Notes under the pieces: model-generated
What the model was told of the DNA's origin: nothing
What the model saw: the letters and a program-made list of their open reading frames with translations, nothing else
The model's database searches: none
Assembly (NCBI GenBank): GCA_017449025.1
Contig: JAFSKJ010000046.1
Coordinates: 1-39,911 of the forward strand
Reading direction: 5' to 3'
DNA length: 39,911 bases
Source of the DNA: Prevotella sp.
GTDB taxonomy: Bacteria > Bacteroidota > Bacteroidia > Bacteroidales > Bacteroidaceae
Part shown: piece after piece, positions 1-39,911 of the stretch
How the letters are laid out: each line of letters starts with the position of its first letter
How positions within the stretch are numbered: position 1 is the first letter of the stretch
Translations under genes and position numbers: made by a program

Positions 1-9
1 GTGCCCCAG

Positions 10-119
10 CAGCAGTATAGGGCGACCCCTTCAGGGTCGTTGTCCTCCCCTCTGCTTCTCCGGGGGTGCTTCGCACCACCCGGTTATTTAGAGGTGACCG
101 CGTTGCGGTCATACTGCTG
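10..119. repeat. Nested REP-like palindromic element
   Basis: A 9-bp perfect inverted repeat (CAGCAGTAT at 10-18, ATACTGCTG at 111-119) encloses three short hairpins: GACCC/GGGTC at 24-38, GGTGC/GCACC at 65-77 and GACCGC/GCGGTC at 96-110. The style resembles the hairpins flanking the RAYT gene near 37.7-38.5 kb, so it may be a RAYT-mobilised element. I see no convincing gene in 1-387. Confidence 0.55.
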
Positions 120-335
120 TTCAACCGCACAGCACGGAAAATTCCATTTTTTACGGAAAATGTATTATTTCAGGCTATAATCGGAACAACCATGCAACAC
201 CTCATCAGGCATGTTTCACGACATTATGGAACGCGGGCGCCCTCGCCCGCCCTGGGTAAACGGCCTAAAAAGCGGGCAAAGTGTTAAATAGAAGTTAAAT
301 ATTGAAAGGCATGAGTCTTACGCCGCATCAAGTAT

Positions 336-343
336 TAACTTTG
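336..343 (+). promoter_or_regulatory. Putative -7 element for the corrinoid methyltransferase gene
   Basis: TAACTTTG matches the Bacteroidetes -7 consensus TAnnTTTG and lies about 45 nt before the preferred ATG. The expected TTTG about 20 nt upstream is poor. I see no cobalamin riboswitch box in this leader. Confidence 0.4.
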
Positions 344-387
344 TAGCAAACTTTGAAGATTGATTGGCAACCCTAACTAAAACAGCT

Positions 388-3096
388 ATGGAAACTTGGA
401 AAGCAAACCTCGAAGACACCAAACGGCGATACATCGACTGGTGGAACCACAAGGGCATCGTCCTCAACATGTGGGAGCACTTTCAGGAAGGTGTCAGCCC
501 TCATGCCGATGTACCCATGCCGCCACCTCCCCGCGACCTGAACCAGAAATGGTTCGACCCAGAGTGGCGTGCCGAATACTTAGACTGGTATGTTGCCCAC
601 TCGTCGCTCATGGCCGACATACTGCCCGTGGCCAATACGCAGTTAGGGCCTGGTTCGCTTGCTGCCATACTGGGCGGCGTGTATGAAGCCGGCCAGGACA
701 CCATCTGGATTCACCCCCGCCCCGTGGCCGACGGTTTCCCCGTAGACGACATTGTGTTCAACCCCGACCATCCCAACTACCAACTCCACAAAGCACTGCT
801 GAGGGCTTGCAAAGAGAAGGCCAAGGGCCACTACTATGTGGGAATGCCCGACCTGATGGAAGGCCTTGACGTGCTGGCAGCCATCGAGGGCACGGACAAG
901 GTGCTCTTGGACACGGTAATGCGGCCCGAGGTGGTGGAGCGACAGGTGGCGCAGATCAACGACATCTACTTCAAAGTGTTCGACGAGCTTTACGACATAA
1001 TCCGCGAGGGCGACGAGATGGCATTCTGCTACTTCTCCTCATGGGCACCGGGAAAGATGTCGAAACTGCAAAGCGACATATCGACCATGATTAGCCAAGA
1101 TGACTTCCGCCGGTTCGTGCAGCCGTTCATACGCGAGCAATGCCAGAAGATAGACTATACTCTCTACCATCTCGACGGCGTTGGTGCCATCCGTCACCTT
1201 GATGCACTGTTGGAGATTGACGAGCTGAACGCCATACAATGGACACCCGGCGTGGGTGAGCCGCAGGGAGGAAGTCCCAAATGGTACGACCTTTACAGGA
1301 AGATTCTTGACAACGGAAAGAGCATCATGGCGTGCTGGGTCACCCTCGACGAGCTGCGCCCGCTGCTTGACCATATCGGTGGCGACGGCGTGCACATAGA
1401 AATGGACTTCCACAATGAGCGCGAGGTGGAACAGGCCATGCGCATTGTCGAGGAGTATAAAGCCAAGCCCTTAGTTCTCGACGGAGCCATGGGAACGATG
1501 ATACAACAGCATGACCTGAAAGAAGAAGACTTCCGTGGATGCCTGTTTGCCCAGCATCCCGCCAACCTCAAAGGCTGCAACGACGTGCTGTCGCTGACAC
1601 GCCCCGACATCATCCGCCACATCCACCGCAAATACTTAGACGCTGGGGCCGACATTATTGAGACCAACACCTTTAACGCCCAGCGCATTTCCCTAAGCCA
1701 GTTTGGTTTGCAGCAGCATGGCCGCAGCATCAACCTTGCCGCAGCCAAGATTGCCCGTGAGTGCGCCAACGAGTTCTCATCGCCGGAAAAGCCCCGCTAT
1801 GTAGCTGGCAGCATAGGGCCTACCAGCCGCACCTTCATAAGTGAAGAGGGTGAAGAGAAGAGAGAAGAATTGGCTGCCGCACTCAATGAGGCCTACGAAG
1901 AGCAGATAGCAGCCCTCGCGGAAGGAGGTGTCGACGCCCTGCTCATCGAGACCATCTTCGATGTGGAGATTGCCCGCATAGCCATTGAGGCAGCACGCAG
2001 GATAGCGCCCCAATTGCCAATCATGCTCAGTTTCTCAGTCGCAACTCCCGATGGCCACAACATGCTGGGGCAGGATATTTGCAAGTTCATCAGCGAAGAG
2101 GTTAGAGGATGCTTCTCTGTAGGCATCAACTGCTTCACCGACGTAGCGCTGATGACACCGCTCATACGCCAACTCTCCCAATTCGGCACAAGAGTGAGCA
2201 TATATCCCAATGCCGGAATGCCTGACGCCAAAGGACGATACACGAAGACACCAGAGAGTCTGCTGCACGACGTATGGCCTTTGCTGGAAAACCATCAGCT
2301 GAATATAATTGGCGGATGCTGCGGCACCACAGACGCACATATCCGCCTGATGGCGAAAGCAGTGATGGGAAGCCCCCTCCTAACCTCCCCCTTGGGGGAG
2401 GAAGCCCCCCTCTCATCCCCCCCTGGGGGGAAGACAAACAGTTCCTCCCCCAAGGGGGAGGTTAGGAGGGGGCTTCTCTTCAATGCCATCGTAGACGGAA
2501 ACAGCGAGGAGGCGGTGGCTGCCACAAACGATGCCCTGGCCAAAGGCACCTCCCCTCAGGACCTGATAAACGGTCAGATGATACGCGCCATGAGCGAGGT
2601 AGGCCGGCGGTTCCAGGAAGGAAAAGCCTTCGTGCCACAGCTGCTCATGGCAGGGCGAGCCATGAAGGCTGCCTTGGAGCTGCTAAAACCCTTGATGGCG
2701 GGAACTTCCCTTACGTCATTGGGCAAGGTGGTTATCGGCACCGTGAAGGGCGACTTGCACGACATAGGCAAGAACCTCGTGGCCTCAATGCTCGAGGGCT
2801 GCGGCTTCCAGGTGGTTAACATTGGCATTGACGTTTCTGCCGATGCCTTCATCCAGGCCGTCAAGGAAAACCAGCCCGACATTCTCTGCATGTCGGCGCT
2901 GCTCACCACCACGATGGGCTATATGAAAGAGGTTATCGACGCCTTGGAGGCGGCTGGCATCCGCCAACAGGTGAAAGTGATGGTTGGCGGCGCTCCTGTC
3001 ACTCAGGGCTTTGCCGACGAGATTGGCGCAGACGGCTACAGCGACAATGCCAACTCAGCCGTCACCGTTGCCAAGCAACTACTTGGAAAACTTTAA
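388..3096 (+). CDS. URO-D-like / homocysteine S-methyltransferase / B12-binding fusion protein
   Basis: Predicted cytoplasmic corrinoid methyltransferase of 902 aa. Residues 1-355 resemble uroporphyrinogen-decarboxylase-type corrinoid methyltransferases, but the zinc HxC motif of MtaA/MtbA reads YHLDG here. Residues 360-655 are a MetH-type homocysteine S-methyltransferase domain with LDGAMGT (D365) and the three zinc cysteines C582, C644 and C645 (GGCCGT). Residues from about 697 to the end are a cobalamin cap and Rossmann domain with the DxHxxG cobalt ligand at H791. The pterin (methyl-folate) and reactivation domains of classical MetH are absent. I infer that the URO-D part supplies methyl from an unknown donor to cobalamin, and homocysteine accepts it. 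A 36-codon palindromic insert lies in the linker at 662-697. ATG at 388 is preferred to the in-frame TTG at 364. The 3' end overlaps the convergent reactivation gene by 18 bp. Confidence 0.85.
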   Translation: METWKANLEDTKRRYIDWWNHKGIVLNMWEHFQEGVSPHADVPMPPPPRDLNQKWFDPEWRAEYLDWYVAHSSLMADILPVANTQLGPGSLAAILGGVYEAGQDTIWIHPRPVADGFPVDDIVFNPDHPNYQLHKALLRACKEKAKGHYYVGMPDLMEGLDVLAAIEGTDKVLLDTVMRPEVVERQVAQINDIYFKVFDELYDIIREGDEMAFCYFSSWAPGKMSKLQSDISTMISQDDFRRFVQPFIREQCQKIDYTLYHLDGVGAIRHLDALLEIDELNAIQWTPGVGEPQGGSPKWYDLYRKILDNGKSIMACWVTLDELRPLLDHIGGDGVHIEMDFHNEREVEQAMRIVEEYKAKPLVLDGAMGTMIQQHDLKEEDFRGCLFAQHPANLKGCNDVLSLTRPDIIRHIHRKYLDAGADIIETNTFNAQRISLSQFGLQQHGRSINLAAAKIARECANEFSSPEKPRYVAGSIGPTSRTFISEEGEEKREELAAALNEAYEEQIAALAEGGVDALLIETIFDVEIARIAIEAARRIAPQLPIMLSFSVATPDGHNMLGQDICKFISEEVRGCFSVGINCFTDVALMTPLIRQLSQFGTRVSIYPNAGMPDAKGRYTKTPESLLHDVWPLLENHQLNIIGGCCGTTDAHIRLMAKAVMGSPLLTSPLGEEAPLSSPPGGKTNSSSPKGEVRRGLLFNAIVDGNSEEAVAATNDALAKGTSPQDLINGQMIRAMSEVGRRFQEGKAFVPQLLMAGRAMKAALELLKPLMAGTSLTSLGKVVIGTVKGDLHDIGKNLVASMLEGCGFQVVNIGIDVSADAFIQAVKENQPDILCMSALLTTTMGYMKEVIDALEAAGIRQQVKVMVGGAPVTQGFADEIGADGYSDNANSAVTVAKQLLGKL
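2369..2476. repeat. In-frame palindromic insertion in the methyltransferase gene
   Basis: A perfect 35-bp inverted repeat (2369-2403 and 2442-2476) surrounds a GC-rich centre. Each arm itself contains a smaller CCTCCCCC/GGGGGAGG palindrome. Total length is 108 bp, exactly 36 codons with no stop, encoding a Pro/Ser/Gly-rich segment with a PLLTSPLGE motif. It falls between the homocysteine-methyltransferase and B12-binding domains. A related copy is inside the GH31 gene. Confidence 0.9.
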
Positions 3097-3750
3097 ATTC
3101 CGCTTAAAGCATTGAGAGAAATCACAGAGTCCGCAGGCATAGTCAAGCTTGCGGACATTCTTGCCAAGCCCCACAATGCCGCTGACCGACTTGATGGGAA
3201 CCATCAGGGAGCTGTCCGTAAGACGCACGCCACAGGTATGGCCTTCGAACAGCGGGAAAAGCAGTTGCTGCTGCGACACATCCCAGCCGCAGTAGCCGGG
3301 AGAGAAGCGGTTGGTATGTTGCCACTGAAGTTTGTCGATGCTCTCCTGCAGGGTAGCTTCCATCACGTCGGCACACTTCTCCGCAATCACACTGCCCAGC
3401 GCATCGGCAATGAATATGCGCACCATGTCGCCCTTGTCATTCAGCCTTTGCTGGTATGCCTCATACTCGATGCCGCCGGTGCAGATGAAGAGAGCGTAAG
3501 CCTCAGAGCCACGCAGCTGACGCAGGATGATCTTGCCCATGTCGAAGACTGGCATTTCTCTCATGACCTGATAGCAGAACCGTGGATGCAGCCACGAACG
3601 CGCCTCTGCTATAATCGCCTGCGTCTCACGTCGTGTTGTGTCATCTGGTTCCGTATCGTGATAGCCCATCTGCTCAAAGACATCAGCAAGGGTTATCCCC
3701 AAAGCGTCGAAGTCAAGCGTTTTCTGCGTCATTGTATACTTTTTTACCAT
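3079..3750 (-). CDS. Methionine synthase reactivation-domain-like protein
   Basis: A 223-aa stand-alone relative of the C-terminal activation domain of cobalamin-dependent methionine synthase. That domain binds AdoMet and returns oxidised cob(II)alamin to methylcobalamin with an electron donor. NRFSPGYCGWD (R148, G152, Y153) matches the AdoMet-contact RxxxGY motif of MetH. A C-terminal cysteine set (C206, C209, C214) might bind metal, which is inference. The gene converges on the URO-D/Hcy-MT/B12 fusion, which lacks this domain, so the two very probably work together. ATG at 3750 has a weak AGGA about 9 nt upstream; an in-frame ATG at 3732 is possible. Confidence 0.82.
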   Translation of the reverse strand: MVKKYTMTQKTLDFDALGITLADVFEQMGYHDTEPDDTTRRETQAIIAEARSWLHPRFCYQVMREMPVFDMGKIILRQLRGSEAYALFICTGGIEYEAYQQRLNDKGDMVRIFIADALGSVIAEKCADVMEATLQESIDKLQWQHTNRFSPGYCGWDVSQQQLLFPLFEGHTCGVRLTDSSLMVPIKSVSGIVGLGKNVRKLDYACGLCDFSQCFKRNLKFSK

Positions 3751-3772
3751 AAAGACGTTCCTATGTGCGTTT

Positions 3773-3795
3773 TGTCACCATCAAAAGTGGTGACA
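3773..3795. promoter_or_regulatory. Candidate operator palindrome between divergent genes
   Basis: TGTCACCA-N7-TGGTGACA is a perfect 8-bp inverted repeat in the 72-bp gap between the divergent reactivation gene and the beta-helix gene. Its position and symmetry suit a repressor or activator dimer site; a small hairpin is the alternative. No regulator gene is nearby. Confidence 0.35.
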
Positions 3796-3822
3796 TTTCC
3801 ACAGTCTTCACGTCATTAGTAT

Positions 3823-5319
3823 ATGAAGCGATTATTCAACTGCATACTTCTGTTGCTGGCAGTCAGCACATTGCAAGCCGGAGAGATTGTTGTCAAGCCG
3901 GGAGAAAGCCTGCATAATGCCTTGCGCAAAGCCCGCGAGTGGCGGCGCACGAACGCCCCGCAATGCGAGGGCGGCATCACCATAGTTATAAAGGCGGGGC
4001 GGTATTACATGAGTGAGCCGCTGTTCATCCGTCCCGAGGATAGCGGCACAGCCGCCACCCCACTCCTTCTGAAAGGCGAAGAGGGAACAGTGATTTGTGG
4101 CGACCCAAAACAGCCTCGCAAGCAGATATGGCCTGAAGAGGGCATGGAGCGGATTGTAAGCTTCGACAAGGAGGCATGCACCATCACCATACCCCGGCAT
4201 GATTCACTATTGTTGGCAATGCCCAGCATGGAGATGGTTGTCCACCAGCGTTGGGCCATAGCCATTCTCCGTGTCAAGGACATGCGTGCCCACGACGATT
4301 CCATCGTTGTGTCGTTCAAGGAACCGGAGAGCCGACTGGAGTTCGAGCACCCCTGGCCTCAGCCGGTAATAGGAGGGGAGCGGGGCAACAGCTCGTTCCT
4401 GTTGCGCACAGCCGTCCAGCGCGACGGCATTGAGCAGCTGGTCATAGTGGATGGAGCCAACCACGTTGGTTTCGAAGGCATCACCTTCGAGAACACCTGC
4501 TGGAACCGTCCGCTGCACAAGGGGCATGTGACCCTGCAAGGGGGATTTCCTTTAGTCGATGCCTACAAGCTAAAGGAGAAGGAAGGTCTGCCTTGGGACG
4601 AGGTACTGGAAAACCAGGCTTGGATAGAACGTCCTGTCAGTGCGGTCGCTGTAAGAAACGCCGAGAGCGTCAGCTTCACAGGCTGCAGGTTCCAACATCT
4701 GTCGGCAACAGCCCTCGACTACGAGAGTGTGAACAACGGAACCATCAAGGGCTGCACGTTTGAGGACATCGGCGGCACGGCCATCTTGGCAGGCTCGTTT
4801 GCAGAGAGTCCGCTGGAAGTACATCGGCCATACACCCACTTGGCAGACAAATGTTCCGGTCTGCGCATTATAGGCAACACCATCCACGATGCCACCAATG
4901 AAGACTGGGGAGCAGTGGCCATAAGTTGCGGTTATGTGAAAAACACCACCATTGAAGGAAACACCGTCAGCCATGTCAACTACTCCGGCATCTGCATAGG
5001 ATGGGGATGGACGCCACACTATACAGGAATGGAGAACAACCACATTATTAATAATAAGGTGAGCGACTATGCCCGGCAGCTCTACGATGCCGGCGGAATC
5101 TACACACTGTCGAACCAGCCCAACTCCAGCATCAGCGACAATGAGATCAGTCCGCCCTACCCCGCCCCCTACGCCACTAACCACCGTGGTTTCTGCATCT
5201 ATCTCGATGCACGTACCGATGGTTACACCATAGAGAACAACAAATCAGGCGGCCGTCTGATTCGTCGCGACGAGATTGGCGACAATCACCCCGGCCCCAA
5301 CCTCATATTCAGGCAATGA
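3823..5319 (+). CDS. Secreted right-handed parallel beta-helix protein
   Basis: Protein of 498 aa with an N-terminal signal peptide (to about residue 19). The body shows periodic short strands with Asn- and Gly-rich turns (GNTIHDA, EGNTVSHVNYSGI, NHIINNKVSDY) typical of pectate-lyase-like right-handed beta-helices. The exact enzyme class cannot be read from sequence alone; members include polysaccharide lyases, GH120-like xylosidases and carbohydrate esterases. It lacks the usual N-terminal VSPxGxD segment of many such proteins. Its stop overlaps the GH31 start as ATGA, indicating translational coupling, so a role in the same glycan pathway is likely. Confidence 0.75.
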   Translation: MKRLFNCILLLLAVSTLQAGEIVVKPGESLHNALRKAREWRRTNAPQCEGGITIVIKAGRYYMSEPLFIRPEDSGTAATPLLLKGEEGTVICGDPKQPRKQIWPEEGMERIVSFDKEACTITIPRHDSLLLAMPSMEMVVHQRWAIAILRVKDMRAHDDSIVVSFKEPESRLEFEHPWPQPVIGGERGNSSFLLRTAVQRDGIEQLVIVDGANHVGFEGITFENTCWNRPLHKGHVTLQGGFPLVDAYKLKEKEGLPWDEVLENQAWIERPVSAVAVRNAESVSFTGCRFQHLSATALDYESVNNGTIKGCTFEDIGGTAILAGSFAESPLEVHRPYTHLADKCSGLRIIGNTIHDATNEDWGAVAISCGYVKNTTIEGNTVSHVNYSGICIGWGWTPHYTGMENNHIINNKVSDYARQLYDAGGIYTLSNQPNSSISDNEISPPYPAPYATNHRGFCIYLDARTDGYTIENNKSGGRLIRRDEIGDNHPGPNLIFRQ

Positions 5320-7598
5320 AGCAAACCAACTACCACCTTTTCGACTTCATGGACTTCGACCCTTCGCTGCAGGAGGACGAAGCCCTGTGGAAAGCATACG
5401 CACCGACCAGGATAGAAGAGCGCGACGGCGACATAGTCGTCAGCATTCCCTATCAGCGACAGAAGCATCAGGAAGACATGGCCCCCGATACGGAGTTTGA
5501 ACAGCAGACGTTCGACCTCGTCATCCGCGCCTACGAGCCAAACATCGTCCGCCTTTTCACCACCATGACTGCCGACGAGATGCTTGACAGCGACGAGATG
5601 CTGCAGATGGCACCGGAGATCAAGCACCTCACCCTCCGTTATGTATGCGGCGATGTCGTAGCCACTAACGGAAAGATATTGGCGACCATCGACCTCAGCG
5701 TGCCGCCACTTGACCATTGGAGCGACCTGCTGCCCCAGCCACAGCCCGCCCCATGTATCACCTTCTATCCAGACGGCGACCCCTCGAAGCCCGTAGCGCT
5801 GAGCGACGACCATTTCTCGCCGCCCCGCTACGATGCCCTGCCCCTGGGGTTTGTAACTACCTCGCAGGCAGAGCGAGCCACCATCAGCTTCCGTTGTGAG
5901 GCCGACGAGTGCTTTGCTGGCACAGGCGAGCGCTTCCGCAAGATGGACCTGAGCGGACAGACATTCCAACTGAAGAACCAGGACGGACAGGGCGTGAACA
6001 ACCGGCGCTGCTACAAGAACATTCCGTTCTTTCTTTCTTCGCGCATGTATGGAGCCTTCTTCCACACCTCCGACTGCTGTAAGCTGTCGTTGGCCGACCA
6101 CAGCACCCGCAGCGTACAGTTCCTCAACGACCGTGCCACCCTCGACGTGTTCCTTATCGGCGGCCAGTCGCCAGAGGAGATACTGCGGGGCTACCGCATG
6201 CTGACGGGCTTCCCTGCCATGCCGCCCCTCTGGAGCTTCGGCATCTGGATGAGCCGCATGACCTACTTCTCCGCCGACGAGGTTGAGGGCATCTGCGACC
6301 GCCTTCGCCGTGAGCACTACCCCTGCGATGTCATCCATCTCGACACCGGCTGGTTCCGCACCGACTGGCTCTGTGAGTGGAAGTTCAATCCCGAGCGGTT
6401 TCCTGACCCCAAGGCATTCATCAGCCGGCTGGCCAAGCAGGGTTTCAAGGTGTCGCTCTGGCAGCTGCCCTACATAGCCCAAGGTGCCGAACAAATCAAG
6501 GAGGCCAAGGAGAACCACTACATCAGCAGCCCCCTCCTAACCTCCCCCCTGGGGGAGGCCGGGAGGGGGGCTTCAGGGGGGGATGAGAGGGGGGCCTCCT
6601 CCAACTTCTCAGCCCTCGACTACGCCGGAACCATCGACTTCACATATCCCAAAGCCGTTGAGTGGTACAAGAACAAGTTGCTGAAGCCACTGCTACAGAT
6701 GGGCGTGAAGTGCATCAAGACCGACTTCGGCGAGAACATCCATACGGACCACCAGTACCATGCCATGACCCCGCAACAACTGAACAATCTGTATGCCCTG
6801 CTTTACCAACGGGCTGCCTTTGAGGTGACTCGTGAAGTGACGGGCGACGGCATAGTCTGGGCACGTGCCGCCTGGGCTGGCTGTCAGCGCTATCCACTCC
6901 ACTGGGGAGGCGATTCTGCATCCACATGGGACGGAATGGCTGGCTCGCTCAAGGGCGGACTACACCTCGGCCTTTCGGGCTTCGCCTTCTGGAGTCACGA
7001 TGTGCCGGGGTTCCATTCCACTCCCGACTTTATGAACTCCCCGCTCGACGAGCAGGTATATGTGCGCTGGACACAGTTCGGCGTGTTCACCTCACACATG
7101 CGCTACCACGGCACCTGCAAACGCGAGCCTTGGCACTATCCGCAGATAGCGCCCATCGTCAAGCGCTGGTGGAAGCTCCGCTACCGGCTCATCCCCTATA
7201 TCATCAGCCAGTCGGAGCAGGCTTGCCGCTGCGGACTGCCACTACTGCAGGCACTGCTCATACGCCATCCCCACGACAGGCAGGTGTGGCATATCGACGA
7301 CGAGTATTACTTCGGCCATGAGTTTCTGGTATGCCCAGTCATGAATGCCGACAACCATCGCGACATATATTTGCCCGTAGGTCTTTGGGTCAACTTCTTC
7401 ACCGGCGAACGCCTTGAAGGTGGCCGCTGGTACTACCATGTGGAAGTGGCTCTCGACCAGATGCCAGTCTTCGTCCGTCCGGGGGCTTCCATACCTGTTT
7501 ATCCGCACGATGTGGACTCTACCGACGACATGGACCTCACAAAAGCCACAACCATAGAAATAACAAAAGACTACAAAGGTCTGGAACTTGAAGATTGA
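5316..7598 (+). CDS. GH31 alpha-xylosidase (YicI-like)
   Basis: A 760-aa GH31 glycosidase without an evident signal peptide, so probably acting inside the cell on imported xyloglucan oligosaccharides such as isoprimeverose. The nucleophile lies in KTDFGE (D470) and the acid/base in HWGGDS (D533). The KTDFGE form is typical of alpha-xylosidases rather than alpha-glucosidases. An N-terminal beta-sandwich (about 1-240), a TIM barrel with WRTDWLCEW and FAFWSHDVPGF, and a C-terminal beta domain are visible. A palindrome-derived insert of about 25 residues (405-429) lies between KENHYIS and NFSALDY, in a loop before the nucleophile strand. It overlaps the upstream beta-helix gene by 4 bp and is followed 4 bp later by the symporter. 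Confidence 0.92.
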   Translation: MKQTNYHLFDFMDFDPSLQEDEALWKAYAPTRIEERDGDIVVSIPYQRQKHQEDMAPDTEFEQQTFDLVIRAYEPNIVRLFTTMTADEMLDSDEMLQMAPEIKHLTLRYVCGDVVATNGKILATIDLSVPPLDHWSDLLPQPQPAPCITFYPDGDPSKPVALSDDHFSPPRYDALPLGFVTTSQAERATISFRCEADECFAGTGERFRKMDLSGQTFQLKNQDGQGVNNRRCYKNIPFFLSSRMYGAFFHTSDCCKLSLADHSTRSVQFLNDRATLDVFLIGGQSPEEILRGYRMLTGFPAMPPLWSFGIWMSRMTYFSADEVEGICDRLRREHYPCDVIHLDTGWFRTDWLCEWKFNPERFPDPKAFISRLAKQGFKVSLWQLPYIAQGAEQIKEAKENHYISSPLLTSPLGEAGRGASGGDERGASSNFSALDYAGTIDFTYPKAVEWYKNKLLKPLLQMGVKCIKTDFGENIHTDHQYHAMTPQQLNNLYALLYQRAAFEVTREVTGDGIVWARAAWAGCQRYPLHWGGDSASTWDGMAGSLKGGLHLGLSGFAFWSHDVPGFHSTPDFMNSPLDEQVYVRWTQFGVFTSHMRYHGTCKREPWHYPQIAPIVKRWWKLRYRLIPYIISQSEQACRCGLPLLQALLIRHPHDRQVWHIDDEYYFGHEFLVCPVMNADNHRDIYLPVGLWVNFFTGERLEGGRWYYHVEVALDQMPVFVRPGASIPVYPHDVDSTDDMDLTKATTIEITKDYKGLELED
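6528..6602. repeat. In-frame palindromic insertion in the GH31 gene
   Basis: A GC-rich palindrome (AGCCCCCTCC ... GGAGGGGGGCT with an inner CCTCCCCC/GGGGGAGG) is followed by part of a second one. It is in frame without stops and encodes SPLLTSPLGEAGRG and a Gly-rich tail. The left arm matches the left arm of the insertion at 2369-2476, including the PLLTSPLGE peptide. Confidence 0.85.
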
Positions 7599-7602
7599 AA
7601 CT

Positions 7603-9162
7603 ATGGAAAGTCATTACATGCACTCGCCCGACTGGCTCATTCTCGCCGCCTATTTCGCCATTCTGCTTACCATAGGCATCTGGGCCAGCATAAAGCGCAA
7701 GAAGAACAGCTCGCTCTTCCTTGCCGAGCACTCCCTGCGCTGGCATCACATCGGTTTCTCCATGTGGGGAACCAACGTAGGTCCCTCCATGCTCATAGCA
7801 TCGGCCTCTGCCGGTTTCACCACGGGCATCGTATCAGGCAATTTTGCATGGTATGCCTTTGTGTTCATAGCCTTGCTCGCCTTTGTCTTCGTGCCCCGCT
7901 ATTTGGGAGCCAACGTGAGCACCCTGCCTGAGTTCATGGGACTGCGCTTCGGACAGTCCACCCGCAACATCCTGGCCTGGTACACCATAGTCACCATAGT
8001 CATCTCCTGGCTTGCCCTGACACTGTTTGCCGGAGGCATACTCATACGGCAGGTCTTCGACATACCCATGTGGATGTCAGCCCTGGTGCTGCTCGTCATT
8101 TCCGCTTTCTTCACCATGCTCGGCGGACTGAAAGCCGTGGCCTACACCAATGTCTACCAGATGATACTGCTCATAGCCGTATCACTGATACTGGTCATCG
8201 TGGGCCTCGACCGCGTAGGAGGCTTCTCTGCGCTCGTAGCCAAGGTTCCCGCCGACTACTGGGTGATGTTCAAGCCCAACAGCGACGAGGCGTTCCCCTG
8301 GCTGCCCATCATCCTCGGCTACCCCGTCATGGGAGTGTGGTTCTGGTGTACCGACCAGAGCATGGTACAGCCCGTCCTTGCCGCCAAGAACCTCCGCGAG
8401 GGACAACTCGGCACCAACTTCACCGGCTGGCTGAAGATTCTCGATGTTGCCCTCTACATCCTGCCAGGTATCATCTGCTACGCCCTCTTCCCCACATTGG
8501 AGAACCCTGACGAAGCCTATCTGACGATGGTAGAGAACCTGTTTCCCGTGGGCATGGTGGGACTGGTGTTCGCCGTGCTAACGGCCTGTCTGGTCAGCAC
8601 CATCGGCTCTGCCCTCAACGCCTTGAGCACTGTCTTCACCATGGACATCTATGTCAAGCGGTTCAACCCCCATGCCTCGCAGCGCCGCATAAACATTGTT
8701 GGCCGTTCGGTGACAGTAGCGGGAGCCTTACTGGCCATCGCCCTCACCGTGGCCATCGATGCCATCAAGGGCCTCAACCTCTTCAACGTGTTCCAAAGCG
8801 TCCTTGGCTTCATTGCGCCACCGATGGCTGCCGTTTTCCTCCTTGGCATCTTCTGGAAGCGCACCACCACCCGCGCCGCCAATTTTGCACTGACCGTCGG
8901 CACCGCCTTCTGCCTCACCGTGGGCGTGCTCTTCCTGTGGCCACCCCAGTGGCTTCAGTTCCCCTGGCCCCACTTCATGCTTCTCTCGTTCGAGCTCTTC
9001 GTCATCATCGTCATATCCATGGTGATTATTTCACTCGCTGACAGAGAAAAGTCACGCTATGCCATTCCCGCCCCCATCCAAGAGAACTTCTCGAAACTTG
9101 CCGTCAGCCTATGGACAGCCTTGGCCGTGGTGATGATTGGGCTATACATTTATTTCAATTAA
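7603..9162 (+). CDS. SSS-family sodium:solute symporter
   Basis: A 519-aa integral inner-membrane protein with about 13 hydrophobic segments, of the sodium:solute symporter family. The signature region STIGSALNALSTVFTMDIY near residue 345 fits the sodium-site helix. The first helix starts at WLILAAYFAILL and is followed by the usual GxWASxKRKK loop. Together with the coupled GH31 alpha-xylosidase, I infer that it imports a sugar or short oligosaccharide released from xyloglucan or xylan. ATG at 7603 is chosen; the in-frame TTG at 7588 would overlap the GH31 end. Confidence 0.88.
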   Translation: MESHYMHSPDWLILAAYFAILLTIGIWASIKRKKNSSLFLAEHSLRWHHIGFSMWGTNVGPSMLIASASAGFTTGIVSGNFAWYAFVFIALLAFVFVPRYLGANVSTLPEFMGLRFGQSTRNILAWYTIVTIVISWLALTLFAGGILIRQVFDIPMWMSALVLLVISAFFTMLGGLKAVAYTNVYQMILLIAVSLILVIVGLDRVGGFSALVAKVPADYWVMFKPNSDEAFPWLPIILGYPVMGVWFWCTDQSMVQPVLAAKNLREGQLGTNFTGWLKILDVALYILPGIICYALFPTLENPDEAYLTMVENLFPVGMVGLVFAVLTACLVSTIGSALNALSTVFTMDIYVKRFNPHASQRRINIVGRSVTVAGALLAIALTVAIDAIKGLNLFNVFQSVLGFIAPPMAAVFLLGIFWKRTTTRAANFALTVGTAFCLTVGVLFLWPPQWLQFPWPHFMLLSFELFVIIVISMVIISLADREKSRYAIPAPIQENFSKLAVSLWTALAVVMIGLYIYFN

Positions 9163-9204
9163 CCTCAGCAAGCTCACTTTTTTTGTCAGTTTTTTCCCCT
9201 AACG

Positions 9205-9236
9205 CTTGCTGTTACTAACTTTTTTTACTACCTTTG
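9205..9236 (+). promoter_or_regulatory. Bacteroidetes-type promoter before the secreted paralogue operon
   Basis: CTTG at 9205-9208, a 20-nt spacer and TACCTTTG at 9229-9236 match the -33/-7 consensus. Transcription would start near 9243, so the ATG at 9279 must be used. An inverted repeat CAGCAAGC (9166-9173) / GCTTGCTG (9204-9211) overlaps the -33 element and could be an operator or the end of the upstream terminator. Confidence 0.7.
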
Positions 9237-9278
9237 CGGCGAATAACGAGAACATTATTAACACGAACAACTAATATT

Positions 9279-11945
9279 ATGCGTATGAAGAGATTATTTA
9301 CTATTTGCCTGTTAGCCCTGGCTGCCGCAGTAAGCGCCGAGGCACAGGGTTATCGCAAGTGGGACTTCACACAGTGGAGCCAAAACACCATCTCAAACCT
9401 GCAGGCCGAGGCCCAGAAGGGAGTCACCGGAGGCACATGGTCGGACACGGAGAAAGCCGACGGCTCCAATCCCCAGGTGGGAAAGTGCTACTGGTCGTAT
9501 GGCGACAACGTCATCGACGGAGCATTGGCAGCCAACGGCGCCATCATCAGCGAGACCGACGGCCTGGTGTTCAACACTGCTTACACCACACGCCGTTCGC
9601 TGGCCATAGCCATTGACTATCCCTCAACGTCGCTCGGCGACTATGCCGGTCCGCAGTATCTGTGGTTAGGCGGCGGCAAGAACAAGATTGCATGCTTCAC
9701 CATCCCCAAGGTGCGCATAGGCCAGAAGATGACCTTCGTGGTGGAGAGCCACAAACCGGCGGAGGGGCGCGGCATTGAGCTTTACGTAGGCACCACCGAC
9801 GACGAGAACCGCATAGGCGAGTCGTTCACTCCGAAGACCCAGGAGACTTACACCTGGGAAGAGGGCTGGACGGTGCCCGCCGGAGCCACCGACAATGGCG
9901 ACGGCACCGTGGACGTGATTGTCTACAACACCAACGGCTGCCACATCTACAGCATTGAGTTGGGCGACAACTCGCAGAAGTCGAAAGTGGGCTACCTCTA
10001 CAACGGCTCCATAGATGCCGAGCTGGCATACGCCCAACTGTCGGCCAGCGACAAGTACACCGTGGAGCCAATAGAGGCACTCGGCACGTTCACTGCCGAC
10101 GACCTGACGGCCTACGACGCTCTTGTCATCAGCTCTACTGTTGACAACGCCTACACCATCGCCCTGCTCAAGAGCGTGCAGCCCTTTGTGCCCGTGCTCA
10201 ACCTGAATCCGGCACTCTATGAGGCATGGGGCTATGGGGCCATCGGCGCCGGCCACATGTTTGCCGTTGCCACCAATCCGTCACACGCCCTGTTCAAGGG
10301 CATCGACCTGATTGAGAACCCCGACAACGAGAACAAGGCCGAGGTACTTGCCCTGACTCAGTCGACACCCTACCAGGGCGTTACGCTTAGCGGTCTGTTT
10401 GCCGACGACCAGGTGCTGGCCACTGTCATGGAGAGCACCGATGTAGCCATCCACGGCCACAATCTCAACCACAACGGCTACATCTACATACCATACACGC
10501 AGGAGGCACTGGCCAATGCTGCCACACCACAGTTGCTGCTGAATGCGCTGTCGGTGGTGGTGGCCTCTAAGGCCAAGGTGACCAAGGCTCCCGCTCCTTC
10601 GTTCTCATTTGAGTATAAGGACAAGAACACCAATGTCACCATCAGCTGCGGCGTTCCCGGTGCACAGATCTTCTATACCCTCGACGGCAGCACGCCAACA
10701 ACAGAGAGCACACCCTATAGCGAGCCTATCAACGTGACAGCCGAAGGTGTTACCGTCAAGGCCGTGGCTTTAGGCGACGGCTATCTGCTCAGCGACGTGT
10801 CGGAGAAGGCCGTCGACCTGAAGAACCAGGCTCCGCAACCCACCATAGCCATGACCCAGGAAGACGGCAAGACCGTAGTCACACTTGCCAGTAGCATGGA
10901 GGGCGCAGTCATCTATTACAACTACGACGGAAAGACCGAGACGGCACAGTCTACTCTGTACACCGAGCCTATAGCCATCGACATCCTTGGCCGCACCATC
11001 TATGCCTTCACCGTGGCCGAGGGCTACGTGAATTCCGAACTGGCCTCACAGGCTGTGACCATCCAGAACCCGAAGGTGCGCATCGACGTGCTGGCACACA
11101 TGGATGCCAACGCCACCGAGTACAACAACGGCAGCACTTCCACCGCCTACTACTTCTCATGGGGCAAGGACAAGGCAGCCTACTCTTACTGGGACACCAG
11201 CGCCGAGCCAACCATCACCACAGACCCCGAGACGGGCGACGAGATTTCCGTCTATCCGCTAAGCCCCGAGGAGACCGTTGACTTCGAGAACGGATGGATG
11301 ATAGGCTCACGCGGACAGGTGGTGATATGGGAGAAGGACGGCTACACCATGAACTACGGCGACACCAACGGCCGCAACCCCGCCACCGTAGACGACATTG
11401 ACCCCAACTTCCCCATAGAGAAATACTTCATCACCTTAGGCGAGAAGGCCAACGACGGCACTGTGCCCTACAATGCCTACATAGCCACCACCGTGGCCTA
11501 TGCAGGCCCGTTCGACGTGGTGGCCTACGTGGGCAACGGCTCAAAGCCTGATGCTGCCAAGGAGGTGCAGGACCACCAGAACGTGGTGTTCGAGGTGTCG
11601 GCAGACAAGGAGACCTGGACACAGCTCGGCGACACGTTAGACGTCATCGGCCCGCGCCTGTTCCATAAGTTCACCCGCAGCTACGAGGGCACCGACGCCG
11701 TCTACCTGCGTGCCCGCCTGGCAGCCAACAACTCGAAGGCACAGTTCTACGAGATTTACATTGCCAACGAGGGCGAGAAGTCGAAGGCCCTAATGTCGGG
11801 CATCAACGACCAGCTCGCCGACGGCAAGGAGGCTCGCGTAGCCACCGTCTACAGCCTGAACGGCATGCGCCAGAACAGTCTGCGCCGTGGCATCAACATT
11901 GTGCGCTACAGCGACGGCACCGCCCGCAAGGTGATGGTGAAATAA
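9279..11945 (+). CDS. Secreted multidomain protein with CHB_HEX_C repeats (paralogue 1)
   Basis: An 888-aa exported protein with a signal peptide ending near AEAQG. After a jelly-roll-like N-terminal region (KWDFTQWS) comes an alpha/beta segment of about 200 aa (VGYLYNG ... GHNLNHNGYIYIPY) and two tandem chitobiase/beta-hexosaminidase C-terminal-type domains (about 437-517 and 520-594; FYTLDGSTPT and YYNYDGKTET). A discoidin-like C-terminal region and a terminal sorting-like tail follow (VYSLNGMRQNS ... RKVMVK). No catalytic signature is recognised. Its neighbour downstream is a full-length paralogue, and the GH43 gene follows, so a surface glycan-binding or scaffold role is plausible but unproven. 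Confidence 0.75.
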   Translation: MRMKRLFTICLLALAAAVSAEAQGYRKWDFTQWSQNTISNLQAEAQKGVTGGTWSDTEKADGSNPQVGKCYWSYGDNVIDGALAANGAIISETDGLVFNTAYTTRRSLAIAIDYPSTSLGDYAGPQYLWLGGGKNKIACFTIPKVRIGQKMTFVVESHKPAEGRGIELYVGTTDDENRIGESFTPKTQETYTWEEGWTVPAGATDNGDGTVDVIVYNTNGCHIYSIELGDNSQKSKVGYLYNGSIDAELAYAQLSASDKYTVEPIEALGTFTADDLTAYDALVISSTVDNAYTIALLKSVQPFVPVLNLNPALYEAWGYGAIGAGHMFAVATNPSHALFKGIDLIENPDNENKAEVLALTQSTPYQGVTLSGLFADDQVLATVMESTDVAIHGHNLNHNGYIYIPYTQEALANAATPQLLLNALSVVVASKAKVTKAPAPSFSFEYKDKNTNVTISCGVPGAQIFYTLDGSTPTTESTPYSEPINVTAEGVTVKAVALGDGYLLSDVSEKAVDLKNQAPQPTIAMTQEDGKTVVTLASSMEGAVIYYNYDGKTETAQSTLYTEPIAIDILGRTIYAFTVAEGYVNSELASQAVTIQNPKVRIDVLAHMDANATEYNNGSTSTAYYFSWGKDKAAYSYWDTSAEPTITTDPETGDEISVYPLSPEETVDFENGWMIGSRGQVVIWEKDGYTMNYGDTNGRNPATVDDIDPNFPIEKYFITLGEKANDGTVPYNAYIATTVAYAGPFDVVAYVGNGSKPDAAKEVQDHQNVVFEVSADKETWTQLGDTLDVIGPRLFHKFTRSYEGTDAVYLRARLAANNSKAQFYEIYIANEGEKSKALMSGINDQLADGKEARVATVYSLNGMRQNSLRRGINIVRYSDGTARKVMVK

Positions 11946-11953
11946 ATTACATT

Positions 11954-11980
11954 CGGGAGTCCTTGGAGAAAGGACTCCCG
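11954..11980 (+). terminator. Intergenic hairpin between the two paralogues
   Basis: A perfect 11-bp stem (CGGGAGTCCTT/AAGGACTCCCG) with a 5-nt loop lies just after the first paralogue. There is no clear T-run, so it may stabilise the mRNA or terminate partially within the operon. Confidence 0.55.
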
Positions 11981-12021
11981 ATATTCCTTTAACAAAACAT
12001 CTAACTATCATAACAACTACA

Positions 12022-14646
12022 ATGAAGAAACTATTTACTTTAGCAGCACTGCTCGTATGCGTATGCCTCGGCAGCAGTGCACAGGACAAGAAACAATGGG
12101 AGTTCACCAACGGTTGGGTCTCCGAACAGACCATTGCCAACCTTGTTGCAGATTCCAAGTGGACAACGCAGTTTAAAGACGACGGCTCCTTCGACAGGGC
12201 TTTCGAAGCCTCCAAACAGTCAGGCCCGTTCATGGCCAACGGCGAGCTGATTCCGGAGCTTGAAGGCCTGAGCCTCGGCACTGCCGGACTGAGCAGCAGT
12301 AACAACGTGATTATCTTCAACAACCGCTTACGCGTGAACCGCAACAATATGGAGCTGATACTGCCCAAGCTCAAGGGCGGACAGACAGTGAAGCTCCGTG
12401 CACGCTCGGCCAACGCCGACGCCACCAACCGCGGCTTCAAGGCCGGCTACGACTACATGGAGGTGGTGCAGCAGCCTGAGGGCGGCCTCTGTCCCGGAGG
12501 CAACAAAGAGTCTGCCGACCGCGACGATGACGGCAACTACACCTTCATCTGGAAAATCAGCGACAGCGTGACCGAAGAGTCTGACGTGAAGATCGTAGCC
12601 GTTACCGGCGGTCTCGACATAGTGCTCATACAGATTGACGAGGGCGACGTGCCCCTGACATCGAAGGTGCTATACTTCAGCAACGGCGATGACGACACCT
12701 ATCTGCCCAACATCCTGCGTGCGCGTGAAAACACAGAGGTGACGGTGGTCGACGTGGCCACGGTGCCCTCCGACATGAACGAGGCCGCCGCCTTCGCCTC
12801 CAACCTGGCAGAGCAGAACGACGTGCTGGTAATATCGCCACTCGTTCCCGCAAACCACAGCGCCAGCAGCCTGGCACGCTCGGCACTGCCCTTCATGCCC
12901 GTGCTGAACTTCAACTCTACCCTCTATACTGCTTGGGGCTACGGCCAAGCCATTCCCACCAACGGCTTCGTGAAAATCAAGTCGCCGAAGAACGGGCTGT
13001 TCAAGGGCGTTGAGTACGAGGAGTCTGAGGAGGGCAACGTGCTCATAGTGTCGCAGAACGCCTACGAGACGCAGATGATGGCCGTGAACCTGGGCTACTA
13101 TTTCGAGGGCGACGATGTGCTGGCCGTAGGCATGGACGAGACGGCTCCCGTGGCCATACACACCCACAACATCAACCACAACGGCTACATTTACTTCCCC
13201 TACGTGACCGACTATACCGATGCAGCCGTGCAGGCCATACACAACGCCATCAACCTGCTCACCAGCTCGAAGGCTCCAATCACCAACACCCCCGCACCGG
13301 TGTTCTCGCGCGAGTACAAGGACCAGCAGACCATTGTCACCATCTCTCCGTCACGCTCACTGCCTAAGACCATCATCTACTACACCACCGACGGCACCAC
13401 TCCCTCGGTGTTCAGCACCACCTATCGCGAGCCCATCACCATCACAGAGCCTTGCACCGTCAAGGCCGTGGCCATTGCCGAGGGCTACAACATGAGCGAG
13501 GCTTCGGCGTTCAACGTGAAGGTCAAGGCACAGCCCAAGACCCCAGCGATTGCCACCGAAGAGTCGGAAGGCTTCACCACCATCACGCTGAGCTGCGAGA
13601 CCGAGCTTGCCGACATCTGGTACAACTTCGACAACACCACCGACACCATCAAGTCGTCGCGCTACATCGAGCCTGTCATCATCAAGATGCCGGCCACCAT
13701 AACAGTCTTTGCCCTCGACACCCTGGAACGTGGTGAGGAGGTTTGGTCGGAGGCAGCCTCACAGCGCGTGCTTGTCAAGAACCCGCGCGTGGTAATCGAT
13801 GTGGCCGGACACTTCCGCGCTTCCAAGTGGGACGATGTGGCCAACGGCGGCGGTGTGTTCCCCATTGGTAAGACGGCCACTTCCATGTATGACACCAGCG
13901 CAGACCCCATCGGCACCACCGTTGACCCGGAGACGGGCGACGAGACACCACTCTATCCCGAGGTGGAATGGATGGTGCGCGACGAGCCTGGCGATGCTCC
14001 CGAATGGCAGATAATGTCGAAGGGACAGAGCGTGCTGTGGCAGAACCTTACTGCACAGACAGGACAGATAGGCACCAACGAGGGTGGCTACTTCCCCTCT
14101 GTTGCCGAGGACATCGACCCGCTGTTCCCCATCACAAGCTATGACATACAGTTCTACAACATCTTCGCCGGAGAGCCTGCCAATGCAGCCATCATGTCGA
14201 AGAACAAGTATCAGGGACCGCTCGACATAGTAACCATAGCCAACATGCAGGGAGGCCCCATCCTGGCTCAGGTGTCTGCCGACGGCAAGGAATGGACCAC
14301 CGTGGGCGACGAGATTGCCAAGACAGGCTATTCACGCATGTGGAAGAAGTATGTCAACAGCTACGACGGCAACGACGAGGTCTACGTGCGTGTGGCCCAG
14401 ACCACCGGCGGTGCAGGAGCCAAGATCTTCGACATCTACGTTGCCAACGCCGGCGAGAAGTCGCAGGCACTGCTTGCCGAGCTGCAGGAGGAGTACCTCA
14501 ACGGCATCGAGGACGTGCAGATGGGCAAGAGCACTGTTCCCGCTGGCATCTATAGCATCAGCGGCAGCCGCCTGACCAGCCCCAAGCGCGGACTGAACAT
14601 CGTGGTAGGCACCAACGGCAAGGCTAAAAAGGTCATGATTAAGTAA
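12022..14646 (+). CDS. Secreted multidomain protein with CHB_HEX_C repeats (paralogue 2)
   Basis: An 874-aa exported protein with a signal peptide (MKKLFTLAALLVCVCLGSSA). Architecture matches the upstream gene segment by segment: WEFTNGW start, alpha/beta middle with HTHNINHNGYIYFPY, two CHB_HEX_C-type domains (IIYYTTDGTTPS, WYNFDNTTDT), a discoidin-like C-terminal region and the tail IYSISGSRLTSPKRGLNIV. The two are tandem duplicates that have diverged strongly. The GH43 gene starts 6 nt after its stop. Function unknown; probably glycan binding at the cell surface. Confidence 0.75.
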   Translation: MKKLFTLAALLVCVCLGSSAQDKKQWEFTNGWVSEQTIANLVADSKWTTQFKDDGSFDRAFEASKQSGPFMANGELIPELEGLSLGTAGLSSSNNVIIFNNRLRVNRNNMELILPKLKGGQTVKLRARSANADATNRGFKAGYDYMEVVQQPEGGLCPGGNKESADRDDDGNYTFIWKISDSVTEESDVKIVAVTGGLDIVLIQIDEGDVPLTSKVLYFSNGDDDTYLPNILRARENTEVTVVDVATVPSDMNEAAAFASNLAEQNDVLVISPLVPANHSASSLARSALPFMPVLNFNSTLYTAWGYGQAIPTNGFVKIKSPKNGLFKGVEYEESEEGNVLIVSQNAYETQMMAVNLGYYFEGDDVLAVGMDETAPVAIHTHNINHNGYIYFPYVTDYTDAAVQAIHNAINLLTSSKAPITNTPAPVFSREYKDQQTIVTISPSRSLPKTIIYYTTDGTTPSVFSTTYREPITITEPCTVKAVAIAEGYNMSEASAFNVKVKAQPKTPAIATEESEGFTTITLSCETELADIWYNFDNTTDTIKSSRYIEPVIIKMPATITVFALDTLERGEEVWSEAASQRVLVKNPRVVIDVAGHFRASKWDDVANGGGVFPIGKTATSMYDTSADPIGTTVDPETGDETPLYPEVEWMVRDEPGDAPEWQIMSKGQSVLWQNLTAQTGQIGTNEGGYFPSVAEDIDPLFPITSYDIQFYNIFAGEPANAAIMSKNKYQGPLDIVTIANMQGGPILAQVSADGKEWTTVGDEIAKTGYSRMWKKYVNSYDGNDEVYVRVAQTTGGAGAKIFDIYVANAGEKSQALLAELQEEYLNGIEDVQMGKSTVPAGIYSISGSRLTSPKRGLNIVVGTNGKAKKVMIK

Positions 14647-14652
14647 ACAAAT

Positions 14653-16236
14653 ATGATGAAAAGAATGATTGTTGCACTGTCTGTGGTCGCCAGCTCACTG
14701 GCGGCCACGGCACAGATGCAATATCGCAACCCCATTATTGCCGGCTATCATCCCGACCCCAGCATCTGCCGCGTAGGCAACGACTACTATTTAGTGAACT
14801 CGTCGTTCCAGTATTTCCCCGGCGTGCCCATCTACCACAGCCGCGACCTCGTCAACTGGGAGCTGATAGGCAACGTGCTCAACCGTGAGTCGCAGCTGCC
14901 GCTGAAGGGAGCCTCGTCGTGGCTCGGCATATATGCACCCACCATCCGCTACAACGACGGCATCTTCTACATGATTACCACCAACGTGGGCAATGGCGGC
15001 AACTTCATGGTGACCGCCACCGACCCACGCGGGCCGTGGAGCGAGCCTATCTGGCTGTCGCAGCAGGGCATAGACCCGTCGCTATACTTCGAGCAAGGCA
15101 AGTGCTACATGGTGAGCAACCCCGACAACACCATCATGCTCTGCCAGATAGACCCCACGACAGGGCGACAGCTCACCACCAGCAAACCCCTGTGGCAGGG
15201 CACCGGCGGCCGCTATCCCGAAGGCCCGCACATCTACAAGAAAGACGGATGGTACTACCTGCTCATCTCTGAGGGAGGCACAGAGCTGGCCCACAGGCTC
15301 ACGATGGCCCGGTCGAGGAGCATAGAAGGCCCCTATGAGGCTTGCCCCGACAACCCGCTGCTCACCCACTGCTCATTGGCAGGACAGAACAGCCAGATAC
15401 AGGGCACCGGACACGGCGACCTGACCGACACTCCTGACGGCAGGTGGTGGATGGTGCTGCTGGCCTACCGCAACTACGGCGGCAGCTATCACCACATAGG
15501 CCGCGAGACATTCCTGGCACCCGTGGAGTGGAAGAAAGGCGAGTGGCCCGTGGTCAACGGCGGACAGCCCATAGACACGCTGATGACCGTTGCCAACGTG
15601 CCCACGCCTGTCAACTACATCCCGCAGCAGGCTAAGCGACACATACACACCACCTTCGACAAGCCCTTGGGCCACGAATGGGTGTATATCCAAAACCCTA
15701 ACATGGCGTGCTACAACAGTATCGACGGACTCCTGCGCCTGACGGCCTCGGCAGCCACACTCCGCGACAACCTCAAGCCAACCTTCGTTGGGCGCCGACA
15801 GGAGAGTGCCAACTTCACTGCCACCACCTTCGTCGACTTCTTCGAGTCGATGACAGGCGATGAGGCCGGACTCACTGTATATCAGATCAACGACGGCCAC
15901 GCCGACTTCTGCCTGTCGCCCGACGCCATGGGCAGCCGCCTGATGCTTAAGGTGCACCTAAAGGGACTCGACACGGTCAAGAGGTCTACTGAGCTGCCTC
16001 TCTGCCGCTGCCACCTGCGCGTGCGCAGCGACGGCACCATGTATTACTTCGAGTATTCCACCGACGGCAAAAAGTTCCGCCTGCTCGACAAGCTCGACTG
16101 CTCCCTGCTGAGCACCGAGGTGGTGGGAGGCTTCACGGGCGCCATGATTGGCATGTATGCCACCACCACGCCCCGCAATGCCGTCACCGGCCCCTCCTAC
16201 GCCGACTTCTCTTATTTCGACTATCAGGAAGACTGA
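14653..16236 (+). CDS. GH43 beta-xylosidase / alpha-L-arabinofuranosidase
   Basis: A 527-aa exported GH43 enzyme (signal peptide to about residue 20). The five-bladed propeller carries the three acidic residues of the family: general base D35 in GYHPDPS, D141 in QGIDPS (pKa modulator) and acid E190 in RYPEGPH. A C-terminal beta-sandwich of GH43_C2 type (from about residue 335, QESANFTATTFVDF) is the arrangement of beta-xylosidases and arabinofuranosidases acting on arabinoxylan. Substrate choice between these cannot be settled from sequence alone. It follows paralogue 2 within 6 nt, so they are co-transcribed. ATG at 14656 is an equivalent start. Confidence 0.9.
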   Translation: MMKRMIVALSVVASSLAATAQMQYRNPIIAGYHPDPSICRVGNDYYLVNSSFQYFPGVPIYHSRDLVNWELIGNVLNRESQLPLKGASSWLGIYAPTIRYNDGIFYMITTNVGNGGNFMVTATDPRGPWSEPIWLSQQGIDPSLYFEQGKCYMVSNPDNTIMLCQIDPTTGRQLTTSKPLWQGTGGRYPEGPHIYKKDGWYYLLISEGGTELAHRLTMARSRSIEGPYEACPDNPLLTHCSLAGQNSQIQGTGHGDLTDTPDGRWWMVLLAYRNYGGSYHHIGRETFLAPVEWKKGEWPVVNGGQPIDTLMTVANVPTPVNYIPQQAKRHIHTTFDKPLGHEWVYIQNPNMACYNSIDGLLRLTASAATLRDNLKPTFVGRRQESANFTATTFVDFFESMTGDEAGLTVYQINDGHADFCLSPDAMGSRLMLKVHLKGLDTVKRSTELPLCRCHLRVRSDGTMYYFEYSTDGKKFRLLDKLDCSLLSTEVVGGFTGAMIGMYATTTPRNAVTGPSYADFSYFDYQED

Positions 16237-16317
16237 CCTCGCATCAGCCGTCTGACATAGCAAGACTGGTTTCTTATCAACTATATCATTAATGTTTAAC
16301 ACTTAAACTTAACAGTT

Positions 16318-16995
16318 ATGAAAAAGTATTTAGCAGAAATGGTGGGCACAATGGTGCTCGTACTTATGGGTTGCGGCGTGGCAGTGAGCCTGGGTTGTGA
16401 CCCTGTAAACAACATCCCCGCTGTGGTGGGAACGGCGCTGGCCTTCGGACTGGCGGTAGTGGCTATGGCCTATACCATTGGAGGCATCTCCGGCTGCCAC
16501 ATCAACCCGGCAATCACTATCGGCTGCTTCCTCAGCGGGCGCATGGATGCCAAGGACTGCGGCATGTACATCCTGTTCCAGGTCATCGGTGCCTTCATTG
16601 GCTCCGCCCTGCTGGCAGTGCTCACGGCCAACGTGCCCGGACTTGAGGGCACTGGTGCCAACGACCTTCAGGCCAACGTCACTGTCGTCGGCGGTCTGCT
16701 GGCCGAGATCATCTTCACCTGCGTCTTCGTGCTCGTAGTGCTCGGCGCCACGGCCAAGACCAACGGTGCCACCAACAACTTCGCCGGACTGGCCATAGGC
16801 CTCTCCTTGGTGCTTGTCCACCTGGTGTGCATCCGCTATACAGGCACCAGCGTCAATCCTGCACGCTCCATAGCTCCCGCCGTCTTCCAGGGTGGCACAG
16901 CCCTTGCCAACCTCTGGATCTTCATCGTTGGTCCGTTGGTAGGTGGTGCTTGCGCTGCCGGCATCTGGAAGATGATTGACAACAGCGAGAAATAA
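16318..16995 (+). CDS. aqpZ: Aquaporin Z-type water channel
   Basis: A 225-aa six-helix MIP-family channel with both NPA motifs (HINPA at 61-65, SVNPARS around 180-182). The inferred selectivity filter is F43, H168, T177 and R183, the water-selective AqpZ set rather than the glycerol-facilitator set. It lies in the inner membrane. It sits 81 nt after the GH43 gene and 22 nt before the serpin gene, so it may share their transcript; the gap contains no convincing promoter. Confidence 0.92.
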   Translation: MKKYLAEMVGTMVLVLMGCGVAVSLGCDPVNNIPAVVGTALAFGLAVVAMAYTIGGISGCHINPAITIGCFLSGRMDAKDCGMYILFQVIGAFIGSALLAVLTANVPGLEGTGANDLQANVTVVGGLLAEIIFTCVFVLVVLGATAKTNGATNNFAGLAIGLSLVLVHLVCIRYTGTSVNPARSIAPAVFQGGTALANLWIFIVGPLVGGACAAGIWKMIDNSEK

Positions 16996-17017
16996 ATAGT
17001 TAGGCAACCATTGCTTC

Positions 17018-18427
17018 ATGAAGCCTATGAAACCGAGAATGCTTCTATTGCAGGCTGTGCTCGTGCTGCCGCTACTGGCTTTCGCCCAGAATACGGGTGA
17101 AAGCCAGAAGCCGCCGCAGATGTCGCTGACACAGCAGGAACAGCAGATGGTGGAGTGCAGCAATGACTTTGCATTCCGTCTCTTCAGCGAAGCGCGCGGC
17201 GAAAAAAGCAGCGTGCTCTCGCCGCTGAGCGTGACATTCGCACTCGGACTGCTTAACAACGGCGCGGCAGGACTGACGCAGCAGGAAATAGTCAACGTGC
17301 TGGGCTTCGGCCTATTAAGTTCTTCGGACAGCAACACTGAGGCCACCGACGGCATCAACATGTTCTGCCGAAAGATGCTCACCGAGGCTCCTGCCCTCGA
17401 CAAGGAGACCAGCGTGCTGCTGTCGAACGCCATCTTCCTCAACATAGACGAGCCGCGATGCCTGCTACCCGAGTTCGTGGACATAGCAACCAAATACTAT
17501 GACGCCACCACGCAGATGAGCAACTTCAACGACGGGAAGACCATGGACGCCATCAACCAGTGGGCCAGCGACCACACCAATGGCATGATTCCACAGATAT
17601 TCAACGAAGAGACGTTCAAGACCGACGTGGCTTCCTACCTGCTCAATGCCGTCTACTTCAAGGGCTGCTGGACCAAAGAGTTCAACCCCGACGAGACCCG
17701 CGAAGAGCCGTTTGGCGAATTAAAGGAGATGCTGCCCATGATGCACCAGAACGGCACCTTCGGCTATGCCGAGGACGGCATCTGCCAGATGCTGCGCATG
17801 TACTACGGCAACGGTGCCTATTGCATGACGGTGATGCTGCCTAACAAGGACAAGACCGTAGACGACGTGGTGAAAACCCTCAGCACCAAGCGGTGGGACA
17901 ACCTCCGCAGGATGTCGGCGAAAGAGGTAGACGTGAAGATGCCGCGCTTCGACACCGACACCCATGTCAACCTGGTGGACGTGATGAAGACTCTCGGCAT
18001 GAAGCGTGCCTTCGACAAGGACCTGGCCGAGATTCCCTATTACTGCAACATACCGCAGTACATCACCAACATGTTCCAGTCTGCCAGGCTCAAGCTCGAC
18101 GAGAAGGGCACCGAGGCGGCTGCCGTCACCGTGATAGAGACCTCCGACAAGGCGGTCATGCCCGACAAGGTGCGTGAGTTCCATGCCGACCGTCCGTTTG
18201 TCTATATCATCAGCGAGCAGTCGTCAGGCACCATCTTCTTCATTGGCCAGTACACCGGTGAGGTTGGCGTGCTCTCAAGGCCACAGGGCATTGAGGATGC
18301 CACCCGCCAGTCAGCATCCGTGACCGGCAGCCCCCAGGCCGTCGACCTTCAGGGGCGGCGCGTCAAGAGCGGGCAGGCAAGGAAGGGTGTCTACATTGTC
18401 GAAGGGCGCAAGGTCGTGGTTAAGTGA
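17018..18427 (+). CDS. Secreted serpin-family protease inhibitor
   Basis: A 469-aa serpin with a signal peptide (LLLQAVLVLPLLAFAQ). The core runs from about residue 45 (NDFAFRLFSEA, SPLSVTFALGLL) to the C-terminal RPFVYIISEQSSGTIFFIGQ strand. The hinge KGTEAAAVTV (363-372) has the small-residue pattern of inhibitory serpins. The reactive loop continues to about residue 390 and contains Asp, Lys, Ala and Val rather than an obvious single P1. After the serpin fold a short tail (VDLQGRRVKSG ... GRKVVVK) matches those of other exported proteins here. It may protect surface enzymes from host or competitor proteases (inference). ATG at 17027 is an alternative start. Confidence 0.9.
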   Translation: MKPMKPRMLLLQAVLVLPLLAFAQNTGESQKPPQMSLTQQEQQMVECSNDFAFRLFSEARGEKSSVLSPLSVTFALGLLNNGAAGLTQQEIVNVLGFGLLSSSDSNTEATDGINMFCRKMLTEAPALDKETSVLLSNAIFLNIDEPRCLLPEFVDIATKYYDATTQMSNFNDGKTMDAINQWASDHTNGMIPQIFNEETFKTDVASYLLNAVYFKGCWTKEFNPDETREEPFGELKEMLPMMHQNGTFGYAEDGICQMLRMYYGNGAYCMTVMLPNKDKTVDDVVKTLSTKRWDNLRRMSAKEVDVKMPRFDTDTHVNLVDVMKTLGMKRAFDKDLAEIPYYCNIPQYITNMFQSARLKLDEKGTEAAAVTVIETSDKAVMPDKVREFHADRPFVYIISEQSSGTIFFIGQYTGEVGVLSRPQGIEDATRQSASVTGSPQAVDLQGRRVKSGQARKGVYIVEGRKVVVK

Positions 18428-18462
18428 GACTAAAGCAGAGTGTGGCTCTGCTCTATATGACA

Positions 18463-18492
18463 GCGCAGCCGCTACCCTGGTAGCGGCTGCGC
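18463..18492. terminator. Bidirectional terminator between convergent units
   Basis: A perfect 14-bp stem (GCGCAGCCGCTACC and complement) with a 2-nt loop lies between the serpin gene and the minus-strand small-protein gene. CTGTTTT follows on the plus strand; the minus side has no strong T-run, so it works best for the plus strand. Confidence 0.75.
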
Positions 18493-18509
18493 CTGTTTTC
18501 CTGACGTTA

Positions 18510-18710
18510 CTAATGCTTGCGGTTGGCACGCTGCTCGCGATATTTGGCTTTCTGCCGTGCAGAGCCGCTGCCGTGTGCACCGGTTATGTACTGCTTCTTC
18601 TTGGCCTTGGTCTTAACCTTGCCTTCGTTAGGGTCTTTGCGGTCTCCGCCCCTTCCGAAGCTGATGCCGTTTTCCAGTATGTTCTGGAAGTCGTCGTCGC
18701 TCTTAGCCAT
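18510..18710 (-). CDS. Small basic protein of unknown function
   Basis: A 66-aa, Lys/Arg-rich cytoplasmic protein starting MAKSDDDFQNILENG, with a glycine-rich GRGGDRKDP stretch and a basic C-terminus (SARQKAKYREQRANRKH). It starts 11 nt after the AICAR transformylase stop and is probably co-transcribed. The basic tail suggests nucleic-acid or ribosome contact, which is inference only. I do not recognise the family. Confidence 0.65.
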   Translation of the reverse strand: MAKSDDDFQNILENGISFGRGGDRKDPNEGKVKTKAKKKQYITGAHGSGSARQKAKYREQRANRKH

Positions 18711-18720
18711 CTCTGCTTGT

Positions 18721-19908
18721 CTAATGGTGGAACAGACGCACGCCGGTGAAGGCCATGGCAATGCCGTACTTGTCGCAGGTCATAATCACGTGGTCGTCGC
18801 GTACAGAGCCGCCTGCCTGAGCTATGTACTGCACGCCGCTCTTGTGCGCACGCTCTATGTTGTCGCCAAAGGGGAAGAAGGCATCGCTGCCGAGAGCCAC
18901 GCCGGTGTTCTGGGCTATCCACGCTTTCTTCTCGGCCATGGTGAGCACCTCGGGCTGTCGCGTGAAGAACTGCTGCCACTGTCCGTCGCGCAGCACGTCG
19001 TCGTGCTCGTCTTCAGAGATGTACACGTCTATGGTGTTGTCGCGGTCGGCGCGCCTTATGCCCTCCTTGAAGGGAAGCTCCATCACCTTGGGCATCTGGC
19101 GCAGCCACCATGTGTCGGCCTTCTGCCCGGCCAGCCGCGTGCAGTGTATGCGGCTCTGCTGCCCTGCGCCTATACCTATTGCCTGTCCGTCCTTGACATA
19201 GCATACCGAGTTCGACTGTGTGTACTTCAGGGTGATGAGCGCTATCATCAGGTCGCGGCGGGCTTCGGGGGTGAAGGTCTTGTTCTGTGTGGGAATGTTC
19301 TCAAACAGCTTGTCGTCGCTCAGGTCAATCTCGTTGCGACCCTGCTCGAAGGTGATGCCGAAGCACTGCTTGCGCTCCACGGGGGCAGGCTTGTATGCGG
19401 GGTCTATCTTTATCACATTGTACGTGCCCTTGCGCTTGTCGCGCAGTATCTCTATTGCCTCGTCGGTATATGCGGGAGCTATCACGCCGTCGCTCACCTC
19501 ACGCTTGAGCAGCAGGGCCGTGGTCTTGTCGCAGGTGTCGCTCAACGCCACGAAGTCGCCATACGACGACATGCGGTCGGCACCGCGTGCACGGGCGTAG
19601 GCACAGGCAATGGGCGAGGCATCGAGGCCGTCGATGTCGTCTACAAAGTATATCTTCTTCAGTGTGTCGCTCAACGGCAGTCCTACGGCAGCGCCTGCCG
19701 GCGACACATGCTTGAACGATGCTGCCGCTGCCAGCCCGGTGGCTGCCTTCAGCTCTTTCACAAGCTGCCAGGCGTTGAGCGCGTCAAGGAAGTTGATGTA
19801 TCCCGGACGGCCGTTCAGCACTTCTATTGGTAACTCGCCCTCGTCAATGAATATCCGTGAGGGCTTCTGGTTCGGATTGCATCCGTACTTAAGTTGCAGT
19901 TCTTTCAT
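18721..19908 (-). CDS. Stand-alone AICAR transformylase
   Basis: A 395-aa cytoplasmic enzyme corresponding to the C-terminal half of PurH without the IMP cyclohydrolase domain. It would transfer the formyl group of 10-formyl-THF to AICAR in purine synthesis. SFKHVSPAGAA contains the catalytic Lys-His pair (KH) of ATIC/PurH. Other conserved stretches are LKYTQSNSVCYVKDGQAIGIGAGQ and SDAFFPFGDNI. The start is MKELQLKYG at 19908, preceded by GAAGAAG; longer reading starts would precede the predicted transcription start. Whether a full PurH also exists cannot be seen here. Confidence 0.9.
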   Translation of the reverse strand: MKELQLKYGCNPNQKPSRIFIDEGELPIEVLNGRPGYINFLDALNAWQLVKELKAATGLAAAASFKHVSPAGAAVGLPLSDTLKKIYFVDDIDGLDASPIACAYARARGADRMSSYGDFVALSDTCDKTTALLLKREVSDGVIAPAYTDEAIEILRDKRKGTYNVIKIDPAYKPAPVERKQCFGITFEQGRNEIDLSDDKLFENIPTQNKTFTPEARRDLMIALITLKYTQSNSVCYVKDGQAIGIGAGQQSRIHCTRLAGQKADTWWLRQMPKVMELPFKEGIRRADRDNTIDVYISEDEHDDVLRDGQWQQFFTRQPEVLTMAEKKAWIAQNTGVALGSDAFFPFGDNIERAHKSGVQYIAQAGGSVRDDHVIMTCDKYGIAMAFTGVRLFHH

Positions 19909-19930
19909 AATATCTTCTTCTTTAGCGCTG

Positions 19931-19962
19931 CAAAGATAGCTCTTTTTCTCAAGACTGCCAAA
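19931..19962 (-). promoter_or_regulatory. Promoter for the AICAR transformylase gene
   Basis: On the minus strand TTTG (19959-19962), a 20-nt spacer and TATCTTTG (19931-19938) match the Bacteroidetes consensus exactly. The leader would be only about 15 nt. Confidence 0.8.
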
Positions 19963-19976
19963 AAAGCGCGGCGTTT

Positions 19977-20008
19977 TTTGGTGGAATGAAAGAAAATGCG
20001 TACATTTG
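19977..20008 (+). promoter_or_regulatory. Promoter for the GH3 gene
   Basis: TTTG (19977-19980), a 20-nt spacer and TACATTTG (20001-20008) match the consensus. The ATG follows 33 nt later. Its -33 element is only 15 nt from that of the divergent promoter. Confidence 0.8.
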
Positions 20009-20041
20009 CAAAGCAAACGAAACTAACTAATACTACCCAAC

Positions 20042-22654
20042 ATGAAAAAAAGATGTTTGACCATCTGTCTGGCGCTCTCTGCCACCATGGCAGTGACAGC
20101 CCAGGACTTACTGCCCTACCAGAATGCAAAGCTGCCCGTGGAGCAGCGCGTTGACGATTTGCTCAGCCGACTGACGCTTGACGAGAAGGTGAGCCTGATG
20201 ATGAACACATCGCCTGCCATCAAGCGCCTTGGCATACCGCAGTGGGACTGGTGGAGCGAGGCTCTCCACGGCGTGGGGCGCAACGGCCTGTCCACCACCT
20301 TCCCCTCGTGCATAGGCATGGCGGGGGCGTTCGACGAGCCGCTCCTTGAACGTATCTACCAGGCCGTGAGCGACGAGGCACGAGCCAAGAACACTGAGCT
20401 GCGACGCCAGGGAAAGGCCGTGGGCAAGTATCAGTGCCTGTCGTTCTGGACCCCCACCATAAACATTTTCCGCGACCCGCGCTGGGGCAGAGGACAGGAG
20501 TCGTATGGCGAAGACCCGTTCATGAATGCCCGCATGGGGCTGCGCGTGGTGCGAGGCCTGCAGGGCGTCGACCGCCTGTCGGCCGCCCACCCCTACTACA
20601 AGCTGCATGCCTGCGCCAAGCACTTCGCCGTGCACTCAGGGCCGGAGAAGACACGCCACACATTCAACATTGAGCAGCTGCCGCCACGCGACCTGTGGGA
20701 GACCTACCTGCCGGCGTTCAAGGCACTGGTGATGGAGGGGGGCGTGCAGCAGGTGATGTGCGCCTACCAGCGCTTCGAGGGCGACCCCTGTTGTGGCAGC
20801 AACCGCCTGCTGCAGCAGATACTGAGAGACCAATGGGGCTTCAACGGACTGGTGGTGAGCGACTGCGGCGCCATAGGCGACTTCTACCGCGAGGGGCGCC
20901 ACGAGGTGGTGGCCGACGCCAAGGCTGCTGCCGCCAAGGGCGTCGTCAGCGGCACCGACGTGGAGTGCGGCAGCGTCTATAAGAACCTGCCGAAAGCCTT
21001 GGAGCGTGGCGACATCACCGAGCAGCAGATTGACATCAGCGTGAGGCGACTGCTGAAGGGGCGCTTCGAGCTTGGAAACTTCGACCCCGACGAGATGGTG
21101 GAGTGGACAAGCATTCCCATGTCGGTGGTGAACTGCAAGGAACACCGCGACCTGGCACTGAGAATGGGGCGCGAGCAGATGGTGCTGCTGAAAAACAACG
21201 GAGTGCTGCCACTGCAGGCACAGCGCGTAAAGAACGGGCAGACACGGATAATGGTGATGGGACCCAATGCCGCCGACTCACTCGTGATGTGGGGAATATA
21301 CTTCGGCCAGCCCGGACACACCGTCACGGCCTTGGAGGGCATTGAGAACAAGGTGGGCAAGGTGCCATACACCAAGGCCTGCGACATCACCAAGATGCGT
21401 GAGCAGCACAGCATCTTCAACCTCTTCCGCTCTCCGGACGGAAAGCCGGGAATGTTGGCACAATACTGGAACAACACTGAGATGAAGGGAAACCCCGTAG
21501 CCGAGACACGCATAACAAGCCCCATACACTTGGACAACGGAGGAAACACAGCCTTCGCCGCCGGCGTGGAGCTGACCAACTTCACGGCACGATACCGCGG
21601 AAAGTTCACGGCAACGCAAACGGACGAGCTGGTAATGGACTTCTGCAACGACGACGGAATGCGCATAATAGTCAACGGCGACACCGTGCACAACCGCTGG
21701 CGCGACGACCGGCTGGCCTACCGAACAAAGAATATCAAGGTGGTGAAGGGCAAGACCTACGACATACAGCTCGACTATATGCAGCTTGAGGGCGGCGCCA
21801 CACTCGGCTTCGACATACACCGCAACCGCGAGACCACCGTCGACGATGCCCTGAAGGCAGCACGCCAGGCCGACGTGGTGATATTCGTGGGCGGCATTTC
21901 GCCCAACCTGGAGCGCGAGGAGGCCAGCATCAACGAACCGGGATTCGCAGGCGGCGACCGCACGTCGATAGAGCTGCCACAGGTACAGCGCGACATCATC
22001 AAGGCACTGCACGATGCTGGAAAGAAGGTGATACTGGTAAACTGCAGCGGCTCGGCTGTCGCACTCGCACAGGAGCACGAATCCACTTGCGACGCCATCC
22101 TACAGGCATGGTATGCCGGTGAGCAGGGCGGACAGGCCATTGCCGACGTGCTCTTCGGCGACTATACGCCCGGCGGCAAGCTGCCGGTGACTTTCTACCG
22201 CGACGACACACAGCTGCCTGCATTCGACGACTACACCATGACCAACCGCACCTACCGCTACTTCAACGGCAAGCCCCTCTACCCCTTCGGCTACGGACTG
22301 TCGTACACCACGTTTGCCGTGAGCAACCGACGGGTAGAGGTGGTCGACGGCATGGTGACCGTCAAGGCCACCGTCACCAATACCGGCGGACGCAAGGGGG
22401 CAGAGGTGGTGCAGGTGTATGTGCGCCGACCGGCAGACACCACCGGACCAAAGAAGGCACTCTGCGGATATGAGCGCGTGGAGATAGAGCCGGGACAGTC
22501 GGAACAGGTCGCCATAGCCCTGCCACGCGAGCGCTTCGAGCTGTGGGACAACACCACCAACAGCATGCGCCTTCTGCGCGACAAGTACGAGCTGATGATT
22601 GGCACGTCGAGCAACGACAATGACTTGGTAACCCAGACAATAGAGTTCAAATAA
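20042..22654 (+). CDS. GH3 beta-xylosidase/glucosidase with PA14 insert
   Basis: An 870-aa exported GH3 enzyme with signal peptide (MKKRCLTICLALSATMAVTAQ). The nucleophile is D274 in VVSDCGAI; the barrel carries WWSEALHGVGR and DPRWGRGQESYGEDP, the form common in GH3 beta-xylosidases. A PA14 domain (about 468-598, GMLAQYWNN ... NDDGMRIIVNGD) is inserted in the alpha/beta sandwich domain, which resumes at VIFVGGISPNLEREE. A fibronectin-III-like domain closes the protein (VKATVTNTGGRKGAEVVQVY). Likely trims xylo-oligosaccharides alongside the GH43 enzyme, though beta-glucosidase activity is possible. The phosphatase-fold gene follows 7 nt downstream. Confidence 0.92.
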   Translation: MKKRCLTICLALSATMAVTAQDLLPYQNAKLPVEQRVDDLLSRLTLDEKVSLMMNTSPAIKRLGIPQWDWWSEALHGVGRNGLSTTFPSCIGMAGAFDEPLLERIYQAVSDEARAKNTELRRQGKAVGKYQCLSFWTPTINIFRDPRWGRGQESYGEDPFMNARMGLRVVRGLQGVDRLSAAHPYYKLHACAKHFAVHSGPEKTRHTFNIEQLPPRDLWETYLPAFKALVMEGGVQQVMCAYQRFEGDPCCGSNRLLQQILRDQWGFNGLVVSDCGAIGDFYREGRHEVVADAKAAAAKGVVSGTDVECGSVYKNLPKALERGDITEQQIDISVRRLLKGRFELGNFDPDEMVEWTSIPMSVVNCKEHRDLALRMGREQMVLLKNNGVLPLQAQRVKNGQTRIMVMGPNAADSLVMWGIYFGQPGHTVTALEGIENKVGKVPYTKACDITKMREQHSIFNLFRSPDGKPGMLAQYWNNTEMKGNPVAETRITSPIHLDNGGNTAFAAGVELTNFTARYRGKFTATQTDELVMDFCNDDGMRIIVNGDTVHNRWRDDRLAYRTKNIKVVKGKTYDIQLDYMQLEGGATLGFDIHRNRETTVDDALKAARQADVVIFVGGISPNLEREEASINEPGFAGGDRTSIELPQVQRDIIKALHDAGKKVILVNCSGSAVALAQEHESTCDAILQAWYAGEQGGQAIADVLFGDYTPGGKLPVTFYRDDTQLPAFDDYTMTNRTYRYFNGKPLYPFGYGLSYTTFAVSNRRVEVVDGMVTVKATVTNTGGRKGAEVVQVYVRRPADTTGPKKALCGYERVEIEPGQSEQVAIALPRERFELWDNTTNSMRLLRDKYELMIGTSSNDNDLVTQTIEFK

Positions 22655-22661
22655 ATAAAAT

Positions 22662-23816
22662 ATGATGAGAAACAATGTAAGGAGAGTGGTGGCCGTTATC
22701 TTGGCGTGCACAGCCACGGTGATGCAGGCCAAGAAAGAGACGCTGAGCGTGGCCACGCTCAACGTAGACGGACTGCCGCAGAAAATACTGTTCTTCGACG
22801 TCAACGCCACAGGGCCGGGAGCCACCTACACACCGCTGATAAGCCAGTATCTGGCATCGAAGAACTACGACATCATAGGCGTGCAGGAAGATTTCAACTT
22901 CGACAGCCAGCTGTGCTCAGCACTCAACGACGGCTACCAGCACGACGAGTGGAGCGGCGGAATAGCCAACGGCACCGGCGGCTTCGGCCTCGGCAACGTG
23001 AAGTACAGCTGCGACGGTCTGCTCACCTTCTGGAAAACCAACATCACCATGAAGGCCACCGTGCGCACCAACTGGCATCAGGCATACGGCAAGTTCGACC
23101 ACTGCTGGGACGACATGGTAACAAAGAGCTTCCGACGCTACGAGATGCTGCTGGCGGGGGGCACAGAGGTCGTTGTCTACAACCTGCACATGGATGCCAG
23201 CGACGACCCGGACGGACTGGTGGACACCGACACCGAAGGCGACCGCGCAGCACGACGCTCACAGTGGATACAGCTGCGCGACGACATCATTGCACGCATG
23301 GACCAGCGACCAGTGCTCGTGATAGGCGACACCAACAGCTTCTACTCCAGCGACGATTTGGAGCAGGTGTTCATAAAGGCAATAGAAGAGACGGGCATGG
23401 CCACCGTGGGCGACGTATGGGTGGAGCTGGCATTAGGCGGGAAATATCCTGAGGCTCAGGAGAGCAACGTGGCCGACGACGGCACGCTGATTGGCTGGAA
23501 ACACGACAAGGACGAGTGGCTCGACAAGATACTTTACATAAATCCCACACAGGGAAGCAAGCTCAGGCCTCTTGCCGTGACGCTCGACCGCGAGGGATTC
23601 CTGCGCGAAGACGGCACTCCACTGTGCGACCACTATCCGCTGGCGGCAACCTTCGAGGTGTCCGACCAGACGGCAACAGTCATCAGCAACATCGGCGACA
23701 ATATCAGCAATGCCGCCCTATGGTCGCCCGACGGCACCCGCCTGACCTCTCCGCGGCGAGGCATCACTATAGTGAGGAATGTAGACGGGAGCACCACAAA
23801 GGTGGTGACCAGATAG
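22662..23816 (+). CDS. Secreted endonuclease/exonuclease/phosphatase-superfamily protein
   Basis: A 384-aa exported member of the EEP (DNase I-like) fold, with hydrophobic N-terminal signal. The catalytic set is intact: N34 (TLNVDG), E76 (GVQED), H176 (NLHMDA), D223/N225 (IGDTNS) and D323/H324 (CDHYP). The secreted form and overall length resemble bacterial sphingomyelinase-like phosphodiesterases more than DNases, but the substrate is not determined. It ends in the sorting-like tail ALWSPDGTRLTSPRRGITIV. Co-transcribed with GH3 (7-nt gap). Stop codon is TAG. Confidence 0.82.
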   Translation: MMRNNVRRVVAVILACTATVMQAKKETLSVATLNVDGLPQKILFFDVNATGPGATYTPLISQYLASKNYDIIGVQEDFNFDSQLCSALNDGYQHDEWSGGIANGTGGFGLGNVKYSCDGLLTFWKTNITMKATVRTNWHQAYGKFDHCWDDMVTKSFRRYEMLLAGGTEVVVYNLHMDASDDPDGLVDTDTEGDRAARRSQWIQLRDDIIARMDQRPVLVIGDTNSFYSSDDLEQVFIKAIEETGMATVGDVWVELALGGKYPEAQESNVADDGTLIGWKHDKDEWLDKILYINPTQGSKLRPLAVTLDREGFLREDGTPLCDHYPLAATFEVSDQTATVISNIGDNISNAALWSPDGTRLTSPRRGITIVRNVDGSTTKVVTR

Positions 23817-23860
23817 GTCTATAGGAAGACTATGCCGTAGGCATCAGAGGCCTCGTCCGT

Positions 23861-23936
23861 AGAGTGGCACTTTACGGAGCTAAAGTGGCACTTTTTTGAA
23901 ATTAAGTGCCACTTTACGCTCGTAAAGTGCCACTCT
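23861..23936. terminator. Double-nested cruciform after the EEP-fold gene
   Basis: An outer 16-bp perfect inverted repeat (AGAGTGGCACTTTACG at 23861-23876, complement at 23921-23936) encloses an inner 12-bp one (23882-23893 / 23904-23915) carrying the same AGTGGCACTT core. Four copies of one decamer thus alternate in orientation. It could terminate transcription from the plus strand or serve as a protein-binding array. Confidence 0.6.
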
Positions 23937-23948
23937 GTGATGTGAGTT

Positions 23949-24008
23949 AACGACAACTATGACAACTTGGACAACTTATCTTTGCCATCACGTCCGAGCA
24001 CGTAAGGT
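23949..24008. repeat. 60-bp intergenic block, inverted copy at 28887-28946
   Basis: The block begins AACGACAACTATGACAAC and ends GCACGTAAGGT. Its reverse complement recurs in the intergenic region upstream of the phosphoesterase gene; 32 of the first 36 bases match. A further direct match (ATAGGAAGAC ... GGCATCA) exists at 23821-23846 and 28857-28882. Confidence 0.6.
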
Positions 24009-24114
24009 GGGAATGCCCCAGAGGGGCATGATAGGGGTAGCCAGCCATACAGCCGTGGCAAAGGTACGGCGAAATGGCTGGGAAATATGAGAACACCCTA
24101 TTGCGGAAGTTGAG

Positions 24115-24161
24115 AAAAACAGTCAGGGCGCACACTGCACAGGCTGTGCAGCTGCGCCCTG
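24115..24161 (-). terminator. Rho-independent terminator after the 60-aa peptide gene
   Basis: Read on the minus strand: a long stem formed by CAGGGCGCA/TGCGCCCTG and CTGCACA/TGTGCAG with a 3-nt loop, then CTGACTGTTTTTC. An almost identical copy ends the other peptide unit. Confidence 0.8.
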
Positions 24162-24207
24162 AGAGGCTATTGTAATTGTAAAAGCAAGGATGCGCGTAAT
24201 AACACGG

Positions 24208-24390
24208 TTAGTCGTCATCCCAGACAGAACCGCCACGGCGGGTGTCAACTGATTGGTTATCAGGGTTGAAAGGTGTATCGGATTTTGTTACGCCTTCGAG
24301 ACCTTCGACAGACGTGATGGAGTTATTCTTAAGCAAGGACTGAACTTTCAGCCTTGTGATTTCAATTCTCGGTGAAATATATTTTTTCAT
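24208..24390 (-). CDS. Small peptide, 60 aa, paired with a large exported protein
   Basis: Starts MKKYISPRIEITRLK, without a signal peptide, and ends with an RRGGSVWDDD tail. A paralogue lies at 29128-29313 (MKNYISPNIVITRLK; same TKSDTPF core and RRGGSVWDD). It begins about 40 nt after the large exported protein and is followed by a terminator. Short MKK.YI.P proteins of this length recur in Bacteroidales, and I know no assigned function. A modified-peptide precursor or small surface-associated factor are possibilities (inference). Confidence 0.7.
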   Translation of the reverse strand: MKKYISPRIEITRLKVQSLLKNNSITSVEGLEGVTKSDTPFNPDNQSVDTRRGGSVWDDD

Positions 24391-24430
24391 ATCTATGACC
24401 AATATTAAGTCTCTATGAATGACTATCGAA

Positions 24431-27229
24431 TCACTTAACCGCAACCTTCTTGCCGTTTTGTATGTATAGCCCCTTCTTGACGTTCTTCACGCGCTGGCCG
24501 CTCAGGTTGTAGACATCTGCGTTCTGGTCGTTAACAACCTCAACACCATCGATGGCAGTGGGCACACCGTCGACGACAAGGTGGAGGGCACGTGCGGATC
24601 CAGCCGACTGACTTATCTGTATATATGCGCGATAGGCAGGGATAGTAGCACCGGCAGTGCCCACGGGGTAGATAACGTTGCTGCTTAGCACGTAGTTCTT
24701 CTCGGCGTTTGTGATAGCAGTAGAAGCATAGACACCTATCAGCGAAGCCTCACTTGCTGTGGCGACCGTAGCATTGGCGGCTTCCACCTCAATGTTGCTC
24801 AGGGAGATTTCGGTAGTACCGGCTTTGGAGCACATCATGAACGGCACGTTGGGCGTGCTGGCCTCAGCAGAGGCGAATGCCAGCTCACCGGTGGTAGCAT
24901 TATAGCTGCTCAGCGTAGCCACTGCGAGGCCGTCGTTGGCCTGCACTGCAAACGGATATACTGCCGTTACCCAGCGGTTTGCGGTCAGCCCGCGCGAGAT
25001 CTTCACCGTGGGATATATGCCGGGGTCGTAGGTAGGCACGGAGCCGTCGGCAAACACAAGAGGCAACATATAGGTCAGCTCCACATCGTCGGCAATGATC
25101 TGCGCCGGAGTGTTGTCCTTATTTTTCTTCTGGAAGCCGATGACGAGGTCGAAGGGCGTGGGCTCGGTGAGGGTGAAGTCGTAGGTCAGCTTCTCGGCCT
25201 GAGTAGTCTTCCGACCTATGGCGGTTTTTGTGTCGCCAAGCTTATAGCAGGAGAGGTTTGTCATGTTCTCCATATTGCTGTTCCATGAGAGTGACAGGCG
25301 GTAGCTGCCGGCAGGGAGCATCTTCTCCTTTGTTGCGGTGAGCGTGGTGGCACTGCTGCCCCAGTTCTTGCGCATGTAGAGCTTGCCGGAATTGTTATTT
25401 TGGTCTGTCTGCAGCACAGCCCAGGTGTCAGCATCATTATATCCTACCTCCCAGCCTGTCACAGCCTTGATGGTGTTGCTGTTGTCACCGTTGAGGACAC
25501 TTCCTGCCGGAGCACTGAAGTCGAGGTTCTCGCCGAGGAAGGCGGAAGCCGAGAAGCTTGTGGTTTGCTGGGAAGCATAGCCTACGAAGGCTGTGTTGAG
25601 GGCGGCGATGGCATCCTGCTCGGTGGCGTCGCTATCCATCTCGCTGTCGGTGGCAGAACCGCCGACCACACTACCGCCCGATGAGAAGGAGCGGGTGCCG
25701 TCGCTCATGGCCTTGTATCTCTTGAAGAGACGCAGCGAGGCATCGGTGGCATCCATCTGTGCGACAAGCTCCTGTGCCTTAGTTGCGTATGTGGAGGCCT
25801 GCGAGATGTCGTCGAGAGCTGTAGCCACAGCGTTCACCTTGGCCAGCAGGTCAGTCCAGGCCCCGGCACTCATCGTCACACGGCTGTAGTCCGTTCCGTC
25901 GGCCAGGTTGTAGTCGTTCTCAAAGCGCTCAAGGGCGGCAAGCATCAGGGCGCGGTTGTCCTTGACCTGCTGTATCTGCTGACGGGCGGTCTCGATGGCA
26001 TTGACGAGATCCTCCATCCGTTCATTGCGGTTCTCAGAGGTGACAGCCTGGGCATCGCTGACAGCCTGTTGAAGAGTGCCCTTCTGGCTGGTGGTGAGAT
26101 ACTGTGCGTCGGTACTGTTGAGCAGGCCGTTGGCCTCGTTGATATACGTGTTGATAAGCTCAATGACGGCGGCATCGGGATCGCCGTAGAACAGCAGTGA
26201 GAAACGGTCGGCGGCAACCCAGTTGCCGGTGCAGCCGTGGAGCTTCAGACCTATCTGCAGGGTGCCGTCGGTAACGGTGGCACGCACCTTGTACTCGCCG
26301 TAGGCACCAATCTCCTTCTGAGCCGTGCCGGCAGTGAGGAAGAAGCCGTTAGAGGGTGCGTCACCATTTCCCTGATTGATGTTATGACCATTGACGGCCA
26401 GCTCGTAGAGGCCATTGGGCAGATTGGTGAGCTGCTGCGTCAGTGTGGCATCGGGCAGGCCGGGGTTCGCCATCCATTTCTCCACGAAGCCTGTTCCGAC
26501 CTTCTTCTCCCAGTTGTTGTCCTGATATACCATGCCATTGTTAGTCCATCCCGTGAGGTTACGGTACTCGAAACTGGAGTTGGTGATGGCGTAGGTGACA
26601 TCGGTGGGCGAGCTGACAGAGGCCAGGTCGTCAAGGTCGAAGAGTTCGAACATACCCACGATGCACCACGACCTCATCTCATCGAAAGTTCCTTCTATAC
26701 CTATTTCAATGTCTGTATTATCAGAGGCAATTGTAAACTCAAGCGTGTTGCGGTACATCTTGGAGTCGAAGCAGTTGGCACCCTCGGCCTGAGAATTGGC
26801 GTAACCTGCTGCGGTAATGCTTCCAAGAGTTTTTAGTGCCACCTGATTGCTTCCTGCCTTGAGATATGCCAACGACTTGGAGCTGTTGGTGTTGTAGTTT
26901 TCTCCCTGGCGGAAGAACGAGTAGTTGACAAGCCGATAATTACCCTTAGGAAGCGTTATTGTCTGTTTCATGGAGTAAGCCGTCTGTATAAGGCTCCCCC
27001 ATCCTGCGTATGCCTCAGAGGCATAGCCGATGGTGTTATTACCTCTAACTGAATTAGAGAACGCATCAGCAGGATCATTCGTTGTAGTGTTTTTAGTGCA
27101 AGTCTTTGTCCAGCCAGACGTGCCGTTGGCAAGGGTGGCGTTGGTGATGTACTGGCTTGTGATGTCTTTTTGTGCCATGACAGTACCCGCCAAACCTATC
27201 AGTGCTATTGCTAATATATACTTTTTCAT
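24431..27229 (-). CDS. Large exported protein with carbohydrate-binding-like modules
   Basis: A 932-aa exported protein (signal peptide MKKYILAIALIGLAGTVMA). Two jelly-roll-like modules at the N-terminus (ITNATLANGTSGWT; ITNSSFEYRNLTGWT) are followed by a helical FIVAR-like segment (about 360-510, LTTSQKGTLQQAVSDAQAV) and another jelly-roll-like module (NLDFSAPAGSVLNGDN). The C-terminal module of about 210 aa (FADGSVPTYDPGIYPTVK onward) ends in the tail VYNLSGQRVKN ... GKKVAVK. That module is nearly identical to the end of the protein at 29350-33384. Probably surface glycan binding; no enzyme motif recognised. It lies 21 nt after the phosphoesterase gene. Confidence 0.75.
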   Translation of the reverse strand: MKKYILAIALIGLAGTVMAQKDITSQYITNATLANGTSGWTKTCTKNTTTNDPADAFSNSVRGNNTIGYASEAYAGWGSLIQTAYSMKQTITLPKGNYRLVNYSFFRQGENYNTNSSKSLAYLKAGSNQVALKTLGSITAAGYANSQAEGANCFDSKMYRNTLEFTIASDNTDIEIGIEGTFDEMRSWCIVGMFELFDLDDLASVSSPTDVTYAITNSSFEYRNLTGWTNNGMVYQDNNWEKKVGTGFVEKWMANPGLPDATLTQQLTNLPNGLYELAVNGHNINQGNGDAPSNGFFLTAGTAQKEIGAYGEYKVRATVTDGTLQIGLKLHGCTGNWVAADRFSLLFYGDPDAAVIELINTYINEANGLLNSTDAQYLTTSQKGTLQQAVSDAQAVTSENRNERMEDLVNAIETARQQIQQVKDNRALMLAALERFENDYNLADGTDYSRVTMSAGAWTDLLAKVNAVATALDDISQASTYATKAQELVAQMDATDASLRLFKRYKAMSDGTRSFSSGGSVVGGSATDSEMDSDATEQDAIAALNTAFVGYASQQTTSFSASAFLGENLDFSAPAGSVLNGDNSNTIKAVTGWEVGYNDADTWAVLQTDQNNNSGKLYMRKNWGSSATTLTATKEKMLPAGSYRLSLSWNSNMENMTNLSCYKLGDTKTAIGRKTTQAEKLTYDFTLTEPTPFDLVIGFQKKNKDNTPAQIIADDVELTYMLPLVFADGSVPTYDPGIYPTVKISRGLTANRWVTAVYPFAVQANDGLAVATLSSYNATTGELAFASAEASTPNVPFMMCSKAGTTEISLSNIEVEAANATVATASEASLIGVYASTAITNAEKNYVLSSNVIYPVGTAGATIPAYRAYIQISQSAGSARALHLVVDGVPTAIDGVEVVNDQNADVYNLSGQRVKNVKKGLYIQNGKKVAVK

Positions 27230-27250
27230 GTTATTCTTTTTTATTGATTA

Positions 27251-28648
27251 TCAGAACTGTGTCTGTATGACCTCCTTCACACCCTCGCCGCGCTTGAAGA
27301 GGACGACGAAGGCGTTGTTCGACTGCTCCGTGTTGCCGTTGGCGGCCACGGTGTAGTCATGCACCTTGTTGTCAGAGACTACGGTGCTGGTGTAGGTCAT
27401 GTCGGCAAAGCGGTGGTAGTGGCCGGAGAAGTGCTGCACCTTGCCGTCCACCTTTCCTGCAGCCTTCATCATGATGGCCGACAGCGGGTCTTTCTTCAGG
27501 GTGTTGGCCGACGTGGCATCGTTGTAGGCGATGCCAGAGGTGCTGGAGCCGTAGATAGAGGTGTCTGTCGAGGGGATGTAGAGACCCTTGTCGTTCTGGT
27601 CGAGCCACCAGCGGTTGCAGTCGGAGCCTGCCAGCCACGGGTAGTGCTGCATCCAGACGCTGGCCTCGTCGGCATGGTTCTCTACGAAGGTGTTAAGGGC
27701 GCTGATAACGCCATCGGGGGCGTAATAGGTGGCACTGGTGAACAGGAATGGTTTCTTGTAAAGTTTCTGGAACCAGTAGGTCTGGGCGCAGTAGAAGCGT
27801 ACGTCCTTGAACTTGAAGGTGAAGGGCTTACTTTGGAAGTAGCTCGACTTGGAGTCATCGGTGAAGTAGGTGATGTTCTCGTCGAAAACACCCTTGCCGT
27901 TCCAGTAGTTGTTATTGTCGGTGATGGCGCTGATGGTCTCGTCATCGGCATTTGAGCCACTTGTGGTGGCTCCCTTGTCGGGGTTATCGCCCGTCCAGTA
28001 GTCGGGCGAGAGGTCGTGGTTGCCTGCAATAAATATAAAAGGTATACCGGCGGTCTTGGCCAGCTCTGCTGTGCAGTTGAGGAAGTTCGTGTGTGTGCCA
28101 CTGCTGCCGTCGTCGCCCTTGTCCTGGTCGATGTCGCCAAGGCAGAAGACGATGCTGGTCTTGGGGATGAGGTTAGTGGCACCTGCCGTGGTGAAGCTTA
28201 CCTTCTTGGTGCCGTCCTTGCCCATGTTCAGAATGTTGTTCATGATGGTGGTCATGTCCTCCTGGCTGGTGCCGTCGTGTCCGCTGCCCTGGTTGATGTG
28301 GCAGTCGGAGAAGAACACGGCGCAGAACCACACGTCCTCGACGAAACGGAAGCCGTAGGCCTTGTTGTTATAGGTGAACACCTTTATCTCGTCGTAGTTA
28401 ATGGTGGTAGTCGTGGGGTTGGGGGTCACCTCGTTAGCGTCGACGGGGAAACCGTCGACCACAACATCTGAGATGAGGCCGCTGAGGTTAGTGCCGGAGG
28501 GCAGGGTAACAGTAGTAAGACCCTTACTGTTGGTCTCGGCCACATCGCTATATGTCACACCGTTAAGCGTGAACGTCATCTGCGCCCACGCCGTGGTGAT
28601 GCCCACAAGGAGCAGCGTGCATAGTGTTGTTAGCTTTCTTTTCATCAT
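27251..28648 (-). CDS. Exported calcineurin-like metallophosphoesterase
   Basis: A 465-aa exported protein (signal peptide ending TTAWAQ) with an intact dimetal site: D115/H117 in FFSDCHI, D172 in CLGDID, N210/H211 in AGNHD, H335 in MQHYPW, and H410/H412 in SGHYH. A domain of about 100 aa precedes the catalytic fold. Substrate unknown; secreted members cleave phosphomonoesters or phosphodiesters. First gene of a minus-strand operon with the 932-aa protein and the 60-aa peptide. Confidence 0.85.
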   Translation of the reverse strand: MMKRKLTTLCTLLLVGITTAWAQMTFTLNGVTYSDVAETNSKGLTTVTLPSGTNLSGLISDVVVDGFPVDANEVTPNPTTTTINYDEIKVFTYNNKAYGFRFVEDVWFCAVFFSDCHINQGSGHDGTSQEDMTTIMNNILNMGKDGTKKVSFTTAGATNLIPKTSIVFCLGDIDQDKGDDGSSGTHTNFLNCTAELAKTAGIPFIFIAGNHDLSPDYWTGDNPDKGATTSGSNADDETISAITDNNNYWNGKGVFDENITYFTDDSKSSYFQSKPFTFKFKDVRFYCAQTYWFQKLYKKPFLFTSATYYAPDGVISALNTFVENHADEASVWMQHYPWLAGSDCNRWWLDQNDKGLYIPSTDTSIYGSSTSGIAYNDATSANTLKKDPLSAIMMKAAGKVDGKVQHFSGHYHRFADMTYTSTVVSDNKVHDYTVAANGNTEQSNNAFVVLFKRGEGVKEVIQTQF

Positions 28649-29032
28649 AATATTCTCAATTATCGTTTGACATTAGGCAAGTAGTAAGATAATTTGGACA
28701 AATATACAAAAAAAAATCCAAACAACGCATCATTTAAGACATTTTAAGAGTGTCTGAGTTGCCAACGACAACAAAGACAACAAAGACAACTTCACAAACT
28801 CCTGTTTTACGACAATGAATTAGGGCGTTGTACCTCAATAATCTTTATACACACCGATAGGAAGACGATACCATAGGCATCAAACCACCTTACGTGCGCG
28901 TACAAGTTGACAAAGATAAGTTGTCCAAGTTGTTTAGGTTGTCGTTAACATCCCCTCTGGGGCATTTGGCTGCGCATGGTAACCTTCCATGAAGCGTAAG
29001 CAAGTCTAATAAAATACCCTATTGCGGAAGTT
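28649..29032. other. Intergenic region with repeated blocks and weak promoter
   Basis: No gene seen. On the minus strand TATATTTG (28699-28706) fits a -7 element for the phosphoesterase operon, but a TTTG at proper spacing is missing. It contains GACAAC-rich repeats (28768-28792) and blocks shared with 23817-24008. Confidence 0.5.
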
Positions 29033-29033
29033 G

Positions 29034-29081
29034 AAAAAACAGTCAGGGCGCACACTGCACAGGCTGTGCAGCTGCGCCCTG
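29034..29081 (-). terminator. Rho-independent terminator after the 61-aa peptide gene
   Basis: Stem-loop identical in sequence to that at 24124-24161, followed on the minus strand by CTGACTGTTTTTTC. Confidence 0.8.
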
Positions 29082-29127
29082 AGAGGCTATTGTGATTGTA
29101 AAAGCAAGGATGCTCGTAATAATACGG

Positions 29128-29313
29128 TTAGTAATCCGCATCGTCCCAGACAGAACCGCCACGGCGGGCGTCAACTGAATTCTGGGTAGGGTCGAAAGGT
29201 GTATCGGATTTTGTTACGCCTCCAAGACCACCGACAGACGTGATGGAGTTATTAAGCAAGGACTGAACTTTCAGCCTTGTGATTACAATATTCGGTGAAA
29301 TATAATTTTTCAT
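29128..29313 (-). CDS. Small peptide, 61 aa, paired with a large exported protein
   Basis: Paralogue of the peptide at 24208-24390: MKNYISPNIVITRLKVQSLL, a GGLGG segment where the other has EGLEG, then TKSDTPFDP and an RRGGSVWDDADY end. The C-terminal RRGGSVWDD and the N-terminal half are the conserved parts. It lies 36 nt after the 1344-aa protein gene. Function unknown. Confidence 0.7.
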   Translation of the reverse strand: MKNYISPNIVITRLKVQSLLNNSITSVGGLGGVTKSDTPFDPTQNSVDARRGGSVWDDADY

Positions 29314-29349
29314 ATCTATGTTCTTTATTAAGTTTCTATGAATATCAAA

Positions 29350-32300
29350 TTACTTAACCGCAACCTTCTTGCCGTTTTGGATGTATAGTCCCTTCTTGAC
29401 GTTCTTCACGCGCTGGCCACTCAGGTTGTAGATATCAGCGTTCTGGTCGTTAACAACTTCAACACCCTCGATGGCAGCGGGCACGCCGTCGACAACAAAG
29501 TGGAGTGCACGTGCGGATCCAGCCGACTGACTTATCTGTATATATGCTCGATAGGCAGGGATAGTAGCACCGGCAGCACCCACGGGGTATATGACGTTGC
29601 TGCTTAGCACGTAGTTCTTTTCGGCGTTAGTGATGGGAGTAGAGGTATACACACCTATCAGTGAAGCCTCACTTGCGGTGGCACTCGCAGCACTTGCGGC
29701 TTCCACCTCCACGTTGCTTAGAGAAATCTCTGTCATACCGTCATCGGCTGTCGAGCGCATCAGGAATGGTACGTTAGGCTCACTGGCATTTGCTGTCTTG
29801 AAGACAAGGGCACCAGTAGATGCAGTGTAACTATCGAGAACAGCCATTTCATCCACATCACTCACAGCGAACGGATAAACAGCAGTAGCCCACTTATCTT
29901 TAGCCAACGTACGAGTAATCTTCACGGAAGGATAGGTGCCAGGAGCGTATGTGGGAACATCAGAACCGTCGGCGAACTCAAGAACCTGAGATGCAGCCTT
30001 TGTAATAGAAACACCTGTCATTACAGTGTTACCGCTGTTACCCAATGTCAACACATAGTTACCAGCAGCACCTGTAACAAATACAAGAGACTTGGTAGCC
30101 AAACCATCTGTGTACTTTGTATTGTACGCATCGAAACTCATTGCAGCCATACCATCCTCAGAATTGAGAACAGATACCGTCATACCATTGTTTGAATTGT
30201 TCTCCCACGCAGCATATTTAAATGTCAGATTGTAAATGGTATTAGCCTTAAGAGGCATTGTATAAACACCGGCATTTCCATATTGCAATGAACCCGGCTG
30301 ATTGTAATATCCAGTGGTGGAACCATAGACATCTTTTATGAACTGGCCCCAACCATTGGTTCGAGTCCAACCATATTGTTGAATGTTAGCAGCAGGAGAA
30401 CCTTGTCCGTTTGCAAAGTTTCCATTGTAAACGCACTCTACGTCACTACCATTGGCCGTCCAAGTTGCACCAGTCAAAGCTGTGGTAGCAGATACGACAG
30501 CTGCACTTGAAGCTGTATTTGTGTCGAGAGCCTTGGCAGCAACAATAGCCTCAAGAGCAGTTACGTTATTATAAGGAGCATACTCGCCAGTCTCAAATCC
30601 AAGAGTGTTTTCCTCTGCAGCAGCGATAGCTTCAGCAAGAGCATTCTTCTCGGCAGTTGTAGCCTTTGCCTCATAGTGAGTCAGAGACCAACCGAAGAAC
30701 GGCAGCCATGCACCATTACACTTTGAAGGAGAAGCTATACCGATGGTCAGCGTCTCACCCTCAGAAACATATACATAAACATCATTCAGATAGGTGTCGC
30801 CACTATTCTTCATGTCTGTGCGGCTATCAATTGAATGACCGCCTGCATACCAAGACTTCAGCTGTGTGAGATTACTTGAAGTAGCAGTATTGGCATATAC
30901 CCATGCATTGGTGTTAATCTCATTGCCGACACGGTTACCAGATGCTGCATCGCCAGGACGCCATGTAGCATGAACTGAAACCTTGTAGATACCCTCTTCA
31001 AGCCCCGTAATATCTTGCTTGATACCACCAAAGCCGTCCCAAACTTCACCAGTTGTTCCATTGGCATCGAAACTCTTGTTTCCGGTTGCATAGGTCACTT
31101 GTGTCCAATTGTCCAGGTTTGCTGTACATTCAGCGTTTGAAATGTTGCTTGTCACGTCGGTTGCGCCGAAATCAGATGCAAGGAGACTTGCAAGTCCTGC
31201 TACTGTAGAAGCCGATTTGCCTGCTCTTGTTGCTACTACAGTGGCTTCACCATTTCTTAAAGCAGCAAGATTTGCGAGATAAGTTTCCTTGCTAATGGGA
31301 ACCCAAATGATAGCCTCACCTTCTGTGTCCGTAACATCAAGATAGTCGTACGGTACGTCGTTGGATGAGTTTGTGTTTGTCTTTACATATTTGTTGTCAT
31401 TCGTACGTAAAACATATCCTCCATCAGCAACCTCTATGCTGTATGAATCTTCACCTCTGTCAACAAAGATGTCAGTGGTGTATCCTATGTACTTGTCGGT
31501 ATTTGCAGCCAAAGAATTGTCATGATTCTTCAGACGATATTTTCCATTAGGCAGCATAATTGCGTCTAAAGAAATTCCGAGGTCGGCAACCACAGCCCTA
31601 GTTCCCCAGTCACCACCACGGCCAAGATAGGTTTGGGTATTTTTCTTTTGGAAGTAATAGAGACCTTCAGCAATAACACCGGTCTTGACTGTGGTACTGA
31701 TAGCAGCATTGGACTCCTGTCCCTCATAACCTACTACGCCAGCGGCAACAGATATAGTATAGGTTGAATTCAAATCTAACGTCACATCTGAGAACGTTGC
31801 GGTCATGACATTGTCATTCAGAGCAAGTGTTCCTTCCTTAACGGGCTCACTGCCCTTCGAGAGGGTTGCTTTAGCCGTATTGTTAAGCAGTGCGAAAGTG
31901 GCAGCAGGATCTGTACTTCCTGCAGCGCTAAAGGTGAAATCAATCGTTGTTAATCCACTAATATATGCGCCATCATCAATGCTTGGTGTGGCAGCACCAA
32001 CCGTGTAGGTATAGCTGGCTACGCCGATTTTCAGGTTGTTTGCAGAAGATGACTTCACATAGTAGCGAGTAGCGGAGAAGCTGTTATTCTCGGCAGTAAA
32101 ATTTGCTGTAACGGTTGAACCATTTTTTACGAGGATTGTGCCGTCTGTGGTATAGACGATTTCTCCCAGATTGTCAGCCATTGCTGTGTAGTTGTCTGCA
32201 GCTACGTTGATGTCAATATAGTACCACGTATCAGCAGCCATATCGCCGTTTGCAGGCAGTTCGGTAGCTACGCCAGCAATGGTGGGGATAGAATAGATGA

Positions 32301-33384
32301 GGAACGCACGCTTACCATTTCCTGCAGATTTGTTACTTGCAAGATCTTCACCATCGGTGGGATTATAGGGTGAGTTTTTATAGTTTCCAACAAACTCTCC
32401 TGTACTTGTTACACTACTCAAAGTCCATACTCCATCGCTAACAACAGGGCGGTATTCTGCATTAGCAGTCAATGCGTCTGTGGCTTGCATATTCCAAGAA
32501 GCAGCACTATAAATGTATTTGTTGTCTGATACATTCTTTATGGCATAGCCACTTCCGTATGATTCTGTTGTCCACATTTGAGTGGTATTATCAACAGGGT
32601 CACCAGCAAGAAACTTATATTTGGGACGTCCACCCGTTCCTGTCATGGCAAATCCAGACTCCCCACCATTTTCAGTTGCATCGAGGAAAGCATAATAATA
32701 GCCAGGAATTCCAAGTCCTTCCATAGAAGTAACTTGAGTCCATCCTGCAGAAATCAAAGAGCCAGAGTATTTGCGGCTTGCATTATATGTAGAGCGAGCC
32801 ATCTTATACACATAAAAACCAGGAGCGTTATCAGCACCTTTGTTGGTAGCAGTTGCAGCATAGTTTCCATCTTCTTTCAACATTCCTGCATTATTCGAAA
32901 GATCAACTGTTGGGCTATCTTTGTATGGACCCAAATATGTGCTGTTGTTATTTGCCGCATTTGCGATGGTATACTTGCCGCCATCTAATATAAAAGTGTA
33001 TTGACTATTCTCGTTGGCAGCTTTAAAGGATGCAGCCCAACCAGCGCCACCATTGGTGTTGTAATAATAGTTGTCAACGATGCTTTTCAAAGCGTAGCTG
33101 GTACTATTATCTTCAATAATCCAAACCTCTCCAGCAACTACAGAAGGGTCAACTAAGGTTTGGTAAACAGCTTTTGTTTCTGTTTTCGGTACTGCATTAG
33201 ACAATGCATACTTTGACTCTTGTGCATCTACAAATACGAAATAATAATCGCCAAGTGTCAATGATGACAAATCTGTCACCTGCATCCACCCTGCACTCGT
33301 CAAGTCTGAAGTGGTGTAAGCATTACCAGAAATTACCCCCCCCAGTAAGGCGAGAGTAGTAATGAATAGTTTAAGTTTTCTCAT
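29350..33384 (-). CDS. Very large exported multidomain surface protein
   Basis: A 1344-aa exported protein (signal peptide to about GNAY). Residues 25-390 contain two homologous beta-rich repeats, each opening with SAGWMQVTDL- or SAGWTQVTSM-type segments and a YYFVFVDA / YYYAFLDA strand. Ig-like Big_5-type (about 460-570), further beta-trefoil-like (YYFQKKNTQTYLGRGGDW) and CBM-like modules follow. The C-terminal module (about 1140-1344) is the one shared with the protein at 24431-27229. No catalytic residues recognised. Visibly more A+T-rich than its neighbours over its 5' two-thirds, whereas the shared 3' end resembles them. Confidence 0.75.
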   Translation of the reverse strand: MRKLKLFITTLALLGGVISGNAYTTSDLTSAGWMQVTDLSSLTLGDYYFVFVDAQESKYALSNAVPKTETKAVYQTLVDPSVVAGEVWIIEDNSTSYALKSIVDNYYYNTNGGAGWAASFKAANENSQYTFILDGGKYTIANAANNNSTYLGPYKDSPTVDLSNNAGMLKEDGNYAATATNKGADNAPGFYVYKMARSTYNASRKYSGSLISAGWTQVTSMEGLGIPGYYYAFLDATENGGESGFAMTGTGGRPKYKFLAGDPVDNTTQMWTTESYGSGYAIKNVSDNKYIYSAASWNMQATDALTANAEYRPVVSDGVWTLSSVTSTGEFVGNYKNSPYNPTDGEDLASNKSAGNGKRAFLIYSIPTIAGVATELPANGDMAADTWYYIDINVAADNYTAMADNLGEIVYTTDGTILVKNGSTVTANFTAENNSFSATRYYVKSSSANNLKIGVASYTYTVGAATPSIDDGAYISGLTTIDFTFSAAGSTDPAATFALLNNTAKATLSKGSEPVKEGTLALNDNVMTATFSDVTLDLNSTYTISVAAGVVGYEGQESNAAISTTVKTGVIAEGLYYFQKKNTQTYLGRGGDWGTRAVVADLGISLDAIMLPNGKYRLKNHDNSLAANTDKYIGYTTDIFVDRGEDSYSIEVADGGYVLRTNDNKYVKTNTNSSNDVPYDYLDVTDTEGEAIIWVPISKETYLANLAALRNGEATVVATRAGKSASTVAGLASLLASDFGATDVTSNISNAECTANLDNWTQVTYATGNKSFDANGTTGEVWDGFGGIKQDITGLEEGIYKVSVHATWRPGDAASGNRVGNEINTNAWVYANTATSSNLTQLKSWYAGGHSIDSRTDMKNSGDTYLNDVYVYVSEGETLTIGIASPSKCNGAWLPFFGWSLTHYEAKATTAEKNALAEAIAAAEENTLGFETGEYAPYNNVTALEAIVAAKALDTNTASSAAVVSATTALTGATWTANGSDVECVYNGNFANGQGSPAANIQQYGWTRTNGWGQFIKDVYGSTTGYYNQPGSLQYGNAGVYTMPLKANTIYNLTFKYAAWENNSNNGMTVSVLNSEDGMAAMSFDAYNTKYTDGLATKSLVFVTGAAGNYVLTLGNSGNTVMTGVSITKAASQVLEFADGSDVPTYAPGTYPSVKITRTLAKDKWATAVYPFAVSDVDEMAVLDSYTASTGALVFKTANASEPNVPFLMRSTADDGMTEISLSNVEVEAASAASATASEASLIGVYTSTPITNAEKNYVLSSNVIYPVGAAGATIPAYRAYIQISQSAGSARALHFVVDGVPAAIEGVEVVNDQNADIYNLSGQRVKNVKKGLYIQNGKKVAVK

Positions 33385-33524
33385 AAATCTTAGGTGTTAA
33401 TTATTATGTTATTTGGTTTTATTTATTGCAGTAAGGTATCTAAGGTCTCCACCAACGTGACACACTCTCTGTTTCCATTTATGTGAGATGTGTGTATTTA
33501 TGGTTCTAAGTAACAATGTGCTTG

Positions 33525-33556
33525 CAAAGTTACGAATAAATTATGAAACCAACAAA
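33525..33556 (-). promoter_or_regulatory. Promoter of the 1344-aa protein gene
   Basis: On the minus strand TTTG (33553-33556), a 20-nt spacer and TAACTTTG (33525-33532). The implied leader is about 130 nt, long enough for post-transcriptional control; I see no known riboswitch in it. Confidence 0.75.
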
Positions 33557-33612
33557 TAATATGCACACAAATTGCACATGAATGGGTTAAAAAGGATGAC
33601 AACTACCGCGGT

Positions 33613-34317
33613 TCAGTCTTTTAGCGAGTAGGTGACGGTGGTCACCACGCGTACCTTTTTTATATAGGGGGTGTTGTCGTCGCGGTTGTCGATGGAGAAC
33701 TGTCCCTGGTCGGCGGAGACTATCTTGTCGAGCTTGGAGTGGGAGTTCTCGGCAAACTGCTGCGCCGTCTTCTCGGCGTTCTCTATGGCCTCCTGCATCA
33801 TCTTGGGCTTCATATCCATGAACGACACGTACTCGTACTTGACGGGGTTATCGTAGCTGCCGTCCACGATAGCCACGCCCTCCTTGAGCAGGTCGCCCTG
33901 CTTGGCTATGATGGAGCGCACCTGGGCGACATTACGGCTGGTGACGGTGATGACCGATGTGATGATGTAGCGGTAGTTCTTGTTGTTGTCGCTGTACTCA
34001 CGGGCATTGAGGTCCACCACGGACGGTGCGTTGATGGTAAGCTCATTATCCTTGATGCCATTGCGCATGAGGAAAGCCTTTATCTTTCCCTGTGTCACCC
34101 CAATCTTGTTGTACAGCTCGGGCAGGTCGTTGCCAAGCTCTTTCGAGACTATGGGCCACGTCACCTTGTCGGCCTCCACCTCCTGCTCTGCCAGTCCCTT
34201 TACGTTAACCCTGCGGTCTTTGTTTGCAAAGTCGTCGATGCCTGCCTTTATGAAACATCCCAAACATGCCAATCCCACTGCAATGATGGCTGCGCTTATT
34301 GTCCTGTTCTCTTTCAT
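33613..34317 (-). CDS. SIMPL-domain (DUF541) protein
   Basis: A 234-aa protein with an N-terminal membrane segment ([15 protein letters not shown]) that includes a cysteine, so a lipoprotein or an anchored periplasmic protein. The rest matches SIMPL/DUF541: [19 protein letters not shown] at the start and [14 protein letters not shown] at the end. Family members are often linked to envelope stress, with no firm biochemical role. Start chosen at 34317 (MKENRTIS); the upstream in-frame ATG lies within the likely promoter region (CATCTTTG at 34344-34351, minus strand). Confidence 0.85.
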
Positions 34318-34450
34318 GTTGTCTGTATTTATGAAATTATACTGCAAAGATGCGAAATAATTTCATAACGGCGCAAGGGTCTCGCCGCTTCTTACGGTTA
34401 TTTTCTCTTTTTTTGCTATTTTTAGTTAATCAGGTTGAAAAATCAAATGA

Positions 34451-34674
34451 TTGAGTCCACTTTAAAAAGTCAACAAATGGAAGCAACAACTAAAAAACTA
34501 CGCGCAGCCGCTCCCCTCCCTTGTAAGGGAGTGGTTGGGGGTGGGGTCAGTATCTTCTTCGCTGTCAGGATGTTACAGACCCCACCCCTGCCCCTCCCCT
34601 TGATGGGAGGGGAGTGGCTGCGCTCCGTTTTTTGCCGTCTTAATCATGGTTTTGACTTTTTAAAGTGGGCTCAA
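34451..34674. mobile_element. MITE-like element with 23-bp terminal inverted repeats
   Basis: Ends TTGAGTCCACTTTAAAAAGT (34451 on) and its near-perfect complement ending at 34674 (one mismatch in 23). Inside are further complementary arms: GCAGCCGCTCCCCTCCC against GGGAGGGGAGTGGCTGC, and CCCCACCCC-type tracts. The 224-bp element could fold as one hairpin and encodes nothing convincing. No clear target-site duplication. Its inner CTCCCCT/AGGGGAG arms recall the palindromes in the methyltransferase and GH31 genes. Confidence 0.6.
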
Positions 34675-34687
34675 ATACGTATTTGTT

Positions 34688-34936
34688 ATGATTACAGCAG
34701 CTAACAATGTACAGATGCAAGGCGTTTACGTGAACGTGCCGGCCGTGGACTGGTCGCTGTTCCGTGAACTCATCCGCAAGTTCGGCTGGCAGGCAGAGAC
34801 CCGCGAGAAGTTGCTCGACCGCTTCGTCGGCAGCCGACCGACCAATCCCGGCATCAGCGAAGAGGAAATCATGGACGAGATGAGAGCCGTCAGATACGCA
34901 AACACCTCAGCCAGCACAACCATACCAGAATCATAA
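34688..34936 (+). CDS. Antitoxin-like small protein
   Basis: An 82-aa protein: MITAANNVQMQG, then VDWSLFRELIRKFGWQAETR and a C-terminal SEEEIMDEMRAVRYA helix. Proteins of this layout commonly occur as the first gene of Bacteroidetes toxin-antitoxin pairs. No toxin gene follows; a 113-bp repeat found also after the MazF-like remnant comes instead, so the partner may have been lost. The leader CTCAAATACGT(A/G)(T/C)TTGTT is shared with the second antitoxin-like gene. Confidence 0.6.
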   Translation: MITAANNVQMQGVYVNVPAVDWSLFRELIRKFGWQAETREKLLDRFVGSRPTNPGISEEEIMDEMRAVRYANTSASTTIPES

Positions 34937-34982
34937 AGCTTGCCGACTTCATGGCAATGATGTTTCAATCCCCCCTTTTATG

Positions 34983-35095
34983 CTTATGCCACCGCTAACC
35001 TACATACACGCTTCTGAGGCGGCCCGCACGACGGCGGGCGGCAGGGCGGCGGACGCGATGCAGAAAGTGTGTGAGACGATAGGATTATTTAACGC
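34983..35095 (+). repeat. 113-bp direct repeat, copy A
   Basis: Matches 35797-35909 at 111 of 113 positions. It carries the start of a small frame (ATG at 34986) encoding MPPLTYIHASEAARTTAGG and ending KVCETIGLFNA; in copy A the frame stops at 35111 after 41 codons. Confidence 0.85.
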
Positions 35096-35126
35096 CATCA
35101 TCGCGCGATAAGTGAAAAAAATTGCT

Positions 35127-35149
35127 TACCTTTGCAGCCGAAAGGCTGC
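35127..35149 (+). promoter_or_regulatory. -7 element and leader hairpin before the second antitoxin-like gene
   Basis: TACCTTTG at 35127-35134 is followed directly by GCAGCC-GAAA-GGCTGC, a hairpin with a GNRA loop. The 46-nt stretch from 35091, with GCGCGATAA and AATTGCTTA, recurs at 36271-36315 before the DUF4160 remnant. A good -33 element is not visible. Confidence 0.45.
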
Positions 35150-35160
35150 GAAACTGCTCA

Positions 35161-35195
35161 CGCTCGGCAATTGATGCAAGCATCATTGCACTCGC
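35161..35195 (+). repeat. Core-variable palindromic element, copy 1
   Basis: Border CGCTCGGC, palindromic core AATTGATGCAAGCATCATT, border GCACTCGC. The same borders with different self-complementary cores occur at 36043-36079, 36614-36650 and 38838-38883. Confidence 0.6.
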
Positions 35196-35244
35196 TTAAT
35201 CGCAGTTTTGTCAATCGAATATTCAACTCAAATACGTGCTTGTT

Positions 35245-35454
35245 ATGTGCACAGTAACATTAGAGTACAACAGCCACAGCGCATTGGCGCGTCGCAAGCT
35301 CGCTGCCTTACTGGCCACAGGGCTGTTCTTGCAGAAGGACATCAAGCCTGACACGCCGACACCCGAAGAGGTGGAAGCCCATCGTCAGCTGAGGGATGCC
35401 GTCCTTGAGCATTCACGCAAGACCATGTCTCACGTCATAGCCCGCTACCTATGA
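35245..35454 (+). CDS. Antitoxin-like protein upstream of a MazF-type toxin remnant
   Basis: A 69-aa protein starting MCTVTLEYNSHSALARRKLAALL and rich in charged residues in its second half (TPEEVEAHRQLRDAVLEHSRKTM). Its stop overlaps the toxin start as ATGA, the usual arrangement of coupled antitoxin-toxin pairs. A GTG nine nt upstream is an alternative start. It is probably the cognate antitoxin, retained although the toxin frame is broken. Confidence 0.65.
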   Translation: MCTVTLEYNSHSALARRKLAALLATGLFLQKDIKPDTPTPEEVEAHRQLRDAVLEHSRKTMSHVIARYL

Positions 35455-35792
35455 AGTATCATTAGCGCGACATCGTAGAGGTCAGCTTCCTCTTCCCCGA
35501 CGGCACGTTCAAGCCCCACCCCGCCATCATCGTCAGCAACGACCAGTTGCAGGAGGACGAGGACGGCATGTTCTATCTCGTGCTCATCACCTCCAACGAC
35601 TGGCTCAACCCGCAGTATTCCTATCCGCTGACCGACGAAATGGTGACAGGTTTCACGTTTTCGAAGCCCTGCCTCGTCAAGTGCCATATCATTACGGGCA
35701 ACATCGAACGCGACGTACAGCGCCGCCTCGGCAGCATCAAGCAGAAATACTTCGATGAGATAGTTGACAAGATTGTCGATTCTATTTTTTAA
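35451..35792 (+). pseudogene. PemK/MazF-family toxin with early amber codon
   Basis: The frame reads MKYH, TAG (35463-35465), then RDIVEVSFLFPDGTFKPHPA and on to a normal end at 35792. RDIVxVxF and HPAIIVSND are the hallmark N-terminal motifs of MazF/PemK mRNA interferases. The single nonsense codon at position 5 removes translation of the whole domain; the next in-frame possible start is near 35547, after those motifs. Intact length would be 113 aa. A sequencing error at one base would give an intact gene. Confidence 0.8.
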
Positions 35793-35796
35793 TCCC

Positions 35797-35909
35797 CTTA
35801 TGCCACCGCTAACCTACATACACGCTTCTGAGGCTGCCCGCACGACGGCGGGCGGCGGGGCGGCGGACGCGATGCAGAAAGTGTGTGAGACGATAGGATT
35901 ATTTAACGC
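35797..35909 (+). repeat. 113-bp direct repeat, copy B
   Basis: Second copy of 34983-35095 (111/113 identical), starting just after the toxin remnant's stop codon. Here the frame from ATG 35800 runs to 35955 (51 aa), ending with YLAVSDISINTHN after the repeat. Whether it is translated is unknown. Confidence 0.85.
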
Positions 35910-36042
35910 GGAATATTTGGCGGTGTCAGATATTTCTATAAACACACACAATTAGCGCTACTGGCGCAGACTACATTATTAAAATGCGCGGGCACCCGCG
36001 TCAATATACGGCTTTTCTTGCAATCGGGCAACCGACGGAGCA

Positions 36043-36079
36043 GCGAGAGAAGAGCCAAGCTTGCTTGTGCTCTTCCGAG
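36043..36079 (-). repeat. Core-variable palindromic element, copy 2
   Basis: Borders GCGAG and CCGAG around a core with AAGAGC/GCTCTT arms. Wider flanks (GGAGCAGCGAG; CCGAGTCGCGACGGAGG) match those of the copy at 36614-36650, whose core differs completely. Confidence 0.55.
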
Positions 36080-36162
36080 TCGCGACGGAGGTCGAGCGTA
36101 GCTCAAGGGAGGCCGCATTGTTTTTTCATCCCCATCGGAAAAATAATTAATTCTTAAATACA

Positions 36163-36219
36163 ATGACAATGACAAAGACAATGAGAAGATTGTTTTCGAG
36201 GGCGGCGGCGACGATTTAA
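36163..36219 (+). CDS. Possible 18-aa leader peptide or signal-peptide remnant
   Basis: MTMTKTMRRLFSRAAATI, ATG after an A/T-rich stretch, stop one base before a strong hairpin. It looks like the start of a Bacteroidetes signal peptide that has lost its gene, or a leader ORF of an attenuator. Very short, so low confidence. Confidence 0.25.
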   Translation: MTMTKTMRRLFSRAAATI

Positions 36220-36220
36220 T

Positions 36221-36255
36221 CGGGCGAAGATGACAAAATGAAACATCTTCGCCCG
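36221..36255 (+). terminator. Perfect 12-bp hairpin
   Basis: CGGGCGAAGATG / CATCTTCGCCCG with an 11-nt A-rich loop, followed by CTTTC. Likely terminator or attenuator, directly after the 18-codon frame. Confidence 0.6.
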
Positions 36256-36305
36256 CTTTCGTAAGATTTAACGCCCGAATCGCGCGATAATTGGAAATAA
36301 TTGCT

Positions 36306-36313
36306 TAACTTTG
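36306..36313 (+). promoter_or_regulatory. -7 element before the DUF4160 remnant
   Basis: TAACTTTG, within a 45-nt stretch matching 35091-35136 (GCGCGATAA ... AATTGCTTA). It lies 30 nt before the ATG at 36344. Confidence 0.5.
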
Positions 36314-36436
36314 CACCCACAGAACAATAAAACATTCAAGCGCATGGGTTCAATATTCATCATCCAGGGCATCCTGATTTACATCTACGCCTTCGACCAC
36401 AACCCGCCGCACATCCACGTGCGCAGCGGCACGGAC

Positions 36437-36465
36437 CGCTCGGCTCTGCCGCTTTGCTTGCAAAG
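36437..36465 (+). repeat. 29-bp palindromic insert 1 in DUF4160
   Basis: CGCTCGGCTCTGCCG followed by the palindrome CTTTGCTTGCAAAG. Precise insertion is shown by the reading frame on both sides (GTD, then NFSIT). Confidence 0.75.
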
Positions 36466-36534
36466 AACTTCTCCATCACCATCCAGGACCGCATCATCGA
36501 GGGCAAGGCACGCTCGAAGACCGTCAAAATCATC

Positions 36535-36563
36535 CGCTCGGCTTTGCCGCTTGCCTAAGCAAG
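36535..36563 (+). repeat. 29-bp palindromic insert 2 in DUF4160
   Basis: CGCTCGGCTTTGCCG followed by CTTGCCTAAGCAAG. Same length and same 15-nt front as insert 1 (one substitution), but a different self-complementary end. Confidence 0.75.
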
Positions 36564-36613
36564 AACGACTTCATCGACGAGCACGAGGCAGAGCTGATGG
36601 AACCGATGGAACA

Positions 36614-36650
36614 GCGAGTGCAAAATGAAACTTGTTTCAATTTTGCCGAG
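36614..36650 (-). repeat. Core-variable palindromic element, copy 3, in DUF4160
   Basis: Borders GCGAGTGC and GCCGAG around AAAATGAAACTTGTTTCAATTTT. Reverse-complemented it has the CTCGGC ... GCACTCGC borders of the copy at 35161-35195. Confidence 0.65.
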
Positions 36651-36737
36651 TCGTGACAGAGGAAGAATGAAGTTCAACTCTGGGGCAGGGCTCAGCGCGG
36701 AGAGAAAATAACCAAAATCAGATAAGGAGGACAGATT

Positions 36738-36971
36738 ATGTTACTGACGATTACAGATGTAGAGTACCTGGGCGACTATACGTTGCTCTGTACGTTCAGC
36801 ACGGGCGAGCGCCGCAAGGTTGACCTCACGCCGCTGCTCGATTATCCCGCTTTCGAGGAACTGCGCGACAAGAACGAGTTCATCCAGTTCGGCCTCGACC
36901 AGACCATCTTCTGGAAGAACGGCGCCGACATCGCCCCCGAAAGGCTCTATGAACTGGGCAAAGCGGCGTGA
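36738..36971 (+). CDS. DUF2442 protein
   Basis: A 77-aa protein covering the whole DUF2442 domain: MLLTITDVEYLGDYTLLCTF, then GERRKVDLTPLLDYPAF and a C-terminal WKNGADIAPERLYELG. It is preceded by a perfect AAGGAGG 8 nt from the ATG, unusual for Bacteroidetes, located across the stop of the DUF4160 remnant. Likely the antitoxin-like partner of DUF4160. It remains intact although the partner is broken. Confidence 0.85.
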   Translation: MLLTITDVEYLGDYTLLCTFSTGERRKVDLTPLLDYPAFEELRDKNEFIQFGLDQTIFWKNGADIAPERLYELGKAA

Positions 36972-36999
36972 GTTTATTCACAAACGACAAAGAACAATG

Positions 37000-37035
37000 A
37001 GCGGATAGACCGACGGACATTCGGAACTATCCGCT
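37000..37035 (+). terminator. Hairpin after the DUF2442 gene
   Basis: AGCGGATAG / CTATCCGCT, 9-bp stem with an 18-nt loop, followed by TTCAT; a modest terminator. Confidence 0.5.
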
Positions 37036-37063
37036 TTCATAAAGACAAACAACGCTTTATCAA

Positions 37064-37585
37064 ATGGAAGAAATCAGAGTTTATCTCTCCCCGTGGAAGA
37101 ACGCCCTCCTCATCCTGGTCTGTTTTGCATTCGCAGCCCTTGGCCTCCACACCCTTATTGTGCATCCCGAGAAGTTCGGTTTTATGCTTTGGCTGGGCCT
37201 TCTGCTCTTCGGCCTCGGCGGCATCTTTATGCTATGGCTCATTATGAAGGAACGGATAACGGGCAAACCTTATTACCTCGTCACGGACGAAAGCATCACC
37301 ATGAACAGCGGCCTGAAAGCGTGGGAAGTCCGCTTCGCCGACGTGGAGCGTTTCTTCCTTGTCGGCAAGATGATAGGGATACGCTACAGGAAGGACAGAG
37401 AGATTCAGAAGATGGAGGAGGCCAGCGGGCTCGGGCGCTTAGTCCGCCGCTTCAACGAGCGCATCGGTGGTTCGCAGGAACACCTCTATGCATCCGGCAT
37501 GACGATGAAGCCCAAAGAGCTGTGCGACCTGCTGAATGAACGGGTGAAAAAAGTGAAGGGCGGAAGGAAAAGGCCGAAGGCCTGA
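37064..37585 (+). CDS. STM3941-like membrane protein
   Basis: A 173-aa protein with two N-terminal membrane helices (NALLILVCFAFAALGLHTLI; FMLWLGLLLFGLGGIFMLWLI) and a PH-like cytoplasmic domain (PYYLVTDESITMNSG, VRFADVERFFLVGKMIGIRY) ending in a Lys-rich tail. The layout matches the STM3941 family of unknown function. It stands alone between a terminator and the RAYT repeat cluster. Confidence 0.75.
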   Translation: MEEIRVYLSPWKNALLILVCFAFAALGLHTLIVHPEKFGFMLWLGLLLFGLGGIFMLWLIMKERITGKPYYLVTDESITMNSGLKAWEVRFADVERFFLVGKMIGIRYRKDREIQKMEEASGLGRLVRRFNERIGGSQEHLYASGMTMKPKELCDLLNERVKKVKGGRKRPKA

Positions 37586-37654
37586 TAAGACTACAGGCAG
37601 GCGGTGGAGTGCGAAGCACGGAACCCCTGTAAGACGGACGGACAAACCAACCAT

Positions 37655-37676
37655 AACCCCGACGGGGTGACAGAAT
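37655..37676 (+). repeat. Left inverted repeat of the RAYT unit
   Basis: A perfect 22-bp inverted partner of 38405-38426, containing the hairpin CCCCGACGGGG followed by TGACAGAAT. Confidence 0.8.
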
Positions 37677-37692
37677 ATTTCGGCAGAGAAAC

Positions 37693-37872
37693 TGCCACCC
37701 TTTCAGGGTTCAGTTTGTTTGTGGCATCGTTATCAGGGGTTCCGCTTCGCTCCACCGCCTGCCTGTGTTCTGATGTCCCTTTGGGACAATGCTCCACCGC
37801 CTGCCTGTGTTCTGACGTCCCTTTGGGACAATGCTCCACCGCCTGCCTGTAATCTATACACCCCTTTCGGGG
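37693..37872. repeat. REP-like repeat cluster left of the RAYT
   Basis: A 42-bp unit starting CTCCACCGCCTGCCTGTGTT, with hairpin GTCCCTTTGGGAC, begins at 37750 and 37792 and partially at 37834. About 105 bp (37693-37802) recur as a direct copy at 38411-38515 on the right side of the RAYT gene. Confidence 0.75.
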
Positions 37873-37949
37873 TTTAAGCGGTGACACGGACAATTACGCA
37901 ACCGCCTCTGGGGGTTGAACAATGACAATCAATAACCAAATAAAACGAT

Positions 37950-38405
37950 ATGGCAAGTACACTGGTAAAAATCGACATCCACCTGATATTCCACGTCAAG
38001 AGCACGGGCGTGAAGATGCGGACGGAAGACCTCGGCCGCATCTTCGCCTACATCGGCGGCATCATCAAGGGCATCGGCGGGCTGCCCATCGAAATCGGCG
38101 GCATGACCGACCACGTACACATCCTCACGTCGCTGCCGAAGACCGTGTCGCTGGCCGACTTCGTCCGCGCCGTCAAGGCCGACAGCAGCAAGTGGATGAA
38201 GCAGCTCGACCCGTGCTACGCCGCGTTCGCCTGTCAGGAGGAATATGGCGCGTTCTCCGTCAGCCCATCGCTCATCGACAAGACGGTGAAGTACATCCGC
38301 GGCCAAGAGGAACATCACAAGAAGCGGACGTTCCAGGAGGAATACCGGTTGTTCCTGGAGGCATACGGCATTGAGTACGACGAGCGCTATGCGTTCAGCG
38401 ATTGA
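37950..38405 (+). CDS. REP-associated tyrosine transposase (RAYT, IS200/IS605-like)
   Basis: A 151-aa Y1 HUH transposase: HVH metal-binding pair (H55, H57 in MTDHVHILTS) and catalytic Y115 with Q119 (KYIRGQEEHHKK). The CQEEYGAFSVS segment is typical of the IS200 family. Single-strand transposases of this group recognise REP hairpins, and the gene is framed by a 22-bp inverted repeat and by direct REP-like repeats, as for domesticated RAYTs. The stop codon overlaps the right inverted repeat. Length is normal and all catalytic residues are present, so it may be active. Confidence 0.9.
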   Translation: MASTLVKIDIHLIFHVKSTGVKMRTEDLGRIFAYIGGIIKGIGGLPIEIGGMTDHVHILTSLPKTVSLADFVRAVKADSSKWMKQLDPCYAAFACQEEYGAFSVSPSLIDKTVKYIRGQEEHHKKRTFQEEYRLFLEAYGIEYDERYAFSD

Positions 38406-38515
38406 TTCTGTCACCCCGTCGGGGTTCAGTTTGTTGGCGGCATCGTTAGCAGGGGTTCCGCCTTGCTCCACCGCCTGCCTGTGGTCTGTAATCCCTTCGG
38501 GACATTGCCCCACCG
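38405..38515 (-). repeat. Right inverted repeat and REP-like repeat of the RAYT unit
   Basis: Starts with ATTCTGTCACCCCGTCGGGG (complement of 37657-37676) and continues with GTTCAGTTTGTTGGCGGCAT, CTCCACCGCCTGCCTGTGGT and the hairpin TCCCTTCGGGA. The part from 38411 is a direct copy of 37693-37802. Confidence 0.75.
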
Positions 38516-38837
38516 CTCACCATTATTCCATCATCCCTTCTTTTCTTCCCCATCTGCCTGCGTTTATATCACTTTCCCCTCCTAAACTACCCATTTCCTA
38601 CTAAATTATCATAAAATCGCATACGGATGATACGCCGTGTGCGATTTTTTAGTAACTTTGTTGTCAGATTCTGAGACAAGTCAACATGAGTATTCACCAA
38701 AATAGCAATGAAAAGGGCGGGCGCCCTCCGCCTGCGACACGAAAAGCGCGTCGCACAGGTCGAAAGTTTTTGTATCTTTGACTTCTTGCGTCCCTACGGT
38801 AGCGAGCAAGCTCGAGCGCGTCGAAGATAGGCTGCAT
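38516..38837. other. Region without a convincing gene
   Basis: TAACTTTG at 38653-38660 is -7-like and precedes a short frame (ATG 38686, 32 codons, MSIHQNSNEKGGRPPPATRK) that resembles the start of Bacteroidetes mobilisation proteins but ends after FLYL. TATCTTTG at 38773-38780 is another -7-like site. The palindrome GGGCGGGCGCCCTCCGCC at 38715-38732 echoes GC-rich stretches at 235-252 and 39886-39904. Confidence 0.35.
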
Positions 38838-38883
38838 CTCGGAAATACAAAGAAAAACGAGTTTTCCTTTGGTATTTCGCTCG
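38838..38883. repeat. Core-variable palindromic element, copy 4
   Basis: Borders CTCGG and CGCTCG around a 35-bp core with AAATACAAAGAAAA on one arm and TTTTCCTTTGGTATTT on the other. From memory this sequence type is widespread in Prevotella-like genomes; I could not check. Confidence 0.6.
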
Positions 38884-38899
38884 ATTTGCACTATCTTTG
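38868..38899 (+). promoter_or_regulatory. Promoter overlapping the palindromic element
   Basis: TTTG (38868-38871, inside the palindrome), a 20-nt spacer and TATCTTTG (38892-38899): a full consensus promoter 31 nt before the ATG at 38930. Confidence 0.75.
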
Positions 38900-38929
38900 C
38901 AGCCGTGAAACGATAAAAACAACGAAGAT

Positions 38930-39206
38930 ATGACCGCACGACGCGAGAAATCGAAGCCATAGAAGCCGCAGCTGAACAAGCAGCTGGAGGCAATGCAGGA
39001 GGAGAAACCGAAAGAAGACCAAAGCATCGCTTTAGAGGCAGGCAAGTTCTGTCTGGACATAGCCAAGCTGGTGTTTGGAGGTGCGATTCTGGCAGGCATC
39101 ATGCAGCAGAGCATTGAGTTCTCTTCCTTACTGGACTGGGGTTGTGCTGCTGTTTGTGGCGTTCGGCTTTTATTTGATTAAGAGATCTAAAAAACATAGG
39201 AGATAG
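38930..39206 (+). pseudogene. Small membrane-protein gene (DUF6722-like) with amber codon and frameshift
   Basis: The frame opens MTARREKSKP, TAG (38960-38962), then KPQLNKQLEAMQEEKPKEDQ and a membrane segment (KLVFGGAILAGIMQQ). Near 39139-39144 the reading must shift to continue VVLLFVAFGFYLIKRSKKHR to the stop at 39206. Without shift it ends at 39181 with an unlikely CAAVCGVRLLFD tail. The combined protein has two helices and a basic tail, like small Bacteroidetes DUF6722 proteins (family assignment from memory). An ATG at 38993 could restart translation after the amber codon, but the second helix would still be lost. Confidence 0.65.
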
Positions 39207-39210
39207 TATT

Positions 39211-39318
39211 ATGACACTGACATCATTCTTTGCGATTGTAGGTCTTATTGGCCTCGTAGCATTCATAGGCACGATTATCTATTTCCACCATCAAGACATC
39301 ATAATCAAAGGAAACTGA
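39211..39318 (+). CDS. Single-helix membrane microprotein, 35 aa
   Basis: MTLTSFFAIVGLIGLVAFIG ... IIIKGN: one transmembrane helix and a short polar tail. It begins 4 nt after the end of the broken membrane-protein gene and probably shares its promoter. Function unknown; likely a partner of the two-helix protein. Confidence 0.6.
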   Translation: MTLTSFFAIVGLIGLVAFIGTIIYFHHQDIIIKGN

Positions 39319-39632
39319 TTATGGGAGTGTAGAATGAACGGTCTGCTCTGACCTGTTGTTGACGGGGCCGACGCCCATCACTGAAGAATTATCCGCCGCC
39401 GAGGCTCCGTTGCAGGAGTCCCGGCGGCGTCCGTTTGGTCTCAGTGCCCTCCGCTGGAGGTCGCTACGGTGATATTTTTCAAAGCGTGGGGAAAAGGCGC
39501 GTTTCGACGGCCAAAAGTTTTCGGAACATGGAGTAAAGGCGGGTTTCGACGCGGTTTTGAAAAAATTTCGGCGAGAAAAGGCGGGTTTCGATGCAGAAAA
39601 AATATTTTTTGGACTTTAAAACTGGTTTTATT
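39319..39632. other. Intergenic region with hairpin
   Basis: Contains CGCCGCCG / CGGCGGCG (about 39391-39428) as a possible terminator, and the 42-bp tandem repeat described separately. No clear promoter for the last gene. Confidence 0.45.
39492..39617 (+). repeat. Three tandem 42-bp repeats
   Basis: The core AAAGGCG(C/G)GTTTCGA(C/T)G starts at 39492, 39534 and 39576 (first base A, T, A), exactly 42 bp apart. Units 1 and 2 also share TTTTCGG/ATTTCGG and a GAG end; unit 3 diverges after the core. Confidence 0.8.
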
Positions 39633-39911
39633 ATGGGAAAAACAAAAATCAACAAATCGGGCTGGGCCAACACGCCCAACGCCTTTTTCGTCGCCGCCAT
39701 GCGCACCACCGACCAGAGGAATGCAGAGGTGGAGACGGAGAACCAGCAGTGGATTGCCTCAAGGACGGCGTTCCACACGGCGTTCACGACGCTGGACGAG
39801 GCGTACCAGCGGTCGCTGATGAGCTTCATGACGAAGTCGGTGGCCGAGAAGGTGGTGAACATGGAGCAGCGCTTCGGGAGCGAGGCGCCCTCGCCCGCAA
39901 TGGTGGCGGGC
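39633..39911 (+). CDS. Unrecognised protein, truncated by the window end
   Basis: 93 codons visible, open at the edge. It starts MGKTKINKSGWANTPNAFFV and continues with mostly helical sequence (TDQRNAEVETENQQWIASRT, LDEAYQRSLMSFMTKSVAEK). No signal peptide or known motif seen. The dense Glu/Gln/Ala content suggests a helical cytoplasmic protein. Confidence 0.6.
   Translation, partial: MGKTKINKSGWANTPNAFFVAAMRTTDQRNAEVETENQQWIASRTAFHTAFTTLDEAYQRSLMSFMTKSVAEKVVNMEQRFGSEAPSPAMVAG

Follow-up and report, generated by a model that had tools for sequence, protein, structure and literature searches.

Corrinoid methyltransferase systems are well known. CmuA, which acts on chloromethane, combines a methyltransferase and a corrinoid domain in one protein, MtaA carries a zinc motif of the HxC type, and the core methionine synthases MesA-MesD are without folate domains and related to MetE. 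CmuA has been assigned the roles of both MTI and CP, and CdmB is described as a zinc-independent corrinoid methyltransferase I (PMC13222342). MesA-MesD are reported to form methionine without methyl-folate (PMC7857596).

To our knowledge, no corrinoid enzyme acts as a demethylase of sugar ethers, and the removal of methyl ethers from sugars is known only as P450 chemistry in aerobes. The P450 in question demethylates 6-O-methyl-galactose oxidatively and yields formaldehyde (PMC10033563). In the open-licence literature, no title or abstract start among the matches listed dealt with a sugar demethylase, whether corrinoid or anaerobic, or with this gene set. The one RG-II linkage left by B. theta is, we presume, methyl-xylose-fucose. 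This organism cleaves every glycosidic linkage of RG-II but one (PMC12282258). BT1002, a member of GH141, is endo-acting and frees 2-O-methyl-D-xylose-alpha-1,3-L-fucose from chain A of RG-II; the same family also includes a xylanase (PMC10154630).

The window, i.e. the whole stretch of 39,911 nucleotides of Prevotella sp. DNA analysed here, encodes a fusion protein of 902 amino acids (positions 388-3096, forward strand, start ATG at 388). Based on its predicted structure and its gene neighbours, we consider this protein, with a probability of roughly 0.55, to be a corrinoid methyltransferase system that passes the methyl group of a methyl-ether sugar, probably 2-O-methyl-xylose, to homocysteine. 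The sugar-ether donor and the link to homocysteine and methionine within one chain look new.

Domains of the fusion protein and its activation protein

Pfam places a homocysteine S-methyltransferase domain at residues 362-659, a corrinoid cap at 697-767 and a corrinoid-binding domain at 779-892 (Table 1). Together with the predicted fold of the N-terminal part, this confirms the three-domain architecture given in the initial annotation, and the residues named there (C582, C644, C645 and H791) were all found. The folate (pterin-binding) domain PF00809, already noted as missing, was not detected in the chain by Pfam search, nor was a catalytic domain of the PF01717 type, PF02574 being present instead. 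With the MetH equivalog model TIGR02082 the fusion scored 475 bits, below the cut-off of 1010.85. Its homocysteine domain is 44-47% identical to the equivalent domain of four MetH proteins, while the corrinoid part shares 31-37% identity with MetH and 47-72% with corrinoid proteins or domains from five more distant loci. The corrinoid part of the form found in Phocaeicola vulgatus scored 220 bits with the MtgC model compared to 157 with MetH. Judged by sequence, the fusion looks like a MetH-type homocysteine domain combined with a methyltransferase-I and corrinoid unit. By domain search and predicted fold, it has domains that could serve as MTI, corrinoid protein and MTII.

The N-terminal domain (residues 1-357) is predicted to adopt the URO-D fold previously claimed for it, a result obtained in a VIA-align second look at the Foldseek ranking. 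Comparisons by sequence did not join the URO-D profiles to this domain: at E ≤ 1 there was no match to Pfam PF01208, no NCBIfam match to TIGR01463 (MtaA/CmuA family) and no phmmer match in the PDB. A profile search returned four weak matches, including CdmB at E 0.39, which were not taken as proof, and hhalign gave a probability of 14% for the MtaA-like partner protein described below. The HxC zinc motif expected for the MtaA/CmuA type had been reported as lacking, and HxD indeed takes its place in at least 99% of 89 sequences. In the same set, from which the distant relatives L038-L042 are excluded (the A2 set excludes four distant relatives), 109 positions are conserved at 99% or more, which favours an active site over a spare part.

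The activation gene is convergent to the fusion gene. The CxxCx4C tail of its product was present in 48/48 homologues, the window's own included, while the other activation protein of the window's genome (C34) has two scattered cysteines; the fusion-linked activation protein is of its own type. MetH over the cut-off was found in 16 of 17 genomes checked, in one piece in three (G019, G064, G219) and split in 13 into a core (open frames of 911-994 aa) and a separate activation protein (258-339 aa). MetH of B. theta is likewise split (BT0180/BT0249), as reported by GapMind (PMC7311316). Since canonical MetH is itself split, a separate reactivation gene is ordinary in these genomes, and its earlier reading as the mark of a new pathway was rejected.

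The genome without MetH over the cut-off, a draft assembly of Marseilla massiliensis An824 (G395, locus L083), has no PF01717 match either, and none was found in 12/12 genomes checked for this domain. Searches of the window's genome detected neither the MetH core nor MetE-type PF01717 nor pterin-binding PF00809. With this assembly at 80.65% completeness and MetH present in both checked genomes of the genus, the missing core cannot be read as absence; reliance of this genome on the fusion alone was therefore rejected. Given MetH in 16 of 17 genomes, the fusion is usually an addition, which would provide an extra methionine supply or a methyl sink.

Table 1 Features of the fusion locus (positions refer to the window)
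Feature	Position	Strand	Basis
N-terminal URO-D-fold domain (predicted), residues 1-357; proposed methyl-sugar:corrinoid methyltransferase	388..1458	+	
MetH-type homocysteine S-methyltransferase domain with C582, C644, C645	1471..2364	+	PF02574 E 8.8e-82; residues checked
Corrinoid cap and corrinoid-binding domain, DxHxxG-type motif with H791	2476..3063	+	PF02607 and PF02310; residue checked
Activation-type protein, 223 aa, C-terminal CxxCx4C; proposed reactivase	3079..3750	-	PF02965 partial, E 1.9e-12
GH141, N-terminal signal-like sequence, BT1002 homologue, shortened insertion domain	3823..5319	+	PF21231 E 2.4e-32; 5mqp BT_1002 323 bits
GH31, alpha-xylosidase (YicI) type, no visible signal peptide	5316..7598	+	PF01055 E 9.4e-88; 5f7c 1161 bits, YicI 354-366 bits
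Sodium:solute symporter; proposed importer	7588..9162	+	PF00474 E 9.1e-54

Distribution and gene neighbourhood

A contig scan yielded 313 related stretches, the best 80 of which were analysed as loci. These belong mostly to Prevotella/Prevotellaceae, with Phocaeicola, Bacteroides and Marseilla in addition; one close relative (L064) comes from Phocaeicola vulgatus ATCC 8482, a gut strain available in culture. All three domains occur in the same order in 67 of the 79 readable loci, so the recurrence that the initial annotation had asked about is borne out. Ten of the 79 (nine Bacteroides/Phocaeicola, one Prevotella) encode the N-domain and the corrinoid domain without the homocysteine domain; these forms would have to hand the methyl group elsewhere, perhaps to the URO-D partner or MetH. 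N-domain plus homocysteine domain was seen in two, in both of which the ORF stops at the contig end. In another family, three loci (L029, L036, L037) carry the full fusion, and six (L030-L035) encode the N-domain as a separate protein. For the distant relatives at about 25% identity (L038-L042), which adjoin sugar transporters and glycosidases, BLAST revealed no corrinoid, homocysteine or activation gene within the stretches covered.

Among 393 genomes of the order, the N-domain matched at E ≤ 1e-5 in 15 and strongly in ten; in a 395-genome sample of the phylum, the window's own genome was the sole one with a match at E ≤ 1e-20. The two genomes of the same genus are without it. The distribution is therefore patchy, and the N-domain has perhaps moved between lineages.

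Next to the activation gene, the window has three overlapping genes in the same direction, for GH141, GH31 and the symporter in this order. Among 41 loci with full flanks (L109, where an antisense ORF masked the N-domain, was left out), a symporter is nearby in 35, three of which (L047, L092, L095) have a symporter that looks different, GH31 in 33, the one at L100 sitting in another setting, and GH141 in 30. Symporter, GH31 and GH141 occur together in 30 of the 41. At 29 of these loci the activation gene is also close by, and 26 have an MtaA/CmuA-type URO-D gene. Neighbour labels are BLAST hits (E ≤ 1e-8, more than 40% of the query), so that paralogues enter these counts, and since the loci are related the counts are not independent trials. 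Many Prevotella loci have the order fusion > < activation < URO-D, GH141 > GH31 > symporter >, and in Bacteroides/Phocaeicola the order is GH141 > GH31 > fusion > symporter >. At the nine more distant loci (L029-L037, with L033 and L034 on short contigs), the symporter lies at most one gene from the N-domain in 9/9, GH31 is present in 6/9 and GH141 in 5/9, in varying orders. That similar genes recur in varying arrangement points to a functional link. Across the 393 genomes, ten have a strong N-domain and 15 a strong GH141_M, with nine in common (p 8.8e-14, at thresholds set by the analyst after the hits were seen); N-domain and GH141_M are on separate contigs in G108 and G384.

An L-fucose isomerase lies within about 10 kb in five of the best 80 loci, and an aldo/keto reductase (7/80), an amidohydrolase (9/80) or an alcohol dehydrogenase (9/80) was found nearby. 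These neighbours lend weak support, since they mostly lie at one chromosomal site beyond other genes. At locus L061, GH2-like, GH106, esterase and GH78-like genes lie upstream of the fusion.

The window's GH141 looks secreted from its sequence. Both catalytic Asp residues are matched in the alignment, D422 and D462 lining up, as counted by hand, with Asp 528 and 569 of the 5mqp chain, taken as D523 and D564 (offset of 5). The best PDB match of the GH31 is 5f7c, deposited as an alpha-glucosidase and presumably a B. theta protein, with YicI next. The motif KTDFGE, which we take to be a mark of xylosidase-type GH31, is present in 54 of 56 homologues. A cytosolic xylosidase-type GH31 next to a symporter would fit import and cleavage of methyl-xylose-fucose.

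Proposed pathway and competing explanations

From the domains, the predicted fold, the ligands, the gene order and its recurrence we infer substrate, direction of methyl flow, reactivation and role as follows. By analogy to BT1002, GH141 would free 2-O-methyl-xylose-alpha-1,3-fucose from side chain A of RG-II outside the cytoplasm, and the sodium symporter would import it. The predicted URO-D-fold domain may then bring the methyl sugar to the cob(I)alamin carried by the C-terminal domain, with the methyl group going to cobalt and xylose leaving. The MetH-type zinc domain, to judge from its type and ligands, would pass the methyl group to homocysteine, giving methionine without methyl-folate, and the neighbouring activation protein would restore oxidised corrinoid. 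The URO-D fold, the MetH-type homocysteine domain with its three cysteines, the MtgC/MtbC-type corrinoid part and the recurrent GH141, GH31 and symporter genes support this proposal. Against it, the window's GH141, whose insertion domain is shortened, is only distantly similar to BT1002 (323 bits with 5mqp compared to 884 for the GH141 of L031) and belongs to a family that also includes a xylanase, GH31 and GH141 are missing in 8 and 11 of the 41 full-flank loci, and L038-L042 are without a corrinoid gene by BLAST. The broader claim is put forward tentatively, at slightly less than even odds: gut and rumen Bacteroidales would possess a dedicated anaerobic route that demethylates 2-O-methyl-xylose from RG-II via cob(I)alamin, free of oxygen and formaldehyde, feeds the methyl group into methionine independently of methyl-folate, and belongs to a gene set that would also cleave the methyl-xylose-fucose linkage, presumably the one left by B. 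theta.

The initial annotation had speculated about a methoxylated plant compound as donor; the conserved gene context backs this idea and would narrow it to a methyl sugar, by this context probably 2-O-methyl-xylose. The same methyl path could serve another donor, i.e. another methyl sugar, a methyl glycoside or a methoxylated aromatic, with GH31 and GH141 supplying a precursor or being unrelated neighbours. Aromatic O-demethylases of the URO-D superfamily, OdmB and VdmB, have been described (PMC10418091), and settings without GH31/GH141 exist: at L047, L092, L095 and L118 their place is taken by a DapA-like gene and a symporter that looks different, and L076 shows a kinase/BKACE setting, so donors may differ between loci. 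We nevertheless regard this explanation as unlikely in view of the joint presence of GH31, GH141 and symporter at 30 of the 41 full-flank loci and of strong GH141_M in 9/10 genomes with a strong N-domain, twice on another contig.

Still less probable is entry of the methyl group via the MtaA/CmuA-like URO-D partner, with the N-domain performing another task; methyl-sulfur compounds, as suggested for mlp clusters, would be one possible source. This partner (PF01208 188 bits; HNCGN in 45/45; best PDB match MtaA, 4ay7) overlaps or adjoins the activation gene. However, it was not found at the window locus, PF01208 has no match over the cut-off in the window's incomplete genome, the partner is missing in 15 of the 41 full-flank loci, and it is the N-domain that is fused to the corrinoid domain. 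The module had been called self-contained, which applies in part: 26 of the 41 full-flank loci have the extra URO-D gene, and ten of the 79 relatives are without the homocysteine domain. A remodelled methionine synthase fed with methyl-folate via another protein, the N-domain being a docking or spare part, would be in line with the MetH-type homocysteine domain and with split MetH systems containing an MtbC-annotated corrinoid protein (PMC5764234), but is very improbable given the MetH present anyway in nearly all genomes checked, the strict N-domain conservation and the ten relatives that drop the homocysteine domain yet keep N-domain and corrinoid domain with GH31 (10/10) and symporter (9/10).

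If the demethylation of methyl sugars by the fusion is true, it would provide an oxygen-independent removal of a sugar methyl ether and account for what becomes, in the gut, of the methylated end of side chain A of RG-II. Corrinoid methyltransferases, known for methanol, amines, halides and aromatics, would also gain sugars as substrates, and plant methyl groups could feed methionine directly.

Comparison with known systems

MetH (TIGR02082, including the split Bacteroides form) shares with the fusion locus the homocysteine domain type, a corrinoid domain and an activation-type partner. The fusion has a predicted URO-D-fold domain where MetH has its folate domain, its corrinoid part is closer to MtgC/MtbC, and its activation protein is shorter, with the CxxCx4C tail. 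CmuA shares the fusion of methyltransferase and corrinoid domains, especially with the 600-aa P. vulgatus form; however, the fusion has neither a TIGR01463 match nor HxC, the window form carries an inserted homocysteine domain, and the gene setting is another.

With the three-component O-demethylases and Cdm (MTI, corrinoid protein, MTII), the proposed logic of transfer from MTI via corrinoid to an acceptor would be shared; CdmB is zinc-independent. The locus differs from these in the homocysteine acceptor domain, the single chain, the MetH-activation-type activator and the sugar-degradation setting. MesA-MesD would resemble it in making methionine without methyl-folate, while the fusion has a PF02574 domain. 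Demethylation of 6-O-methyl-galactose by P450 shares the removal of a methyl ether from a sugar within a glycan-degradation gene set, whereas the route proposed here would need no oxygen and would keep the methyl group.

Activation proteins and the partner URO-D gene

A C-terminal CxxCx4C motif is common to all 48 activation proteins, comprising the product of window gene 3079-3750 and its homologues. This motif may provide ligands for a metal or an iron-sulfur cluster. The window protein gave no match to the N-terminal part of the activation-domain profile.

In many relatives, the activation gene is adjoined by a gene of the MtaA/CmuA-type URO-D family, as represented in Phocaeicola vulgatus ATCC 8482 (locus L064, Table). 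The motif HNCGN was found in the proteins of this family from P. vulgatus and from all 44 homologues (45/45). No such gene is present in the window.

Table: Location of the features described
Feature	Location	Remarks
Palindromic repeat copy, fusion gene	window 2373-2472	linker between homocysteine and corrinoid domains
Palindromic repeat copy, GH31 gene	window 6530-6602	inside the gene
MtaA/CmuA-type URO-D gene	L064:14382-15389	336 aa; 44 homologues at other loci
Second GH141_M-containing frame	L159, contig C21, window's own genome	>1100 aa
Two neighbouring paralogues	window 9234-11945 and 12022-14646	903 and 874 aa; Fn3_assoc/CHB_HEX_C_1 domains
Serpin-family protease inhibitor gene	window 17018-18427	PF00079, E 4.6e-84
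Second free-standing activation-domain gene	G000:C34:2173-2934 (L001)	273 aa; full profile

Settings of the fusion and the in-frame repeat

The fusion was also observed in other gene settings. One of these (L047, L092, L095 and L118) features a DapA-like gene, a different symporter and L-fucose isomerase, the other (L076) an MFS-like transporter, a kinase with SBD_N/NBD_C domains and a BKACE gene.

A G + C-rich palindromic repeat lies in frame within two genes of the window. Its arm occurs 21 times genome-wide with at most one mismatch, compared to no occurrence of the reversed control. The repeat is absent from the P. vulgatus relative of the fusion and from 5f7c, the best match of the GH31 protein.

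Further genes of the same genome

The second GH141_M-containing frame possibly belongs to an RG-II gene set. The second activation-domain gene (L001) adjoins a dihydroorotase-like gene. The core of a split MetH was not found in this assembly (80.65% complete); the L001 protein is likely the partner of an ordinary split MetH.
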